NCBI GenBank assembly: GCA_030648295.1
Contig: JAUSID010000200.1
Span: forward strand, 1-64,000
Reading direction: 5' to 3'
DNA: 64,000 bases
Source: Opitutaceae bacterium
GTDB lineage: Bacteria > Verrucomicrobiota > Verrucomicrobiia > Opitutales > Opitutaceae
Below the pieces are notes generated by a model. The model saw only the letters and a program-made list of their open reading frames with translations, was not told the origin of the DNA and did not search any database. Made by a program: the position numbers and the translations under genes. Positions 1 through 64,000 of the stretch are shown here, one piece after another (the stretch's first letter is position 1; every line of letters starts with the position of its first letter).

Positions 1-472
1 GAGCCGCGGGCACGAAAGCGACGGCAAAAAGACTATCAGCTGCTGAACCGCCCCCGCCACCTCATGCGCGTATCCAATTCACGGAGACTGCGATGATCCC
101 CGTTCGCCATCCTCACTGCTGGCTTAACTTAGCGCCATTCCAACCTGACCCCGTCGTTTGGCCGCCGGTTTCGTGCCGGCAGCCACGGTGCCCGTGGCCG
201 CCACCGCCGGCGCCGACGGGGTCGCTGCCCGGCCGACTGGAGCGACCATAGGAGCGCAAGGAGCAAGCAAAGCTCGTGTCAGCTCCGCTGGCGCGAGCTG
301 TACCGCGAGGATCAACTGCAAGACATGAATTTTTTTCCCGTACCGTTCGCTCGGCCGAGCGTAACCGAGCGGCTAAAAATGAGACGGGACGTTCACCCCG
401 GCGGCTGTGGCATTCTGTCAAGAGTCAAACCGTGACCCCTTCGGATCGCTCCGCACGAAGCCGCGCGGGCGG
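1..472. other. No confident gene at window start
   Basis: Short open frames exist on both strands, but none has a recognisable domain. One minus-strand frame (124-321) ends in an Ala/Lys/Arg-rich stretch that recalls the tail of a nucleoid protein, which is too weak a basis for a call. The stretch probably holds the region downstream of the collagen-like gene that ends at 473. Confidence 0.5.
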
Positions 473-2026
473 CTACAATTTGGTCACGCTGTTTCCGCCG
501 TAATTCGCGACCCAGACATTGGCGCCATCGAACACGATGCCCGTGGGATTATGTCCGCCATAGTAAGTGCCTACGAACTCGCCTGTGCTCGCCCGCAGTT
601 TCGTGACACTACTCGTGTTGCCGCCGTTCGTGACCCAGATATCTACGCCGTCAAACGCCACGCCGACGGCATCGTTGCCGCACGGATACGTGCCGACGAC
701 AGTGCCCGTGGCAGCTTGAACTTTGGTCACCATCCCCGTCCCATGCGGCTGGTTGGCGATCCACATGTTCGTGCCATCGAATGCCATTTCGGTTGGGTAC
801 GGGCCAACCGGGTAGACCCCAATGATCGCGCCGGTGCTTGCCGCCAACTTGGTAGCCGTGCCCGCAGCGGGATTCGTAACCCAGATGTTCTTTCCGTCGA
901 ACGCCACTCCGAACGGGCTGTCGCCGCAAACATGAGTGCCAACGACCCGGCCCGTCATCGCATCCAATTTTGTCACGGTGTTCGAGGTGATGGTCGCAAA
1001 CCCGGTGTTGGTTACCCAGATGTTGGTACCGTCAAAGGCCACACCGTGAGGGTACTGGCCCACCTGGTAGGTGCCGACTACTGCGCCAGTGCTGGCGAGC
1101 AATCTAGTGACCGAAAGCCCGTAGCGGTTGACCACCCAGATGTACGCTCCGTCGAATGCCACACACTCCGGCAGATAGCCAACGCCATAGGAGCCGACGA
1201 CGGCACCAGTGGCCGCATGAATCTTTGTCACTACAAACGGCGGGTTGGCATTCGGTGTCCAGAGGTGTGTTCCGTCAAAAGCCAGGTGCCGGGCCTGATT
1301 GCCGATCGGGAAGGTGATGCCCGCCTGATTGGCTTCGTACCAACGAAGGAGCGCGATTCTCTTGAGATTGACTGATCCACCGGCGGGCCCTTGAGGACCA
1401 ACCGGCCCTTGGGGACCGGTCAATCCGGTCGCGCCTATCGCACCCGTTGGACCTGGTACGCCCTGAGTCCCCGTCGGACCTTGGATCCCTTGCGGGCCTA
1501 GCTCCCCCGTATCGCCTTTGTCGCCCTTGGGTCCTTGAGGGCCCGTTGCGCCGCTTGGGCCTTGCGGTCCAGATGACCCGGTGGCACCGGTTTCTCCCTT
1601 CTGACCTTGGGCGCCCGCGACTCCCTGTTCGCCCTTCGGCCCTTGCGGACCTTGTGGCCCGGCGGGTCCGCTCGTCCCGAGCGTAACATCCAAAGACGCA
1701 CGGCTCGTTGCGTCGTTGCCGTAAGCAACCGAGAGCGGATATGTGCCGGGCGTCCATGTTGCGGGCAACTTCGCCCGCAGGAGGCCCGCCGGCGCTGGCG
1801 TCGAATCGAGCGCCAGCACCGACGAGCCAAGCGTGATCACGGGCGTGCTGTTAGCTGGATTGGTCAGCGTGATCACGAGAACGTTGTTGGCGGCATCGAG
1901 CGTCGCAGTGGTGATGACGAGTTGGCGAACGGACGACGTGGCCTGCCCGTACGCGATGACGCCGGCGAAGACTACGGCGGCGGCAAGACAAAGCGCCGTG
2001 CGGAAAATGCAGATGGTTGTTTTCAT
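473..2026 (-). CDS. Secreted collagen-like protein with seven-bladed YVTN/NHL-type propeller
   Basis: The 517-residue product starts with a signal peptide (MKTTICIFRTALCLAAAVVF..., probable cut after about residue 27). A beta-rich segment of about 85 residues follows. Residues 117-217 are an uninterrupted run of about 33 Gly-X-Y triplets (many GPQ and GPKGDKGDT units). From about residue 235 to the end there are seven repeats of about 40 residues with the pattern GVAFDGTNIWVTN then VTKLxAxTGxVVGTY, typical of a seven-bladed propeller. Bacterial collagen-like stalks usually form trimeric rods, so this looks like an extracellular stalk bearing a propeller head, possibly an adhesin or ligand-binding protein. 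The real role is unknown. The start is shared in sequence with the neighbouring collagen-like gene. Nothing indicates truncation. Confidence 0.85.
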   Translation of the reverse strand: MKTTICIFRTALCLAAAVVFAGVIAYGQATSSVRQLVITTATLDAANNVLVITLTNPANSTPVITLGSSVLALDSTPAPAGLLRAKLPATWTPGTYPLSVAYGNDATSRASLDVTLGTSGPAGPQGPQGPKGEQGVAGAQGQKGETGATGSSGPQGPSGATGPQGPKGDKGDTGELGPQGIQGPTGTQGVPGPTGAIGATGLTGPQGPVGPQGPAGGSVNLKRIALLRWYEANQAGITFPIGNQARHLAFDGTHLWTPNANPPFVVTKIHAATGAVVGSYGVGYLPECVAFDGAYIWVVNRYGLSVTRLLASTGAVVGTYQVGQYPHGVAFDGTNIWVTNTGFATITSNTVTKLDAMTGRVVGTHVCGDSPFGVAFDGKNIWVTNPAAGTATKLAASTGAIIGVYPVGPYPTEMAFDGTNMWIANQPHGTGMVTKVQAATGTVVGTYPCGNDAVGVAFDGVDIWVTNGGNTSSVTKLRASTGEFVGTYYGGHNPTGIVFDGANVWVANYGGNSVTKL

Positions 2027-2148
2027 TGGGGCTGAAAGTTGACGGCCTGAGATCGCGCGCGGCGCAGAGCCACGAGCAAGTGCGGATTGGAAACCGGCGT
2101 GGCCTGAGATTGTGAGCGGGGTTGAACGCGGACGTCGCGACCGGGATC

Positions 2149-3132
2149 TCAGCGCTTCTTATACACGTTGACGTCGAGATGCACGTTGCTGGCGGGGCCG
2201 GCTGCGCGATTTTTCAGCTCGATGGCGTAGCTGCCGATGTAGTCGTAGCCCGCTGGCGCAGCGATTCCATCGACCAGATACAGCAGCGAGCCCGAAACCA
2301 ATCCCTCGCCGATCGGCCCCTGTGCGCCAACCGCGCCTTGCGGTCCGATTGCTCCCGTGTCGCCTTTCGGTCCCTGCGGCCCCTGTGGCCCGATCGCACC
2401 AGTCGCGCCCGCGGGTCCAACCGGCCCCTGCGGTCCAATCTCTCCGCGGTCGCCCTTCGGCCCTTGCGCGCCGGCGGGACCGGCCGGTCCGGGCGGGCCT
2501 GGAGGACCGGGCACACCTTCGACGGCCGTCTCGGTCGTGCCCGAGATCGTCACGTCGAGCGGCGTAGTGCCAGAGTAATATCCGCCAAACACCGCGAAAT
2601 CGAGCGCGTCACCCGGGATGACTTCCAACGTGAGAGAGAATGCGCCGGAATCTATCGCCTGCCAGACCACGCTGTTGTTGAAGCGCACGGCAACTTGCAT
2701 TTGGCCGCCATCCCCCGGCAGGAATTGTCCAACGACATGAATGGTGCCGGCGAAGTTGCCCGGGGTAGTCCAGCGCAGCACGGTGGGCTCGGTGCCCGCG
2801 CCCGGATGCAGTGAAAGTGCACCATTCGGAGCACCATACACCGCACCGCCCGTGGCGTTGACCCAGATGGCGCCTTGGTTGGGCATCCACCAATGTGGTC
2901 CGCCGTAGGTATTGGGATTCGGGTTCGTCGAGCGCGTGAAGGTCGTGAATCCCGTGTCCATCGAGCCGTAACTCCAGGCTCCGTTTGGATTGCCATTGGC
3001 GACCGAGAAGTTGCTGGTGGCATCCCAGACCGATTGGGCCGCGCAGATGAGATGGAGCAGGGCGAGACATGGCAGTGAGAACAGACGGAATCGTCTATAG
3101 CTGAGTCCAGAGGGAGCAGGGGTTGTTTTCAT
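2149..3132 (-). CDS. Secreted protein with C-terminal collagen-like repeat
   Basis: I place the start at the ATG at 3132 ([10 protein letters not shown]...), giving 327 residues, because the 22 bases around it match those around the start of the collagen-like gene downstream. A longer frame to 3171 lacks that support. An N-terminal signal ([20 protein letters not shown]) is followed by about 190 residues of Gly/Asn/Trp-rich sequence that looks like a beta-sandwich carbohydrate- or ligand-binding domain. About 24 Gly-X-Y triplets ([15 protein letters not shown] onward) and a 50-residue C-terminal cap come next. The collagen stalk is C-terminal here but central in the neighbour. The two genes are 123 bp apart in the same direction and may be cotranscribed. 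Family unknown; extracellular structural or adhesive role inferred. Confidence 0.8.
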
Positions 3133-3548
3133 TGGGGCTGAAGCTGGATTAGGTGCACCGTGAGGCGCCATGGGACGTGGGGTGACGAGGAGCCAAGCCT
3201 ACGCGTCCCATGTTACCGGCGTATTACCGGCTCATCCTTTTTGGCACCCATGCGCACTGGATCCGTGTCGCTGCCGCCGGAGCGCGCCCGTTGAGCAAGA
3301 GCGAGCAGGAGGCATGGCAGTTGAACCGAAGCAGGTGTTCGACGCTCGATCCGAGCTGGAAAAAGTGCGCCACAACCCACAGCGCGAAATTTCCGGCGAA
3401 AACAGACCATGCCGGGGCAAGAAGACTCGAAAACGAATACTCATCGCAGGTAAACAGGGGTGCAGCCCCACGACGCCGACGCGGACCTTGCGGTGGCGAA
3501 TGGGGACAGCAGCCATCATGGCTACGCCCGAACAATCCGTATTGAACG
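3133..3548. other. Intergenic, no gene recognised
   Basis: This 416-bp stretch lies upstream of the collagen-like genes and downstream of the AraC gene. A hydrophobic minus-strand frame (3224-3535) has no recognisable motif or plausible ribosome-binding site. It presumably holds the promoter of the collagen-like pair. Confidence 0.5.
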
Positions 3549-4403
3549 TTATTGCTGCCGCCGCGGTGCGGACGTCGTTCGTTTGCCGCCCATCATTGCG
3601 ACATATTCGCCCGGCGTAACACCGATCATCCGCTTGAAATGCCGAATGAGATGACTCTGGTCGGCGAATCCAGCCTCGATTGCCTGCACCGGCACTCCGG
3701 CTTTCAGGAGCAATCGGGTTTTTTCGACGCGCAGGCTGTTTTGATAAGCGTGCGGCGGCAGCCCGAATTCTCGCGAGAATGCCCGCAAGAAATGGAATTG
3801 GCTCAAACCCGCAATATCGGCCACATTTTGCAGCGCTATTTTTTCTGCATAGTGCTCATGCAGATAATCTCGCGCCCGCCGAAGAGCGCTCCGCGGAGGA
3901 GTAGGCTCGGCGCGCAGCTCTCGCTCCGCGCAGTCCACCAATAGCGCTCGAACGCAATCCGCCAGTCGGCTTTGTCTCTCCAAAAGCGGTGCGCATACCG
4001 CCAAGGCGAGATGAAATTGCGCAAATGCGTGGAACAGTGATGGTCTGCTGGCCTGGCCTGTTTTGAAGTGAGGCAGTCCGCGATACACTGAATCTTGCGT
4101 TAATTGCTCCATCAAAGAAGGAGCAATCTGAAGCACGTGAAAATCAATTTGCGCGGTATGCTTGCTGGTCTGGTGGATTTCGCCCGGTTCCATCAGTGTC
4201 AACTGCTTTCTATACGACGTATATTCTTTTCCGCGATAGCTCCACTCCGTGAGGCCGCCGTGTTCGATGATAGAGCAGATAGTGTAGGTTTGATGATAAA
4301 CTCGCCAGTGCCGGTCCGAGTTTCTCCCCGATATAACATCGATATCCAGCATATCCGGCGGCTGGGACCAGACAATTTTTTCGACCGGGGCGGGAGAGGG
4401 CAT
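3549..4403 (-). CDS. AraC-family transcriptional regulator
   Basis: Start chosen at the ATG at 4403 (MPSPAPVEKIVW), preceded by a purine-rich AAGAAATCC. This gives 284 residues, normal for the family. The N-terminal half (about 1-170) is a cupin-type sensor domain with a characteristic MEPGEIHQT segment. The C-terminal 100 residues carry two helix-turn-helix motifs: LQNVADIAGLSQFHFLRAFS and the second ending QSHLIRHFKRMIGVTPGEYV. Such proteins bind DNA as ligand-responsive activators. The ligand is not predictable and no target gene is adjacent. Codon use is visibly less GC-rich than in neighbouring genes, hinting at recent acquisition. Confidence 0.93.
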   Translation of the reverse strand: MPSPAPVEKIVWSQPPDMLDIDVISGRNSDRHWRVYHQTYTICSIIEHGGLTEWSYRGKEYTSYRKQLTLMEPGEIHQTSKHTAQIDFHVLQIAPSLMEQLTQDSVYRGLPHFKTGQASRPSLFHAFAQFHLALAVCAPLLERQSRLADCVRALLVDCAERELRAEPTPPRSALRRARDYLHEHYAEKIALQNVADIAGLSQFHFLRAFSREFGLPPHAYQNSLRVEKTRLLLKAGVPVQAIEAGFADQSHLIRHFKRMIGVTPGEYVAMMGGKRTTSAPRRQQ

Positions 4404-4991
4404 GGATTTCTTCGTTCCAGGAAGCAGCCGCCTATGGTCGAACGGCCGAGTCTGGTGATCGTGACTTGTTTTTGCCGTTATCCTCCGGACACTGACAGCG
4501 GACGCGACGAGTCGCTCATGGGGCTGGATAAGCGGGATCCGCCAGGGGATGCGGTCCGCGCGCGCCGAACGATCTGCCGGTAACAATGGCTCCGGTCAAC
4601 CCGGCAATTTGCGAATGGGACGCGTTAACCTCCTCCCACGATACGCCCCGCGAGCGCGACCAGACGCGGACCAGCGAGAATCGCGCAGCCTCGCGCTTGT
4701 TAGCCTTGCGGCGCATCGCAGGCTCCTTCGCGGGGCAGCCGCTGCTCCTGGCCAGGACGTAGACTCTGCGTAACGGAAGTACGAATGGATCGCAGCCAAT
4801 CGCAAACTGCACCGCCAAAGCCGTCGTGATTCGGGTCGTCTTCTACTGATCCAAGAACACAAGCTCCCGCAGGCAGGGCTCATGGTTAACGAGCTTAAAC
4901 CCCAAGCTGCGCGCCCGGGACATGACCCTGCCACTCCGCCCCAAAAACCTTGTCCCGCACGACATCTTCCCTCGACATTCGCGGCCTTCGC
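4404..4991. other. Intergenic between divergent genes, no gene recognised
   Basis: This 588-bp stretch holds only frames without recognisable motifs, including a minus-strand frame at 4516-4818 that starts amid Arg/Lys-rich residues. It presumably contains the AraC promoter. The upstream part of the truncated membrane-protein gene also lies here. Confidence 0.45.
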
Positions 4992-5924
4992 ATGAGGTTT
5001 TTCACGCTCCCGGCCCTGCTGGCCGCCGCGCTCGTCAGTGCCGTGGTGGCGCTGCCGTTCTTTGCGGGCGCGAACCTCAAGCCGGCTCTTTACACACTCG
5101 AGGCCGAGCTCACGTCGAGCGTCGCCGGCAACGTTCAATTCTATTACGACGACGGCAACGGGTTCAGCGAACCTGCCTCGGTGCGCGTGCCGGTCGCACC
5201 GGGCACCACGCCGACGCGCTATCGTTTCCCGCTTCCGCCAGGCAACTATCGGGCCTTTCGGCTGGATCCGCTGGATCGTGCGGGAATGCTCATACTGAGC
5301 GCGCTGCGCGTCGTCACACCCAGCGGCCGAGTCTGGCGGAAATTGCCGTTCAGCGAACTGCAGGCCGACCATCAGATCGCCTCGCTGCAAATGGTGGAGG
5401 GCGTGCTCGAAATCGTCACCGCTCCGCAAGGTGACGATCCCCAGACGACGCTCACCTTCACGCCCCCGCTGATCGTGCCGGCGCGGCTCCGCGATCACGC
5501 CTGGCACTTGTTGCCGCGGGCGCTGCCGGTGTTTCTCGCGCTTGCCGCGCTGCTGCTGGCGCTGGATCGCATTCCGCGCCTGCGATCGCGTTGCCGGTCG
5601 GCCGCCGTCGCCCTGGGCGCCCGGCCCGGCCGCGCGATCGGTCTCGTCGCGCTGCTGGCCACGGTCTTCAGCGCGTATCCGGTCGTCTTCCTCGGCAAGA
5701 GCTACGTCTCGCCGAATCTCGGCACGATTCTGCTCTACGAGAATTATCCGACGCTGCCGGGCTCCACCGACGCCACGATGACGGACGTGAAGCTTTCCGA
5801 CATCGGCGCGGTCATGTGGCAGCATGTACCGTTTTCGATGATACAGCATCGGGCGCTGCGCCAGGGCGAGCTGCCGCTCTGGAACCGCTACAATGCCGCC
5901 GAGGTCACGAAGCTGGCGGAATGA
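4992..5924 (+). pseudogene. N-terminal fragment of a large YfhO-like membrane protein
   Basis: From the ATG at 4992 (MRFFTLPALLAAALVSAVVA) the frame encodes 310 residues: a signal anchor, a beta-rich periplasmic segment to about residue 165, a membrane segment (LPVFLALAALLLAL), a second one (AIGLVALLATVFSAYPVVFL), and then QGELPLWNRYNA. In large multi-pass glycan-related membrane proteins that last motif continues into further loops and membrane helices. Here it runs straight into a dispersed repeat unit (AEVTKLAE, stop). The C-terminal several hundred residues are absent downstream. An alternative upstream ATG at 4950 exists. I read this as a gene truncated by recombination at a repeat. The family assignment is moderate and the truncation is inferred from family length. 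Confidence 0.6.
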
Positions 5925-6365
5925 CATTCCGATCCGCACTCGCCAGCCTCCTCACGTCGGCTGCTACGCAAACAGCGCGCTCACGCCGCCACCGGTCCGC
6001 GGCTTCCGGCCGCGGATGGTTCGGGTTTTCCGCCCGGCTTTCGTAGCAGCGGAGGTGACGACGCTGGCAATCCTTCGATCGTCTGCTTGTGCTTCCAATC
6101 CGATCTGCGGCAGGATGCCGCAGCCACTGCGAACCAATTCGACAGCCATTGGAGCAAACGTGCCATGGGCGTCTCGCCCATCTTTGCGGCGCGGAGCGCC
6201 GTCCACGGGCCCTCTGCTGGCCAGCAGAGCGTGCCACTTTGCGCACCGTGCAAAAAAGTGAGATGCGCGCCTCACCAACGCCGGCATCCCGCGGCTTGCC
6301 CTCCGGGGATCCGTCGTCCGTAGTCCGTAGCCTGCTGCCCCGTCCGGTCCTCCTTCACCCCCACC
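5894..6365. repeat. Mosaic of dispersed repeat units
   Basis: Three copies of a unit resembling GCCGAGGTGACGAGGCTGGCG occur at about 5896-5920 (plus), 5937-5972 (inverted, ending in GGCTGCTACG) and 6042-6072 (plus, starting CGTAGCAGCGGAGGTGACG). The outer two can pair with the middle one. Palindrome-like blocks follow: GGCAGGATGCCGCAGCC, GGGCGTCTCGCCC at about 6165 and CTCTGCTGGCCAGCAGAG (6212-6229). No gene is supported in the stretch. Confidence 0.6.
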
Positions 6366-6473
6366 ATGTTTTTCGCCTGGTCCCAAAACTACGCCCCTCT
6401 CGGTGGCATTGGCACGTCCGCGCTCATCGCTGTCATCCCGGTCGCGATCCTGCTTGGGCTGCTGGCATTCTAG
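6366..6473 (+). pseudogene. 5' fragment of a second lactate/glycolate permease gene
   Basis: This 35-codon frame begins MFFAWSQNYAPLGGIGTSAL and ends LLGLLAF followed by TAG. It matches the first 35 residues of the intact permease at 11975 (MIFAWSQNYAPVGGIGSSAL). The TAG stands where the intact gene has TGG (Trp36), and matching bases continue a few positions further (AGCATGTTGC against GGCATGTGCG) before similarity ends. Differences from the intact gene are many and mostly at third positions, so this is the relic of an old paralogue, not a fresh copy. A short upstream stretch (GTCCGTAGTCCGTAG) also resembles the intact gene's leader. Confidence 0.8.
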
Positions 6474-6993
6474 CATGTTGCAAAAACACCACGCCCGCCA
6501 GCCACCCGAGCGACAGAATCAGCGGCCACGGCCAGGATTTAGCCGGCGCCATCGGCACCGCCGCGATGGATGGGGCAGCCGCCCCAGCCACCGCCACGTT
6601 CTTTTCCCTCGCCGGCCCCGCTTCCGCGACCAGGCCCGGACTGACCTCCGGCCTCTGACGTCTGACCTCTGTTTTCTGTTCTCCGCCCCCGCCCGTCCGT
6701 CCGGTCTCCGTCACGGCTTGCCGGTCGCTGGCGGCGACCGAATTCGCCGCGCGCGCAACGCTGGCCACGACCGACTGCGTGTAGTTGAACACGCTGACGC
6801 CGCTCTCGAGGGATATTGGCAGCGCCAACCGGGCGACGACCAGCAGCCACAGGGCGTACCGCACGCGCGGCGAAAGACGTTTGCCGGCGGCCCACTGCAC
6901 CACGACCACCAGCGCGATCACGAGCGACGCCTGGAGCGAGCTCTTCCACAGCGCGCCCGTGAGCGCGGTCAAGGAAGTGAACAATGCATTCAT
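6433..6993 (-). pseudogene. Truncated BlaR1/M56-type membrane sensor
   Basis: The N-terminus (MNALFTSLTALTGALWKSSL) has the two membrane helices and the intervening GKRLSPRVRYALWLLVVARL loop seen in M56-family BlaR1/MecR1 sensors. A Gly/Ala-rich loop leads to a third helix (WPLILSLGWLAGVVFL), after which homology stops. The last 15 or so codons are read antisense through the permease fragment (to 6433). The zinc-protease HEXXH region and any sensor domain are missing, so the protein could not cleave its repressor. It follows the blaI-like gene on the same strand at the normal operon position. Confidence 0.75.
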
Positions 6994-7020
6994 CCGAGGG
7001 GTGACAGACGATTTCGGATT

Positions 7021-7083
7021 TCACAGGAGGCCACGGAGAGCGCAGAGCAATCGGTGCCTCCGCGATCTCCGCGTCCTCCTGTA
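7021..7083. repeat. CACAGAG-family inverted repeat between blaI and blaR1
   Basis: A left arm of ACAGGAGGCCACGGAGAGCG type pairs with a right arm of CTCCGCGATCTCCGCGTCCT type ending in CTGT. It is one of three copies of this family in the window (others near 11290 and 23480). It lies inside the 155-bp gap of a two-gene operon. Confidence 0.65.
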
Positions 7084-7148
7084 AAAAAGGGTTTGGGGTT
7101 GGGGTATTTGCAGGAAACTGGCTCCTGTCTCGCGTCGCTTGTTTTTGC

Positions 7149-7523
7149 CTACTCCTTCCGATCGAGCAGTCGCTTCAGCTCCCGAATCTGTTCCGACGAC
7201 ATCTTCTTCCGCTCGACGAAGTGCGCGAGCATCGGGGTCAGCGAGCCGCCGAACACGCGATCGAGAAACGAGTCGCTCGCCGCCTTCACGCAGTCCGCCT
7301 CCTTGACGAGCGGGTGATAGAGATAGGCGCGACCGTCCTTCTCGAACCCAAGCGCCTTCTTTTTCACCAGCCGGCTGAGCAGCGTCTTGGCGGTCTTCGG
7401 ATGCCACGCCTCATCCTGCGCCGTGAGCCGGGCGATGATTTCGCCGGCCGCCAGTGGCGACGCGGTCCACAACACCTTCATCACCTCCCACTCGGTTTCG
7501 GAAATTTTCGGGATCGATTTCAT
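7149..7523 (-). CDS. BlaI/MecI/CopY-family transcriptional repressor
   Basis: The 124-residue product has the typical BlaI length and begins MKSIPKISETEWEVMKVLWT, with the winged-helix segment KTAKTLLSRLVKKKALGFEK and the dimerisation tail ending in LKRLLDRKE. BlaI repressors bind as dimers to TACAnnTGTA-type operators and are inactivated when BlaR1 cleaves them. A matching operator lies 17 bp upstream of the start, so the gene is probably autoregulated. Its BlaR1 partner downstream is truncated, which should leave the repressor without its usual inducing protease unless another M56 protein acts in trans. Confidence 0.92.
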   Translation of the reverse strand: MKSIPKISETEWEVMKVLWTASPLAAGEIIARLTAQDEAWHPKTAKTLLSRLVKKKALGFEKDGRAYLYHPLVKEADCVKAASDSFLDRVFGGSLTPMLAHFVERKKMSSEQIRELKRLLDRKE

Positions 7524-7539
7524 GGGGCGTGCATGCGAT

Positions 7540-7549
7540 TACAGTTGTA
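7540..7549. promoter_or_regulatory. Candidate BlaI operator TACAGTTGTA
   Basis: TTACAGTTGTAA (7539-7550) contains the TACA-N2-TGTA pattern bound by BlaI-type repressors and lies just upstream of the blaI-like start at 7523. Position and sequence both fit autorepression. Binding is inferred. Confidence 0.6.
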
Positions 7550-7718
7550 AACTGTCATGAATCGATTACGCCCGTAATCGAATGAGGCAAGCGAAAACTT
7601 GGAGAATCTTTCTTCGTCATCAATTTCCGAGGCCCACGCGCCGGGCCACCAGATATTAGGGCCCCCGGGATCCCACGCGGGGTTCGACGCGGACGACCGC
7701 TTGACGCTGCCATGAACG

Positions 7719-7733
7719 CCGACATGATGTCGG
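7719..7733. promoter_or_regulatory. Palindrome at antitoxin start, candidate autoregulatory operator
   Basis: CCGACATGATGTCGG has perfect 7-bp arms around one central base. It ends two bases before the ATG at 7736, the preferred antitoxin start. Type II antitoxins usually bind palindromes at this position. Confidence 0.5.
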
Positions 7734-7735
7734 AC

Positions 7736-7981
7736 ATGAAGACTTTCACCGTGCGCGACCTGGATCGGCGTCCGGGCGAGGTGCTGGAAGCGTGCGACGC
7801 TCATGGCGAAGCGCGCATCCGGCGACGCGACGGACGAACCTACCTGCTCAAACCGGAGGAGGGCGCCGTCTCCACGATGGCATCGTTGCCCTCGTTCGCG
7901 GCGCGACGCCAAAAACTTTTTCGGAAGCCGCTGTCGCGGGTGTTCGCGCGGAAACTCGACGAGGCGCTGGCAGGCGAATGA
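7736..7981 (+). CDS. Phd/YefM- or VapB-type antitoxin
   Basis: From the ATG at 7736 the 81-residue product begins MKTFTVRDLDRRPGEVLEAC, a typical start for this antitoxin class, then IRRRDGRTYLLKPEE. The N-terminus should bind DNA. The C-terminal helical tail (RRQKLFRKPLSRVFARKLDE) should wrap around the toxin. An in-frame ATG at 7712 would add eight residues but would bury the palindrome at 7719-7733 in the coding region. The stop overlaps the start of the PIN-domain gene (ATGA), so the two are translationally coupled. Expected role: neutralise the toxin and repress the operon. Confidence 0.8.
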   Translation: MKTFTVRDLDRRPGEVLEACDAHGEARIRRRDGRTYLLKPEEGAVSTMASLPSFAARRQKLFRKPLSRVFARKLDEALAGE

Positions 7982-8445
7982 AGCCCTACGCCGACACCAA
8001 CTTTTTCACCCGGCTCTACCTCGATCTGCCGGAAAGCGCGGAAGCCGATCAATGGCTCGCGGCGGCGAGGAGCGGCAACGCTTCGCCGGTTCCCGTCACC
8101 TGGCTGCACCGAATGGAACTCGTCAACGCGTTCGAGTTTTCCGTATGGCTGGGCCGACAGGGCGGACATCCATTCGTCAGCGCGCAACAGGCCGCCGTGG
8201 CGCTGGCAACCTTCGGCGAAGACGTGGGCGGCGGGACGTTTCTGCGCGTGGCTCGGCCCGATTCCTCCGCGCTTGAAGCCGTATTCGAAGAGACCTCCCT
8301 TCGCCATACGGCACGACACGGCTTCCGGACCTACGACCTACTGCATGTGGTTTCAGCGCGCATCCTCGGCTGCGATCATTTTTTTAGTTTCGATCTGCGC
8401 GCGCGAAAGCTGGCCGCACTCGAAGGGCTGAAGGTGGGCGTGTGA
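7978..8445 (+). CDS. PIN-domain toxin (VapC-type ribonuclease)
   Basis: The 155-residue product starts MKPYADTNFFTRLYLDLPES, placing the first PIN acidic residue in YADTN. Later acidic positions are in the TWLHRMELVNAFEF segment (Glu) and in FRTYDLLHVVSARILGCDHF and SFDLRARKL (Asp residues). These are the usual metal-binding set of PIN ribonucleases. Such toxins cleave tRNA or rRNA when the antitoxin is degraded. The start overlaps the antitoxin stop by four bases. The product is slightly longer than a typical VapC (about 130-140 residues). Confidence 0.85.
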   Translation: MKPYADTNFFTRLYLDLPESAEADQWLAAARSGNASPVPVTWLHRMELVNAFEFSVWLGRQGGHPFVSAQQAAVALATFGEDVGGGTFLRVARPDSSALEAVFEETSLRHTARHGFRTYDLLHVVSARILGCDHFFSFDLRARKLAALEGLKVGV

Positions 8446-8490
8446 AGCGCGTGGACTGCGACGGCGCGTTAGCCCGCCCAGCGTCGTCTT

Positions 8491-11271
8491 TCACTCGCAG
8501 CGCAGCGCGACCATCGGATCGACCTTCGCCGCGCGGCGCGCGGGGAGCAGGCAGGCGAGCAGCGCCACGCCTGTGAAAAGCAGTGCCACGCCGGCATAGG
8601 TCACCGGATCTGTGGCCGAAAGGCCGAAGAGCATTTTGGCGATGAGCCGACTGGCGGCCCACGCTCCAGCGATGCCGAGAACAATGCCCAGGCATACGAG
8701 GGTCAGCGATTCGCGCACAATCATCCCGATCACCCGACCGGACCGCGCACCCAGCGCCATCCGAAGCCCAATCTCGCCGGTGCGCCGATGCACGGTATAC
8801 GACATCAGCCCGTAAAGCCCGATGCTCGCCAGCGCGAGCGCGAGGAGGCCCAAGAAACTGGAAAGCGCTACAAAGAGCCGCTCCTGATGGAACAACCGGT
8901 CCATGTCTTCGTCCTGCGTCCGCACGTCGTAGAGAGGCAACTTGGGATCGATCTCACGCACTGCGCCGCGGATCGCGCTGGTCAGCGCGTGGGGATCGCC
9001 GCTGGCGCGCACGGCGAAGCTGGCTGTCGGAAAACCTAAACTCGGGTAGGGCCAATATACGTTGGGGCGGGGAGCCTCTCGCACCAACCACTTTGTGTCA
9101 CGGACGACTCCGACGATCTCGATTCCGGCCGGCGCTGCGCCGATCTTATTTTTCCCGAAAAGCCGCCCAATCGGATTTTCTTCGCCAAAATATTTCCGCG
9201 CGAACGCCTCGTTCACGATCGCGACGCTACCGGACCTGGCGGAATCAAAGTCGCGGGCGTCGAACTTCCGACCGAGCATGAGGGGAATTTCGAAAACATC
9301 GAAAAACTTGGGCGCGATCCAGTGGCCCTGCGCCATTTCCTCTTTGCCTGGCACCGTGTAACCCGGCACCCACACGAGGCTGCCAGCAAAATCAGTAAAG
9401 ACGCCAATCAGCGGGCGGTACGAATACGTGACTCCTTTGACACCCGGAATCGAGCTCAGCCGTTCCACAATCCGGTCGTGAAGCTGCACGATTTCGCGCC
9501 ACTTGCGGTCGCTGGCAAGCGACGCGTCAACCCTGAACAGCAGTACGCCCGCGCGGTTGAAGCCCAGATCGACCTCCTGGAGATTGCGCAGTGTCCGGAC
9601 ATAAAGCGCCGCCCCGATGAGCAGCACCAGCGAGAGGCCGACCTGTAGGACGACGAGCGATCTCGCGAGCGCCGGCCGCGAGCCGGCACCGAGATTGCGC
9701 GTGCCGCCTTGAAATTCCTCCGTCAAGTTGATGCGTGTTGCGCGCAAAGCTGGAAGCAAGCCAAACGCGACTCCGGTCAGCATCGCCACCGCCGTCGTGA
9801 AAGCGAGTACGTGCCCGTCAAGCTCGAGCGTGAAGACGAGGCCGCTGTTGGGTCCGATGGGACGAAGCGCGAGAAGCCCGTCGCGGGCCCACCAAGCCAG
9901 CCCAACACCGGCCGCGGCGCCGAGCAACGCGAGGAGCATGCTTTCCGTGAGCAGTTGCCGGACGAGCCGGCCGCGACTGGCCCCCAGGGCCAGCCGTATG
10001 CCGATCTCTTTCCGGCGGGCGGCGCCGCGCGCGAGCAGCAGGTTGGCGACATTGGCGCAAGCGGCGATCATCACGAGGGCCACAAGGCCCATCATGATTT
10101 GCAGCGATGGCACATAGTTCTTTCGGGTCTGGGACAGACCTCGGGCGCCGGAAACGACCCTGAGCTGCGGGACATCCATTGGAGCGATCGCGGGGCCCCG
10201 CCTTTCCTTCATCTTGGCTGCGTCCCCCTGGCGCACATCTTCCCGATAAAGACCCTCGAGGCTGGCGCGCACCTGCCCCGCCGTGGCGCCGGGCTTCAGT
10301 CGTCCCATAATATTTAGCCGCCAGGTGTTGGTCGGACTCCGGTCGAACGGTTCAAGCTCGAGCTTTTTCACCATTGGAAACGTGAGGTCGGGCACCTCGC
10401 CAACCTCCCCGGTGCCGGTAAATTCGCGCGGCGTGACCCCGACAATCATGCAAGGCACCGTATTGGCCGTGAGCACTTGGCCAATGACCGCGGGGTCGCC
10501 ACCAAATTTGCGCTGCCAAAATCCATACGAAATAACCACGACCGGCGCGGCGCCAGGCTGGTCATCGGCCGGCGTGAGCAGGCGGCCGAGCGCCGCGGAC
10601 ACGCCGAGCCCGGCGTGATAGTTGCCGGAGACAACCTGGGCTAGGCGCACGGTCTCGGCCTGCCCGCCGGTTGTGACCTTGACCGGCCGAACTGTCTGAA
10701 CGAAGGCGAACACATCCGATAGCGCCGGGCTGTGTTGCCGGAACTGCTCGAACACCGGCCCGGAGAAGGTCGTGCCGAGCCAAAGTCCGGTGCCGGGCTC
10801 ATCGACGACACGTCCCGACCAGCTCCGCTGCCGCATGCTTTCCGGTTCCGCGAGCCAGTTGAAAAGCACGAGCTCGTTGGGATTCTTGACCGGAAGCTTC
10901 CGAAGCAGAACGTCATTGATAAAGCTGAAAATCGCCGTGTTCGCGCCGATGCCGAGTGCAAGCGACAGGATAACGACGGCGGTGAAGCCGGGAGTTTTGC
11001 GCAACTGCCGCACCGCGTAACGCAGATCCTGAACAAGGTGCTCAATCCAGGCGACGCCGCGCTCGTCACGATAGCGCTCCTTGATCTGTTCGACTCCCCC
11101 GAACTCGCGCAGCGCGGCGTAGCGCGCCTCCTCCGGCGACATCCCCACGGCGACGTTTGCCTCGATGGCCATGGCGAGGTGCGCCTGGATTTCCTCCGAC
11201 AGGCCCGCCTCGATTTTCCGTTTCCGAAAAAGCGGCTGGAGCCGAAAAAGAAGTTCGCGTAGGCGGATCAT
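8491..11271 (-). CDS. ADOP-type ABC transporter permease (MacB/FtsX family)
   Basis: I start at the ATG at 11271 (MIRLRELLFRL), giving 926 residues. An ATG six codons upstream is possible. The N-terminal 80 residues are the cytoplasmic permease-prefix domain (LSEEIQAHLAM, MSPEEARYAALREFGG). A first helix (GFTAVVILSLALGIGANTAI), a MacB periplasmic core domain and FtsX helices follow. The whole arrangement is repeated in the second half, ending in a last FtsX domain. This duplicated layout is that of the acidobacterial duplicated orphan permeases. No ATPase gene is adjacent, as usual for the group. The PadR gene upstream on the same strand is the common genomic partner. Likely role: export or mechanotransmission of unknown substrate at the inner membrane. 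Confidence 0.92.
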   Translation of the reverse strand: MIRLRELLFRLQPLFRKRKIEAGLSEEIQAHLAMAIEANVAVGMSPEEARYAALREFGGVEQIKERYRDERGVAWIEHLVQDLRYAVRQLRKTPGFTAVVILSLALGIGANTAIFSFINDVLLRKLPVKNPNELVLFNWLAEPESMRQRSWSGRVVDEPGTGLWLGTTFSGPVFEQFRQHSPALSDVFAFVQTVRPVKVTTGGQAETVRLAQVVSGNYHAGLGVSAALGRLLTPADDQPGAAPVVVISYGFWQRKFGGDPAVIGQVLTANTVPCMIVGVTPREFTGTGEVGEVPDLTFPMVKKLELEPFDRSPTNTWRLNIMGRLKPGATAGQVRASLEGLYREDVRQGDAAKMKERRGPAIAPMDVPQLRVVSGARGLSQTRKNYVPSLQIMMGLVALVMIAACANVANLLLARGAARRKEIGIRLALGASRGRLVRQLLTESMLLALLGAAAGVGLAWWARDGLLALRPIGPNSGLVFTLELDGHVLAFTTAVAMLTGVAFGLLPALRATRINLTEEFQGGTRNLGAGSRPALARSLVVLQVGLSLVLLIGAALYVRTLRNLQEVDLGFNRAGVLLFRVDASLASDRKWREIVQLHDRIVERLSSIPGVKGVTYSYRPLIGVFTDFAGSLVWVPGYTVPGKEEMAQGHWIAPKFFDVFEIPLMLGRKFDARDFDSARSGSVAIVNEAFARKYFGEENPIGRLFGKNKIGAAPAGIEIVGVVRDTKWLVREAPRPNVYWPYPSLGFPTASFAVRASGDPHALTSAIRGAVREIDPKLPLYDVRTQDEDMDRLFHQERLFVALSSFLGLLALALASIGLYGLMSYTVHRRTGEIGLRMALGARSGRVIGMIVRESLTLVCLGIVLGIAGAWAASRLIAKMLFGLSATDPVTYAGVALLFTGVALLACLLPARRAAKVDPMVALRCE

Positions 11272-11289
11272 GAATATCCCAGCAGCCAA

Positions 11290-11397
11290 ACCATGTGGCC
11301 ACAGAGCACACAGAGCCCGGAAGAGAGATCACAGAGCGGAAAAATCCCTCTGTGTCCTCCGCTGGATCCTCTGTGACCTCTGTGTCCTTGCATTGGA
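11290..11397. repeat. CACAGAG-family inverted repeat between padR and ADOP gene
   Basis: Units such as CCACAGAGCACACAGAGCCC and ATCACAGAGCGG face inverted units CCCTCTGTGTCCTCCG and CTCTGTGACCTCTGTGTCC. The element fills most of the gap between two genes that normally form an operon, as the blaI/blaR1 copy does. Confidence 0.7.
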
Positions 11398-11412
11398 AAG
11401 GTCCAATCGATC

Positions 11413-11745
11413 TCAGGTCGCTTTCAGCATCGCGTTGATCGTGCTCGAAAGCAGTTCCCACTGCGCGGTCTCGGCCTGGAGTTGCTTCCGACCGGCGGCG
11501 GTCAGCGAGTAGTAGCGCGCCTTCCGGTTCGCGTCCGAAATCCCCCACTCGCCCTTGATCCAGCCCTGCGCCTCGAGCCGGCAGAGCGCGGGATAGAGCG
11601 AGCCCATTTCCACCTGGAAAACGTCCTTCGACATCGCACGCAGCTTTTGCGCGAGGCCGAACCCGTGCATCGATTCGAGTTGCAGCGCCTTCAGGATCAG
11701 CAGGTCGAGCGTGCCCTGCAGCAATTCCGATTTTTCCTTCGTCAT
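11413..11745 (-). CDS. PadR-family transcriptional regulator
   Basis: The 110-residue product begins MTKEKSELLQGTLDLLILKA and has the winged-helix segment MGSLYPALCRLEAQGWIKGE followed by ARYYSLTAAGRKQLQAE, the standard PadR signature. A good ribosome-binding site (GAAGGAG) precedes the ATG. In many genomes this subtype sits directly upstream of an ADOP permease and is thought to control it. That arrangement is present here, with a dispersed repeat between the two. A perfect 15-bp palindrome overlaps the region just upstream of the ribosome-binding site. Confidence 0.93.
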   Translation of the reverse strand: MTKEKSELLQGTLDLLILKALQLESMHGFGLAQKLRAMSKDVFQVEMGSLYPALCRLEAQGWIKGEWGISDANRKARYYSLTAAGRKQLQAETAQWELLSSTINAMLKAT

Positions 11746-11753
11746 GGGGCTCC

Positions 11754-11768
11754 TTCAGATAATCTGAA
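11754..11768. promoter_or_regulatory. Palindrome upstream of padR, candidate operator
   Basis: TTCAGATAATCTGAA has perfect 7-bp arms and lies 9-23 bases upstream of the padR start, overlapping the ribosome-binding site. It is a plausible autoregulatory site. The link to PadR is inferred from position only. Confidence 0.5.
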
Positions 11769-11974
11769 CGAGACCGGGATGAACCTCTCCTTTAGAACGT
11801 CAACAGGAAAGTGCGCGGACGACCCGGACGTCGTTCCCCCATCTTGCCGCGACGTGGCGATTCGCCGCACCGCCCGCCTCCGCGCGGACCGCTTGCGCGT
11901 AAATCTTCATATCATCCGCCGGCTTGCGGTCTCGCCGTCCGTCGTTCGTAGTCCGTCGTTCCTCGACTTACCCC

Positions 11975-13618
11975 ATGATCTTCGCCTGGTCCCAAAACTA
12001 CGCCCCGGTCGGCGGCATCGGCAGTTCCGCCCTGATTGCCGCGATTCCTGTCGTCTTGCTGCTCGGTCTGCTCGCGTTCTGGCATGTGCGGGCGCACATC
12101 GCCGCGATTGTCGCGTTGCTCGTCGCCATCGCGATCGCTGTATTCGTTTATGGGATGCCCGCGACGCTCGCCCTCGCCGCGGCCGGCTACGGGGCGGCGT
12201 TTGGTTTTCTTCCCATCGGCTGGCTGATCATCAACGCGATTTTCATCTACCAGCTGTCGGTTGAAACCGGCCAGTTCTCCGTCCTGCAGAAACAAATCGC
12301 CGGCGTGTCCGGCGATCGGCGGATCCAGGCGCTGCTGCTCGCGTTTTCGTTCGGCGCGTTCATCGAGGGCGCGGCCGGTTTCGGGGCGCCGGTGGCGATC
12401 AGCGGCGCGTTGATGATCGGGCTCGGATTCAAGCCGCTCGAAGCGGCAAAGCTCGCCCTCATCGGCAACACCGCGCCCGTCGCGTTCGGCTCGCTGGGCA
12501 TTCCGCTCGTGACGCTCGCGCCGCTGACGGGCCTCGATCTGCTGCAACTCAGCGCGATGGTCGGCCGGCAGCTGCCGTTTTTCTCGCTGCTGGTCCCGTT
12601 CTGGCTGGTGTGGGCGCAGGCCGGCTGGCGCGCCATGATCGCCGTCTGGCCCGCGTGCCTCACGGCCGGCGCCAGCTTCGGAATCATGCAGTTCCTGATG
12701 AGCAACTTTCACGGACCCTGGCTGGTCGACATTGTCAGCGCCGCCGTCTCGATGCTCGCTGTCGTCGTGCTCATGCGCTTCTGGCAACCGCGCGAGGAAT
12801 CGCGCAACGCGCCGCCGGCGCCGGCGGCCGCGGTCGCCGTCCCGCTTGCCACCGGCCCGGCCTGGAAGGCCTGGGTTCCATGGCTTTTCCTCACGGGATT
12901 CGTGTTTTGCTGGGGACTGCCGTTCGTCAAAAACCAGTTGAACGCCTGGTACGCGCCGCAAATCCCGGTTCCTGCGCTGCACCTCGCGGTCGAGAAAGTG
13001 CCGCCCGTTGCACCCACGCCCACCTTGGAAAAGGCCGTCTTCAACCTGAACCTACTCTCCGCCACCGGCACCGCGCTGCTCCTGGCCGGCATTGCGTCCG
13101 TCATCACCCTGGGCGTCGGCCTCCGGCGCGCGCTGGCGATCTATGGCCACACGCTGCTGCGCGTGCGGATCTCGCTGCTGACCATTTCGGTGATGATGGC
13201 GCTCGGCTTCACCACGCGTTTCAGCGGAACGGATACAACGATGGGACTTGCGATGGCGGGCACCGGCTGGCTGTTCCCGTTCTTCTCGCCGCTCATCGGC
13301 TGGCTCGGCGTGGCGCTGACGGGCAGCGATACGTCCTCCAACGTTCTCTTCGGCAACCTGCAAAAGGTCTCCGCCGAAGCGCTCGGCTTCCCTCCCCTCC
13401 TCATGTGCGCCTCGAACAGCTCCGGCGGTGTGATGGGCAAGATGATCGACGCCCAAAGCATCGTGGTCGCGAGCGTGGCCACCGGCGGCCACCCGGAAAG
13501 TCCGTCCGCCGGCACGATTCTGCGCGCCGTGTTCTGGCACAGCGTCGCCTTGGCGATTCTGGTCGGCGGGCTCGTGATGCTGCAGGCCTACGTGTGGACG
13601 AGCGTGGTACCGCACTGA
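11975..13618 (+). CDS. L-lactate/glycolate permease (LctP/GlcA family)
   Basis: The 547-residue product starts MIFAWSQNYAPVGGIGSSAL at the ATG at 11975 and has about a dozen hydrophobic helices. Family landmarks are FGAFIEGAAGFGAPVAISGA, a GLGFKPLEAAKLALIGNTAP segment, and the C-terminal TGSDTSSNVLFGNLQK and ASNSSGGVMGKMIDAQSI motifs. The length matches E. coli LldP/GlcA (about 550-560). These are proton symporters for lactate and glycolate in the inner membrane. The glcD-glcE-glcF genes lie 1.5 kb downstream on the other strand, so glycolate is a likely substrate. A relic of a second copy is at 6366-6473. Confidence 0.94.
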   Translation: MIFAWSQNYAPVGGIGSSALIAAIPVVLLLGLLAFWHVRAHIAAIVALLVAIAIAVFVYGMPATLALAAAGYGAAFGFLPIGWLIINAIFIYQLSVETGQFSVLQKQIAGVSGDRRIQALLLAFSFGAFIEGAAGFGAPVAISGALMIGLGFKPLEAAKLALIGNTAPVAFGSLGIPLVTLAPLTGLDLLQLSAMVGRQLPFFSLLVPFWLVWAQAGWRAMIAVWPACLTAGASFGIMQFLMSNFHGPWLVDIVSAAVSMLAVVVLMRFWQPREESRNAPPAPAAAVAVPLATGPAWKAWVPWLFLTGFVFCWGLPFVKNQLNAWYAPQIPVPALHLAVEKVPPVAPTPTLEKAVFNLNLLSATGTALLLAGIASVITLGVGLRRALAIYGHTLLRVRISLLTISVMMALGFTTRFSGTDTTMGLAMAGTGWLFPFFSPLIGWLGVALTGSDTSSNVLFGNLQKVSAEALGFPPLLMCASNSSGGVMGKMIDAQSIVVASVATGGHPESPSAGTILRAVFWHSVALAILVGGLVMLQAYVWTSVVPH

Positions 13619-13639
13619 ATGCGCGCAGCGCGCATTCAG
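13615..13639 (+). terminator. Palindromic hairpin over the permease stop codon
   Basis: CTGAATGCGCGC (13615-13626) is repeated inverted at 13628-13639 around a single A. The hairpin starts in the stop codon of the permease gene. There is no T-run, so it may act as an mRNA-stabilising or weak termination structure. Confidence 0.5.
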
Positions 13640-13782
13640 AAGATCCAGGCGCCAAGATCCAAGCTCCAGAGAATCTTCAACCTGGAGAAATCACCAATTT
13701 CCAATCCGCACCCACGGCCAGTCGATCAATTGATTTTTGAGGCTGCTTGATTGGAGCTTGGATCTTGGTTCTTGGATCTTCC
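13639..13782. repeat. Element with 30-bp terminal inverted arms (AAGATCCAAGC family)
   Basis: The left arm (13639-13668, containing CCAAGATCCAAGCTCCA) and right arm (13752-13782, containing TGGAGCTTGGATCTTGG) are inverted copies with a few mismatches around about 85 bp of AT-richer sequence. Single arms of the same family occur at about 14283-14320 and 15132-15152. It resembles a small non-autonomous element. Confidence 0.65.
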
Positions 13783-13809
13783 GGCGGGAACGGTACGCAC
13801 CGGATACAG

Positions 13810-14274
13810 TTACTTCTTTGGGATCACACTATTGCCCGCCGGCCTCATCGATTGCCACGCGAACATCCGCCACGTGCCGCTCTCGTTTCGCCACACCGCC
13901 ATGTAGCGCAGATTGATCTGCGACCAGGTCGTTCCCAGCCGCTTTCGCATCTGCTGCGCGCCGATCAAGATTACCACGTTGGGCGCGGGCTCGACGGCCG
14001 TCACCTCGCTCGTCTTCGCGTCCGCATACTGCGTGTCGCCGGCCATCATGTTCTTCACGTACTGCGCCTTTGATTCGATCCGTCCATCGGAGTGCACGAA
14101 CTTCAGTTCGTCCGACATCAGCGCGGCGAGCGCCCGGCCATCGCCCGCCATCATCGCCGCGAGCCGCGCATTGTCCGCGCGGCGCACCGCGGTCACGGCC
14201 GCCGAGTCCGCCGCGTGAGCCACGGTGCAGGCGACGAGCGCAACCGCGAGCCAGCATCGATACAGTTGTTTCAT
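13810..14274 (-). CDS. Exported SnoaL-like/DUF4440 protein
   Basis: From the ATG at 14274 the product has 154 residues: a signal peptide (MKQLYRCWLAVALVACTVAH) and then a nuclear-transport-factor-2-like fold. The segment ADNARLAAMMAGDGRALAAL is a standard DUF4440 start, and VWRNESGTWRMFAWQS a standard ending. These small domains serve as ketosteroid-isomerase-like enzymes or ligand-binding modules, and the substrate cannot be inferred. Longer upstream frames have no support. It stands alone between repeat elements. Confidence 0.8.
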   Translation of the reverse strand: MKQLYRCWLAVALVACTVAHAADSAAVTAVRRADNARLAAMMAGDGRALAALMSDELKFVHSDGRIESKAQYVKNMMAGDTQYADAKTSEVTAVEPAPNVVILIGAQQMRKRLGTTWSQINLRYMAVWRNESGTWRMFAWQSMRPAGNSVIPKK

Positions 14275-14427
14275 GGGCAGCCGCATGCGCGAAGCTCCAA
14301 GATCCAAGCGCCAGGCTCCAGAGAATAATGCGCATTGGGGCTGCGCCGGTTCGAACCGGCGAGATAGACCGAAGAAGTTGCCCACCGGTGGGCTTGTCAG
14401 ATGCCGAGGTCGGGGTATGGTCCGGGT

Positions 14428-14640
14428 GTGACTGCGGCTGACGTTATCAAGCAGATCGAGGGGTTGCCGGCGAACGAGCAGGCGAAGGTGCGCGAGTGGG
14501 TGCACGCGCACGAGGCCGAGGAGACGCCGGAAATGCTTGCGGCGCTGGATGCGGCCGCCCGCTCCGCGGATGAGCGCGGGACTACGCCGATCGAGGATGT
14601 TCGGAAAATGCTGCCGACATGGACTTCAAAGTCGGCCTGA
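14428..14640 (+). CDS. Probable antitoxin of ParE-type module
   Basis: With a GTG start at 14428 the product is 70 residues (MTAADVIKQIEGLPANEQAK...). An in-frame ATG at 14401 would add nine poorly conserved residues. It is Glu/Ala-rich and helical, with the ADVIKQIEGLPANEQAKVRE start seen in small antitoxins of DUF2281-like type. Its last seven codons overlap the ParE-like toxin gene. Function is inferred mainly from that overlap. Confidence 0.7.
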   Translation: MTAADVIKQIEGLPANEQAKVREWVHAHEAEETPEMLAALDAAARSADERGTTPIEDVRKMLPTWTSKSA

Positions 14641-14921
14641 CCGACGAGGCGCTCGCGGATCTGCGGTCGATTGTGGAGTACATCGCGCGCGATAGCGCGG
14701 AAGCGTCGTCGTACGTCGGGAACGAACTGATCGCGACGGCGGAGTCGCTCTCCGTGCTGCCGCATCGCGGTGCGCCCGTGAAGGAGCGAGGCGACATGCG
14801 AAAGGTCTTTCGCTGGCACTACGCGATTTATCATCGCGTGAAAGAAGCGGAGCGGCGCGTGGAGGTGCTGCGCGTCTGGGATACGCGGCGCGATCCGCGA
14901 GAGCTGGTGCTGCCGCGGTAG
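14619..14921 (+). CDS. RelE/ParE-family toxin
   Basis: The 100-residue product (MDFKVGLTDEALADLRSIVE...) has the family pattern: an N-terminal strand, then helix ADLRSIVEYIARDSAEASSY, then VLPHRGAPVKERGDMRKV, YAIYHRVKEAERRVEVLRVW and a final DTRRDPREL. ParE toxins poison gyrase and RelE toxins cut mRNA on the ribosome. The sequence alone does not decide between them. It overlaps the upstream antitoxin gene by 22 bp, as expected for a coupled module. Confidence 0.87.
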   Translation: MDFKVGLTDEALADLRSIVEYIARDSAEASSYVGNELIATAESLSVLPHRGAPVKERGDMRKVFRWHYAIYHRVKEAERRVEVLRVWDTRRDPRELVLPR

Positions 14922-15161
14922 CGTGGCGCGGTGCGCTGCTGACCAAAGAACGCAGCAATGGCGGCTTGTTTCCGCAGCGCGAGTTGAAGCGCGCTTTCCG
15001 ATCGGCCGTCTATCGGCGCGCAGCAGTGACATGACGCGGAATGCGCTCTTGTTTCCCTCGACGGAGTAGATGCGGGAGCAGACGCAACGCGTGGTGTGAA
15101 AAGTGCGCCATTCGGGTCCGGCGATGGGACGCGGAGCTTGGATGTTGGAGCTTCGCCAGCT

Positions 15162-16418
15162 TCAGCGATACGCATCCCGCAGCACCTGCATCGTGTGCCG
15201 GACGCGCACGTTGACGCCGAGTCGTTTCAAATGCGTCCCGACCTGCGTCATGCAACCGATGTTGCCGGTGGCGACGATGTCCGCACCCGTCGCGATGACC
15301 GCCTGGGCTTTCTTTTCGCCGAGCGAGCCGGCGATCTCCGGCTGATCGAGATTATAGCTGCCGGCACTGCCGCAGCAGAGATGGGGGTTCGCAATCTCGC
15401 GCACCTCCACCCCGGGAATCGACCGCAACAAATCGCGCGGCTGCGTCCGGACGTTCTGCGCGTTCGCGAGGTGGCACGCATCGTGATAGGCGATTGGCCG
15501 CGGCTCGGTCCAACCCGCCGGCGCTTCGCTCAAGCCAAGCCGGGCGAGGAAAACGCTGACGTCGATGACACGGTGGCGAAATTTCTCCGCGCGCGCCTCG
15601 TCCGCCGTGCCGCGCAGAATCAGGTGGTACTCGTGCATCGCGGACCCGCAGCCCGCCGCATTCGTGACGATGGCGTCCACATCCGCGGGAAATGCGTCGA
15701 GGTTGCGGCGCGCGAACTCCCGCGCCGCGGCCATGTCGCCCGTGTGCCACGCCAGCCCGCCGCAGCAGCCCTGCCCCGTCGGCACCAACACCTCAACGCC
15801 GTTGCGCGTGAGCACATCGATCGTCGCGACGTTGATGTCGGGTTCGAGTACCTGCTGCGCGCAACCGGCGAGCAGCGCCACGCGCGCGCGCCGCTCACCT
15901 TTCGCCGGGTAAACCGCCGCCAGCACGACCGCGGGTGGCACCTGGGCAGGCGCCAGGTCGAGCATCGCGCGCAGCGATGATGGGACCAGCGGCCGGAACA
16001 GCCGGCCGATCGCGGCGCCGCGCAGCGCGAGACGGAACCGATTCGGAAATGGAATCGTCTTCGCCGCCAGCCAGCGCCTCAACCGATGCAGCAGCGGCCG
16101 CGGCAATTGCTCCTGCACCTGGGCACGATAGGGGCTGATGAGGTCGCGATACGGCACGCCGCTGGGGCACGCGGGTTCGCACGCGAGGCAGCCGAGACAG
16201 CGATCGATGTGAATGGCGGCGGCGCTCGCCGGCAGCGTGCCTTCGAGTACTTCCTTCATCAATACGATCCGGCCGCGCGGCGTGTCCATCTCCTGCGCCA
16301 GCTCCGAATACGTCGGACACGCCGCGAGGCAGAAGCCGCAATGCACACACGTCTGCACGGCGTGCGCCATCGGCTCGCCGAGCGGCCCGTGTTGTTCGGT
16401 TTTGATCGAATGCAGCAT
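15162..16418 (-). CDS. glcF: Glycolate oxidase iron-sulfur subunit GlcF
   Basis: The 418-residue product has two 4Fe-4S motifs near the N-terminus, CVHCGFCLAACPTY and CLGCLACEPACPSG, followed by two CCG (cysteine-rich) domains with GCCGGLAWHTG and CCGSAGSYN. The length and order match E. coli GlcF (407). It passes electrons from the FAD subunits GlcD and GlcE to the quinone pool during oxidation of glycolate to glyoxylate at the membrane. It is the last gene of a glcD-glcE-glcF set transcribed leftward. A 328-bp repeat-filled gap separates it from glcE, unusually wide for an operon. Confidence 0.94.
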   Translation of the reverse strand: MLHSIKTEQHGPLGEPMAHAVQTCVHCGFCLAACPTYSELAQEMDTPRGRIVLMKEVLEGTLPASAAAIHIDRCLGCLACEPACPSGVPYRDLISPYRAQVQEQLPRPLLHRLRRWLAAKTIPFPNRFRLALRGAAIGRLFRPLVPSSLRAMLDLAPAQVPPAVVLAAVYPAKGERRARVALLAGCAQQVLEPDINVATIDVLTRNGVEVLVPTGQGCCGGLAWHTGDMAAAREFARRNLDAFPADVDAIVTNAAGCGSAMHEYHLILRGTADEARAEKFRHRVIDVSVFLARLGLSEAPAGWTEPRPIAYHDACHLANAQNVRTQPRDLLRSIPGVEVREIANPHLCCGSAGSYNLDQPEIAGSLGEKKAQAVIATGADIVATGNIGCMTQVGTHLKRLGVNVRVRHTMQVLRDAYR

Positions 16419-16746
16419 GCTTAACCGCGAAGTTGGTTAACCACGAATGGACACGAATGGACGCGAATGCCCGGACAACGAATCATGGAAGTGAAATAGG
16501 GATCAAAGCTTCTAGAGTGCTTGAAACTCAAAAGTCATTGTGAACAGGTCGAACTTGCCCGCCTTCGGCGGCGCCGTAGGCGGCCAGGGTTTTCCGAACG
16601 CGTGTTTCGTGGCTTGGGGTCTCTGGTCTTTGGTCTCTGGTCCTTGGTCTGAGGCGGAGCCTCTCTGGGACCTCATTCGCGTCCATTGGCGTCCATTCGC
16701 GGTTAGCTCTCATTAGCGTCCATTCGCGGTTAAATCTGCTTCGCGT
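16419..16746. repeat. AACCGCGAATG-family inverted repeat element between glcE and glcF
   Basis: The left side carries ACCACGAATGGACACGAATG and similar 9-10 bp units. The right side carries the inverse, with CGTCCATTCGCGGTTA twice. Between them are simple TCTCTGGTC/TTTGGTC repeats (about 16618-16650) and a GCCTTCGGCGGCGCCGTAGG block also seen near 59850. No gene is present. Confidence 0.75.
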
Positions 16747-17820
16747 TCATTCGCGTTCATCGAGATCGGGGAAGCGATTCTGCGGATCCAGCGCCGCCTT
16801 CACCTTGTTCATCACCTCGAAACGCGTTCGCGGGCCCAGCCACAGCGGCGCATCTCCTCTCAGCGTGACACCAACCGTGCCGAAATCCGGCAACGGAGTG
16901 CCCGCCGGCGTCGACACGTACCCGACATTGCCGCCAGCGGAGATCCAGCCGCGCGCGCCGGTGCAGGCCCGCACGCGCGCCGCGAACGCCTCGACCGCCG
17001 TGGGTACCAGCGCGAATTTCGCCAGCACGCCCGTCGAATGCGCCCAGCGCAGCTCGCTCACCGTCAGCCAGAAGAAGTCCGCCTCGCCGCTCGTCAAAAC
17101 CATCCCGCGCATCCGCCCGAGGATTTCCGCCGCCAGCGCATCGAGGGCCGTCGCAGGTCCCCCGATACGCGCGTAAACCGCGGGTTCCTCCAGCGGCGCA
17201 TCGAGGGCATCGATTTCCCACCGGCTGTTCGCCAGCGCCGCGAACAGCTTGACCTTGGCGCCGAAGTCCGCCGCCTCGAGTCGCAGCGTGCGCGAAGCCG
17301 CGGGACGGGGGAAAACCTTGAAACTGAGTTCCGCCAGCACGCCAAACCGCCCGGCGCTGCCGATGAAGAATTTCGGCAGATCGAACCCGGCAGCATTCTT
17401 CACCACTTTACCCCCGAGCCGCAGCAGCCGGCCCTCACCATCCACAAATCGGATACCGAGGATGAAATCGCGCAGTCCGCCGAAACGGAACCGGCCGGAC
17501 CCGCTCAACCCGCCCGCCACGGCGCCGCCGAGTGTCGAGCCCGCGCGCACGAGCATCGGATCGAACGGCAGATACTGGCCGCGTTCCGCGAGCGCCTTGA
17601 CGATGTCGCGCAACGGGGTTCCCGCCTGGGCGGTGAACGTGAATTCGCTCGGCTCATATTCGACGATGCCGTTGAGCTTCGCCGTGGAAATCCGCGTGAA
17701 ACCGTCCCCAACGCGTGACAGCCGCGGTTTTGTCCCCCCACCAATCGCGATCACCCGCGGCGCCGAGCGCACGGCATCGACAAGTTCAGCGGTCGTGGTG
17801 GGCTCGAGCGCGATGCTCAT
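16747..17820 (-). CDS. glcE: Glycolate oxidase FAD-binding subunit GlcE
   Basis: The 357-residue product (MSIALEPTTTAELVDAVRSA...) has the FAD-binding type 4 fold: VIAIGGGTKPRLSRVG near residue 32, then AGSTLGGAVAGGLSGSGRFR and VKNAAGFDLPKFFIGSAGRF. The length matches E. coli GlcE (350). An AGGA ribosome-binding site precedes the ATG. It forms the flavin heterodimer with GlcD and relies on GlcF for electron transfer. It sits 139 bp downstream of glcD with a single-sided repeat copy in the gap. Confidence 0.93.
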   Translation of the reverse strand: MSIALEPTTTAELVDAVRSAPRVIAIGGGTKPRLSRVGDGFTRISTAKLNGIVEYEPSEFTFTAQAGTPLRDIVKALAERGQYLPFDPMLVRAGSTLGGAVAGGLSGSGRFRFGGLRDFILGIRFVDGEGRLLRLGGKVVKNAAGFDLPKFFIGSAGRFGVLAELSFKVFPRPAASRTLRLEAADFGAKVKLFAALANSRWEIDALDAPLEEPAVYARIGGPATALDALAAEILGRMRGMVLTSGEADFFWLTVSELRWAHSTGVLAKFALVPTAVEAFAARVRACTGARGWISAGGNVGYVSTPAGTPLPDFGTVGVTLRGDAPLWLGPRTRFEVMNKVKAALDPQNRFPDLDERE

Positions 17821-17879
17821 TGCAATCCTGCGCCTAATCCGGCGAAACGCTCACGCGTTCCGCTACACGGATAAGTGAC

Positions 17880-17965
17880 GTGCCCGCCCAATGGCCTCGC
17901 CGTCGGATCGCATTCGCGTCCATTCGCGTCCATTCGCGGGCGGTCCTTCTGGGTTTGATTCATTC
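17880..17965. repeat. Half copy of AACCGCGAATG-family repeat between glcD and glcE
   Basis: Inverted-orientation units ATTCGCGTCCATTCGCGTCC and TTCATTCGCGTG are present, with no opposite arm visible. Part of the unit runs into the 3' end of glcD. Confidence 0.6.
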
Positions 17966-19432
17966 GCGTGAAATCACGCCAGCTTTTTCCAGCGGGTGCA
18001 GACCGTGCTGGGTCAGCGCGGGCGCTTCCGCAGAGGGGAACATCTTTCCCGGATTCGCGATCGTCAGCGGATCGAACGCGGCGCGGATACGCTGCATGCA
18101 CGCGATCTCGTCGGCGGAGAACATGTCCGCGAGGTAGTCGCGTTTTTCCACGCCGATGCCGTGTTCGCCCGTGATCGAGCCGCCCATCTCGACGCACATC
18201 CGGAGGATTTTTCCCGCCAGGGCCTCGGCCCGCTGCAACGCACCCGGCTCGCGTCCGTCGTAGAGGATCAGCGGATGCAGGTTGCCGTCGCCGGCGTGGA
18301 AAACGTTCGCGCAACGAATGCCGGATTCGCGCGACCACTCGTTGATTTTGCGCAGGGCCTCGCCCAGCCGCCGCCGTGGTACGACGCCATCCTGCACGAT
18401 GAAGTCCGGCGACAGCCGGCCCACCGCGCTGAACGCGCTCTTCCGGCCTTTCCAAATTGCGAGTCGTTCCACGGCATCGCGCGCCGGCCGTACCTCGACC
18501 GGGCTGCTCGCCGCCAGAATCTCATCGAGCCGGACGCGATCCGCCGCGACGACTTCGCGCGGGCCCTCGAGTTCGACAATCAACACCGCTTCGCAGCCCG
18601 GCGGATACTCCGCGTGCACCGCCGCGACCGCGGCTTCGAGTGCGAGCTTCTCCATGATTTCGATCGCGCCCGGCAGCAGCCCGCTCGCGACCACGGCGGT
18701 CACCGCATCGCCGGCCTGCTCCAGCGTCCGATAGCCCGCCAGCACGGTGTGGTAACATTCCGCGCGTGGCAGCAGCTGGAGCGTGATTTCCAAGGCGATG
18801 CCAAACAGTCCCTCATTGCCGACGAACAGCCCCGTCCAGTCCGGTCCGATCTGCTCGCGGCTCGGCCCGCCAAACTCGACCACCTCACCGGTGCCGAGTA
18901 CCGCCTTCACGCCGAGCACGTGGTTCGACGTCATCCCGTACTTGAGGCAATGCGCGCCTCCGGCATTGAACGCCACGTTGCCACCGATCGTGCAGATCGA
19001 CTGGCTGGACGGGTCCGGCGCGTAGTGGAGTCCGAAAGGTGCCGCGGCCGCGGTGACCGCGAGATTCACGACGCCCGGCTCCACGACCGCGATCCGCTGT
19101 TCGGGGTCGAGCCGGAGGATCCGGTTCAGCCGGTTCAGCGTGATGACGATTCCGTTTTCCAGCGGCAGCGAACCGCCCGAAAGGCTCGTGCCACTGCCGC
19201 GCGCGACGAACGGAAGTTTCTCGTCGCGACAAAATCGCACGACGGCGATGACTTCGTCCTGCGTCTGTGGCACGGCGACCGCGAGCGGGCGGGCGTGAAA
19301 CGCGGTCAGCGCGTCGCTTTCGTAGGCGGCCATTTGCGCCGGCCCCTGGAGAATCCGCCCGGCCGGAAGCAACGCCGCCAGCCGGCGAAGCACCGCGGCC
19401 ATCCCCTGCCCAGTGGTGGAAGCTTTCACCAT
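17960..19432 (-). CDS. glcD: Glycolate oxidase FAD subunit GlcD
   Basis: The 490-residue product has the FAD-binding loop [20 protein letters not shown] at about residue 76, then [40 protein letters not shown] and, near the C-terminus, [17 protein letters not shown] and [18 protein letters not shown]. These are the standard GlcD/D-lactate dehydrogenase signatures, and the length matches E. coli GlcD (499). It catalyses oxidation of glycolate (or D-2-hydroxy acids) to glyoxylate. It heads the glcDEF set. The upstream 260 bp hold repeat DNA, so the promoter must lie within or beyond a repeat. Confidence 0.95.
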
Positions 19433-19774
19433 CAGCGCGGATCATGAAACGCGTCGGCGCGCGGTGACGAGCGCGGAGTTTGCCCTCGCGCAACCGCGAA
19501 TGAACGCGAAGCAATCCGGGTTAACCGCGAATGAACACTAATGGACGCGAATGCGAAGTTCGGAGGCCCGGCTTCCCACCAGAAGGATTGAGCCGGAAGC
19601 TCTTCTCCTTTTGCCGTTTGCTCTCATTGGCGTCCATTCGCGTTCATTCGCGGTTAACACCTCACCCATTCGCGTGCTCGTTCAGCACAGTCGCGGCGAA
19701 TGATTCCGGGCGTTTGCGCCGCGCCGCCCTCACTCCGCGCTTTTGTTTTCCGCGGCACCGCATCTTGTCAGGGC
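19433..19774. repeat. AACCGCGAATG-family inverted repeat upstream of glcD
   Basis: Units such as CAACCGCGAATGAACGCGAA and TTAACCGCGAATGAACACTA (about 19490-19552) face the inverse GGCGTCCATTCGCGTTCATT followed by CGCGGTTA (about 19629-19657) across about 75 bp. The glcD promoter region must overlap this element. No gene is seen. Confidence 0.7.
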
Positions 19775-20218
19775 ATGGCCGTTCCCGTCCGCATGACTCC
19801 TTTGCCGCGCGATTTCCGCGTACCCCGGCTGCTGGCGCAGCACAGTGCGGCCGCGACGATTCCGGCCACGATGGTCGTTTTTCTCGCCGGGCTCGTGTTC
19901 GTGATCGTGTTTCAATTTCCGCTCGCGTATCTCGCCGCTGGAGCGCTCCTCGGATTTGGCAATGCCGGCTGCCGCGTTGCGCGCATGTCGCAGCTGATGC
20001 ATGTGGTGCCGAACGAGGTCATGGGCCGCGTGGGCGGTTTCTATAACGTATTCGATCGCGTGTTCCGAACCGTACTCGTCTTCGCCATGGGCATCATCGA
20101 TTCCCATGGTCCACCGGCCGGGTTCATCCTGCTCGCGGCCGTGTTGCTGGTGGCACTCGCCGGCGTGATGCAAAGCCGCCAGGCGATCCGGCCCGCGATG
20201 GCCGCGGCGCCGGCGTAA
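19775..20218 (+). pseudogene. C-terminal remnant of an MFS transporter
   Basis: The frame encodes about 147 residues. From about residue 28 it reads as the last third of a major facilitator protein: helix ATMVVFLAGLVFVIVFQFPL, then GFGNAGCRVARMSQLMHVVP, NEVMGRVGGFYNVFDRVFRT and a final helix FILLAAVLLVALAGVMQSRQ. Full transporters have about 400 residues and 12 helices, and only about four are left. The upstream bases do not encode the missing part. It is the first of three gene remnants in a row. Confidence 0.65.
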
Positions 20219-20353
20219 AGCTGCGGGTTTTCCCCGTTCTTCGTTTCACCCGGCAATCGCGCGCTTGCCGCGCGCCACGCCGCGCGCTGTTCTCGCAGGT
20301 GCCAGTTTCCAGCGATCAGCTTAATGCCGTTTTCCCGTCCAAACTTCTCAGGC

Positions 20354-20470
20354 ATGGTGCTCGGCGTGTGCACGAACATCGACCGGCACGTTTACGCTCT
20401 CTACGGCCTGACACCCGCGGAAATCAAAATCGTCGGGGAGTCCGTCGCCCCAAAACCCACTGTCACGTAA
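20354..20470 (+). pseudogene. C-terminal scrap of an Eco57I-type DNA methylase/restriction gene
   Basis: A 38-codon frame contains NIDRHVYALYGLTPAEIKIV and ends with a TAA. The pattern IDxxVYxLYGLTxxEIxIVE is the usual C-terminal end of large class I DNA methyltransferase/restriction proteins of the Eco57I type. Nothing of the catalytic part (NPPY motif) is present nearby. Its stop codon lies inside a 19-bp palindrome. The identification rests on a short motif and is therefore moderate. Confidence 0.5.
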
Positions 20471-20479
20471 TACGTGACA
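20461..20479. promoter_or_regulatory. Perfect 19-bp palindrome upstream of DinD-like gene
   Basis: TGTCACGTAATACGTGACA has perfect 9-bp arms around one central A. It lies 38 bp upstream of the DinD-like start and overlaps the end of the methylase remnant. It has the form of a repressor operator. The regulator is unknown. Confidence 0.5.
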
Positions 20480-20516
20480 CTCTCGTCCCGCTCCCGCGAC
20501 TCTCCCGACACCCGCC

Positions 20517-21002
20517 ATGAGCAACGAAATCACCCCGTTTGAAGCAATTCGCCGGACGAACCCCGCCGGCAACGAATACTGGTCCAGCCGCGATTTCGCC
20601 CGCGTGCTCGGCTACACCGACTACCGCAATTTCGAGGCCGTGATCGAAAAGGCCCGCACTGCCTGTTTCAACAGCGGGCAGCGGGTGGAGGATCATTTCG
20701 TTGGCGTCACCGAATTGATCGGGATCGGCAAAGGCGGGCAGCGTCCAGTGCAGACCGTGATGATGTCGCGCTACGCCTGCTACCTCGTCATCCAGAACGC
20801 CGACCCCGCCAAAGAAATCGTCGCGGTCGGACAGACTTACTTCGCCATCCAAACCCGGCGGCAGGAACTGAGCGATGAGGAAGTGGAAGCACAACGACGC
20901 CTCACGATCCGCTTAGAGCTGAGAACGCACAACAGCCAGCTCGCCGATGCCGCCAAAGGTGCCGGAGTCGTCGAGCCGCGGGACTACGCCATGAAATCGT
21001 GA
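20517..21002 (+). CDS. Truncated DinD/BRO-N domain protein
   Basis: The 161-residue product begins MSNEITPFEAIRRTNPAGNE and contains YWSSRDFARVLGYTDYRNFE, GGQRPVQTVMMSRYACYLVI and NADPAKEIVAVGQTYFAIQT, the BRO-N fold as found in DNA-damage-inducible protein D. Full DinD proteins run to about 275 residues. Here homology proceeds to HNSQLADAAKGAGVVEPRDY and then stops a few codons later, so the C-terminal 110 or so residues are missing. The end overlaps the GTG start of the HAD gene by four bases, which suggests that a deletion joined the two. It may be a non-functional remnant. DinD inhibits RecA activity in E. coli. Confidence 0.75.
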   Translation: MSNEITPFEAIRRTNPAGNEYWSSRDFARVLGYTDYRNFEAVIEKARTACFNSGQRVEDHFVGVTELIGIGKGGQRPVQTVMMSRYACYLVIQNADPAKEIVAVGQTYFAIQTRRQELSDEEVEAQRRLTIRLELRTHNSQLADAAKGAGVVEPRDYAMKS

Positions 21003-21643
21003 TCCGCGCGCTGATCTTCGATTTCGACGGACTGATCCTGGATACCGAGACGCCGCTCATCGACGCCTACGCCGAGATTCATGCCCGCCATGGTGTGGCT
21101 TTCGATCGCGCGCGCTTCGTCCGCAGCGTGGGTCACGCGGATTACGCCTTCGATCCCTGGCACGGCTTCAGTCCGCACGCCGATCGCGCGGCGCTTGAAC
21201 TCGAACGACGTGCGCACAAGGACGCGCTCATGCTGTGCCAGCCGATTCTCGGCGGCGTGCGGGCGCTGCTCGAAGGGGCACGCGCGCGAGGTTTGAAAAT
21301 CGGGATGGCCTCCAACTCGGAGCATGCGTGGGTGGACCCACATTTGGAGCGAATCGGGTTGCGGCCCTATTTCGAGTTTGTGGCCTGCCGGGGAGATGCG
21401 CCGTCGCCGAAGCCCGAGCCCGATCTTTACCGGCTCGTGCTGAATCAATTTGGAATCCGCAGTCACGAGGCGATCGCGTTCGAGGATTCCCATGCCGGTA
21501 CGCTCGCGGCGAAACGCGCGAAGCTGTGGGTCGTCGCCGTGCCCAACGCCTCCACCGCGCACCATGATTTCGCGCACGCGGATTGGAAGGTGAACTCGCT
21601 CGCGGAAGCGACCCTGGACGAATTGATCAAGCGGTTCTCATAG
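20999..21643 (+). CDS. HAD-superfamily phosphatase (beta-phosphoglucomutase-like)
   Basis: Read from a GTG at 20999, the 214-residue product starts MIRALIFDFDGLILDTETPL. It carries motif I (DFDG, nucleophile Asp8 and acid Asp10), motif II in GMASNSEHAW, motif III Lys in GDAPSPKPEPDLYRLV and motif IV AIAFEDSHAGTLAAKRAKLW. The cap domain is the small helical C1 type. Such enzymes hydrolyse or transfer phosphate on sugar phosphates or related metabolites, and the substrate is not predictable. It appears full-length and functional although it directly abuts a truncated gene. Confidence 0.9.
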   Translation: MIRALIFDFDGLILDTETPLIDAYAEIHARHGVAFDRARFVRSVGHADYAFDPWHGFSPHADRAALELERRAHKDALMLCQPILGGVRALLEGARARGLKIGMASNSEHAWVDPHLERIGLRPYFEFVACRGDAPSPKPEPDLYRLVLNQFGIRSHEAIAFEDSHAGTLAAKRAKLWVVAVPNASTAHHDFAHADWKVNSLAEATLDELIKRFS

Positions 21644-21952
21644 GTTGCGCGTTCGCTGGCCGCGTCAGGGCGAAGCGCCGGCGGATGGCGCAGCGGCGCG
21701 CGGCGACCGGGCATCTTTACAGCAACAAACAGTCAGCATCATAATGCTGCCATGAGTCGGCCGACACCGATTTTGCCCGACTCACGGGTGTCACCTGGGA
21801 AAATTCCCTGCTGACGTGAATTGGGCCAGGGCCCGATTCGCTGACGCCCGCCACTACAGTTGATCCAACGTAGCCGTGCATCGACTTCGCCCGTCGAATC
21901 GCCACGCTTCACTCAACTCTCTCCGCCTTTCGTCTCCCCGTCTCCCTCCCTG
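21644..21952. other. Intergenic, no gene recognised
   Basis: This 309-bp stretch precedes the sulfatase gene. A TTG-initiated extension of the sulfatase frame from 21860 exists but encodes a low-complexity Ser/Pro stretch before the signal peptide and is not favoured. GGGCCAGGGCCCG near 21827 is a small palindrome-like block. Confidence 0.5.
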
Positions 21953-23422
21953 ATGCACCACCAACCCCGACGCCTCCTCCAGCCCCTCGCTCACCTCGCT
22001 GTTGTCCTCGGTCTCGCGAGTGCACTTCACGCCGCCACGCCGCAAAAACCCAACGTGCTGTTCATCGCGATCGACGACCTGCGCGACTGGGTCGGCTACT
22101 TCGCCCACAACCCGCAGTCCAAGACGCCGAACCTCGATCGCTTCGCCAAAATGGGTGTGTCGTTCTCGCGCGCCTACTGCGCCGCACCGGTCTGCAATCC
22201 CTCGCGCGCCGCGTTGATGTCGGGCCTGCGCCCGTCCACCAGCGGCGTCTACGAGAACAGCAACGACTGGCGCACCGCCATCGCGCTCGACAAGCCGCTC
22301 ACCACCGCGTTCCGCAACGCCGGCTACCACGTCTGCGGCGCGGGTAAGATTTATCACGAGTCATACCGCCGCCGCGAGGAATGGGACGACTACCTCGAAA
22401 ATGAAGGCGGGATGCCCAGGGTTCCCGCCGGCCAGAGCGATGGCGTGGGCGGAATCAAGTTCGCCCCGCTGGATTGCAAGGACGAGGACATCAACGACTG
22501 GAGGATTATCAGCTACGGCATCGAGCAGCTGAAGAAGAAGCACGACAAGCCGCTCTTCCTCGCCGTCGGTGTGCACAAGCCGCACATGCCCTGGAACGTG
22601 CCGCGGAAATACTACGACATGTTCCCGCTCGAGACCATCAAGCTGCCGCCGTATTTGGAAAACGACCTCGATGACATCCCGCCCGCGGGACAGAAAATGG
22701 CGCATCCGAACACCGACCACGAACCGATGCTGAAATCCGGCCGGTGGAAGGAGGCCGTCCAGGGCTATCTCGCGGCCATCGCGTACACCGACATGAACCT
22801 CGGCCGGCTGCTCGATGCGTTTGAGAAATCCGCCTACAAGGACAACACCATCATCTGCCTGTGGGGCGACCACGGCTGGCATCTGGGCGAGAAGCATCAC
22901 TGGCGGAAGTTCACGCTCTGGGAAGAGGCGACCCGCTCACCGCTCATCTGGAAGGTGCCGGGGCTGACGAAGCCGGGCACGGTGTCCGATCGCACGGTCG
23001 ATTTCATGAGCATCTATCCAACGCTGATGGATCTTTGCGGCATCCCGAAGCCGGCGCATGTCGAAGGCGAAAACATCCGTGCGCTCCTCGCGAATCCGAG
23101 GGCGGCGTGGGACAAGCCCGGGATGACGACGTATCGGTTTAAAAATCACACCGTCCGCGACGCCGGCTGGCGTTACATCCGCTACGAGAACGGCGACGAG
23201 GAACTCTACGACGAATCGAAGGACGAGAATGAATGGGCCAACCTCGCGATGAAACCCGAGTTTGCCGCGAAGAAAGCCGAGCTCGCGAAATACCTGCCCA
23301 AAACGAATCACGCTGACATCGGCGGCCGGCCCAACAAGGGCGCCGAGGACTTCGGCGACGGCAAAGGCGGGGTGAAGGAAAAGAAAGAGAAGAAGGCCGG
23401 AAGAAAGAAGAACGTCGAGTAG
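21953..23422 (+). CDS. Secreted type I sulfatase (iduronate-2-sulfatase-like)
   Basis: From the ATG at 21953 the product has 489 residues with a signal peptide (PLAHLAVVLGLASALHA). The calcium-binding aspartates are in IAIDDLRDW (Asp41/42), and the maturation motif CNPSRAALMSG starts at Cys81, the residue normally converted to formylglycine. HKPHMPWNVPRKYYDMF and IICLWGDHGWHLGEKHHWRK are the later active-site segments of the iduronate-2-sulfatase-like group. It would remove sulfate esters from polysaccharides outside the cytoplasm, a common trait in Verrucomicrobiota. The C-terminus is Lys-rich (about 10 Lys in the last 20 residues). No maturation enzyme lies in the window. Confidence 0.95.
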   Translation: MHHQPRRLLQPLAHLAVVLGLASALHAATPQKPNVLFIAIDDLRDWVGYFAHNPQSKTPNLDRFAKMGVSFSRAYCAAPVCNPSRAALMSGLRPSTSGVYENSNDWRTAIALDKPLTTAFRNAGYHVCGAGKIYHESYRRREEWDDYLENEGGMPRVPAGQSDGVGGIKFAPLDCKDEDINDWRIISYGIEQLKKKHDKPLFLAVGVHKPHMPWNVPRKYYDMFPLETIKLPPYLENDLDDIPPAGQKMAHPNTDHEPMLKSGRWKEAVQGYLAAIAYTDMNLGRLLDAFEKSAYKDNTIICLWGDHGWHLGEKHHWRKFTLWEEATRSPLIWKVPGLTKPGTVSDRTVDFMSIYPTLMDLCGIPKPAHVEGENIRALLANPRAAWDKPGMTTYRFKNHTVRDAGWRYIRYENGDEELYDESKDENEWANLAMKPEFAAKKAELAKYLPKTNHADIGGRPNKGAEDFGDGKGGVKEKKEKKAGRKKNVE

Positions 23423-23437
23423 CGCGGTAAAGCGTAG

Positions 23438-23683
23438 GTGGCGCGCTAGCCCGGACATTTCACAGGCTAAATGAAAAAACCCTTTTGTCACAGAGCGCAC
23501 AGAGCTCCGACACAGAGTTCACAGAGGAAAACCCTTCGATCCAATTTGGAATGCCTGTCCATTCGCATCAGGCGCGTCCAAACACCTTGTGGCCTCCTGC
23601 TGCCTCTGTGTCCGAGCTCTGTGTCCTCTGTGACCCAGGCCTTGGTTCGTCTGGCTATGAAATAACCGGGCTAGTCGCGCCAC
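23438..23683. repeat. Composite element with 25-bp terminal inverted arms and CACAGAG core
   Basis: The left arm (23438-23462, beginning GTGGCGCGCTAGCCCGG) and right arm (23658-23683, ending CCGGGCTAGTCGCGCCAC) are inverted copies with one indel and two mismatches. Inside are CACAGAG-type units (TCACAGAGCGCACAGAG... facing CTCTGTGTCCTCTGTGACC). It looks like a 246-bp non-autonomous mobile element or nested repeat between two convergent genes. Confidence 0.7.
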
Positions 23684-23785
23684 TTCCCATCGGTGCATCG
23701 GTTTTGCGCGGTCTGTTCGCGTCGCCCACGGCGGCCGCGCGCGCAATCCGCACGACACGCGGACTCAACTGCCCCTCGCGCCGCA

Positions 23786-25717
23786 TCACTCCAACTCCGA
23801 CCACCGCGCGAACGCCACCGCCAGTTCTTTCTCGATGGCGTCGAGTCGCGCGGTGGCATCGCGCACGTCCGCGCCGCCGGTTCTGAAGAACGCGGGATCG
23901 GCCAGCTTCGCGGTGAGTTTCACCTGCTCGGCTTCGAGCGCCTCGATCCGGACCGGCAACGCCTCGAGTTCAGCGCGTTCCTTGTTCGAAAGCTTGCGCG
24001 CTTTTTTCGGCGGAGCGACGACGGCAGCAGCCGCTTTCGCGTCCTGCTTCGCCTTTTCCTCCGCCGCCACCTGCGCGGCGGTCTTGGCCGCGCATTCCCG
24101 CTGCCAGTCGTCGTACCCGCCGATGTATTCGGAAATGACACCCTCGCCCTCGAACACCAGCAGGCTCGTGCACACTTCGTTGAGAAACGCACGGTCGTGG
24201 CTCACGAGCAGCACGGTGCCGCCGAATTCCACGAGCAAATCCTCGAGCAACTCGAGCGTCTCCGCGTCGAGATCGTTCGTCGGTTCGTCGAGCACGAGCA
24301 CGTTGGCCGGCTTGGTGAACAGCCGCGCCAGCAGCAGCCGGTTTCGTTCGCCGCCCGAGAGCGCACGGATCGGCGTTCGCGCCCGCGTCGGCTCGAACAG
24401 GAAATCCTCCAGGTACGAAATCACGTGCCGCGTCCGGCCATTGATGGTCACGGTCGCATTACCGTCCGCCACCGCGTCCTGGACGCGCATGGATTCATCA
24501 AGCTGCGCCCGCAGCTGATCGAAATAGACGATCTCGAGCCGCGTCCCGTGCTCGACGACTCCGCTCTGCGGTGCGAGCTGGCCGAGCATCAGCCGGAGCA
24601 GCGTGGTCTTGCCCGCGCCGTTCGGGCCGACGATGCCGACCTTGTCGCCCCGCTCGATCCGCGTGCTGAAATTGCGGACGACCCAGCGGTCCGGTGGCAT
24701 GGGCGTCCCGCCCATGTTGGAAAGTGGCACGGGCATCTTGCCCGTGTTTGAAAGTGGCATGGGCGTCTCGCCCATGTTGGAAGGATTGCCCTCAGACCAC
24801 GGGCGGGACGCCCGTGCCACGTCGGCCCCATATCGAAAGCTGACATTCTCGCAGGTGATGACCTTGAACCCGCTGCGCTCGGATTCCTGCGCGGTCAGCT
24901 TCGCGGTGCCAGCCCGCTCGCGCCGCGCCGCGCGTTCGACGCGCATCGCCTTCAGCGCGTTGATCCGGTTCATCGCACGCGAACGCTGCGCCTTCACCCC
25001 GCGGCGGATCCATTCCTCCTCCTGCGCGAGTTTTTTGTCGAATTGCGCGCGCTGCACCTCCTCCGCCTCGAGCACCGCCTGTTTCCGCACCAGGAACGTG
25101 TCGTAATCGCACTGCCAGCCGACGAGCTGGCCGCGGTCGACTTCGACGATCCGGGTCGCGAGTTTCTTCAGGAACGCGCGATCGTGCGTGACGAACAGCA
25201 ATGCGCCGCCCCACTCGAGCAGGAATTCCTCCAGCCATTGAATCGACTCGAGATCGAGATGGTTCGTCGGCTCGTCGAGCAGCAGGAGGTGCGGTTCCTC
25301 GACCAACCCCCGCGCGAGCAGCACGCGCCGCTTCTGCCCGGCCGAAAGCGCCGCGAAATCAATCGTCGCGGGCAGTCCCATCTTTTCCAGCAGCCGCTCC
25401 ACGCGATCGTGCCGCTCCCAGTCGTTGTGCTCTTCGAAACTGCCGCCTTCCCCTTCGACCACCGACTGCACGGTGCCGGTGATGCCAGCGGGAACTTCCT
25501 GGCGCAGCGTCGCGATGATGACGCCCGGCGAGCGAAACACCTGGCCGTCGTCCGGATTCAACTCACCGGCGATGACTTTCATCAGCGTGCTCTTGCCCGC
25601 GCCATTGCGGCCAACAAGGCAGACGCGTTCGCCGCGATCGAGCTGGAGATTGACGCGATCGAGCAGCGGTGCACCACCGAAGCTCAGGCTGACATCGAGA
25701 AGACTGACTATGGCCAT
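23786..25717 (-). CDS. ABC-F family ATPase (Uup-like), with an in-frame repeat insertion
   Basis: Starting at the ATG at 25717 (MAIVSLLDVSLSFGG) the product has 643 residues. It contains two ABC domains without membrane segments: Walker A GRNGAGKST and GPNGAGKTT, signatures LSAGQKRR and LSGGERNR, and Walker B LLLLDEPTNHLD and VLVLDEPTNDLD. A C-terminal coiled coil (about 560-643) follows, as in Uup. ABC-F proteins act on ribosomes or, for Uup, on DNA. Residues about 296-340, between SFRYG and WVVRNFSTRIERGDKVG, are encoded by dispersed palindromic repeats and read METPMPLS-like units. They fall just before the second ABC domain, on a surface turn, so the protein may tolerate them. The C-terminal gene end faces the composite repeat. 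Confidence 0.93.
   Translation of the reverse strand: MAIVSLLDVSLSFGGAPLLDRVNLQLDRGERVCLVGRNGAGKSTLMKVIAGELNPDDGQVFRSPGVIIATLRQEVPAGITGTVQSVVEGEGGSFEEHNDWERHDRVERLLEKMGLPATIDFAALSAGQKRRVLLARGLVEEPHLLLLDEPTNHLDLESIQWLEEFLLEWGGALLFVTHDRAFLKKLATRIVEVDRGQLVGWQCDYDTFLVRKQAVLEAEEVQRAQFDKKLAQEEEWIRRGVKAQRSRAMNRINALKAMRVERAARRERAGTAKLTAQESERSGFKVITCENVSFRYGADVARASRPWSEGNPSNMGETPMPLSNTGKMPVPLSNMGGTPMPPDRWVVRNFSTRIERGDKVGIVGPNGAGKTTLLRLMLGQLAPQSGVVEHGTRLEIVYFDQLRAQLDESMRVQDAVADGNATVTINGRTRHVISYLEDFLFEPTRARTPIRALSGGERNRLLLARLFTKPANVLVLDEPTNDLDAETLELLEDLLVEFGGTVLLVSHDRAFLNEVCTSLLVFEGEGVISEYIGGYDDWQRECAAKTAAQVAAEEKAKQDAKAAAAVVAPPKKARKLSNKERAELEALPVRIEALEAEQVKLTAKLADPAFFRTGGADVRDATARLDAIEKELAVAFARWSELE
24697..24830. 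repeat. GGGCGTCTCGCCC palindrome cluster inside the ABC-F gene
   Basis: Three tandem units, GGCATGGGCGTCCCGCCCAT, GGCACGGGCATCTTGCCCGT and GGCATGGGCGTCTCGCCCAT, are separated by GTTGGAAAGT-like spacers and followed by ACCACGGGCGGGACGCCCGT. The same family occurs at about 6165-6240, 55270-55412 and 59700-60000 in non-coding DNA. Here it keeps the reading frame open. Confidence 0.8.
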
Positions 25718-25902
25718 GGGAACCCGCCACCCTCGCGACGACCCGCGTTGAAGGCAAGGCCCAGTCTTGCCGTGAAACGCGGCCGTGCCACGCGGGCGCC
25801 GCAAATGAATTTATCCGCTGACGGTCAGTGCGACCGGGGGCGGTCGCGCTCCCAGCGGACGAATCCTTGCCATCGCGTTCGCGGCCGGCAGCGTCGGTTT
25901 TC

Positions 25903-26664
25903 ATGCCCGCGCCGCCCGTGCCACGCTACAACGTCCTCGGCGTTGGCGTCTCCGCGCTGACGCTGTCGCAGGCGCGCGACCTCGTGGTCGGCATCCGCGA
26001 CACCACCCACAACGGCTACATCTGCCTCGGCACGGCTCACGGGCTAACCGAGGCACGCACCGACGCCGAGTTGCGAAGGATCTACAATCAGTCGTGGTTG
26101 ACGACCCCCGACGGCATGCCGCTCGTCTGGCTCGGTCCGCGCGGCGTCGAGCGCGTGTACGGGCCCGACTTGATGGCCGCGGTTTGTGATGCGGGACGAA
26201 ACGTAGGACTGCGGCACTTCCTTTTTGGTGGCGTCGCCGGCGTAGCGGAGGAACTAGGCGCGAGGCTGACCGCGCGATTTCCCGGACTGAACATCGCCGG
26301 CACGTTTACTCCGCCGTTTCGCCGGCTCGACGCCGCGGAGTTCCGCGCGCTCCAGGCGGATGTCGCGCTCGCGCGGCCCGATGTCATGTGGGTCGGGCTG
26401 GGTACGCCGAAGCAGGAAAAATTCATGGCGCAACACTGGCGTGACCTCGATGCCGGCGTGCTCATCGGCGTCGGCGCCGCGTTCGATTTCCATTCCGGCC
26501 GGGTGCGGCAGGCTCCGCGCTGGATTCAGCGCCGCGGATTCGAGTGGCTCTTCCGCCTCGCGACCGAGCCGCGTCGACTCGGCCCGCGCTACTTTAAGAC
26601 CAACCCGCTGTTCGTCCTGCATCTGCTGGGACAGAAGCTCGGACTGAAGCGGTACGATCTCTGA
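25903..26664 (+). CDS. WecG/TagA/CpsF-family glycosyltransferase
   Basis: The ATG at 25903 (MPAPPVPRYNVLGVGVSALT) gives 253 residues, the usual size. Family motifs are NGYICLGTAHGLTEARTDAE, LTTPDGMPLVWLGPRGVERV, YGPDLMAAVCDAG and the very conserved VMWVGLGTPKQEKFMAQHWR, then GVGAAFDFHSGRVRQAPRWI and FEWLFRLATEPRRLGPRYFK. These GT26 enzymes transfer ManNAc-uronate, ManNAc or similar residues onto lipid-linked sugars in surface polysaccharide synthesis at the cytoplasmic face. No other polysaccharide genes are adjacent. A repeat-like GAGCGTGAGCGAG stretch follows at 26670-26750. Confidence 0.93.
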   Translation: MPAPPVPRYNVLGVGVSALTLSQARDLVVGIRDTTHNGYICLGTAHGLTEARTDAELRRIYNQSWLTTPDGMPLVWLGPRGVERVYGPDLMAAVCDAGRNVGLRHFLFGGVAGVAEELGARLTARFPGLNIAGTFTPPFRRLDAAEFRALQADVALARPDVMWVGLGTPKQEKFMAQHWRDLDAGVLIGVGAAFDFHSGRVRQAPRWIQRRGFEWLFRLATEPRRLGPRYFKTNPLFVLHLLGQKLGLKRYDL

Positions 26665-26751
26665 CCGTGGCCACGAGCGTGAGCGAGTGGAGGCTCTCGT
26701 AACAGCGAGCGCCAGCGAGCCGAACCAGCCACGGCTCGGTGGCGCTCGCCG

Positions 26752-28248
26752 CTACTTCACCCAGCTGGGATCCTGGATGATGAACTGCCAGCGACCGCGG
26801 TATTGGCCGAGTTCCCCGTAGAATCGAATCGTCGCGCCGGCCGGATGTTCCGCGCGCAGTTTCGTACGCAGCGCCTCGTCGTAACTCCAAACATCATACG
26901 TCTCGCCGAGGTATTCGACTGCGAGCCGCTCATTGGCCGCGACGCGGCCGTCGACCCGAAAAATTTTCCCCTTGTACGCGTCCGTCCGAATCGATCCGCC
27001 GGGCGGCACTTTCGCTGGCGTCAGCGCGATCGCGGCGAGGTCGAGTTTGTCGTAGCCAATCTTCGTCGGCGCCGCGGCGCCGCTCCCCTCGTCCGACGGC
27101 TTGCGCAGCGCGAGGTATCGATCCGCGTGACCGTCGCCCACGGTCGTGAATTTCGCCGAGACGGGAAAATGATCCGAGAAGCCCGAACCGGTCGCACCCT
27201 CGCCGGACCAGCGAACGGGCAGCCCCTTGTCATCGGCGTTCAGGCCGGCGAATTTTCCAACGGCGAACGAATTGTCGACGTACTGCACGCCGCGAAAATC
27301 GTAGAGTCCGCGCGTGATGATGAGGTGCATCAACGTGCCCCATTCGCCGCGGAACGTGTCGCTGCCGCGCTGCTCCGGCGAAAGTTCATACCACAGGTTG
27401 TAGAGATCGCGGTCCGGCCGGCGCACGGCGAGCTCGTTGCCTTGCGAGCGCAGAACATCGTTCATCGCGGCCGTCTTCATCGCCGGATACCGCTGCTTCT
27501 GGTTGTACTGCGAATTGAAGTCGCCACCGAGAATGATGTCCGCGTTCGGGTCGGCGCGCAGGATCTCGTCCAGTCGCTGGCGCAACGTCCGGGCGTTCTC
27601 GATCCGCGTCGGCTCGGTCACGGGATCACCCGCGCCGGATTTCCAGTGGTTCGCGAACACGTACAACGGCGCGCCGTCCACTTCGACCTCCACTTCGAGA
27701 ATCGCGCGGGCATCGACCGTCGGATGCGAACGCGCCGCTTTTACCGGAAAACGCGTCAACACCACGTTCTTCTGCTCGAGCGGCCGGTTCGTGCCCGGCG
27801 CGATCAAATCCGCGGCGGCCACGACGTGATAGCCCGTCACGCCCGCGTCGGCCAGCGCCTTGACCAGCAGCGCCTCCGCGGGAAGGTCGGCGATCTCGCG
27901 ATTCAGCTTCGGGCCGATCATCTCCTCGAGCTTCATCCCGGCGTAGCGGCGAAGAATCGCATCGTAGTCCAATGGCGTGGTCGCCGGCGTGTGATCCACC
28001 TCCACCTCCGCAAGAATGAGAACATCCGGCCCACGGCCCTCTTCGAACCGGGCGATGACGCGCGCGATGTTCTTCAGCTTCGTCAATGCATGCGCCGGCG
28101 TGTAACGCGCCGGCTGGTATTCCTCGAAGCCCGCGAGCCCGTCGAGATCGACGAGGTTCTCCACGTTATACGCGACGACCGTGAACGGGCGCGCGGCTGC
28201 GGTCAGCGCGACGACCAAGCTCAAGGCGACGCCGAAAAATATTCTCAT
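26752..28248 (-). CDS. Exported endonuclease/exonuclease/phosphatase-family protein
   Basis: From the ATG at 28248 (MRIFFGVALSLVVALTAAAR, a signal peptide) the product has 498 residues. The EEP catalytic pattern is visible: FTVVAYNVENL near the mature N-terminus, LILAEVEVD, VFANHWKSGAG, IILGGDFNSQYN and SGFSDHFPVSAKF. These supply the metal-binding Asn/Glu and the catalytic Asp/His set. The last 120 residues (after about 380) form an additional domain ending WSYDEALRTKLRAEHPAGA and a Trp-rich tail, resembling an OB-like nucleic-acid-binding fold. It probably acts as a secreted nuclease or phosphodiesterase for nutrient scavenging. Confidence 0.88.
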   Translation of the reverse strand: MRIFFGVALSLVVALTAAARPFTVVAYNVENLVDLDGLAGFEEYQPARYTPAHALTKLKNIARVIARFEEGRGPDVLILAEVEVDHTPATTPLDYDAILRRYAGMKLEEMIGPKLNREIADLPAEALLVKALADAGVTGYHVVAAADLIAPGTNRPLEQKNVVLTRFPVKAARSHPTVDARAILEVEVEVDGAPLYVFANHWKSGAGDPVTEPTRIENARTLRQRLDEILRADPNADIILGGDFNSQYNQKQRYPAMKTAAMNDVLRSQGNELAVRRPDRDLYNLWYELSPEQRGSDTFRGEWGTLMHLIITRGLYDFRGVQYVDNSFAVGKFAGLNADDKGLPVRWSGEGATGSGFSDHFPVSAKFTTVGDGHADRYLALRKPSDEGSGAAAPTKIGYDKLDLAAIALTPAKVPPGGSIRTDAYKGKIFRVDGRVAANERLAVEYLGETYDVWSYDEALRTKLRAEHPAGATIRFYGELGQYRGRWQFIIQDPSWVK

Positions 28249-28303
28249 CGACGTGAGCGTGTGACGGGTGCCGCAGGGATGCAATCGCGCGCCGGATCGC
28301 GCC

Positions 28304-28338
28304 AAAAAAAAGCCCCGGAAGCCATCGCTTCCGGAGCT
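28304..28338 (-). terminator. Rho-independent terminator
   Basis: On the minus strand GCTCCGGAAG, a six-base loop and CTTCCGGGGC form a 10-bp stem (one G-U pair) followed by eight T. It lies 30 bp beyond the stop of the exported hypothetical gene (28369). Confidence 0.85.
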
Positions 28339-28368
28339 TCGACCTATCCGAAACAAAACGTCGTCGGA

Positions 28369-29061
28369 TTAGCGGACTCCCGCGGCGGCATCGATGGCCG
28401 TCAGCGCGGACGAATACACCTGGAAGTCCGACGCGAGCTTGGCCCGCGCGGCGTCCCACCCCTGCTGTGTGGCCTTGCGCGCGTCCCTCAGGCTATCGCG
28501 CAGGGCGCGCTCCGCGCGCTTCACTTCATCGTCCGCGGTCTTGAACTGCGCGCGACCACTGGCGCTCATCTCGCTCATGGTGGCGCGCACGCCGCGCATT
28601 GCGCCTTCGGCCGTCTTCATCGCCGCCTCAATGTCGGAGATGAGCTGCGTGTGGGCGCTAAAATCGGCGCTGCTAAGCGTCGTCTCCAGCTGTGTCGCAT
28701 TCAACGCGGCCGCCACACCGGTGGTGGACCGACCGGTCGGCGTGAGCACCGTGACCGTGCTTGCCGGCGCCGGTTGCATGATCGCGACGCGGGCCTCCGG
28801 CGCGCGCTCGATGTTCGTGGCGCGCGTGTTCGGCGGCACGTTGTCGTCGATCGCGAGCCCGTTCGGCGGATTGATATCATCCGCGGGCCGTGCCGCCGGG
28901 AGCGGCGCGCGGCTGCCATTGCTGCCATCCTGCACGGCCGGCGGCGTAATCACGACAGGACGATTGGAATTGGTGGTGTACTGCGCAGACGCGGTCGAAA
29001 AGCCGGCAGGCGCGACGGCCACCAAGGCTAACATCGCAAGACAAGTGTTCGGGTATTTCAT
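28369..29061 (-). CDS. Exported hypothetical protein with helical C-terminal half
   Basis: The ATG at 29061 (MKYPNTCLAMLALVAVAPAG) gives 230 residues with a signal peptide ending near ASAQ. Residues 25-110 are Pro/Asn/Thr-rich and probably disordered. Residues about 120-230 are strongly helical and amphipathic (LISDIEAAMKTAEGAMRGVR, EVKRAERALRDSLRDARKAT), suggesting a periplasmic coiled-coil protein. I do not recognise the family. It has its own terminator and is divergently placed from the ABC-antiporter operon. Upstream in-frame extensions beyond 29061 are not supported. Confidence 0.8.
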   Translation of the reverse strand: MKYPNTCLAMLALVAVAPAGFSTASAQYTTNSNRPVVITPPAVQDGSNGSRAPLPAARPADDINPPNGLAIDDNVPPNTRATNIERAPEARVAIMQPAPASTVTVLTPTGRSTTGVAAALNATQLETTLSSADFSAHTQLISDIEAAMKTAEGAMRGVRATMSEMSASGRAQFKTADDEVKRAERALRDSLRDARKATQQGWDAARAKLASDFQVYSSALTAIDAAAGVR

Positions 29062-29268
29062 AAACAAAGTTCCTTTTCTGGTTCGTGGTTTAGAGCGCCC
29101 GGACGTATCCACGTTGCGCATCCAATTTTCTTTTTCGTGGGAACCCTCGCGTCCTGCATCGTGCAATTCAGTCCTGCGCCCCAGCCCACCCCGGTTTGGC
29201 ACCCCAGATCCGCGGGCCCGCGGTACCCATTTGACGAAACGCGGCGCGGCTCGACATCCTCGCGGCGA

Positions 29269-30057
29269 ATGCAGCCGGTCCTTGCGGTCAAAAATCTCCG
29301 CGTCGCGCGTGGGCGCGCGACAATCTTGCGCGGGCTCGACTGGCGCGTCGATCGCGGCGAGCACTGGGTGATACTCGGCGCCAACGGTTCGGGAAAAACG
29401 TCGCTGCTCAAGGCGCTTACGGGTTATCTGTCGCCCACGGCAGGCGAAATTTCGCTCCTGGGCCGCCAATATGGCGCATGCGACTGGCGGGAGCTGCGAT
29501 TGCGGATCGGCGTCGTCACCAGCGCGTTCGCGACGTCGATTCCACCCGCGGAGCCTGTGATCGAAACGGTGGAGAGTGGAAAGTACGCGCAGCTCGATCT
29601 TTGGCACCGCACCACGCCAGCGGACCGCGCGGCCGCCAACCGGTGGCTGCGCTTCGTCGGACTGGCCCAAATCGCGGACCGCGAGTGGGCTTATCTCTCG
29701 CAGGGCGAGCGGCAGCGCGTATTGATTGCGCGCGCGCTCATGGCGCGGCCGCGTTTGCTGATTCTCGATGAGCCGTGCGCGGGACTCGATCCGGTGGCAC
29801 GCGAACATTTCCTGCGCTTCGTCGCGCGTCTCGCACGATCGCGGCGCTCCGCGCCCGCACTCGTGCTGGTGACCCATCACGTGGAGGAAATCACGCCGGG
29901 GTTCACCCATGCCTTGCTCCTTCGCGCCGGCGAAATCGTGGCGGCCGGCCCGCGCGACGAGGTCCTCACGTCGGCGAACCTCTCCGCCACATTCGGCGAG
30001 CGAATGACCCTCACGCGCTCCGGCCCGCGACTGCGGCTGGAGTTTGCCGCTTCGTGA
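29269..30057 (+). CDS. ABC transporter ATP-binding protein (ModF/YbbL-like)
   Basis: Starting at the ATG at 29269 (MQPVLAVKNLRVARGRATIL) the product has 262 residues. Walker A is LGANGSGKTSLLKAL, the signature YLSQGERQRVLIARALMARP, Walker B LLILDEPCAGLDPVAREHFL and the H-loop VTHHVEEITPGFTHALLL. The signature SQGE replaces the usual SGGQ. It belongs to the single-domain group near ModF. The stop overlaps the GTG start of the CaCA antiporter gene by four bases, an unusual pairing. Whether the ATPase acts on that protein or on another permease is unknown. Confidence 0.9.
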   Translation: MQPVLAVKNLRVARGRATILRGLDWRVDRGEHWVILGANGSGKTSLLKALTGYLSPTAGEISLLGRQYGACDWRELRLRIGVVTSAFATSIPPAEPVIETVESGKYAQLDLWHRTTPADRAAANRWLRFVGLAQIADREWAYLSQGERQRVLIARALMARPRLLILDEPCAGLDPVAREHFLRFVARLARSRRSAPALVLVTHHVEEITPGFTHALLLRAGEIVAAGPRDEVLTSANLSATFGERMTLTRSGPRLRLEFAAS

Positions 30058-31079
30058 ACCCGCTCTCGGAAGCAATCGACGCGCTCGGAATCGCGAACGT
30101 CTGGACGTATCTCGCGCTGTTCCTCGCCACGTCACTGCTCATGATCTGGCGGCTCGAGGCGCTGCTCGATCACGGACTCGAGGGGACCGCGCTCGGGACG
30201 CTCGTGATGCCCTACTGCTCGGGCCTCGGAAATTTGCTGTTTGTCGGGATCATCGCGTCGCGACACGGGCCGGGTGGCGAGGTGTTGATCAACTGTCTCG
30301 TCAACAACGTCACCAATCTCACCGTAATCCTCGGGCTGCCGGCACTGTTCTGGGGACTGCGGCTCGAGCGCGCGAAGCAGATCGCGAAGCCATCGCGGGC
30401 GGCGAAAAAATCCGGTGCCGGCGCTGCGGCCGAAACCGCGCGACAGCTCAACCGGCTTTCCTTGCTGCTTACGCTCGTTGCCGTGGTTTTTTTCAGCGGC
30501 CTCACATGGGCGCTCGGCGCGGACGGGCGTCTCGACGCGAGCGACGGATTGGTACTGGTTGGACTTTTTCTCTTCTGGCAGTCGTTCCAGGTTTTCGACG
30601 TCCTGAAGCACAATGTGCGGCAGCGCCGCTCGTTCAGCCCGCTGTTCTACCTGGATCTTTTTTTCGTGTTGCTCTGCGGCTACGGTCTCTACGCCAGCAT
30701 CGACTGGCTGGTCAGCTGGCTGTCGGGCCAGGATGGTTCATTCGTGAACGCGGGCAATCTCGGCTGGCTGAGTGGCTGGCTCATGGTACTGCCCAACGCG
30801 CTGCTCGCGTTCTTTTATGCCGCACGCCAGCGGGCCGACATCGCCTACGCATCGCAGGTCGGCGACGGCCACATTTGTATTCCGCTGTGCCTGGGCCTGA
30901 GCGCGATCTTGGAGCCGATCGCGCTGCCACATTTCTTTGAAACCGGATTGGTGATCCTGATTGGCGCCGCCACGATTCACCTCGTGTGCGTGCTTATGGC
31001 CGACGGGCTGCCCCGATGGATGGGTTGGCCGCTGCTCGCCGCCTACGCGTGGTTCGTCGGCTCGGGTTTGCTGACCTGA
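30054..31079 (+). CDS. Sodium:calcium-type (CaCA) antiporter
   Basis: A GTG at 30054 gives 341 residues (MNPLSEAIDALGIANVWTYL). About ten hydrophobic helices are visible. The two inverted alpha-repeats are GNLLFVGIIASRHGPGGEVL followed by NCLVNNVTNLTVILGLPAL, and GWLMVLPNALLAFFYAARQR followed by VGDGHICIPLCLGLSAI. The usual GxNxxVTNLT-type cation-site residues are recognisable in repeat 1 (NNVTNLT), while repeat 2 diverges (GDGHIC). These proteins exchange sodium or protons for calcium across the inner membrane. It is translationally coupled (GTGA) to the ABC ATPase upstream. Two long palindromes follow the gene. Confidence 0.85.
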   Translation: MNPLSEAIDALGIANVWTYLALFLATSLLMIWRLEALLDHGLEGTALGTLVMPYCSGLGNLLFVGIIASRHGPGGEVLINCLVNNVTNLTVILGLPALFWGLRLERAKQIAKPSRAAKKSGAGAAAETARQLNRLSLLLTLVAVVFFSGLTWALGADGRLDASDGLVLVGLFLFWQSFQVFDVLKHNVRQRRSFSPLFYLDLFFVLLCGYGLYASIDWLVSWLSGQDGSFVNAGNLGWLSGWLMVLPNALLAFFYAARQRADIAYASQVGDGHICIPLCLGLSAILEPIALPHFFETGLVILIGAATIHLVCVLMADGLPRWMGWPLLAAYAWFVGSGLLT

Positions 31080-31173
31080 CGCGCGCCGCTTCACTCCCGC
31101 CCGTCGCGCCTCTGTCGTACCCCCGTCGGCCGTGGCCATCCCTTCGTCGGCAAGAGCATACCTTTCCCGGCTG

Positions 31174-31207
31174 CCAGTTTTGTGTCACAGGTGTGACATA
31201 AAACTGG
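31174..31207. repeat. 34-bp near-perfect palindrome, copy 1
   Basis: The left arm begins CCAGTTTTGTGTCACAG and the right arm ends GTGACATAAAACTGG. One arm mismatch and a changed centre distinguish it from copy 2, 88 bp downstream. It lies between convergent genes and is preceded by the same CCGGCTG hexa/heptamer as copy 2. Confidence 0.8.
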
Positions 31208-31261
31208 TCGATTCGGGCGGCGAGGAGCGGGTTTCCCCTCTGAGCGCCGCAAACCCGGCTG

Positions 31262-31295
31262 CCAGTTTTGTGTCACACGTGTGACACAAAACTGG
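31262..31295. repeat. 34-bp perfect palindrome, copy 2
   Basis: The 17-bp left arm CCAGTTTTGTGTCACAC is followed directly by its exact inverse. With copy 1 it forms a twin palindrome like a BIME between the antiporter gene and the minus-strand gene ending at 31327. It could act as a bidirectional terminator, a transcript stabiliser or a protein-binding site. Confidence 0.85.
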
Positions 31296-31326
31296 TCGCT
31301 CGGGAGCGTTGGAGAAAACGAGCTGG

Positions 31327-31746
31327 CTATTCCTCGAGCGGATCGGCGCGGAACTTCTCGCTGAGGTCGAACAACATGGCCTGCGCGTTGAGCCACTTCG
31401 CGTCGCCGCGAATCTCTTCCATCGAACGCACCGTGTGGTTCAACACGAGATAGCTCGAGGCGCCAATCTTCATGAACGCATCGTAGCGGGTTTTGACCGC
31501 GTCGGGGACGAACTCGAGATCACCCTCGGTGAAACTTTTTCCCGCCGTGAGGGCGCGGAGCGGTTCGGCGTCGTCCGTTAGCGCGCGGCGAAACGCATCG
31601 GGCCGCGGCCCGAAATACGCGAGCACACCACCGGTTTTGGGCGCCACGCCCAGAATCGCCCATTCGTCGAACACCGGCTGCAAATATGCGACGCGCATGC
31701 GTTCCAGGCTGGCTTGAATGTGGCGGCGGGCGGTATCGAGATCCAT
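31327..31746 (-). CDS. Conserved-looking hypothetical protein
   Basis: I choose the ATG at 31746 (MDLDTARRHIQASLERMRVA), giving 139 residues. An ATG at 31782 is possible. The product is soluble, mixed alpha/beta, with segments VFDEWAILGVAPKTGGVLAY and IGASSYLVLNHTVRSMEEIR. No signal peptide or known motif is seen. It follows the small lipoprotein-like gene by about 95 bp and could be the third gene of the CBS operon. Function unknown. Confidence 0.7.
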   Translation of the reverse strand: MDLDTARRHIQASLERMRVAYLQPVFDEWAILGVAPKTGGVLAYFGPRPDAFRRALTDDAEPLRALTAGKSFTEGDLEFVPDAVKTRYDAFMKIGASSYLVLNHTVRSMEEIRGDAKWLNAQAMLFDLSEKFRADPLEE

Positions 31747-31841
31747 CTGCCGCGAGAAAGGTGAAACGGCGGCGCGATGCAAGCCGCCGGATGCGATCCC
31801 ATGCCGCCCCTTCGCACGTTCACCGATTCTTCAAACGTCCG

Positions 31842-32129
31842 TCACCGTCCAAGTCGCACCACGTCACCCGACGCCCGCGCGGCGCTCATCGCGAGTTTTC
31901 CGGTGGAAGTGACAACGGTTCCCGCCGTTTCTGCCGCCACAACAATGGTCGTCGCGGCGAGTTTCACCGGCGCGGTCACCGCTTTGCCGATCATACATCC
32001 GCCAACACCTGCACCGAACAGCGCGGCGCCGAGCCACGCGCCAGCAACGTGAAAAATTCGACGTGCGCGCTCGGGCGCGGCGCGCCGAACATCACCGTCG
32101 CGATCACTCCAACGCAAACTCCTGCTCAA
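31842..32129 (-). CDS. Small putative lipoprotein
   Basis: The 95-residue frame starts at a TTG whose last two bases overlap the TGA of the CBS-domain gene (TTGA). That supports this start by coupling. Residues 24-45 (RIFHVAGAWLGAALFGAGVG then GC) look like a lipoprotein signal with Cys45 as acylation site. The rest (APVKLAATTIVVAAETAGTV) is an Ala/Thr/Val-rich repeat-like tail. An internal TTG four codons in is an alternative start. Family unknown. Confidence 0.6.
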   Translation of the reverse strand: MSRSLRWSDRDGDVRRAAPERARRIFHVAGAWLGAALFGAGVGGCMIGKAVTAPVKLAATTIVVAAETAGTVVTSTGKLAMSAARASGDVVRLGR

Positions 32130-32569
32130 GCGGGAAAACCGCCGGTGATGTAATTCTTCAAATGCTCCGCCTCGGCCCGGTGATGATCCGCCATCCAGCG
32201 CGTGACATCGCCAATCGAAATCGTGCCGCTGAGCCTTCCCTGATCAAGGACGGGCAGGTGGCGGCAGCGCTTGTCGGTGAAGATTTGCATCGTCTCCTCG
32301 ATCGTCGTCTCGGGCGTGATTGTGATCACGTCCGGAGTCATGACTTCGGAAACCTTGGAAGTCTTGGGATCAACGCCGGCTCCCACCACGCGGCGCAACA
32401 CGTCACGTTCGGTGAAAACTCCAACGAGCCGCCCGCCATCCAGGACCATGACCGAGCCGACGCGATATCGGTTCATTTCCGCCACCGCCTCGGCGATGGT
32501 TAAGGTGGGACCGACAGAATAAACTTGGCGACCCTTCCGCTCGAGGATCGCAGAGATCGAAGTATTCAT
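32126..32569 (-). CDS. Tandem CBS-domain protein
   Basis: The ATG at 32569 (MNTSISAILERKGRQVYSVG) gives 147 residues made of two CBS domains: the first with EAVAEMNRYRVGSVMVLDGG and VGVFTERDVLRRVV, the second with SEVMTPDVITITPETTIEET and RCRHLPVLDQGRLSGTISIG. Stand-alone CBS pairs bind adenine nucleotides and act as energy or redox sensors for partner proteins. It is the first gene of a leftward set with the small lipoprotein and a hypothetical protein. Confidence 0.92.
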   Translation of the reverse strand: MNTSISAILERKGRQVYSVGPTLTIAEAVAEMNRYRVGSVMVLDGGRLVGVFTERDVLRRVVGAGVDPKTSKVSEVMTPDVITITPETTIEETMQIFTDKRCRHLPVLDQGRLSGTISIGDVTRWMADHHRAEAEHLKNYITGGFPA

Positions 32570-32767
32570 GGGAAGTATCCGTGGGGGTGAACGGGACTGT
32601 GTCCGTTGCCCCACGCACCGCAATCCGAAATCCAGTGCGAGCACACAGTATTTCGGATCGTGACCGCAAGATTCGCGCCAAGGGCATGTCTATTATAACC
32701 TGCCTGTGACGTTGGAACACGGCGCCTCTTGCGCACCACCCCCGCAACCTGTTGTCTGCGCACTACC

Positions 32768-33412
32768 ATGAGTGCTGGAAAAATCGTCCTCGTTGTCCTT
32801 GGGCTCCTGATTGCCGGCGGCGTCATCATCGGCCTGTGGGGCGCGGGCATCTACAACCGCCTCGTCTCGCTCCAGCAGGGAACCGACGCCGCGTGGGCGC
32901 AGGTACAAAACGTGTACCAGCGGCGCGCCGATCTGATTCCCAACCTGGTGAACACGGTTTCGGGCGCAGCCAACTTCGAGCGCACGACGCTCAACGAGGT
33001 GGTCGAAGCCCGGGCATCCGTCGGCAAAGTCGCCGTGCCGACGGGCGCGGCGCCAACCGATCCGCAGCAACTCGCCCAGTTCGAGCGCGCGCAGGCGCAG
33101 TTGAGTTCGGCCCTTTCGCGACTGCTCGTCGTCGTCGAACGATACCCGGACCTGAAAGCGACGACGGCGTTCCGCGATTTGCAGGCGCAGCTCGAGGGCA
33201 CCGAAAACCGGATCGCGGTCGAACGCGGCCGGTTCAACGAGGCGGTCCAGGCCTACAACACGGCCATCCGCCGTTTTCCCGCCGCCATCATCGCCGGCAT
33301 GTTCGGCCACCATCCACGACCGTACTTCGTCGCGACCGAAGGCGCGGACAAGCCGCCGCCGGTGAATTTTGACTTTTCCAAGAAAGCCCCGGCGGTTGAG
33401 GGCCGGCCATAA
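32768..33412 (+). CDS. lemA: LemA-family protein
   Basis: The ATG at 32768 (MSAGKIVLVVLGLLIAGGVI) gives 214 residues: an N-terminal membrane anchor, then YNRLVSLQQGTDAAWAQVQN, VYQRRADLIPNLVNTVSGAA and the helical bundle ending EAVQAYNTAIRRFPAAIIAG. These are the standard LemA landmarks. The last 25 residues (ADKPPPVNFDFSKK) match the usual VNF-F/P-rich tail. LemA proteins are membrane-anchored helical bundles of unsettled function, usually encoded beside TPM-domain proteins, as here (7-bp gap). Confidence 0.94.
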   Translation: MSAGKIVLVVLGLLIAGGVIIGLWGAGIYNRLVSLQQGTDAAWAQVQNVYQRRADLIPNLVNTVSGAANFERTTLNEVVEARASVGKVAVPTGAAPTDPQQLAQFERAQAQLSSALSRLLVVVERYPDLKATTAFRDLQAQLEGTENRIAVERGRFNEAVQAYNTAIRRFPAAIIAGMFGHHPRPYFVATEGADKPPPVNFDFSKKAPAVEGRP

Positions 33413-33419
33413 GCATGAC

Positions 33420-34241
33420 ATGATCCTCGCCGGCAAAATTTCTCCGGTGTCATGGCCGGCGAGGGCACGCGCCGGGACGCGATGGCCGATCCTCGGTCTG
33501 CTCGCGTTGGTTTGCGCGTTCGTGGCGGGTCATGCCGCCGAAGTCATTCCGCCTGCGCCGCGCGATCACTTCAACGACCATGCCGGAGTCGTACGGCGCG
33601 AGACCGCGACGCAGCTGAACTCGCAGCTCGCGCAGTTTGAACGCGACACGTCGAATCAGATCGTGGTCGCCATTTTTCCGCGCCTGCAATCAGCGTCCTC
33701 GGTCGAGGACTACACCGTGCGTGTGGCGCAAAGCTGGGGCGTCGGCCAGCGCGAGCGTCGCAACGGCGCGGTGCTGTTTGTCTTTCAGGAGTCGCGCGAC
33801 ATCCGGATCGTGACGGGCTACGGCCTCGAGGGCGCGCTACCCGATGCCCTGTGCAAGCAGATCATCGAGAACGAAATCGTCCCGCGGTTTCGCGCCGGAG
33901 ACTTCGATGGCGGAGTGAAGGCGGGCGTCGAGGCAATGATGGCGGCCGCGCGCGGCGAGTACCGCGGCACGGGTCGAACGGTCGGGAACGCCGCGCAAAG
34001 CTGGTCCGGCGGGGCGGCGGGCGGAGTAATTTTCCTAATCATGGTATTCCTCATCATCACGATGATGCGTCGATCGCGGCGCGACGTCGTATATGGCCGG
34101 CGGGGCCGGCACGTGATGTGGGGCGGCGGCCCGCCTTGGGGCGGCGGGGGCGGTTGGGGTGGCGGATCATCGGGCGGCGGTGGAACCTTTTCGGGTGGGG
34201 GCGGAAGTTTTGGCGGCGGCGGCGCGGGAGGACGCTGGTGA
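33420..34241 (+). CDS. TPM-domain membrane protein (YgcG-like)
   Basis: The ATG at 33420 gives 273 residues. A membrane-spanning or signal segment (RWPILGLLALVCAFVAGHAA) precedes the TPM domain (DHFNDHAGVVRRETATQLNS, SVEDYTVRVAQSWGVGQRER, GAVLFVFQESRDIRIVTGYG, LEGALPDALCKQIIENEIVP). A C-terminal helix (GGVIFLIMVFLIITMM), a basic stretch and a glycine-rich tail (GGGGGWGGGSSGGGG) follow. This layout is typical of LemA-linked YgcG proteins, suggested to act in membrane-protein or envelope maintenance. It overlaps the next TPM gene by one base. Confidence 0.92.
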   Translation: MILAGKISPVSWPARARAGTRWPILGLLALVCAFVAGHAAEVIPPAPRDHFNDHAGVVRRETATQLNSQLAQFERDTSNQIVVAIFPRLQSASSVEDYTVRVAQSWGVGQRERRNGAVLFVFQESRDIRIVTGYGLEGALPDALCKQIIENEIVPRFRAGDFDGGVKAGVEAMMAAARGEYRGTGRTVGNAAQSWSGGAAGGVIFLIMVFLIITMMRRSRRDVVYGRRGRHVMWGGGPPWGGGGGWGGGSSGGGGTFSGGGGSFGGGGAGGRW

Positions 34242-34675
34242 TGAAACTGCTCCCGCAAAATCCTCCCATCGATCACGACCGGGTCGTCGCGGCGATCGCG
34301 GCTGCCGAGCGGCGGACCTCCGGCGAGGTTCGTGTCGTGGTGTCGCGCGTGCCGGCACCGGATCCGATCAAAGCAGCGCAGGCGCAATTCGAACGATTGG
34401 GCATGACGCAAACGGCGGCGCGCAATGGCGTGCTGATTTTCCTCTGCCCGCGCTCGCACACCTTCGCGGTCATTGGCGACCGCGGTATCCACGACAAATG
34501 TGGCGCGGCATTCTGGCAGGACCTTGCCGGCGCGATGTCCGCGCGGTTCAGGCGCGGCGACTTCACCGACGGACTCGTCCTTGGGATCGAGCGCGCCGGT
34601 GCGCTGCTTGGCGAGCATTTCCCCCGCGCCCGCGCCGACCAGAACGAACTGCCGGACAAGGTTGAGGAAGTCTGA
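34241..34675 (+). CDS. Second TPM-domain protein, soluble
   Basis: The ATG at 34241 (MKLLPQNPPIDHDRVVAAIA) shares its A with the preceding TGA. The 144-residue product has a shortened TPM domain (ERRTSGEVRVVVSRVP, MTQTAARNGVLIFLCPRSHT, FAVIGDRGIHDKCGAAFWQD, FRRGDFTDGLVLGIERAGAL) without signal or membrane segment. LemA-TPM-TPM triplets with a short cytosolic third member are common. It presumably works with the two upstream products. Confidence 0.9.
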   Translation: MKLLPQNPPIDHDRVVAAIAAAERRTSGEVRVVVSRVPAPDPIKAAQAQFERLGMTQTAARNGVLIFLCPRSHTFAVIGDRGIHDKCGAAFWQDLAGAMSARFRRGDFTDGLVLGIERAGALLGEHFPRARADQNELPDKVEEV

Positions 34676-34785
34676 TCGCGGCGCAGATACATCCGGGTCT
34701 GTTCCTGCTCCCTGCTCCTTGCTCCCTTCTCCGCGGCGCATGAAACGACCACGAGTGGTATTTCGGTTGCGGCTGCGCCGCAGTC

Positions 34786-37700
34786 TCAGCGCCCAAACAG
34801 CTTGTCGAGCGCGTTGAGGTTCTTGATCGGCGCTGGTTTCTTTTCGGTCATCGGCACGGCCACGATTGGTTTCGCCGGCGGGGCCGCGGTCGCGGGCTCG
34901 CGGCCGGCGGCGCGGCCGGCCTGCAACTCGGCCAGCGCGCGGTCGAGCTTCACCGCCGAAACCGGTTCGGCCGTTCCGAGTTCCTGCGCGAACAGGCTCA
35001 CGCGAAATTCCTCCACCAGCCAGCGGAACGACTCCGCTCCCTCGCGCCCGCGCAGTTTTTCGAGCGCACTCGAGTAGGGCGCGAGCTGCGCCCCGCGCTC
35101 GGCATCCTTGGCCGGGTTCTTTCGCCAGCGCTCCGCCCGCAGCTTCATCGCCTTGAGGTAGCGCGGAAGATGAGCAAGCTGCGTGAAAGGCGTCCGGCGC
35201 AGGAAATCCGGCGGGACCAGCGCCAGCACGCCGGCCTGCAATCCCGGCGGCGGATCCGGCAGCACGAGCAACTCGGAACGGCTGTTCAATATTTCGCGCA
35301 ACAGATCCACCAGCCGTGGCACGACACCGCGCAAATCGGCCTTCGCCTGCTCCACCGCGGTCGCAAAGGTCTCGGCATTGTAACCTCGGCCGCTGCTCGC
35401 TGAACGGGCGTGCGCCGACTTCGCACCGGAAGCCCACGCCGTCACTCGCGTCGGATCGGTGATCCACTGTCGAATCGACTCGAACGCCTGCACCTGGAGT
35501 TCCTCGAGCGGCGCCACGGTCGCGATCAGAGCTCCGAGTTCCCGCAAGGCGCGCAAGTCCCGCTGGGTCCACATCAGGTCGTGTCCAAGCTGGCGTTCCA
35601 GCAGTACAGAAATCCCGCGGCGGGTCGAAGCCTCCGCCTCCTCCGGGGTCTTGAACAATTGCCGCGCCACGCCATTCGCACCGGTTCGCAGTCCCGGAAA
35701 GGCGTAGACCGGCGCGCCCGCGTGTTCCGTCACCAGCACGCGTTCCGGCAATTCGTCGAACGCCCACGTCGTGTGCTCCGGTGTTTCCCAGCGCGAGCGG
35801 GCCGCGCGCCACGCGGGCGGATCCTCGCGCGCAAGCGTGACGCTCGCCTCACGTGAATGCGACACCAGCGCCGTGTGGATCTCGGCCAGATCGCGGCTCG
35901 CCGCCAGTTCGCGCCCTTCGGCATTCAGCACCCGCACGCGAACACGCAGATGCTCCGGCAGTGGCTTGTCGTTCCACACCGCGGGATCGAGCGAGATCCG
36001 GAATCGCCCGGCGACTTGCGCGGCGAGCGCCTCGGTCAGCGTTTCGCGGCGGCCCGTCAGCCGATCACGCGAGGCGAGTTGCGCCGCCAGACTTTTCGCG
36101 GTGTCGCCCAGCGGCATTCTGCTGGCCAGCAGAACGCGCAACTCCTTCGGCAGCGCGCGCAGATAATGCCCGACCTTGGCTTCCAGGTGGCCCGGCACGG
36201 CCCAGTCCAGCGCCGTCGGCGTCAGCGCCCCGGCTTCGCGCACCGTCACGTCGAGCGTCACACCATCCTCGGGCTGGCCGGGCTTATACGCATACTGCAA
36301 TGGCAGCGCCCGGTTCTCCAGCGGCAGTGCGGAGGGAAAGGCCGACGCATCGTGCGCGATCGTATCCGGATCCCGGAGATCCTCCGGCGTCATGAACAGG
36401 AACCGCGGCTCGGCTCCGCGCCGCTGGCGAACGAAGTCGACCAGTTCCGCCACCGCGGAAACGCCAGCCTCGCCGGCAGCCTCTGCACGCGCCGCCCCGG
36501 GCATCAATCGCGCCGCGTAAAAGCGATACGCCGCTTCATCGAGGTTCAGGTAACCGCTGTCCCGCGCGCGCGTGAGCAGGTCCTCGATCTTTTCCCGGAC
36601 GGCCCGGTTGTGCGCGATGAAATCGAGCGGAAACGCGATCGTGTCGTTTACCAGTCCTTCGCGGATAAAAATCTCGGTCGCATGCACCGGCTTGATCCGG
36701 CCGTAGCCGACCGCACGTGATTCCAACTCCAGGCCATACAGCCGCGTGCGTTGTTTGACCATCACGCGGCCGGCGCTCTCGTTCCAGAACGGTTCGCTGT
36801 GCGCGACGCGCACGAGATGCGCGCCGAGTTCGAGCGCCCACGGCGGATCGAGCCGCGCGGCGGTCCGCGCGTAAACCCGCGTCGTTTCCATCATCTCCGA
36901 CGCCATGATCCAGCGCGGCGGCTTCGGCGCTTTCGTGGCCGCATCGCGCGACGCGGCCGGCTTGGGCGTTCGTCGCTTCGCGTCGTCGCGTCTGAAGAGC
37001 ACCGAGCCCGGGAAGAGCGCCACCTTGCGATCATGAGTTGCCTTGTAGAGGCCGCTGTCCTCGTCGAAGTGCGCGATGTTGCCGAGCAGACCCGCCAGCA
37101 CGCTGCGATGGATGGCACGATAGGCGGGAGTGCCGAATGCCAGTGGATCCGCCGGCTCCGCCGGTTTCCGCGATCCACCGCGGGGCTCTTTTCGCTCCGC
37201 CGCGGCCGGCAGGCGTGCCGCGGCATCGAAGACCGACGTCATCCGGAAATCGTCGCGCTCGCGGAGCACGTCGAGCAGCTGGGCATGGATGTCGCGCCAT
37301 TCGCGCATCCGCGTGTAGCTCAGGAAATGCTCGCGACAGAAACGCCGCAGCTTGGCCTGGGTCATGGCTGCGAATTCGTCGTGATACGCCTCCCAGATGT
37401 TGAGCAGCGTCAGGAAATCCGAATCCGGATGCGTGAATCGCCGGTGAGCCGTGTCGGCCTGCTGCTGTTTGTCCAGGGGCCGCTCGCGTGGATCCTGGAT
37501 CGAAAGTCCCGCGGCAATGATAACGACCTCGCGCAGCGCCCGTTCGATCCGCGCCTGCAAAATCATCCGGCCGACCGTGGGATCCACCGGCAGCCGCGCC
37601 AGTTCACGGCCGATGGCGGTCAGCTCCGCTGACTCGCCGGGAGAAGGGAGAAGGGAGGAGGGAGAAGGGGAAATCGCGTCACGAGTCGTTTGCTCAGCTC

Positions 37701-39300
37701 CGCGAGCGCCAACACCACGTTCCGTTTTCCACTCTTTTTCCTGCTCCCTGCTCCCTGCCGATTCGACCTCTTTGTCCTTCGGCGGCGCAGCAGCGCCGCC
37801 GATCGCGCCGAGTTCCTCGAGGAGGGCGTAGCCGGCACGGATGGCTTTCGTTGACGGCATGTTGATGAAGGGAAAACGTTCCACATCACCGAGCCCGAAG
37901 GCCTTCATCCGCAGAATGACATCAGCCAGATTCGCGCGCTGAATCTCGGGCTGCGTGAATCGCGGCCGCTCGAGAAAATCCTTTTCTGAATACAGCCGGA
38001 TGCACACGCCCTCGGCCACGCGGCCGCTGCGGCCTTTGCGCTGCTCCGCGCTCGATTGCGATATCTCCTCGATCGGCAGCCGCCGGGTTCGCGCCTGCGG
38101 CGAGTAGCGGCTCAACCGTGCCAGGCCGGTGTCGACGACGAACCGAATCCCCGGAATGGTGAGCGAGGTCTCGGCGATGTTGGTCGCGAGGACGATTTTT
38201 CTCCGCTGCGTCGCGGCAAAAACGCGCTGCTGCTCCGCGTTCGAGAGCCGGCCGAAAAGGGGAACCACTTCGATTGCGGATGGCGGATTTCGGATTGCGG
38301 ATTGCAGCCGGCCTTCGAGCAGGTCGCCGACGTCGCGGATATCGCGCTCGCTTGGCAGGAAAACGAGTATGTCGCCCCGGTCGCTGTCGCGCAGGATGCG
38401 CAGCACCGCCTCGACCGCGCCGTCGACGTAGTGCATCGCCTCGGCCTTTGCCGACGCCACGGCGTTCGCATCGTCTTTTTCCTCGTTCTCGTCGTTCTCG
38501 GTGTAGTCGCTGCCGAGTTCATCGAGTGGCGCATAGATTACCTCGACGGGAAAGGTGCGACCTTCCACCAGGACGACCGGCGCGCCGTCGAACGCGGCGC
38601 TGAATGCCTCGGTGTCGATCGTGGCGGACGTGATGATGACTTTGAGCTCGGGCCGGCGAAAGCGGAGCGTGCGCAGGTGACCGAGGAGGAAGTCGATGTT
38701 AAGCGAGCGCTCGTGCGCCTCGTCGATGATGATCGTGTCGTACTCACGGAGCATCGGATCGCCCTGCACCTCGGCGAGCAGCATGCCGTCGGTGACGAAC
38801 TTGATCACCGTTTCGGGCGTGGTCTGGTCGTTGAAACGGATCTTGCAGCCGACCCCGCGACCCCATTCGACGCCGAGTTCCTCGGCCACACGCCGGGAAA
38901 TGGAAAGCGCCGCCACCCGCCGCGGCTGCGTGCATGCAATCCGGCCCGCGGTGCCCCGCCCCGCGGCCAGACACATTTTCGGAATCTGCGTGGTTTTGCC
39001 CGAGCCAGTTTCGCCCGCGAGGATGATAACCTGGTGCGCCTGAATCGCAGCCGTGATTTCCTCCGCCCGCGCGGTAATCGGCAGCTCGGGTGGAAATTCG
39101 AGCCGGAAGCGAAACGGGGTCTTGGGACGAGAGGACAAGCGAAGTGAAAGTGAGGAGTGAAGATGAAAGGGAAAGGGACAGTGAGTGGAAATGTGCGGGG
39201 AGGACAAACTGCCATCGAAATCAGTAGAGCCGATCGGATTCGCGGATGCCTTCGCCCTTCCTTTGATGTTTTTGCTCTCATCCTGACCTTCACCCTCCAT
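34786..39300 (-). CDS. hrpA: HrpA-type DEAH-box ATP-dependent RNA helicase, with in-frame repeat insertions
   Basis: Motifs in order: motif I LAGETGSGKTTQIPKM, DEAH in IIIDEAHERSLNIDFLLG, SAT in VIITSATIDTEAFSA, motif VI in QRKGRSGRVAEG, then the helicase-associated and OB domains and a long DUF3418 C-terminus ending ALDKLFGR. The conserved part begins near 39090 (FPPELPITARAEEITAAIQA). Upstream, the frame runs through a Ser/Glu-rich simple repeat. I use the ATG at 39300 (about 1504 residues), but a TTG at 39138 would also fit and the true start is open. E. coli HrpA has 1300 residues and acts on mRNA and stalled ribosomes. Two stretches, at about 37638-37770 and 38272-38306, are encoded by repeat DNA. 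A palindrome core (36117-36134) is also inside. Confidence 0.93.
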   Translation of the reverse strand: MEGEGQDESKNIKGRAKASANPIGSTDFDGSLSSPHISTHCPFPFHLHSSLSLRLSSRPKTPFRFRLEFPPELPITARAEEITAAIQAHQVIILAGETGSGKTTQIPKMCLAAGRGTAGRIACTQPRRVAALSISRRVAEELGVEWGRGVGCKIRFNDQTTPETVIKFVTDGMLLAEVQGDPMLREYDTIIIDEAHERSLNIDFLLGHLRTLRFRRPELKVIITSATIDTEAFSAAFDGAPVVLVEGRTFPVEVIYAPLDELGSDYTENDENEEKDDANAVASAKAEAMHYVDGAVEAVLRILRDSDRGDILVFLPSERDIRDVGDLLEGRLQSAIRNPPSAIEVVPLFGRLSNAEQQRVFAATQRRKIVLATNIAETSLTIPGIRFVVDTGLARLSRYSPQARTRRLPIEEISQSSAEQRKGRSGRVAEGVCIRLYSEKDFLERPRFTQPEIQRANLADVILRMKAFGLGDVERFPFINMPSTKAIRAGYALLEELGAIGGAAAPPKDKEVESAGSREQEKEWKTERGVGARGAEQTTRDAISPSPSSLLPSPGESAELTAIGRELARLPVDPTVGRMILQARIERALREVVIIAAGLSIQDPRERPLDKQQQADTAHRRFTHPDSDFLTLLNIWEAYHDEFAAMTQAKLRRFCREHFLSYTRMREWRDIHAQLLDVLRERDDFRMTSVFDAAARLPAAAERKEPRGGSRKPAEPADPLAFGTPAYRAIHRSVLAGLLGNIAHFDEDSGLYKATHDRKVALFPGSVLFRRDDAKRRTPKPAASRDAATKAPKPPRWIMASEMMETTRVYARTAARLDPPWALELGAHLVRVAHSEPFWNESAGRVMVKQRTRLYGLELESRAVGYGRIKPVHATEIFIREGLVNDTIAFPLDFIAHNRAVREKIEDLLTRARDSGYLNLDEAAYRFYAARLMPGAARAEAAGEAGVSAVAELVDFVRQRRGAEPRFLFMTPEDLRDPDTIAHDASAFPSALPLENRALPLQYAYKPGQPEDGVTLDVTVREAGALTPTALDWAVPGHLEAKVGHYLRALPKELRVLLASRMPLGDTAKSLAAQLASRDRLTGRRETLTEALAAQVAGRFRISLDPAVWNDKPLPEHLRVRVRVLNAEGRELAASRDLAEIHTALVSHSREASVTLAREDPPAWRAARSRWETPEHTTWAFDELPERVLVTEHAGAPVYAFPGLRTGANGVARQLFKTPEEAEASTRRGISVLLERQLGHDLMWTQRDLRALRELGALIATVAPLEELQVQAFESIRQWITDPTRVTAWASGAKSAHARSASSGRGYNAETFATAVEQAKADLRGVVPRLVDLLREILNSRSELLVLPDPPPGLQAGVLALVPPDFLRRTPFTQLAHLPRYLKAMKLRAERWRKNPAKDAERGAQLAPYSSALEKLRGREGAESFRWLVEEFRVSLFAQELGTAEPVSAVKLDRALAELQAGRAAGREPATAAPPAKPIVAVPMTEKKPAPIKNLNALDKLFGR
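37638..37770. repeat. GAGAAGGGAG/CTGCTCCCTGC low-complexity insertion in hrpA
   Basis: Purine-rich GGGAGAAGGGAGAAGGGAGG and, 90 bp further, the inverse-type CCTGCTCCCTGCTCCCTGCC flank a stretch without helicase homology, encoding a Ser/Glu/Lys-rich linker just before the ELTAIGRELARLPVDP motif. CTGCTCCCTGCTCC also occurs in the intergenic stretch at about 34702, so the sequence type is dispersed. Confidence 0.65.
38272..38306. repeat. GGATTGCGGATT-type repeat insertion in hrpA
   Basis: GATTGCGGATGGCGGATTTC and GGATTGCGGATTGCAG are tandem units of about 7-10 bp. On the coding strand they read LQSAIRNPPSAIE between DLLEGR and VVPLFGRLSNAEQQ, two helicase segments normally nearly adjacent. The frame is kept. 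Confidence 0.65.
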
Positions 39301-39395
39301 CTCGCTTTCACTTCCACTTTCCCTTTCACCTTCACTCTCACTCTGCCCTTCACTCTCACTTTCACCTTCGCCTTCATTCGCCTGTACTTCCGAGC
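39145..39395. repeat. GTGAAAG/GTGAGAGTGA simple repeat at 5' end of hrpA
   Basis: On the minus strand the stretch is rich in GTGAGAGTGAAGG and GTGAAAGGGAAAG units, with an inverted block (GTGAAAGTGAGGAGTGAAGA, 39143-39162) nearer the helicase. The same type of repeat occurs at 49765-49815. It makes the helicase start ambiguous. Confidence 0.6.
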
Positions 39396-39435
39396 TTGAG
39401 ATTCGGGGGCGACGGAGGAATGACACACACCCTTC

Positions 39436-39939
39436 ATGCGACAACCGCCGCTTCTTCCCGAAGAGACCCTGACGCGAGTTTACCGGCTCGCGCGGGTCGA
39501 CGGCACCGGCGTGCTGGCGGTTGCGGGTTTTTTTGCCTGCGTTTCCGCGGCGGGCGGAGATTTCCTCGGCGCGATCGTCGGTTTGCTTGTCGCCGGTGCC
39601 GGTGCGATCGAACTGCATGGCGCCGCATTGTTGCGCCAGGGCGAGGAGCGGGGCATCACGTGGCTGGTGGGCAGCCAGTTTTTCCTGCTGACCACGATCC
39701 TCTCCTATTGCGGGATGCGGCTGCTGTACCTCGAAATCCCCCCCATTCCCGATGAATTACGGCCGATGATCGAAATGAGCGCGGCCCAGGCCGGCCTTGG
39801 GGTCACCGAGTACCTGAAGCTCGTTTACCGGCTCGGACTCTGGATGGTGGCACTGGTGTCGCTCCTGTATCAGGGCGGCATGATGCTCTATTACCTGCGG
39901 CGGCGCGACGCGATCTCGCGGGCGCTGCACGAGGAATAG
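39436..39939 (+). CDS. Small membrane protein of unknown function
   Basis: The 167-residue product (MRQPPLLPEETLTRVYRLAR) has three or four hydrophobic helices: GVLAVAGFFACVSAAGGDFL and GAIVGLLVAGAGAIELHGAA as a hairpin, SQFFLLTTILSYCGMRLLYL, and LWMVALVSLLYQGGMMLYYL. The termini are probably cytoplasmic. I do not recognise the family. It is divergent from hrpA and 41 bp upstream of the molybdenum oxidoreductase gene on the same strand. Confidence 0.85.
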   Translation: MRQPPLLPEETLTRVYRLARVDGTGVLAVAGFFACVSAAGGDFLGAIVGLLVAGAGAIELHGAALLRQGEERGITWLVGSQFFLLTTILSYCGMRLLYLEIPPIPDELRPMIEMSAAQAGLGVTEYLKLVYRLGLWMVALVSLLYQGGMMLYYLRRRDAISRALHEE

Positions 39940-39980
39940 CGGCCCTTGCGCCCGCGGTCGGCGGACGTAGCGTGACCGCC

Positions 39981-40622
39981 ATGTCGAAAGAGCGGCACCT
40001 CCAGGCGAAACAAGCTTGGGCCGAAAAACAGAAAGCCCGTGGCGTGGTGGCGCGGACGGAAGCGTCGCGTGATCGGCTGCCGCCGGGACAAAAACTCACT
40101 TCGGGGTTTCCCGTCCTCGACCTCGGAGTGCAGCCGGAAATTCCACTGCCGGAGTGGCGGCTGAAAATCGACGGGCTGGTCGAGAAACCCGCCACGCTCT
40201 CGTGGGAGGCCTTCCACGCGCTGCCGCAGGTGGAGGACGTGAGCGATTTCCACTGCGTGACGACTTGGAGCAAATTCGACTGCCGCTGGGCCGGAGTCCC
40301 GTTCACGACGCTCTACGAACTCGTGCAGCCAAAGCCCGGGGCGCGGTTCGTCTATTTCACCAGCTTCGATGGCTATTCCACCAACGTGGCGCTCGAAAAA
40401 TGCCTGGACGATGACGTCCTCGTCGCGACCCGATTCGAAGGCGGCCCGATCCCGAAGGAGCATGGCGGTCCGGCGCGCGTGATCATCCCGAAACTTTACG
40501 CGTGGAAGGGTGCGAAGTTCGTGAGCGGGATCACGTTCCTGGCGGAGGACAAGCTCGGGTTTTGGGAGGTGCGGGGTTACTCGAACACCGGCGATCCATG
40601 GACCGAGGATCGTTACGCATAG
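39981..40622 (+). CDS. Sulfite-oxidase-like molybdopterin oxidoreductase
   Basis: The ATG at 39981 (MSKERHLQAKQAWAEKQKAR) gives 213 residues. A GTG three codons upstream is possible. The protein is one oxidoreductase molybdopterin-binding domain: LPEWRLKIDGLVEKPATLSW, DVSDFHCVTTWSKFDCRWAG, with the Cys of DFHCVT as expected molybdenum ligand, then YSTNVALEKCLDDDVLVATR and HGGPARVIIPKLYAWKGAKF. There is no Tat signal, haem domain or dimerisation domain, so it is a short cytosolic member whose substrate is unknown. It converges with mobA 17 bp away. Confidence 0.9.
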   Translation: MSKERHLQAKQAWAEKQKARGVVARTEASRDRLPPGQKLTSGFPVLDLGVQPEIPLPEWRLKIDGLVEKPATLSWEAFHALPQVEDVSDFHCVTTWSKFDCRWAGVPFTTLYELVQPKPGARFVYFTSFDGYSTNVALEKCLDDDVLVATRFEGGPIPKEHGGPARVIIPKLYAWKGAKFVSGITFLAEDKLGFWEVRGYSNTGDPWTEDRYA

Positions 40623-40639
40623 GTTTCGCGGGACGAAAA

Positions 40640-41272
40640 CTAGGATTTGGATTTTGGCGCGGGGAAACCCCTTTCATTCCAGTTCTCGAACCAGGGCGTT
40701 TCCGCGGCCGTGATTTCGTGCTCGCGCATCCGGTTTTCGGCGACGGCCGCGGCGAGCAACGCCTGAAGTGACCGGTGTCCCCTCGCAATGGCGGCATGAC
40801 AGACCGGCAATAATTCGCGCGGGTAAACCGCCGCGAGCGGCTCGAACATGCCCTCGCGCCGGCCGACCGCGCCCATGCCGGCAGAACAGTCGCGCAGCAA
40901 TCGCCCGAACCATGCGGCCGGCATTCGCGGCAAATCAATCGCGAGCACGAGCAGATGCGAATGCGCCGCACGTTCGAGCGCGGCTGTGATCCCCGCGATC
41001 GGTCCAAATCCCGGCACCACGTCACGAACGACCGCGTTGAATCCGTCTGCGGTCTCGGCCCATGGCTGATCCGGACGCGCCGAAAGGAAAATCTCGCTCG
41101 CGCCCGCGGCCGCGAGGACATCGCGCTGACGGCGCCACAGCGCGATGCCGTTTACCTCGAGCAGTGCCTTGTCCGACCCCATCCGGATCGAGCGGCCGGC
41201 CGCGAGCAGCACGGCGCTGGGTCGGGCGACGGGCGCAGGCGGTACCGGCGAAGCTTCGGCGGATTGAGTCAC
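40640..41272 (-). CDS. mobA: Molybdenum cofactor guanylyltransferase-like protein (MobA)
   Basis: The conserved start PSAVLLAAGRSIRMGSDKAL (nucleotide-binding loop) is followed by GFGPIAGITAALERAAHSHL, LVLAIDLPRMPAAWFGRLLR (metal-binding Asp) and EGMFEPLAAVYPRELLPVCH. I use the GTG at 41272 (210 residues), close to the family's usual 190-210. The frame is open to an ATG at 41359. MobA attaches GMP to molybdopterin. Its placement beside a molybdenum oxidoreductase fits, although sulfite-oxidase-type enzymes themselves do not need the dinucleotide form. Confidence 0.87.
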   Translation of the reverse strand: MTQSAEASPVPPAPVARPSAVLLAAGRSIRMGSDKALLEVNGIALWRRQRDVLAAAGASEIFLSARPDQPWAETADGFNAVVRDVVPGFGPIAGITAALERAAHSHLLVLAIDLPRMPAAWFGRLLRDCSAGMGAVGRREGMFEPLAAVYPRELLPVCHAAIARGHRSLQALLAAAVAENRMREHEITAAETPWFENWNERGFPAPKSKS

Positions 41273-41507
41273 CAGCGGAATAAGGAACACGCCCAAGCCG
41301 ACGTCGACTTCGGATGGTGGTCGCGGATCTTGTGCCGCCCCCGTAAATGCCACCGGCATTTTCGTTTAGCAGCGTGTCGGCAGGGCAGCTGCGATTGCCG
41401 CCCAGGCGTTATTCAACCCCCAGAGTCCGGTTTCTCAGTCCGACACGCTGCTGCCACTTCCCATTCGACAACCACCGCTCCGCGACTCCAGCCTCGCCGC
41501 GGCCAAT

Positions 41508-42839
41508 ATGGCAGAGACCAACCGCCCCCTCGCCAACCGCATCCTGATCGGGCTGGTCATCGGCGTCATCGCCGGCGTCATCACCCTCGCACTCGGACAG
41601 GTGTTTCCCACGCTGCTCGCTCAGGCACGCCGGATCTCGACGAGTTTTCTCGATCCGCTGGGCCAGGTGTTCCTGCGGCTGCTGTTCTTCGTCGTCATAC
41701 CCCTGGTGTTTGCGTCGCTCGCCGCGGGCGTCGTGCAACTGGGGCGGCTCGATCGGTTGGGCCCGCTCGCCGGCCGCACGTTCGTCCTGTTTTTCCTCAA
41801 CATGGCGATCGGCGTCGCGCTCGGGCTGATCATGATGAACGTGGTCAATCCCGGCAGCCACTTGGATCCCGCCGCAAAAACCCGGCTGCTCGCGGAATTC
41901 GGCGGCGCGGCGCAGAAACACGTGGCGAACAGCGCCGCCTCGCCGGCGCTGAACTTTGGGACGCTGGTCGAGATGTTCATGCCGAAAAACCTGCTCGGCG
42001 CCGTGACCGGCCACAGCAACGCCGTCATCGGCGATGTGCTGCCACTGATCCTGTTCGCGATTCTGGTCGGCGCCGCCGGAACGCAGCTCACCGACGCGAA
42101 ACGGCAGCGGCTCCAGGACACGCTCGAGCTGGTGACCGAGCTGATGACGCGCATCGTCAATTTCGCCCTGCAGCTGGCGCCGTATGCGGTGCCGGCGATG
42201 ATCTACAGCGTCATCGTCAAGATCGGCATCGACATCCTCATTGCGCTCGGGGTGTTCGTGCTCGGCTGCGTCGCGGTATTGCTGCTGCACCTGTTCGGCA
42301 CGATGTCGCTCTGGATCAAGTTCTGGGCCAGGCGTAGTCCCGCCCGCGTTTTCAAGGACATGCGCACGGTGCTCGTCACCGCCTTCTCCACCAGTTCGAG
42401 CAACGCGACATTGCCGGCGGCGCTGACCTGCGCGCGCGACACGCTGAAGCTTCAGCCCAGCGTCGCCGGTTTCGTGCTGCCGCTGGGCACAACGATGAAC
42501 ATGAGCGGCACGGCGCTCTACGAAGGATGTGTCGTGTTGTTCGTCGCCCAGGTGTTCGGCGTCGATCTTTCGGTCGGCCAGCAAATCACGCTGCTGCTGC
42601 TGGCCGTCTTGAGCGCGGTCGCAGTCGCCGGTATCCCGGGCGGATCGCTTCCGCTCATCGCGGGACTCCTGGCCACGTTCGGCATTCCGCCCGAGGGCAT
42701 CGGCATCGTGCTCGGCGCCGATCGCATTCTCGATATGACCCGAACCATGACGAACGTCGGCTCCGATCTCGTCACCACCATCGTCGTGGATGCCCAAGTG
42801 AGAAAAGCCGAGGGACTGCCACCGGTGGCAACGACTTGA
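41508..42839 (+). CDS. Dicarboxylate/amino acid:cation symporter (DAACS family)
   Basis: The 443-residue product (MAETNRPLANRILIGLVIGV) has the DctA/GltP fold: FLDPLGQVFLRLLFFVVIPL, the serine-rich loop TAFSTSSSNATLPAALTCAR in hairpin 1, LPLGTTMNMSGTALYEGCVV with the NMxGT sodium-site motif, and a C-terminal segment GIGIVLGADRILDMTRTMTN with VGSDL. The motif set matches sodium- or proton-coupled uptake of glutamate, aspartate or C4-dicarboxylates. It appears complete and monocistronic. Confidence 0.93.
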   Translation: MAETNRPLANRILIGLVIGVIAGVITLALGQVFPTLLAQARRISTSFLDPLGQVFLRLLFFVVIPLVFASLAAGVVQLGRLDRLGPLAGRTFVLFFLNMAIGVALGLIMMNVVNPGSHLDPAAKTRLLAEFGGAAQKHVANSAASPALNFGTLVEMFMPKNLLGAVTGHSNAVIGDVLPLILFAILVGAAGTQLTDAKRQRLQDTLELVTELMTRIVNFALQLAPYAVPAMIYSVIVKIGIDILIALGVFVLGCVAVLLLHLFGTMSLWIKFWARRSPARVFKDMRTVLVTAFSTSSSNATLPAALTCARDTLKLQPSVAGFVLPLGTTMNMSGTALYEGCVVLFVAQVFGVDLSVGQQITLLLLAVLSAVAVAGIPGGSLPLIAGLLATFGIPPEGIGIVLGADRILDMTRTMTNVGSDLVTTIVVDAQVRKAEGLPPVATT

Positions 42840-42982
42840 ACACGGCACGGGCAGCAGTCAGCGACCATCGACCATGCGGCGCTCCCCCCAGATGTGGGGC
42901 GGTAAATACGCAGTAAAAGCGGACAAATCCCCTTGGACAGCGCGATTCGATTGAGAAGAGAGTCTTTCCGGTCGTTTTTCCG

Positions 42983-43492
42983 ATGTCCCGCCTTCCCACC
43001 CCCCCACTGTTCCGAGGCTTGCCGCGCCTGATGCGCGACCGCCGCGGCATGACCATTGCGGAAGTGTTGATTGCGGCCGTGCTGCTCGGGTTCGTCATCA
43101 TGACCAGCCTGACGGCGCTCTCCCAGGCGTACGGATTCACGCACCACGCCCGGATGGTGACGCTGGCCGGCCAAATCGCGCAGTCGGCGATGGAGGATTT
43201 GCGGCTGCGTAATTACGACGAGCTGAAAGTCTACGCCGCGCAGACGCAGCCGGTGAGTTTTGCCAGCATGCTCGCGAGCGAACGCTTCGCCTCCAATTTC
43301 ACCTCGGGCTTCTCGGTCACGGCGCAGTTCACGACCGCGGTGACTTCCACCTCGACGCAGCTCGGCAAGATCACGGTAACTCTAACCGTCACCTGGACTG
43401 AGCGGGGCGCGACCTTCACGCGAAAACTCACGACCTGGTTCGGTGAAAAGGGGCTGAGTGACTACTTCTATGTGGGCTGGACGCCAGCATAA
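42983..43492 (+). CDS. Pseudopilin, PilV-like
   Basis: The 169-residue product has a type IV prepilin leader: DRRG followed by MTIAEVLIAAVLLGFVIMTS, with the conserved Glu at mature position 5. An internal ATG at 43031 (MRDRRGM...) would give the more usual short leader and may be the true start. The C-terminal part is a beta-rich globular domain (GFSVTAQFTTAVTSTSTQLG). Such minor pilins prime type II secretion or type IV pilus fibres after processing by a prepilin peptidase. It is the first of three overlapping genes. Confidence 0.87.
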   Translation: MSRLPTPPLFRGLPRLMRDRRGMTIAEVLIAAVLLGFVIMTSLTALSQAYGFTHHARMVTLAGQIAQSAMEDLRLRNYDELKVYAAQTQPVSFASMLASERFASNFTSGFSVTAQFTTAVTSTSTQLGKITVTLTVTWTERGATFTRKLTTWFGEKGLSDYFYVGWTPA

Positions 43493-44021
43493 TGCGCGGC
43501 GCGGGGCGCGCGCGTTCTCCCTCGTCGAGCTGCTCATCTCGCTCTCGCTCGTCATGATGCTGACGCTGGCGTTGCTCACGTCGTATCTTTTCATCGTGCG
43601 TGGCGATCGCTCGCTCCAGAACTATGGCGAGATGAACGCGCAGGCGCGCAAGATGCTCGAGTTGCTGGGCCAGGATCTGCGTGCCGCCACCGATGTCACG
43701 AACTTCACCACCAGCACGCTTTCGCTGACGCTACCGACGAATACCGCTGCGACCACGACGCAGGACGTGATGTGGGAATACAACAGCGTCGATCGCACCG
43801 TTTCGCGCCAGGACAACAGTGGCACGGCGACGCTCGCGCGCGATGTCGAGACGTTCATCTTTTATTATGCCAATGGGAACAACGCCACCACCACGAGCCT
43901 GGTGGAGGTAAAACAAGTGCAGCTCAGCCTGCGCATGCTGCGCCTCGTCGCGCAGTCCGTCACCTCGGAATATGTCATCTCTGCGCAATACACGATGCGC
44001 GCCAAATCCACGGCGCACTGA
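43470..44021 (+). CDS. Pseudopilin, PilW/GspJ-like
   Basis: The ATG at 43470 (MWAGRQHNARRGARAFSLVE) gives 183 residues. A GTG at 43458 is an alternative. The helix FSLVELLISLSLVMMLTLAL has Glu at mature position 5. The residue before the cleavage site would be Ala rather than the normal Gly, which can reduce processing. The remaining domain (MLELLGQDLRAATDVTNFTT) is typical of PilW/GspJ minor pilins. The gene overlaps both neighbours (23 bp and 50 bp), so the three are surely cotranscribed. Confidence 0.85.
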   Translation: MWAGRQHNARRGARAFSLVELLISLSLVMMLTLALLTSYLFIVRGDRSLQNYGEMNAQARKMLELLGQDLRAATDVTNFTTSTLSLTLPTNTAATTTQDVMWEYNSVDRTVSRQDNSGTATLARDVETFIFYYANGNNATTTSLVEVKQVQLSLRMLRLVAQSVTSEYVISAQYTMRAKSTAH

Positions 44022-45372
44022 GCGGGGCAGCGCCGTGTTGGCGGCCCTGGTGCTCGCCGCCGTCACGGCGGTGATCGCATCGAGCTTCCTGTTTCGCGCC
44101 GCGCAGGAGGCGCGGCTCGCGAGCCGGTCCTATTTTCAGTCGGTGGCGCTGAACCTGGCCGAGGCCGGAATCGAGGAGGGGTTGTACGCGTCGAACACGA
44201 CGGCACTCGACACCGCCAACGGCTGGTCGCTGATCACGGGCACGACGGATGATTACTCCAAGACGATTACGTCCGGTTTTGATTTTCAGCAGGCGACGGG
44301 CGAAATCTACATTCGCGTGGACGGCGGAACCACGCTGACGCCGACGGTGCTCGCCGCCGGCGTCATCCGCATTCCGCAGCAGCCGCCGATGATGAAGCAA
44401 ATCCGCGTGGTGGCCGGCAAACGTCAACTGTGGAGCAACGGGCTGGTGGTCAAAAACACGCTCACGTTTTCCGGCACTACGTCGATCGACAGCTACGATT
44501 CCAATCTCGGTCCCTTCAATTCCTCGACCAACCGCTCCGACCAGGCCACGGTTGCCACGACGAGCACGGCCCTCGATCCCATCGTCGTCGGCAGCAACGC
44601 CAGCATCTACGGCTATGTGGCCACCGGAGCCGCCGAGCCGGAGGTCGGTAGCGGTGGCACAATCTATGGCTCCACCACGCCGAGCGGCACGCTGGTGGAC
44701 ACGAGCCGGATCCGCCATGACTTCACGGCGAACCTCCCCGATGTGACGGCGCCGACCGGTACCGCGATTTCATTGGGTGCCATCAGCACGTCAATCTCGC
44801 TGCCCCGGGTGGGCGATCCGGTCGGCGCGAACGGACGGTATCTCTACTCGGCGAGCAGTCTCAGCGCGGCGGGAACTGAAGTCGTTACCGTGACCGATGA
44901 CGTCGATTTGATCGTGACCGGAAGCATATCGATGACCGGAAATTCGTCGCTCGTGATCAGCGGGATATCGCCGTCGTTGAACATCTATTGTCCCGGTAAC
45001 ATAACGCTCTCGGGCAACGGGGTCGTGAACAGTACCAACGTCCCGTCGAACATGACGATATGGGGAACCGCGCCGAGCAGCGGCTCGCAGACGATCACGG
45101 TCGGCGGCAATGGCTCCTATACCGGCACCATCTATGCGCCAAATGCAGACGCCACGTTGAATGGCAATGGCGGCACGAGCGGAGCGGTGATCGCGAAGTC
45201 CGCGGTCATCTCCGGCAATGGAGAGTTTCACTACGATATCCGGCTGGGCGGACTTCCCACCTCGCTCGACCCGCACTTCCGGCCCTCGACCTGGTGCGAG
45301 TTGACCGCCACCGCGGGCAGCGGCAATGCGTTCGCGCGCGACAACCGCACGCCGTTCGCGACGCTGTTCTAG
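43972..45372 (+). CDS. PilX/GspK-like pseudopilin with beta-helix-like body
   Basis: The 466-residue product has a leader RRTERG followed by a hydrophobic helix SAVLAALVLAAVTAVIASSF, then YFQSVALNLAEAGIEEGLYA, the usual PilX-type start. It lacks the Glu5 of major pilins, as PilX/GspK members do. The long body (about 120-440) is Gly/Ser/Thr/Asn-rich with short repeats (NASIYGYVATGAAEPEVGSG, NITLSGNGVVNSTN, TITVGGNGSYTGTIYAPNAD), suggesting a beta-helix with an exposed tip domain. It is probably the tip or adhesive minor pilin of the operon. No assembly genes (ATPase, secretin) are in the window. Confidence 0.83.
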   Translation: MSSLRNTRCAPNPRRTERGSAVLAALVLAAVTAVIASSFLFRAAQEARLASRSYFQSVALNLAEAGIEEGLYASNTTALDTANGWSLITGTTDDYSKTITSGFDFQQATGEIYIRVDGGTTLTPTVLAAGVIRIPQQPPMMKQIRVVAGKRQLWSNGLVVKNTLTFSGTTSIDSYDSNLGPFNSSTNRSDQATVATTSTALDPIVVGSNASIYGYVATGAAEPEVGSGGTIYGSTTPSGTLVDTSRIRHDFTANLPDVTAPTGTAISLGAISTSISLPRVGDPVGANGRYLYSASSLSAAGTEVVTVTDDVDLIVTGSISMTGNSSLVISGISPSLNIYCPGNITLSGNGVVNSTNVPSNMTIWGTAPSSGSQTITVGGNGSYTGTIYAPNADATLNGNGGTSGAVIAKSAVISGNGEFHYDIRLGGLPTSLDPHFRPSTWCELTATAGSGNAFARDNRTPFATLF

Positions 45373-45394
45373 GTTTTCGCAGCAGCGAAAACCT
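45371..45394. terminator. Bidirectional hairpin between convergent genes
   Basis: AGGTTTTCGC, loop AGCA, GCGAAAACCT forms a perfect 10-bp stem. It overlaps the stop of the pseudopilin gene and the stop of the UbiB-like remnant, so it can serve both strands. Confidence 0.7.
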
Positions 45395-46236
45395 ACTTGT
45401 GCCGGCCGTGGCGGATGATGTCCCAGACGATGTACAACCCGAGGATGGCGGATAGCAGGTAGCCGACAATTCCGAGCGCGGGGAAGCCAAGCAGATGCGG
45501 CTCGATCCCGGTCGTCACGATCAGCGATGAACCGATGATCAATGAGCCGATGACGACGCCCAGGGTGATCCGGTTCGCCGCGATCTTCACCGCCTCGTCG
45601 TGATCCTCGAGTCCGCGATGATGGAGGTTGATCGCGAGGCTGTCGTGCTCCAGCCGCCGGACAAGCCGGCGCAGCTCAAACGGCAAATCCTGCAGCGCGA
45701 GCAACGTGTGCCGCGCCGCGTCCATCGTGCGGCGCAGGAGAAGCCGCGGATTGGCGCGTTCGCGATGCAGTTCGCGCAGCACCGGCTCGGTGTGCCGCCG
45801 CAGATCGAACTGCGGATCGAGCATCCGGCCGACTTCCTCGATCGAGAGGACCGCTTTGGCCATCAGGGCATAGTCGCGTGACAGCGTGATGCCATGCTGG
45901 CCGAAGATGAAAAGCAGCCGCATCATCGCGCGGCCGATCGCCTGCCGGCCGATGGAAAAATTCAGCTCCTCGCGCAGCGCCAGCGTGACCTCCTTTTCCA
46001 TCGTGCGCAGATCGGGCCGCGCATCGACCGGCGCCAGTTCCGCGGCCAGCTGCACGATCCGTTCGGTGTCCTGCTCCACGGCTGCGATCCAGAAATCCGC
46101 GAGCGCATGGCGCAGCCGGCGGGTGAGATGGCCCGCGAGTCCCCAGTCGAGAAAACACAGCCGGCTGTCGCTCGTGACGAAGATGTTGCCGGCGTGGGGA
46201 TCGGCATGGAAGAACCCGGCAGGACGTTGAACGGTC
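45393..46236 (-). pseudogene. UbiB/ABC1-family kinase lacking its N-terminal half
   Basis: The reading frame (open from 46274) contains the catalytic loop GFFHADPHAGNIF and metal-binding FLDWGLAGHLTRRL of the atypical ABC1 kinase fold. A helical region and two C-terminal membrane helices (GVVIGSLIIGSSLIVTTGIE, ALGIVGYLLSAILGLYIVWD) follow. The usual protein has about 550 residues. The first 250 or so, with the KxGQ motif and ATP-binding lobe, are absent. The remnant begins right after the stop codon of the phasin-like gene, so one clean deletion removed the start of this gene. UbiB proteins support quinone synthesis or lipid transport. Confidence 0.8.
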
Positions 46237-46557
46237 TCACGCCTTCGCGCTGCGGCGGGCCTTGCGCGCGACACCCGCCGCCTCCAGCGCGGCGATGCGC
46301 GCCTCGAGCGCGTCCACCCTTTCCTGCATCTTGCGATCCGCGCCGGAAAGCCGCTCGCGGATCCTTTCGTTCAGTTCCCGGCTGAGGTTTTCAAACTCCC
46401 GCCGGCCATCGGTGGCGATTTTATCCGCCATGGCCCGCGCATCGGAAGCGCTGACCTTGCCCTGCCGCACAAACTCGTCGAGCGCCGCCTCGACGCGATC
46501 TTTCGTGATCACCGCCGCGCCCACTCCGGCGAGCAGTGTTTTTTTGATGACGTCCAT
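46237..46557 (-). CDS. Phasin/PhaI-like helical protein
   Basis: The 106-residue product (MDVIKKTLLAGVGAAVITKD, or one Met longer from 46560) has the pattern ALDEFVRQGKVSASDARAMA followed by a long coiled coil (REFENLSRELNERIRERLSG, ERVDALEARIAALEA) and a basic tail. It resembles the small proteins near polyhydroxyalkanoate granule phasins that often precede ABC1-kinase genes. Here the kinase downstream lacks its N-terminus. The role is probably structural or regulatory at membranes or granules. Confidence 0.8.
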   Translation of the reverse strand: MDVIKKTLLAGVGAAVITKDRVEAALDEFVRQGKVSASDARAMADKIATDGRREFENLSRELNERIRERLSGADRKMQERVDALEARIAALEAAGVARKARRSAKA

Positions 46558-46560
46558 CAT

Positions 46561-46960
46561 AGCGGCGGAACGGTAATGCCGGCGGATCCGCGAGGCAATC
46601 GCCGTCGCAGAGCGAAAGAACGAGGGCATAGCGCCGTGGCGCGGTGCTTCAGCCCGAACTCAGGTCGCCTCGCAGCGCAGCCTAAGCGCGGGCCGAAGCT
46701 CCGCGCTTGGCCGAAACATTTCAGTCGAAGTTCGTCCTCGTTGGGAATTCGAATCCACTGAAAGGTGGTGCGGTCTGCTGGCCAGCAGACCTCCTCAGCG
46801 CGCTTGGACCGTTCAGTCGAAAAAAGCGGCTTGGGGAGTCCCTCGACAGGCTCAGATTTCTCGGGACCCTGAGCTTGTCGAACGGGCAAGCCGCTCCACC
46901 CGGGCTGAATACTTTCGGCTTAGGCTGGGCCGTGGTTGAGGCGTCCTGCCTATGGCGCCG
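46561..46960. repeat. Intergenic repeat cluster
   Basis: This 400-bp stretch without a gene contains the perfect palindrome GGTCTGCTGGCCAGCAGACC (46772-46791). It also holds an inverted pair CCCTCGACAGGCTCAG / CTGAGCTTGTCGAACGGG (about 46841-46885) and tandem-like CGCTTGGCCG and GGCTTAGGCTGGGCCG blocks. Confidence 0.65.
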
Positions 46961-48304
46961 TCAATGCGGGGCAACCGTCGGCGCGCCTGACGTCGCCGCC
47001 GTGTCTTTTGGCGGGTGGAAGAACAAGGCGAGCGCGATGGCCGCCGCGGAGGCCGAGGCCATCGGCACCATGAAGAGCCCGCGGAAATCCGTGACGCCAT
47101 TCGCGGTGAATACCGTCTGCATCAGCCAGGGACCGAGCAAGAACGCCAGCAGTGCGCCCATCCCGAGGATTTGCAGGTTGAACAGACCCTGCGCGCTCGA
47201 GCGGATGTCCTTCGGGAAATACGCGTCGACGAATATGTAGACGGTCGCAAAGAAGAACGCATAGCAGATGCCGTGCAGCACCTGCACCAGGATGATCAGC
47301 GCGGGGTGCTGCGGGAAAAACGCGTACACCGCGAACCGCGCCGCATGCCCGAGGATGCCGACGATCATCGTCGTGCGCCAGCCGAGCCTCTTCAGCGTCG
47401 CGCCGAGGACGAACATGGTGAGAATCTCCGCAATCTGGCCAATGCTCATGACCGGTGTGATCCAGTTCGACGCGATGCCGACGCCGCCCGCCGCCTGCGG
47501 CGTGCCCAGGAACACACCCGTCCAGCTGAAGTAGCAGTTGTGCACGAACGAGTCGACCAGGGTCACCAGCCAGAGGACGAGGACGAAGGGGTGCTTCAAC
47601 AGCCGCAGCGCCTCGAGCCAGGCGAGTTTCTCGATCGCGCCTTCGGCCATTTTCTTGGGCGGCGTGTGCGGCAGGGTGCGGCTGAAGGCCGCCAGCGCGA
47701 GCGAAGCCACGCCGGCCACGACAAACGTCCACTTCGTCGCGACCTTCGCCGCGTCGCCACTCAGTGGATGCGCCAGCGCCTGTCCGAGCCAGTCGACGAC
47801 GCCCGTCGTCTGGAGCGCGCTGACCGCATTCCAATCGACGAAAATGAAGACGAACGGCCAGGCGGCGAGAATCCAGCCGATGGTGCCGCCCATGCGCACG
47901 ATGCCGAATTCCTTTTCCGGATTCCGCATGTTGGCGAACGCAATCGCGTTCGTGATCGAGATCGTCGGCACGTAGAGCAGGCAGTGCACGAGCATCAGGA
48001 GAAAGAACGGCCAGAACGATTTCGTGAACCCGCAGCCGAGGATCGCGAGCCCGCCGATCAGGTGCGAGAAGGCGAGGAACTTCTCCGCCGCGAATTTTCG
48101 ATCCGCCCACTGGTTGCTGAAAAACATGCCGATGATCGAGGCCACCGGGAACGCGACAAGAATGGCCGATTGCTGGCCGGGCGAAAAACCCAGGCTCGGC
48201 AGGTAGCCGAAAATGAGAGGCAACCATGCCCCCCAGATGAAGAACTCGAGCGCCATCATGACAAACAGGCGCCCGCGATAGGATTGGTCCGCTGGAGGGA
48301 TCAT
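46961..48304 (-). CDS. Nucleoside:proton symporter-type MFS transporter (NupG/XapB family)
   Basis: The 447-residue product (MIPPADQSYRGRLFVMMALE) has 12 predicted helices. The family landmarks are LEFFIWGAWLPLIFGYLPSL, SNQWADRKFAAEKFLAFSHL, LLYVPTISITNAIAFANMRN and GIVRMGGTIGWILAAWPFVF, then YAFFFATVYIFVDAYFPKDI in the second half. These proteins import nucleosides in E. coli, while Verrucomicrobia carry many paralogues of unknown substrate. It is followed, in the direction of transcription, by repeat DNA and is next to a sugar-related Gfo/Idh gene. Confidence 0.9.
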   Translation of the reverse strand: MIPPADQSYRGRLFVMMALEFFIWGAWLPLIFGYLPSLGFSPGQQSAILVAFPVASIIGMFFSNQWADRKFAAEKFLAFSHLIGGLAILGCGFTKSFWPFFLLMLVHCLLYVPTISITNAIAFANMRNPEKEFGIVRMGGTIGWILAAWPFVFIFVDWNAVSALQTTGVVDWLGQALAHPLSGDAAKVATKWTFVVAGVASLALAAFSRTLPHTPPKKMAEGAIEKLAWLEALRLLKHPFVLVLWLVTLVDSFVHNCYFSWTGVFLGTPQAAGGVGIASNWITPVMSIGQIAEILTMFVLGATLKRLGWRTTMIVGILGHAARFAVYAFFPQHPALIILVQVLHGICYAFFFATVYIFVDAYFPKDIRSSAQGLFNLQILGMGALLAFLLGPWLMQTVFTANGVTDFRGLFMVPMASASAAAIALALFFHPPKDTAATSGAPTVAPH

Positions 48305-48329
48305 AATTCGGTGAATCGGTTTTCGGTGA

Positions 48330-48475
48330 AGCAGTTGTCGGTGAAACGGTGAAGCGGTGGTCGGTGGTCGGTGGTCGGTGGTCGGTGGTCGGTGGTCGGT
48401 GAGTCGGTGAGTCGGTGAGTCGGTGAGTCGGTGAGGCGGTGAGGCGGTGGTCAGTGGTCGCGCACCGCTTCACCG
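48330..48475. repeat. GGTCGGTG/GTGAGTCG tandem repeats
   Basis: Units GTGGTCGGTGGTCGGTGGTC and GTGAGTCGGTGAGTCGGTGA, then GTGAGGCGGTGAGGCGGTG, are short tandem runs of 7-9 bp periodicity. They separate the MFS and Gfo/Idh genes. Confidence 0.8.
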
Positions 48476-48503
48476 CTTGACCGCATCACTGTTTCACCGG
48501 TCT

Positions 48504-49745
48504 TCAAGGTTTCCACGTTCCTTGGGCGACGGCGGGCACGAAGGTATCGAGCCCCGGTGGCCGGAAGTCGAGCGTGCGGCCCTGCTCCGCGCTCATGTAA
48601 GCCGTCATCAGCAATTCGACGACCTCGACCCCGTCTTCGAACGTCAATTCCGGCGGTTTGCCGTCGAGGAAACAGCGGACGAAGTGCCGGTTCTCGGCCT
48701 CGTAACCGTACTCCGCCGCCTCGTTGCCCACAATCGGCATCAGCCCCTGCTCGGCGTTTTGTTTCTCGACCAGGTCCTCGCCCTCCTTGCCGGAAATCCG
48801 CCGGCTGAGGAACAGATTGCTGCCGGTGTTGAGCGAGTTGTGGGAAAATGAATACTCGGGCCCCAGCAACTCGGTCGTCAACCGCAGCCCCGCGCCGACG
48901 AAGCCCCAGGACGTCGTCACCTCGCCGATCAACCGCTGCCCGGCATCGTCGACATACTCGATCGTGGCGCGGGCAAAATCCTCCGATGGCCGCTTCGCGT
49001 AATCGACCTGCGGGCCCATCGTCTCCTTCAGGATGCGCGCATACTCCGGCTGCGACCATTTCAGACTCGCGATGGTGGCGCTGATCTTCTTCGGCCGCAG
49101 GCTGCTGCGCGGTTTCTTCGGATCGCTGAGGAGATAGCGTACCACTTCCACGCTGTGGCACATCATGTCATTCAGCACCCCACCGCCCTGCTGCTCGCCC
49201 TGCCAGAACCACGGCATGTGCGGTCCGCTGTGCTCCTCGGCCGCGCGCGCCAGATACGGCCGGCCGCTCATCGCCGCGCCTCGACCCCACGCCAGGGCGC
49301 GACCTTTCATCAGCGAGGGCGTGAACAACTGATCCTCGAGGTAGCCGTGGACGACACCCGTGCGTTTCACCAATTCCAGGCATCGCTTCGCCTCGGCGAC
49401 GTTTCGCGCGAGCGGTTTCTCGCAGGCGATGCCGAGCAGCCGGCCTTTGCCCGACTCGAGCGCGGCGACAATCTCCTCCATGTTCTCGACCCGCCGGTGA
49501 TTCGGCCCGCAAAGCCACAACGCATCGATCGCCGGATCCGCGATCATGTCCGTGATCGACTTGTACGGCCGCGTCTCCCCGATGCCGAGCGACCGGCCGT
49601 AGGCCGCGGTCGCCGCCGCGTTCGTCGCATTCGGGCTCCAGACGCCAAGCACGTCGGCGTCGCGCACCGCGAGCCAGGACTGGAGGTGGAACCGGGTGAT
49701 GAAGCCGCTGCCAATGAATCCGACGCCGAGGCGCTTGCTGCTCAT
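48504..49745 (-). CDS. Gfo/Idh/MocA-family oxidoreductase
   Basis: The 413-residue product begins MSSKRLGVGFIGSGFITRFH with a GxGxxxxxH-type NAD(P)-binding loop. It contains ALWLCGPNHRRVENMEEIVA and GIACEKPLARNVAEAKRCLE, the conserved EKP motif with catalytic Lys. The C-terminal domain with GGGVLNDMMCHSVEVVRYLL supplies the dinuclear-fold substrate pocket. Members oxidise or epimerise sugars, inositols or their derivatives. The gene precedes the MFS transporter on the same strand and follows the IlvD/Edd dehydratase, so the three may form a sugar-acid uptake and breakdown set. Confidence 0.92.
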   Translation of the reverse strand: MSSKRLGVGFIGSGFITRFHLQSWLAVRDADVLGVWSPNATNAAATAAYGRSLGIGETRPYKSITDMIADPAIDALWLCGPNHRRVENMEEIVAALESGKGRLLGIACEKPLARNVAEAKRCLELVKRTGVVHGYLEDQLFTPSLMKGRALAWGRGAAMSGRPYLARAAEEHSGPHMPWFWQGEQQGGGVLNDMMCHSVEVVRYLLSDPKKPRSSLRPKKISATIASLKWSQPEYARILKETMGPQVDYAKRPSEDFARATIEYVDDAGQRLIGEVTTSWGFVGAGLRLTTELLGPEYSFSHNSLNTGSNLFLSRRISGKEGEDLVEKQNAEQGLMPIVGNEAAEYGYEAENRHFVRCFLDGKPPELTFEDGVEVVELLMTAYMSAEQGRTLDFRPPGLDTFVPAVAQGTWKP

Positions 49746-49749
49746 GGGG

Positions 49750-49815
49750 ACAGAGGGAACGGGGCGAAAGTGAAAGGGAAAGGGAGAGTGAAGGGGAGAG
49801 GCGGAGAGTGGAGAC
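49750..49815. repeat. GTGAAAGGGAAAG simple repeat
   Basis: GCGAAAGTGAAAGGGAAAGG and AGAGTGAAGGGGAGAG units match the repeat type at the 5' end of hrpA. They fill the gap between the dehydratase and oxidoreductase genes. Confidence 0.65.
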
Positions 49816-49827
49816 GAGCGGTCTGCG

Positions 49828-51588
49828 TCAATCGCTGCGCTTCGCCGTAACCAGCCTCGGCACGCTCTCGCGAATCTCGGCCGCGCGAAGAAAATCGAAG
49901 TCGCAACCTTGATCCGCCTGGGTCACCGACTGCAAAAACAATTTCAAGTAGCCGCGCGTCGGCGCGCCGTCGTCCTTCCGCCGCGCGCCCAGTCGCTCGG
50001 CGATCTCACCCGGTGCGACGAGCAGCTCGATGGTTCGGCTGGCGACGCTGAGGCGAATGCGATCGCCCGAGCGCACCGCATCCAGCGGGCCGCCGATCGC
50101 GGCCTCTGGCGTGACGTGCAGCACGACGGTACCGGCCGCAGTCCCGCTCATCCGGCCATCGGAAATCCGGACCATGTCCTTCACCCCCTGCCGCGCCAGT
50201 TTGCGCGGTATCGGGATCAACCCGGCCTCCGGCATTCCGGGCGCACCCACGGGGCCGATACGTTTCAACACCAGCACATCGTCGGCCATGACATCGAGGT
50301 CGGGCTCGTCGATTCGGCGCGCGAGATCCTCGGCGTTTTCGAACACGACCGCGCGGCCCTCGTGCTCGAGCAGTCGCGGTGTCGCCGCGGCCTGCTTGAT
50401 GATCGCGCCGCCCGGCGCGAGATTGCCGCGCAGCACGGCGATGCCGCCCCCCGGATAAATCGGATTTGTCCGGCTGCGGACGATCTCCTGCGCGAAACCG
50501 GCACTCGCGGCATCGAGTTCCTCGCCGAGGGTGCGGCCGGTCACGGTCAAAGCATCGAGGTGCAGCAGCGGCCCCAGCTCGCGCAGCAGCGCGAGCATTC
50601 CGCCCGCCTTGTGGAAATCCTCCATGTAGAACTGGCCCGACGGCTTGAGATCGAGCAGGACCGGGACATCGCGCCCGATGCGATCGAACGCATCGAGGTC
50701 GACCGCAATGCCGAGCCGGCCCGCGATGGCGGCCAGGTGAATCAATCCGTTGGTCGAACCGCCAATCGCGAGCAGGACACGCAGCGCATTCTCGAACGCC
50801 GCCGGCGTCAAAATTTTGTCCGGTGTGAGCTGCCGGCCGATCATCGCCACCGCCACCGCGCCGGTGCGCTCGGCCACACGAATCCTATCCGCGGTTACGG
50901 CCGGCGCCGACGCGCTCCCGAGCACCATCATGCCGAGGGCCTCGCCCAGGCACGCCATCGTGCTCGCCGTCCCCATGACGGAGCAGGTGCCCACGCTCGC
51001 GACGAGCTGGCTGCCGATGGCATTGATCTCGTCCTCATTGATCTGCCCCGCGCGGTGGCTCGCCCAAAACCGCCGGCAATCCGTGCATGCGCCGACCCGC
51101 TGGCCCTGGTGCGCCCCGGTGAGCATCGGGCCGGTGACGAGCTGCACGGCCGGCACCCCGGCCGACGCGGCGCCCATCAGTTGTGCCGGCACGGTTTTGT
51201 CGCATCCCCCAATCAATACGACCGCGTCCATCGGCTGGGCACGGATCATTTCCTCCGTGTCCATGGCCATGAGATTGCGCAAGTACATGCTCGTCGGGTG
51301 CGCGAAGCTCTCGTGGATTGAAATCGTGGGAAACGTGATCGGCAGTCCGCCGGCCAGCATCACGCCGCGGCGCACGGCTTCCACGAGCTGGGCTGCGTTG
51401 CCATGGCAGGGGTTGAAACCGCTGCCTGTATCCAGGATCCCAACTACAGGGCGCGAAAGCGCGTCATCCGAGTACCCGGCGCCCTTGATGAAACTGGTGC
51501 GGAGGAAAGCCGAGAAGGCGGAGTCGCCGTAGCTGGTGAGGCCCTTGCGCAGACCGGATGGCGAAGACGAGGAAGACGGGGAAGACAC
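49828..51588 (-). CDS. IlvD/Edd-family sugar-acid or dihydroxy-acid dehydratase
   Basis: The frame starts at a GTG at 51588 inside a GGAAGAC repeat (encoding a Ser/Pro run) and gives 586 residues. Homology starts at LRKGLTSYGDSAFSAFLRTS. Iron-sulfur cluster cysteines are in VLIGGCDKTVPAQLMG, GACTDCRRFW and VGTCSVMGTASTMACL. The C-terminal swivelling domain has MVRISDGRMSGTAAGTVVLH. The CTDC and R-x-FW segments favour the pentonate/hexonate dehydratase branch (L-arabinonate or xylonate type) over IlvD of valine synthesis. That is inferred, not certain. The unusual N-terminus suggests the repeat replaced or extended the original start. Confidence 0.9.
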   Translation of the reverse strand: MSSPSSSSSPSGLRKGLTSYGDSAFSAFLRTSFIKGAGYSDDALSRPVVGILDTGSGFNPCHGNAAQLVEAVRRGVMLAGGLPITFPTISIHESFAHPTSMYLRNLMAMDTEEMIRAQPMDAVVLIGGCDKTVPAQLMGAASAGVPAVQLVTGPMLTGAHQGQRVGACTDCRRFWASHRAGQINEDEINAIGSQLVASVGTCSVMGTASTMACLGEALGMMVLGSASAPAVTADRIRVAERTGAVAVAMIGRQLTPDKILTPAAFENALRVLLAIGGSTNGLIHLAAIAGRLGIAVDLDAFDRIGRDVPVLLDLKPSGQFYMEDFHKAGGMLALLRELGPLLHLDALTVTGRTLGEELDAASAGFAQEIVRSRTNPIYPGGGIAVLRGNLAPGGAIIKQAAATPRLLEHEGRAVVFENAEDLARRIDEPDLDVMADDVLVLKRIGPVGAPGMPEAGLIPIPRKLARQGVKDMVRISDGRMSGTAAGTVVLHVTPEAAIGGPLDAVRSGDRIRLSVASRTIELLVAPGEIAERLGARRKDDGAPTRGYLKLFLQSVTQADQGCDFDFLRAAEIRESVPRLVTAKRSD

Positions 51589-51675
51589 GGAAGACGGGAA
51601 AGACGCGGAAGAACTGGAAGACTTGGGAGACGCAGAAGACGCAGAAGACGCAGGAGACGCGAGGGCGAGGCTTTC
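51545..51675. repeat. GGAAGAC tandem repeat at 5' end of dehydratase gene
   Basis: Degenerate 6-9 bp units such as GAAGACGAGGAAGACGGGGA and GACGCAGAAGACGCAGAAGA run from inside the first codons of the dehydratase to its upstream gap. A second run with the same unit is at 52372-52445. Confidence 0.75.
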
Positions 51676-51701
51676 AGTTCGCCGCGGAAAAGAAAACTGG
51701 A

Positions 51702-52367
51702 TTAGCGGCGGTCCGTTTCACCGCCGGCTGCCGCTGCCGCGGCGTTCTCATGTCGGCCGGCGATCCGCCAGAGCAGGTACGATAGGATCATGATCACCAG
51801 AAACGTCACCGCCGCCGTCATCAGCGAGTCGTCCGCCGCCACCGAATAAATCGTGGAAATCACAAAGTTCGGCAGGAGGGTCACCCAGAAGATTCGGCCG
51901 ACGGGCACCCCGGTGGCGGCGGCCACGATCACGGATGTCTCCGCGAGGACGGGAATGCTGCGCAGGCAGGCGAGCGTCAGTGTCAACCGGCGCTGCAGTG
52001 AATCGCGCAACCGCGTGAGTTCCGCGTCCGGGATGAACTTCGGCGCAATCCGTCCGACCGCGAAGCGTCCGAGCCAGCCGGCGACCAAAACTCCCGCCGC
52101 CATCCCCACGGTTCCGCCAATGATTCCGGCGGCCCACCCCGCCTTGGCGGCAAGGTACATGATCACGATGGTCGAGGGAACAGGCGCGACCGAATCCGCC
52201 ATTAGCAGCACGATCGCGAGCAAAACCAACCCGACCGTTTGCTGCTCACGCGACTTGAGCAACGGGACGACGAACTCTTCGCCCCAGATGATGAACGGGG
52301 CGCAGACCAGTGCCATCACGAACAGGATGAACAGCGTGATGCGAACCGTGGAGGGGCGTGGGGCCAT
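51702..52367 (-). CDS. VTT-domain (DedA/TVP38-like) membrane protein
   Basis: The 221-residue product (MAPRPSTVRITLFILFVMAL) has an N-terminal helix, then VGLVLLAIVLLMADSVAPVP with the re-entrant proline, STIVIMYLAAKAGWAAGIIG and GTVGMAAGVLVAGWLGRFAV. LACLRSIPVLAETSVIVAAA corresponds to the conserved R-x-IP motif, and two more helices follow. VTT proteins move lipid carriers such as undecaprenyl phosphate or phospholipids across the membrane. It lies between the two GGAAGAC repeat runs. Confidence 0.87.
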   Translation of the reverse strand: MAPRPSTVRITLFILFVMALVCAPFIIWGEEFVVPLLKSREQQTVGLVLLAIVLLMADSVAPVPSTIVIMYLAAKAGWAAGIIGGTVGMAAGVLVAGWLGRFAVGRIAPKFIPDAELTRLRDSLQRRLTLTLACLRSIPVLAETSVIVAAATGVPVGRIFWVTLLPNFVISTIYSVAADDSLMTAAVTFLVIMILSYLLWRIAGRHENAAAAAAGGETDRR

Positions 52368-52369
52368 GG

Positions 52370-52635
52370 GGGGAAGACGCTGGAAGACGGGGAAGACGCG
52401 GAAGACGCTGGAAGACGCGGAAGACTGGGAAGACGAGGAAGACGGTGGTCAGTGGTCAGTGGTCAGTGGTCAGTGGTCAGTGGTCAGTGGTCAGTGGTCA
52501 GTGGTCAGTGGTCAGTGTCCTTGGTCCTTGGTCCTTGGTCCTTGGTCCTTGGTCTCTAGTCTCTAGTCTCTAGTCTCTAGTCTCTGGTCCCTGGTCTCTG
52601 GTCTCTGGTCCCTAGTCTCTGGTCCTTCCTCCGGC
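52370..52635. repeat. Tandem short-repeat cluster (GGAAGAC, GTGGTCA, CTTGGTC, TCTAGTC)
   Basis: Four successive runs occur: GGAAGACGC-type (52372-52445), about nine GTGGTCA units (52446-52515), CCTTGGT units (52518-52553) and TCTCTAGTC/TCTCTGGTC units (52553-52622). Units are 7-9 bp and differ between runs, and there are no spacers, so it is not a CRISPR. No gene. Confidence 0.85.
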
Positions 52636-54213
52636 CTACTCCTCCACTCTGCCGGTGAGCCGGGCGATGAACTTGATCGCGTAAAGGTACATCCGCTCGC
52701 GCACCTGATACGCGTCGCCGGCCTGGCCCTCGATCCCGAGATCGTTCATCTCATCGAGGACCATGCCGCGTTCCGGGTTCATCGCGATCCACGTGAGCAG
52801 TTTGATCAATTTGTCCTTCGGGAAACGCTCCTTCAGGTGCTCGTACACGACGCGCGGCACGTAGCGTTCGCTCGGCAGCTGAATCGAGTCTGGAACCGCG
52901 GCGACGCACAGCAGGTTTCGCACGGCCTGGAGTTCGTCCTCGTCCATTCCCGGCTCCCATGTTGAGAGCCGTTCCTGCACCGTCGTGATCTGCTCCTTGA
53001 TGAAATCCGCGACCTCCTCGTCCCGATCCGCGATCGGGGAGACGATGCCTTGGTCGGGCGGCACATTGTAATCGAGCGCGGCCACGTCCTTGTCGGTGAC
53101 TTTCATCCATGGCGGTTCCGGCTTCGCCGGAACCGTGGGCGGAGGGGTTAACGCTACGGTCGGCGCCGGGGCGGTGGTCACGGGCGGGGTCACCGTCGTT
53201 GCGGGAGTCGGCGCCGGCGACGTCGCGTTGGTGTTCGCTGACGGTGTCGGGGCTTCGGTCGCGGTAATAGCGGCGGGTGGTGAAGCCGTGGGTAAAGTCG
53301 CGTTGCTCGCCGCTGCGCCTTTCGTCCCGCTGCTCGATGGCGCGGCACCAGCCGGCGTTGTCGCGACTGCGATCTCGGTCGCCGGTGCGACTTTCACCCG
53401 GCCGCGCGACTCCGCGAACACCCCCACGGCAATCCACGATGCGAGCACGGGCAGAATCCAAGCCTTGCCACCGATCGCGGCGAACCGCTGCTGCGCGTCC
53501 CAGCGAAAAAGTTTCGCCCCCGCGATACAACCGGCGAAGCCGATGACGATAAGCGCAAACAAGCTGAACCGCGTAGCGCTCAGCCCGGCGCCGGTGACGC
53601 AGAGTTGCAGCGACTCGACCGCGTAACGACCGGGAAAAAACGCGGAAACGTGCTGGGCCCAATCGGGCAAACTCGCAAGCGGCACGGCAACGCCGCCGAT
53701 GATCAGCATCGGCAGGAACAGGCACTGGCCCAGCGCCTGCACCGCCGGGACATTGTCGGCCAAAGTCGCAATCACCAGCCCGAGCCCGATGAACGCGAAC
53801 GACACGAGCGTGAACGCCACCCAAAGATCGAACGGGTGCGCCGGCATCGTCATGCCGAGCGCGAAGGCGAGGCCGAGCTGAAGCAGTCCCGCGCTGAGCA
53901 CGAGGACGTAGCGCGCGAGCGCGGTGCTCGTGACGACCACCCACGTCGGCACCGGCGTCAGCCGGTAACGGCGCCAGACGCCGCGCTCGCGTTCGCTGAC
54001 GAGTGTCGTCGGCAGTCCAAAACACGCGCCGCCAAGCACGCTCACCGTGAGCAGTTCGCCCATGTGGCGGAGCAGCGGAATCCTCTCGTGCCGATACAGC
54101 ACCCAGAACGCGATCAGGAATATCAACGGAAAGAGATAGCCGTAGAGCAGCGCCATCTTGTTCCGAAAATGCAGCCGCAGCGAAACGCGGATGTGCTGAA
54201 CCAGCGCGTTCAT
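52636..54213 (-). CDS. ABC-2 type permease with long linker and extra C-terminal domain
   Basis: The ATG at 54213 (MNALVQHIRVSLRLHFRNKM) overlaps the ATPase stop (ATGA). Residues 1-250 are a standard ABC-2 exporter permease: LLYGYLFPLIFLIAFWVLYR, FGLPTTLVSERERGVWRRYR, then helices to FALIVIGFAGCIAGAKLF. A further helix (GGKAWILPVLASWIAVGVFA) leads to about 100 residues rich in Ala/Thr/Pro. A soluble 150-residue domain (PPWMKVTDKDVAALDYNVPP ... PRVVYEHLKERFPKDKLIKL ... ERMYLYAIKFIARLTGRVEE) ends the protein. This tail is not part of the usual permease (about 250-380 residues), and I do not recognise it. Total length 525. The fusion may attach a regulatory or envelope-binding module. Confidence 0.88.
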   Translation of the reverse strand: MNALVQHIRVSLRLHFRNKMALLYGYLFPLIFLIAFWVLYRHERIPLLRHMGELLTVSVLGGACFGLPTTLVSERERGVWRRYRLTPVPTWVVVTSTALARYVLVLSAGLLQLGLAFALGMTMPAHPFDLWVAFTLVSFAFIGLGLVIATLADNVPAVQALGQCLFLPMLIIGGVAVPLASLPDWAQHVSAFFPGRYAVESLQLCVTGAGLSATRFSLFALIVIGFAGCIAGAKLFRWDAQQRFAAIGGKAWILPVLASWIAVGVFAESRGRVKVAPATEIAVATTPAGAAPSSSGTKGAAASNATLPTASPPAAITATEAPTPSANTNATSPAPTPATTVTPPVTTAPAPTVALTPPPTVPAKPEPPWMKVTDKDVAALDYNVPPDQGIVSPIADRDEEVADFIKEQITTVQERLSTWEPGMDEDELQAVRNLLCVAAVPDSIQLPSERYVPRVVYEHLKERFPKDKLIKLLTWIAMNPERGMVLDEMNDLGIEGQAGDAYQVRERMYLYAIKFIARLTGRVEE

Positions 54214-55142
54214 CCGCCGGCCTCCGGTGTCGATTCGCCGTTGCCGGTGAGCGCGAGGAACACGTCCTCGAGCGACGCCTTGCGCACGTGCAGATCGAGA
54301 ATCTCGATCCGTTTTTCCCGGAGCAGTTGCGTCACGGTCGCGAGCGTGTCGGTGGCGTCGCGGGTCCGAAACGAAACCGTGCCACCCTCGACGCGCAGCT
54401 CGTCGACACCCGGTACCGATGCGAGCAGCGCAGCCTCGATACCTGGCCGGAGCGTCAGCGTGACCGAAAGCGCACTGCGCGAGGCCGCGACGAGTTCGCG
54501 CGGCGCACCGGTGGCGACAATCCTGCCGTGATCGATGATCGCCACGCGGTCGCACAGCTGCTCCGCCTCCTCGAGATAGTGCGTCGTCAGCAACACCGTG
54601 CAGCCATCCTCCTTCATCCGCCGGATCGACACGTGCAACTCGCGCCGCGAATGCGGATCCAGTCCTGTCGTCGGCTCGTCGAGCAGCACGACCTCGGGCC
54701 GGTTGACAAACGCGAGGGCGAGCGCGAGTCGCTGGCGCTGTCCACCGGAGAGCGTCTCAAAGCGCGCGTTCGCCTTGTCGGCGAGCTCGAAACGTTCGAG
54801 CAGCGTGTCGGGGCTCGCGGCGACGCGATAAAACGACGCGAAGAGCGCCACCGCTTCGCGGGGCGTGATCTTGTCCTGCAACGCGGTGCTTTGCAGCGCC
54901 GCCCCGAGCCGCTGCTTCGCCTCGCGACTCTGACGGCGGGAATCAAACCCGCAGACTTCGAGCTGGCCCGTATCCGGTTCGCGCAGCCCGAGCAGACATT
55001 CGACCGTCGTGGTTTTCCCCGCGCCGTTGGGCCCGAGCAGCCCGAAAATCTCGCCCGCCTCGACCTCGAAGCTCACGCCCCGGACAGCCTCGAGTCCGCC
55101 ATAGCGTTTCGAGAGATCGCGCACCTTTACTTTCGCGGGCAT
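54210..55142 (-). CDS. ABC transporter ATP-binding protein (ABC-2 exporter, DrrA-like)
   Basis: The ATG at 55142 (MPAKVKVRDLSKRYGGLEAV) gives 310 residues. Walker A is GLLGPNGAGKTTTVECLLG, the signature TLSGGQRQRLALALAFVNRP, Walker B VVLLDEPTTGLDPHSRRELH and the H-loop TTHYLEEAEQLCD. A C-terminal DrrA/CcmA-type extension (from about 225) ends DVFLALTGNGESTPEAGG. It powers export with the permease whose start overlaps its stop. Substrate unknown (drug, lipid or polysaccharide). Confidence 0.94.
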   Translation of the reverse strand: MPAKVKVRDLSKRYGGLEAVRGVSFEVEAGEIFGLLGPNGAGKTTTVECLLGLREPDTGQLEVCGFDSRRQSREAKQRLGAALQSTALQDKITPREAVALFASFYRVAASPDTLLERFELADKANARFETLSGGQRQRLALALAFVNRPEVVLLDEPTTGLDPHSRRELHVSIRRMKEDGCTVLLTTHYLEEAEQLCDRVAIIDHGRIVATGAPRELVAASRSALSVTLTLRPGIEAALLASVPGVDELRVEGGTVSFRTRDATDTLATVTQLLREKRIEILDLHVRKASLEDVFLALTGNGESTPEAGG

Positions 55143-55462
55143 GATGGGGAAGGAATGGCGTGGATACGTGCTCGCAACGGCGGGAACAAGTTGTTTCCGC
55201 GGCATGGCGGGCGGCGAGTTGCCGGGAGCGCGACCGTTTGAAAGGCAAAAGCCGTCACGAGGAATTTCATGACGACGTTTTCCCTGGGAGCGCGGGCGTC
55301 TCGCCCGCAAAGGCGACTGTCGGCTTTTCGTCTGATTGATCGGACGATCACGGGCGAGACGCCCATGCCACTTTCAATGCGGGCGGGACGCCCGCGCTCC
55401 CAGGGTAGAATCCGGGTTGAACCCACGGCGGCCGATCGGTTTGCTCATCGGCACTGCCCCTG
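55143..55462. repeat. GGGCGTCTCGCCC palindromic repeats between divergent genes
   Basis: TGGGAGCGCGGGCGTCTCGC (55289 onward), ACGGGCGAGACGCCCATGCC and GCGGGCGGGACGCCCGCGCT form an inverted cluster of about 140 bp (55270-55412), bracketed by CTGGGAGCG and its inverse CGCTCCCAG. The promoters of the ABC operon and of the epimerase gene must flank it. Confidence 0.75.
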
Positions 55463-56626
55463 ATGCCAATGCCCCTCTCGAATTCGGTTCAACGTTCCCT
55501 GCCCTCCTTGCTCATCCTCGTTGCCCTGGCGATTACGTCGCTGCCCGCCCGGGCCGCCGCACCGGTGGCGGAGCCGTTCGGCCAGTTGCCGGATGGCACC
55601 AAGGTCGAGCTCTACAGCCTGCGCAACGAGGCCGGGTTTCGCGCCGACATCATCACGTATGGCGGCATCGTCGTTAGGATGCTGGCGCCGGATCGCGGCG
55701 GGCGAATGGCCGATGTGCTGCTCGGCCAGCCGACTCTCGAGCGGTATCTCGCCGGTTCAGCCGCGGCCGCCGCGCTCATCGGCCGATACGCAAACCGAAT
55801 TGCGGACGGAAAGTTCACCATCGACGGCATGAGCTATTCGATTCCGCCGAACAGCAAGGGCGGCGGGATCCCCGCACTGATTCATGGTGGCAAGCGCGGG
55901 TTCGACAAGGTGGTCTGGGCCGCGGAGCCCACGACCCGCGACGGGCAACCCGCGCTGCGGCTGCGGTACACGGCGGCGGATGGCGAGGAGGGTTTCCCCG
56001 GCCGGCTCCAGGTCGAGGTCCTGTACTCGATCGAGCGGAAGCACGGGCTGCGGATCGAGTATTTGGCGAAAACGGACAAACCGACGCCGATCAACCTGAC
56101 CAACCATGCGTTTTTCAACCTCAAGGGCGAAGGTGAGGGCGACATCCTCGGCCACGAACTGACGCTGCGCGCGCGCCGCTACACCCCGGCGAATGCGGGG
56201 CTGATTCCAACCGGCGAAATCGCGCCGGTCGCGGGCACGCCATTCGATTTCACGAAGCCGCGGCTGATCGGCGAAAGGATCAACGCCGACCACGAACAGA
56301 TCCGGAACGGCCGCGGCTACGATCACAATTTCGTGCTCGATTCGCAGGACGGATCGCTGGCGCTCGCCGCGATCGTCCGCGAACCGGCGAGCGGACGCGT
56401 GATGGAGGTTCTGACCTCCGAGCCCGGCGTACAGCTCTACACGGCCAACGGGCTGAACAACCCGCGCGGCGGCAAGGCGGGAAAGCCGTACGTTCGATTC
56501 GGCGCATTCTGCCTCGAGTCCCAGCATTATCCCGACGCGGTGAATCAACCCGCGTTTCCCAGCGCGATTTTGCGGCCGGGAAAACCGTTTCGCAGCACGA
56601 CGATTTTCCGGTTCGCCGCGAAATAG
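55463..56626 (+). CDS. galM: Exported aldose 1-epimerase
   Basis: The 387-residue product (MPMPLSNSVQRSLPSLLILV) has a signal peptide ending near LPARAAA. Galactose mutarotase landmarks are ITYGGIVVRMLAPDR, LIGRYANRIADGKFTIDGMS, the INLTNHAFFNLKGEGEGDIL segment with catalytic His, and YDHNFVLDSQDG. The catalytic Glu normally lies near FCLESQHYPDAVNQPAFPSA, which is present. It interconverts alpha and beta anomers of aldoses, here probably in the periplasm. It may be cotranscribed with the DUF1080 gene 167 bp downstream. Confidence 0.94.
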   Translation: MPMPLSNSVQRSLPSLLILVALAITSLPARAAAPVAEPFGQLPDGTKVELYSLRNEAGFRADIITYGGIVVRMLAPDRGGRMADVLLGQPTLERYLAGSAAAAALIGRYANRIADGKFTIDGMSYSIPPNSKGGGIPALIHGGKRGFDKVVWAAEPTTRDGQPALRLRYTAADGEEGFPGRLQVEVLYSIERKHGLRIEYLAKTDKPTPINLTNHAFFNLKGEGEGDILGHELTLRARRYTPANAGLIPTGEIAPVAGTPFDFTKPRLIGERINADHEQIRNGRGYDHNFVLDSQDGSLALAAIVREPASGRVMEVLTSEPGVQLYTANGLNNPRGGKAGKPYVRFGAFCLESQHYPDAVNQPAFPSAILRPGKPFRSTTIFRFAAK

Positions 56627-56793
56627 CATGTCTGTCGCAGCATCATCATGGCGGCGGCGGATTGGGAAGCGGTCGCCAAGCCGAAACGCATCGCGTGCGC
56701 CGACGCAGAGTCGTCGTGATTCCAACTTCTCCCGCGCTCGTTTCGCCGTGACGTCGCACGGACTTTCCCCTGTGCTCCGTCACCTCCATTGCC

Positions 56794-57516
56794 ATGATTC
56801 GATTTCGCATCCGCCCCATGAACCTTCGTCCTTACCTGTCGGTCGCCGCCCTCGTGCTGTGCGCGCCGCTCGCCCACGCGGCTGACAACCAGCTCTCGAA
56901 AGCCGAAAAGGCGCAGGGCTGGGAATTGTTGTTCGACGGCAAGACCCTGAACGGCTGGAACGTTTACCGACAAAAGACGCCGCCGAATCAGGGCTGGGAG
57001 GTCAAGGAAGGCACCCTCCGCACGGTACCGAAAGTCAAGGGCACGAACATCGTCACCGAGCGCAAATTCAAGGATTTCGAATTCAGCTGGGAGTGGCGGA
57101 TCCAGCCGGCCGGCAACAACGGCATCAAGTATTTCGTGACCGAAGATCGGCCGAGCGCGCCGGGCCACGAGTATCAGTTAATCGATGACGGTGCCCACTC
57201 GGATGGACGAATGACGAAACGCCAGACGGGTTCGTTCTACGACGTGCTGCCGCCGGCGGCGGACAAGCCGCTCAAGAAGCCGGGCGAATGGAACGCGTCG
57301 CGCATCCTCGTTCGCGGCGAGCACGTGGAGCACTGGCTCAACGGAAAAAAGATCCTGGCCTACGAACTCGGCTCGCCCGAGGTGAAGGCGGGGCTCGTGG
57401 CGAGCAAGTTTGCGAAACACGCGGATTTTGGGACCAAGATCGTCGGCCCGATCATGATCACCCACCACACCGACGAGTGCTGGTTCCGCAACCTGAAGAT
57501 TCGCGAGTTGAAGTAA
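56794..57516 (+). CDS. Secreted DUF1080 (3-keto-disaccharide hydrolase-like) protein
   Basis: The 240-residue product has a signal peptide (LRPYLSVAALVLCAPLAHAA). An ATG at 56818 would shorten it by eight residues. DUF1080 landmarks are GWELLFDGKTLNGWNVYRQK, GWEVKEGTLRTVPKVKG, FKDFEFSWEWRIQPAGNNGI, GHEYQLIDDG, RQTGSFYDVLPP and the end ECWFRNLKIREL. The fold is a concanavalin-like jelly roll. Members hydrolyse 3-keto-glycosides or bind glycans. Family expansion is typical of Planctomycetes and Verrucomicrobia. Confidence 0.94.
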   Translation: MIRFRIRPMNLRPYLSVAALVLCAPLAHAADNQLSKAEKAQGWELLFDGKTLNGWNVYRQKTPPNQGWEVKEGTLRTVPKVKGTNIVTERKFKDFEFSWEWRIQPAGNNGIKYFVTEDRPSAPGHEYQLIDDGAHSDGRMTKRQTGSFYDVLPPAADKPLKKPGEWNASRILVRGEHVEHWLNGKKILAYELGSPEVKAGLVASKFAKHADFGTKIVGPIMITHHTDECWFRNLKIRELK

Positions 57517-57628
57517 CCGTCAGCGTTTCGTCCCCGGGCGGGACGCGGCGGGTGGCGGTCCGGCGATCGCGACCGGACTCGTGCCATCCGCGGAACACTT
57601 GCGGGGCCGGAGCTACGATGGTGGCTCC

Positions 57629-57784
57629 ATGAATTCCGATAAACCGGTCCACCCGCAGAATAAACCCAGTCCCGACGATCGCAGGCGCGATCAGGTGCCG
57701 CACGCGGAAATCGCGCGCCGCGCTGAAAAAACCAGTAGTCGCGCTGGCGCAAGGCCGCCGAAGCTGTACGCCACGAACAATTAG
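57629..57784 (+). CDS. Small hypothetical protein, possible DUF2934 relic
   Basis: A 51-residue frame (MNSDKPVHPQNKPSPDDRRR...) contains PHAEIARRAEKTS, which resembles the start of DUF2934 small proteins. The usual Trp/Glu-containing end is missing, so it may be degenerate. It lies alone in a 418-bp stretch between the DUF1080 gene and the dehydrogenase. A GGACGGCCTCCGCGCCGTCC palindrome-like repeat follows at about 57801-57822. Confidence 0.35.
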   Translation: MNSDKPVHPQNKPSPDDRRRDQVPHAEIARRAEKTSSRAGARPPKLYATNN

Positions 57785-57934
57785 TTGCGCCCGATGTGGA
57801 GGGACGGCCTCCGCGCCGTCCGCGATCGGTAGATTCAACCGTTCATGGCCCGCGCAGAGGCGGGCCCCCCAAAGATGCGCCAGAACTACTGACGTTAGAT
57901 TTGCTCGCGCGGCGCGAAGCGGAGCCGCGGCCAG

Positions 57935-58813
57935 TCAGCGACCGGCGGCGCGGAGCGGCTCGACCACGGCCGACATGTCCCTGTCGCCATGGCCGGCAAC
58001 GATCGCGTGTTGAAAAACGCCGTAGGCCGTCTTGGCCGTGGCCAGGTGCAGCCCGGTCTCGCGCGCCTCGCGCAGCGCGTATCCAAGATCCTTGGTCATG
58101 AGCCGCAGCCGGAAGTTCGGCTCGAAGTCCCCCGCGGTCATCCGCCCCGCGATCAGCCTGACCAGCGGGCTGCCCGGCGCGCCCTCCGTAAGCACGGCCA
58201 GCGCCTTGGCTTGCTCGACGCCGGCTCGCTCGAGCCACGCCATCGCCTCGCCCATCGCCACCACCTGCACGCCGCACACGAAATTGTTCACCAGCTTCAC
58301 GAGCGTGCCGCTGCCGGTGCCGCCGAGGTGAACGATGCTGCGGCTCATCGGCGCCAGCACCAGCCGGATTCGGGCCAGCGCCTCGGCACTGCCACCCACT
58401 AAAAAGTTAAGTTCCCCTGCGGCCGCGGCGGATTTGCTGCCGGTCACCGGCGCGTCGACGCACTCACAACCGGCGACCGTCGCGGCGGCGGCGAGTTCGT
58501 GGATCCAGCCGGGCGTCACGGTACTGCACTCGACGATAATCGCGCCGCGACGCACGCCGGCCAGCGCGCCCTGTTTCCCCAGCCAGACCGCGTGTGATGC
58601 CGCGTCATCCGCGACCATGCTGATGACCACATCGGCGTTGCCCGCCGCCTCGCGCGGTGAACCGGCAACGGTCGCACCGGAGCCGGCGAATGCCGCCGCC
58701 TTGTCGCGATTGCGATTGTAGACCGTCAGGGGAAAGCCGGCACCAATCAGGCGGCGAGCCATGCCGACCCCCATGATACCAAGCCCGAGGAATGCGATGT
58801 GTGATGTGCTCAT
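57935..58813 (-). CDS. Beta-hydroxyacid dehydrogenase (3-hydroxyisobutyrate/tartronate-semialdehyde type)
   Basis: The ATG at 58813 (MSTSHIAFLGLGIMGVGMAR) gives 292 residues. The Rossmann loop is FLGLGIMGVGMARRLIGAG. The substrate-site motif CVDAPVTGSKSAAAAGELNF, the catalytic-Lys segment TGSGTLVKLVNNFVCGVQVV and FRLRLMTKDLGYALREAR near the C-terminus follow. These match NAD(P)-dependent reductases of tartronate semialdehyde or 3-hydroxyisobutyrate. A role in glyoxylate assimilation with the glycolate oxidase of this window is conceivable but not shown. Confidence 0.92.
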   Translation of the reverse strand: MSTSHIAFLGLGIMGVGMARRLIGAGFPLTVYNRNRDKAAAFAGSGATVAGSPREAAGNADVVISMVADDAASHAVWLGKQGALAGVRRGAIIVECSTVTPGWIHELAAAATVAGCECVDAPVTGSKSAAAAGELNFLVGGSAEALARIRLVLAPMSRSIVHLGGTGSGTLVKLVNNFVCGVQVVAMGEAMAWLERAGVEQAKALAVLTEGAPGSPLVRLIAGRMTAGDFEPNFRLRLMTKDLGYALREARETGLHLATAKTAYGVFQHAIVAGHGDRDMSAVVEPLRAAGR

Positions 58814-58958
58814 GCTGGAGGCGTCGTGCGGCACGGCGTCAATTGAGCGATCCCATTGATCCGCGCACAATCAAGCACGGACTGTGTCACCAGGTGCTGC
58901 CCGGTGGCGATTGGCATTTGGCACCTCGAGTTCCGGCGCAGCCGAACTCGATGGGGGG

Positions 58959-58987
58959 AAAAAAACGCCGCCGAAAACGGCGGCGTT
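58959..58987 (-). terminator. Rho-independent terminator of cytochrome b562-like gene
   Basis: On the minus strand AACGCCGCCG, loop TTTT and CGGCGGCGTT form a perfect 10-bp stem followed by a run of seven T. It is 27 bp past the stop at 59014. Confidence 0.9.
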
Positions 58988-59013
58988 TGAGATTGGGCGA
59001 GAAAATCTGGCCG

Positions 59014-59454
59014 TTACGAGGACTTCTTTTTCTTCTTCTGGAAGTCGCCGTGCGCCTTCTTCTGCGTATCGGCCATGACACCAACCAGCTTGGTGGCTTC
59101 CTCGTTGTTATTGGCCTTCACGGCCGCGATGACCTTGTCGACGAGGCCAATGAACTCCTTCATCTTCGCCTGGAAGTCGGCCACGAATTTCTGCTGCTGG
59201 GCCGCCGGAACCTCAGCCGTCTTGGCCGGCTCGAGCTTGGCCGACGCCTGGGCGTTTTCGCGAATGACCGCGAGTTTCGCGAGCGAATCCTGGTTCTTCG
59301 CCGGATCGGAAATCTGGCGACGCAGCGTACGGAACGCGCTGCCGATTTTGTCCATCTTGGTTTCGAGTTCGGTTTCGGGCTCATCGGCGCCAAACGAGAA
59401 CGGCGCCACGACGAGCGCGCCAATGAGAGTGAGTAACAACAGGCGGATTTTCAT
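59014..59454 (-). CDS. Cytochrome b562-family periplasmic protein
   Basis: The ATG at 59454 (MKIRLLLLTLIGALVVAPFS) gives 146 residues with a signal peptide to FGA. The mature part is a four-helix bundle: ETKMDKIGSAFRTLRRQI (candidate Met haem ligand), ENAQASAKLEPAKTAEV, QKFVADFQAKMKEFIGLVDK and EATKLVGVMADTQKKAHGDF (candidate His ligand), ending KKKKKSS. Cytochrome b562 binds haem b non-covalently and shuttles electrons. Many relatives lack the ligands, whereas here both positions look occupied. It has its own terminator. Confidence 0.87.
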   Translation of the reverse strand: MKIRLLLLTLIGALVVAPFSFGADEPETELETKMDKIGSAFRTLRRQISDPAKNQDSLAKLAVIRENAQASAKLEPAKTAEVPAAQQQKFVADFQAKMKEFIGLVDKVIAAVKANNNEEATKLVGVMADTQKKAHGDFQKKKKKSS

Positions 59455-60394
59455 GTGTTGGAGGTTGGGAAAAAAGTGCCGGGAGACACAAAGCTCCGGT
59501 CGGCAAAGCGCAACCGGATTTCGTGCCGCCCAAGAGTGGCTCGCGGTATGACGCGTGCCCAAGGCCAAAGTATTCAAATTATTTGCGGGCGCGCCGGTCG
59601 GACCCCGACGGTTGTGCCGCCGCGGAGGATGGCGGGCGACCCTAACCATATCGATTCAGCCTCCACCGCAAAAGGCGTTTTGCTCCGGACGGGAAGAAAC
59701 AATGGTTTCCTGGGAGCGCGGGCCTCTGGCCCGCAAAGATCCAGTGGCTGCGGCTTCCAGCCGCAGATTCGGTCGGATTGGCGATCGGCATTTCTCTGCG
59801 GGCGAGGTCGCCCGCGCCCCCAGCACCACGGGCAAGCTTGCCCGCCTTCGGCGGCGCCGTAGGCGGCCAGGGTTTACCCGCCTCTGGCGGCGCCGCAGGC
59901 GACCAGGGATGCCCCGTGCAACTTCAATCCCTGCGGGCGAGACCCACCTTCGCCAAGGCTTCGGCGGGCAGGCTGCCCGCGCTCCCAGGCGACGCACGCT
60001 GTTCCCTACGAGCGGACAACCGCGAATGGACGCAAATTCCAGAGGAGCAGGGGAAGCATTGCCCACGTGAACCCATGGTCACCGTTTGGTTTATTGTTTC
60101 CATGCTCCCCAAAGAAGCCCTCTCCATTCGCGTGAATTGGCGTGTATTCGCGGTTAAATTGAATTGTTCCGGCTTGGTACGGTTAGGGTTGCGGCTCTGC
60201 GGCCAAATCGCGGAGCCGCCACCTCCGCGACGATATTTAACCATATAAATCCCGGCGGGACTGACGTCTTTCGGAGGCCGGTTCGTGTTGGTGCTGTTTT
60301 CCTCGCTGCAAATGTCATGACGAACCCCACCATCGTTGGATCCCGACGAAGCGAATTTCGGGGCTCATCGCCACTGACACCATCAACACGGCCC
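59455..60394. repeat. Repeat-rich intergenic stretch upstream of GH95-like gene
   Basis: This is a 940-bp stretch without a supported gene. Units found are TGGGAGCGCGGGCCTCTGGC (59708 onward), a GGCTGCGGCTTCCAGCCGCA palindrome (59748-59767) and CGGGCAAGCTTGCCCG (59829-59844). GCCTTCGGCGGCGCCGTAGG occurs near 59850. An AACCGCGAATGGACGC arm at about 60019 faces GCGTGTATTCGCGGTTAA (60139-60157). The palindrome's GGCTGGAAGCCGCAGCC arm recurs at about 63092. Confidence 0.7.
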
Positions 60395-62983
60395 ATGCCA
60401 TCGCGCCCGAATCGGTTTCCGCTCGCCTGCTTCACACTGCTTTTCGGCGCCGTGCGCCTGGGGGCGGCGGAGCCGGGAGTTGACGTGCGCGCCCTCGTCG
60501 CGCGGTCCGATTTGCACTATCCCGGTGCCGTCGAACGCAGCGAGGACGGGATGCCCATCGGCAACGGCCGGATGGGTTCGCTGGTCTGGACGACGCCCAC
60601 GGCTCTCCACTTCCAGGTTAACCGCAACGACGTCCAACCGATCAGCTGCGAGACGAGCAGTTTCTTCGAGCGGAATTCCGATTACATGGGCGGTTGTGGA
60701 TTCGTGGATGTGGATCTCGGGATGGCGGGGGTTGACGTCTTCACGGCCCAAAACTCGCCGCAACACCTGTCGATTGCGGATGGCCTGCTCACGATTGCCG
60801 GTCGCGGCGTCACGGCACGAATCGTGGCCTGGCCGCACCGCGACGTTTTCGCGATCGAACTCGATGATCGCCGCGCCATCCCGCAGCCGCTGGCCGTCAG
60901 CCTGCGGATGCTGCGTTATGCAGGGCAATATCACGCGGCACTCGAGACGCAGAACCGGAACCACATCGTCACCATCCGAACGCGACAGCACACCGCAACG
61001 TCGCAACTCCACATCCGCGGTGATCGCATCATCCTGACCCAGGAGTTCCGGGAGGGTGCGCATGTAGCGAAGTCGGCGGTCGCAATCGCCGTCGTTGGTC
61101 GCATGGCCAAAGCCACGTTTGTCCACGACGCCGAGGTCCGGTTGGCGGCACCCGCCGGCGCGGGTCGCGTCTCTATCCTGGTCGCGAGCGCCGCGACGCT
61201 GAACGCCGGCGACGACGTGATCGCGGCCGCCCTGGCGGGGATCGATGCGACCGGCGGCCGGAGCTTCGACCAGCTTGCGTCCGAAACCGCGGGATGGTGG
61301 CGCGCGTTCTGGGCGCGCGGCTGGATCGAGCTCCACAGCCGCGACGGCGTCGCCGATTACGTGGCGGAGAACTACCACTATTACCTTTACCTCATGGGCG
61401 CGACTTCGCGGGGGCGATTTCCGACGAAGTTCAACGGCATGCTCTGGAACACGGCGGGCGACCTGAGGACGTGGGGCGCGCAGCACTGGTTCGCGAACCT
61501 GAGCTGCCTCTACGAGGCGCTCTTCGCCTCGAACCGGCTCGAATTGCTGGACCCCATGTTCGACATGTACTCGGGGATGTTCGACGCGGCGGCGGTCGCG
61601 GCGCGGCAGCAGTGGGGCAGCGAGGGTATCTACATTCCGGAGACAGTGTGGTTTGACGGGCTCGCGCGGCTGCCGGACGACGTCGCCGCGGAAATGCGCG
61701 AGCTGTACCTGCTGCGCAAACCCTGGCCCCAGCGCTCGGACCGTTTCATGGCGTATGCGCGGACACGGCTGCCGCATTCGAGCCGCTGGAACTGGTGGGG
61801 CGGCGGCAGCTGGGTCGAAGGCAACTGGGCGCCGACGGAACGCGGGTTCGGCCCGTATGGCCCCGTGACCCACATTCTCGGCACGACCGCGAAGGTGGCG
61901 TATCTTTTCTGGCGCCGCTACGAGTACACGCTCGACCGCGAATGGCTGAAGACGCGGGCGTATCCGATGATCAAGGGCGCAGCCGAGTTCTACCGGCATT
62001 TCCCCAACGTCCGGCGGGGCGAGGACGGCCGGATGCACATTCACCACGTGAACAGCAACGAGAGTGTCGTGGGCGCGCGCGACACCGATGAGGATCTCTC
62101 GGCGATGCGGGCGATTTTCGCGGTGGCGGGTCGCGCGGCAGAAATCCTCGACGTGGATCCGGAGTTGCGCGGCCAGTGGACGGAGTTTCTGGGCCGGCTG
62201 GCGCCGCTGCCGACCAGTTCGGATTCCGATGCGATCAAGCCGGCGGACTACACGGGGCCGCGGGTGTTCGTCCGCGGACGCACCCCGGTGGTGAACGGCC
62301 GCGGCTTCACGCCCGATGGCAACAGCCTGCCGATGTGGTTTTTCGACCTGTGCAATCTCGACTCGCGTGACGCCGACATGACTGCGCTCGCGAACGCGAC
62401 GTTCGACCGGGCATTGCGCGGTGGGCCGCCGAGCGCGGACACGCCGGTCGGAGTGCTCTCGAAAATTGCCATCGCGGGCGCGGCGCTCGGCCGCGTCGAT
62501 GCCACCCGCCACCTGATCCCAAACCAGATGCGCTCGCTCACGGCGGAACGCGAAGGCGCCTATCGCGGGGGCCGGCCGTTGTTGAACCGGTTGTCGCTGC
62601 GCGAAGGTCACCAGGCATTCGACGCCCAACGGCTTGGCCGCGCGGCGGAAGCTCTGCAACTCGCGCTGCTGAACAGCTCACCGCCCGGGCCGGCACAGGA
62701 ACCGGCCATCCGGCTCTTTGCGGCCTGGCCGGCGGAATGGGATGCCACGTTCATGCTGCGCGCGCGCGGTGGTTTCGTGATCACCGCGGCGCACAAGGAC
62801 GGACGTATCGGGTCTGCGGAGATCCATTCAGAGGCAGGCGCCGCCTGCCGGCTCCACAATCCGTGGCCCGGCAAAGAAGTGACCTTGACGCGTGATGGCA
62901 CAACGACAGGGCGCATTCGCGGGGCGCTGCTGGTTTTTCCCACGCGTATCGGCGAAAGGGTGCGGCTCGAACGCGCCAACTGA
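60395..62983 (+). CDS. Secreted GH95-like glycoside hydrolase (DUF5703 domain)
   Basis: The ATG at 60395 (MPSRPNRFPLACFTLLFGAV) gives 862 residues with a signal peptide. The N-terminal beta-sandwich has MPIGNGRMGSLVWTTPTALH and LHFQVNRNDVQP, the standard start of GH95 and related enzymes. The central (alpha/alpha)6 barrel contains RFPTKFNGMLWNTAGDLRTW, HWFANLSCLYEALFASNRLE, VTHILGTTAKVAYLFWRRYE, MHIHHVNSNESVVGARDTDE and DLSAMRAIFAVAGRAAEIL. A C-terminal beta domain ends at residue 862. GH95 enzymes release L-fucose or L-galactose. This variant differs enough that substrate remains open. It probably works on plant or algal polysaccharides with the nearby epimerase and DUF1080 protein. Confidence 0.9.
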   Translation: MPSRPNRFPLACFTLLFGAVRLGAAEPGVDVRALVARSDLHYPGAVERSEDGMPIGNGRMGSLVWTTPTALHFQVNRNDVQPISCETSSFFERNSDYMGGCGFVDVDLGMAGVDVFTAQNSPQHLSIADGLLTIAGRGVTARIVAWPHRDVFAIELDDRRAIPQPLAVSLRMLRYAGQYHAALETQNRNHIVTIRTRQHTATSQLHIRGDRIILTQEFREGAHVAKSAVAIAVVGRMAKATFVHDAEVRLAAPAGAGRVSILVASAATLNAGDDVIAAALAGIDATGGRSFDQLASETAGWWRAFWARGWIELHSRDGVADYVAENYHYYLYLMGATSRGRFPTKFNGMLWNTAGDLRTWGAQHWFANLSCLYEALFASNRLELLDPMFDMYSGMFDAAAVAARQQWGSEGIYIPETVWFDGLARLPDDVAAEMRELYLLRKPWPQRSDRFMAYARTRLPHSSRWNWWGGGSWVEGNWAPTERGFGPYGPVTHILGTTAKVAYLFWRRYEYTLDREWLKTRAYPMIKGAAEFYRHFPNVRRGEDGRMHIHHVNSNESVVGARDTDEDLSAMRAIFAVAGRAAEILDVDPELRGQWTEFLGRLAPLPTSSDSDAIKPADYTGPRVFVRGRTPVVNGRGFTPDGNSLPMWFFDLCNLDSRDADMTALANATFDRALRGGPPSADTPVGVLSKIAIAGAALGRVDATRHLIPNQMRSLTAEREGAYRGGRPLLNRLSLREGHQAFDAQRLGRAAEALQLALLNSSPPGPAQEPAIRLFAAWPAEWDATFMLRARGGFVITAAHKDGRIGSAEIHSEAGAACRLHNPWPGKEVTLTRDGTTTGRIRGALLVFPTRIGERVRLERAN

Positions 62984-63125
62984 ATTGGACGCGGGTGCTG
63001 GCTGCCGAATGTGTCAGCGCGGATTTTCGGGATTCGACACGAGCATCGTGCGGCTCAAGTGCAGCACGGACCGGGATGTCGAACCATCTGCGGCTGGAAG
63101 CCGCAGCCACTTTGCCGGAAGAATA

Positions 63126-63155
63126 GCGGCCGCCGCGCGCGAGCGCGGCGGCCGC
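63126..63155. terminator. Strong GC hairpin between convergent genes
   Basis: GCGGCCGCCGCGC, loop GCGA, and the exact inverse arm form a perfect 13-bp stem. It lies between the GH95-like stop (62983) and the stop of the small membrane protein (63177). There is no T-run, so termination strength is uncertain. Confidence 0.55.
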
Positions 63156-63176
63156 CCCAGTGCGAACCGCCGCCAA

Positions 63177-63386
63177 TCACGCGGCGAGTCCGAAACGTTC
63201 ACCCCGCAATCGCGCCCGGACATTGGAGGTGGAAAGGAATCCGCCGCACGTGCGGGTGTAGTCGGAGAAAACGATGGCGACGAGTCCGGCGGAGAACAGG
63301 ATCGAGCCGCCAACGGCAAAGCTCAGCGGCAACACGACAAACGCGGCGAGCGCGGCAACGAAAGCGAGGGCAGGAAGGGATTTCAT
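63177..63386 (-). CDS. Small membrane protein of unknown function
   Basis: The ATG at 63386 (MKSLPALAFVAALAAFVVLP) gives 69 residues with two hydrophobic helices, the second LSFAVGGSILFSAGLVAIVF. A short cytoplasmic tail SDYTRTCGG... ends in RGERFGLAA. No domain name is known to me. It lies 74 bp downstream of sdhB on the same strand, beyond a hairpin, and could be cotranscribed by read-through. No clear ribosome-binding site is seen. Confidence 0.6.
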   Translation of the reverse strand: MKSLPALAFVAALAAFVVLPLSFAVGGSILFSAGLVAIVFSDYTRTCGGFLSTSNVRARLRGERFGLAA

Positions 63387-63435
63387 CGGAGGAATTGTGA
63401 TGCCTCCAAAACCCGACTCGCCCCGAAAAGTTACA

Positions 63436-63463
63436 TGAGTTTTCCGCCGCCGCGGAAAACTCA
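63436..63463 (-). terminator. Hairpin at the end of sdhB
   Basis: TGAGTTTTCCGC, loop CGCC, and its exact inverse form a 12-bp stem that includes the sdhB stop codon (63461-63463). A similar arrangement is seen at 45371-45394. Likely terminator or 3'-end stabiliser. Confidence 0.65.
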
Positions 63464-64000
63464 GGCCGATCCGCCGACGCTCACCGATTCCGGAGAGAGG
63501 CCGCTGCGAATCACGGCCTTCAGGTAATCGCGATTCATCCGCGCGATGAAGTCGTGCGAAATCAATTTCGGACAGGCGGCGCTGCACTCGTAGAAATTCG
63601 TGCAGTTCCCAAAGCCGAGTTCGTCCATCTTCTGGACCATCGAGAGCACGCGGCGATCACGCTCGGCCTGTCCCTGCGGCAGCAGACCGAGGTGCGACAC
63701 CTTCGCGGCGACAAACAGCATCGCGCTCGCGTTCTTGCAGGCAGCGACGCACGCGCCGCATCCGATGCAGGTCGCCGCGTCCATCGCGAGATCCGCGTCT
63801 CCCTTCGGGATGGGAGTCGCGTTTGCGTCCGGCGCCGATCCCGCACGCGCGGTGATGAAGCCACCCGCCTGCTGAATCTGGTCGAACGCGGAACGATCCG
63901 TGATCAGGTCCTTGATCACCGGAAACGGCCGGGCGCGGAAAGGCTCGACCGTGACAATATCACCATCGCGGAAGCTGCGCATGTACACCTGGCAGGTGGC
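63461..64000 (-). CDS. sdhB: Succinate dehydrogenase/fumarate reductase iron-sulfur subunit, 5' end outside window
   Basis: The visible 179 residues start within [20 protein letters not shown], continue [20 protein letters not shown], and contain the 4Fe-4S motif [15 protein letters not shown]. The Cys residues of [20 protein letters not shown] for the remaining clusters follow. The 2Fe-2S N-terminal domain lies beyond base 64000. Spacing and the [15 protein letters not shown] segment fit the non-classical SdhB (about 250 residues) of the Bacteroidetes/Verrucomicrobia type. It transfers electrons from SdhA flavin to quinone at the membrane. The rest of the sdh operon should be immediately to the right. 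Confidence 0.95.

Follow-up and report, generated by a model that had tools for sequence, protein, structure and literature searches.

The window analysed here is a stretch of 64,000 nucleotides from an Opitutaceae bacterium. It contains, on the minus strand, a gene for an ABC-F ATPase whose open reading frame extends back to a TTG at 25804, with the ATG at 25717 as the likely start. The product has two ABC_tran domains, ABC_tran_Xtn and ABC_tran_CTD in Pfam, and ABC motifs are legible by eye in its translation. The closest solved relative is E. coli Uup (PDB 9nlj_U, E 3.6e-159). The NCBIfam Uup model (NF050005) is the top one among the models listed, and since its score of 737 bits lies below the 900-bit cut-off, the protein is termed Uup-like. 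Palindromic REP elements are found both within this gene and elsewhere in the window:

23786-25717, minus strand: Uup-like ABC-F ATPase gene (open reading frame; Pfam, NCBIfam and PDB matches)
24689-24829, minus strand: hairpin turn at the A-loop of the second ABC domain (ABC2), 47 residues long, against 2 in most orthologues (alignments, structure model)
24694-24716, plus strand: REP unit 1, GTGG and hairpin (pattern search)
24724-24746, plus strand: REP unit 2, tandem copy (pattern search)
24754-24776, plus strand: REP unit 3, tandem copy (pattern search)
24798-24820, minus strand: REP unit 4, inverted, forming with unit 3 a head-to-head dimer whose GTGG ends point outward
6162-6182, plus strand: further copy of the GTGG family with 2 mismatches, low coding score on either side
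55289-55398: group of copies outside the ABC-F gene, with one good copy at 55349-55369, minus strand
55289-55309 and 55378-55398: outer palindromes of that group, AGCGCGGGCGTC-type or related AGCGCGGGC type, a distinct repeat mixed with the GTGG family
5946-5967: GTAG-type REP of another family, the GTAGCAGCCGA type

The array in the ABC-F gene consists of four copies of a 23-base palindrome, a number in which a miscount of tandem units is possible because the genome is a 294-contig assembly. The original prediction described three tandem palindromes. The three direct copies are present, beginning at 24694, 24724 and 24754 with a period of 30, and are joined by a fourth, inverted unit (24820-24798). 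The reading frame stays open across the whole array, which is translated as DVARASRPWSEGNPSNMGETPMPLSNTGKMPVPLSNMGGTPMPP. The core of the unit is free of stop codons in all six frames; with the spacers included, one of the three units has a stop in one frame. The proposal that a palindromic repeat entered the gene in frame, with no stop, and was kept is borne out by the open frame and by purifying selection on the gene (see below).

The insert had been placed between the linker of the first ABC domain and the second ABC domain, with a size of about 45 residues. The size agrees with the 47 residues of the turn, but the orthologue alignments put the insert inside ABC2, between 'FRYG' in the A-loop region and 'DRWVVRNF'. 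It thereby lies after the aromatic residue of the A-loop, a tyrosine, and before the strand that precedes the Walker A motif. Alignment with ABC-F homologues confirms that the residues are extra, most orthologues having a turn of 2-4 residues. The alignment with E. coli Uup (PDB 9nlj_U) stops at 328 and restarts at 333, skipping four residues (329-332) against 49 in the window protein. In an AlphaFold2 model built on a 34-row alignment, pLDDT is below 50 for model residues 303-344, with a well-predicted strand on each side, and also at residues 269-283 and 567-574. Mean pLDDT is 79.8 and pTM 0.44, and the domain packing in the model is therefore unreliable. On this prediction the REP insert is most likely a floppy loop within a beta-hairpin.

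A degenerate 22-mer with up to 3 mismatches finds six matches in the window against 0.03 expected from shuffles, and a 21-mer with up to 2 mismatches finds 248 in the window's genome against none for the reversed-pattern control. Chance is thus excluded for the REP array. Three further occurrences of the family in the window had been reported; a search allowing up to 3 mismatches gives two, the copy at 6162-6182 and the group at 55289-55398. The second REP family, the GTAGCAGCCGA type, has 243 copies in the genome (G000; control 0). Element statistics were drawn from 199 elements on 69 sequences of the window's genome (up to 3 mismatches), about 34 of which are of the related AGCGCGGGC type. 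The tag is conserved at G 95, T 78, G 76 and G 96 percent, the flanks are unconserved, and the stem covaries (C-G/T-A 134/46; G-C/A-T 144/44). Neighbouring elements form 45 pairs with outward tags, 9 with inward tags and 53 in the same direction. The last start 24-43 bases apart in 40 of the 53 pairs, and the in-frame 30/30 spacing of the array is accordingly one of several natural spacings. A search of Rfam on both strands gave only MIR918, far below its gathering score; this is palindrome noise, and an RNA family reading was rejected.

The element has a 5′ unpaired tag on a palindrome, has many dispersed copies and flanks a cognate RAYT in relatives (see below). It is a member of the GT[AG]G-tagged REP superfamily, GT[AG]G being the published REP tag consensus (PMC6006769). 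Most GTAG-20 elements of Opitutus terrae have a mutated tag, GTGG (Di Nocera et al., 2013; PMC3733652), and by that description the window element resembles GTAG-20 in its mostly GTGG tag and may belong to it. According to the same paper, head-to-head dimers dominate most GTAG REP families; same-direction neighbours are commoner in the window's genome than is usual there. An analogy had been drawn with the palindromic elements of Rickettsia (RPE). It holds for behaviour, as these are likewise palindromic repeats in frame in proteins (PMC3733652), but not for the kind of element. RPE-4 and RPE-6 are assigned in that paper to the CGTC type, whose repeats are described as not tied to transposase genes, whereas the window element is of the GT[AG]G kind, GTGG-tagged and RAYT-associated in relatives, and has no unpaired CGTC tag.

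Other genes of the window's genome have also been entered. A codon-usage survey covered 92 REP sites near the first 100 perfect matches listed, with two REP types mixed, and by a strict filter 4 of the 92 are in frame (3 contig-edge sites were left out). The search for further proteins with REP units, suggested along with the original prediction, thus yielded in-frame inserts with domain evidence in the HrpB helicase (L241) and three more: an isochorismate synthase with six REP units, 69 residues in frame (L224:2457-2660), a solute-binding protein (L219) and a glycosyltransferase fusion (L029). A REP site in L182 lies in an open frame without a known domain, and the sites in L226 (upstream of a likely prepilin start) and L234 are doubtful. 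The apparent REP in L208, one of the 4 sites that passed the strict filter, was discarded, as it is a methyltransferase's glycine-rich SAM-binding motif that fits the pattern by chance. In the HrpB orthologues (25 rows) the insert falls in a length-variable linker; four rows have 8-17 extra residues there, and none of the 25 is a clear second REP carrier. O. terrae is listed as the species with the most intragenic GTAG REPs, with RNA helicases among the targets (PMC3733652). In-frame intragenic REPs are already known, and the ABC-F insert itself is a clear intragenic REP, ordinary in kind.

The new detail is that REPs of two types recur at a single turn in four species. The ABC2 turn was read with a fuzzy pattern in 103 orthologue loci, a set that includes the window and counts some species twice: 84 have four residues or fewer, 9 gave no readable match and 10 have five or more. 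REP inserts account for six of the ten long turns (four species, the window among them) and non-REP lengthenings for four (L156 and L158-L160). None of the 103 loci is from a distant taxon with the same residues at this position, which agrees with the original prediction of an insertion. The deduplicated alignment comprises 63 orthologues and the window, with three short rows dropped and the first 40 residues left out. REP inserts are present in three of the 63 and in the window, every one at the same ABC2 turn. From residue 41 on, no insertion of six or more residues occurs at another internal site in the 64 rows; a 5-residue insertion elsewhere is seen in a single row, the very C-terminal end is longer by 6-9 residues in six rows, and the non-REP insertion of L156, a distant row, is again at the ABC2 turn. 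At the turn, the window and L122 have the GTGG type, in L122 as a dimer, and L121 and L112 have GTAG-type dimers. Across the insert, L044, a locus of G017, does not differ from L121. The GTAG family to which the L121 insert belongs numbers 53 copies in G017 (control 0) and is the one with 243 copies in the window's genome. The four inserts, compared by eye, show no consistent pattern of target-site duplication. One similar case of recurrence, recB of two Xanthomonas, is described in PMC3733652, and one turn hit in four species by two REP types exceeds it.

Purifying selection continues on the insert-bearing ABC-F gene. The dN/dS ratio is 0.118 between the window and L103 (insert versus empty) and 0.142 between L103 and L107 (both empty). 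Five insert-bearing pairs give 0.088-0.174 and four empty pairs 0.107-0.152. These values are alike, and the insert-bearing genes therefore look like working genes.

The best explanation, and a highly probable one, is that a non-autonomous GT[AG]G REP group landed in the ABC2 turn and was tolerated there. The group would be a mobile palindrome consisting of an outward-GTGG head-to-head pair and two tandem copies, and it would have come down in the exposed turn past the A-loop tyrosine of the second ABC domain. Its survival may be owed to the stop-free core in six frames, a net length that is a multiple of three, and a turn that tolerates a floppy loop. Movement of the element by a RAYT is something we infer here rather than observe. 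The effect on the ABC-F protein is likely little or none.

The hotspot probably reflects tolerance by the protein rather than a DNA target preference of the RAYT. A target preference would suit the freedom of the other internal sites from insertions of six or more residues, and RAYT cleavage sites can depend on a GTAG guide (PMC8266576). On the other hand, two differently tagged REP types use the same turn, and it lengthens without REPs in L156 and L158-L160, so that target preference is unlikely, though the best placed of the alternatives. Slippage or gene conversion between REPs, with no transposase, is less probable still as the origin of the array. Units 1-3 may have been duplicated locally once the element had arrived, as their tandem period of 30 suggests, and no cognate RAYT was found in the window's genome; against this, the first copy cannot come from local duplication, and many copies are dispersed at unrelated sites. 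It is also improbable that the insert was kept because it alters how Uup works, whether through the conformational cycle of ABC2, through ribosome contacts or otherwise. Four species apart on the tree do have inserts at the same turn, but these differ in sequence and length and are of two REP types, the insert is predicted to be disordered, and most orthologues examined have none.

A tree made without the insert columns needs four changes for the four carriers, and its strongly supported branches alone force three. A single ancestral insertion, with many losses and overwriting by other REPs in two lineages, draws on the REP family and left junction (GCCGAY-GTGG) common to the window and L122, but it is just as improbable as altered function, since the spacers of these two differ, two carriers have another REP type, and a single carrier clade is rejected (AU p 3.2e-6; quick tree, LG+G4), each carrier standing beside empty neighbours.

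The window's genome has 11 Y1_Tnp matches. The GTGG REP was not found near these 11 loci within up to about 1.5 kb, several of them being shortened by contig ends, and no close relative of the cognate RAYT was found in this genome (3 matches, best E 1.0e-6). Such an absence counts for little in an assembly of 294 contigs. In relatives, RAYT (Y1/HUH) domains are flanked by the window's GTGG REP (loci L095, L096 and L098; genomes G044, G062 and G001), and in at least six genomes, the compared genomes being mostly draft assemblies, a RAYT so flanked lies in frame inside isochorismate synthase (menF):

menF-nested RAYTs: L272 in G044; L274 in G062; L315 in G138; L316 in G118; L314 in G217; L321 in G001

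L321 is truncated by a contig end. Pfam, applied to three of the six carriers, found Chorismate_bind in L272 and L314 and Y1_Tnp in L272 and L321. The linker concerned holds a single REP unit in G017 and six units, without a RAYT, in the window's genome, the six-unit array of L224 being at the spot where relatives carry the RAYT. A further 25 loci have a linker of 19-39 residues without REP, and one was unread by the pattern (34 loci, carriers included). Among the matches listed, the search of 252 family genomes matched at least 230, nearly always once each, and more menF carriers are possible. The arrangement resembles the REPtron, or RAYT (TnpA-REP), in having a transposase domain with HUH and Tyr between its own REPs. 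It differs in that the nested RAYTs of relatives have no stop of their own before the remainder of the host enzyme.

A second RAYT lineage is found in frame inside alanyl-tRNA synthetase (alaS) in G020, G065, G138 and G150, in a single open frame of 1127-1164 residues:

alaS-nested RAYTs: L308 in G020 (the window's genus); L306 in G150; L307 in G138; L305 in G065; L310 in G041

L310 runs up against a poly-C contig edge, and of alaS it has the C-terminal part only. In NCBIfam, L306 and L308 score 795 and 801 bits against alaS (cut-off 457); against REP_Tyr_transpos they fall just short of the 80-bit cut-off, with 78.4 and 75.4 bits (E 4.9e-22 and 4e-21). Y1_Tnp is not among their Pfam matches at E 1e-5. 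HUH and Tyr motifs are present in all five nested RAYTs. In four genomes the RAYT-bearing alaS is the sole full-length alaS match, the others being short pieces. The linker varies in length, with eight or more extra residues in 15 of 31 rows, four of which hold the RAYT. L367 (G002) has a 55-residue insertion at the RAYT position.

The alaS lineage (at least 66% identity) occurs five times in 252 family genomes, each time at alaS. None was found outside alaS in those genomes, in a search at E 1e-15 or below with at most 13 candidates scored per genome, and the next RAYTs have 45% identity or less. In a tree of 31 chosen RAYTs, 14 of them ordinary free-standing ones and 30 with HUH and Tyr motifs kept, the five alaS RAYTs form one clade (100/100) and the six menF RAYTs another, less firm one (92/96). 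The four RAYT-bearing host alaS genes are not a clade (AU p 1.9e-81; three changes; 30 rows). The alaS-nested RAYT is under purifying selection, as dN/dS of 0.13-0.30 in nine of ten pairs, those with finite dS, shows. RAYT dS is at least as high as alaS dS in all nine, and a recent transfer is therefore unsupported; vertical descent with many losses is possible. Repeats beside the alaS RAYT are two-hairpin inverted repeats without the GTGG tag. The alaS case is stronger than the isochorismate synthase case, and the nested transposases are a more surprising result than the ABC-F insert.

More long open frames that fuse a RAYT to an unrelated enzyme were seen (L302, L312, L311, L303, L313 and L304). 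The partners include a creatininase (L312), an adenosine deaminase (L313) and a type I restriction subunit (L304), the RAYT-like stretch of L304 being without HUH and Tyr motifs. In L311 and L303 the neighbour resembles a DNA methylase by eye; L311 has no NCBIfam match at E 1e-20.

Perhaps REP/RAYT systems live inside proteins in this family, with RAYT lineages that are bound to a host gene and spread between genera in a homing-like manner, the ABC-F cluster being the transposase-free form. This broader reading is tentative, and we rate it as somewhat doubtful. In it, RAYTs would enter alaS or isochorismate synthase in frame at one fixed linker and, having no stop of their own, could be produced solely as a domain within the enzyme. 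Among the titles and abstract openings listed in literature searches, none reports a RAYT or transposase nested in either gene. In PMC6006769, unexpectedly long proteins were discarded as fusions or annotation errors, and such discarding could be why nested RAYTs have been overlooked.

The ABC-F case shows that a single loop of a conserved, translation-associated ATPase can be extended repeatedly by small selfish palindromes while the protein stays intact, and this lengthening makes insertion tolerance measurable between species. In the literature searched, no report was found of HUH transposases nested as domains in essential or metabolic enzymes. The nesting bears on how REPs spread and on how single-copy RAYT genes are kept, since a transposase fused in frame to alanyl-tRNA synthetase is not easily lost by frameshift.
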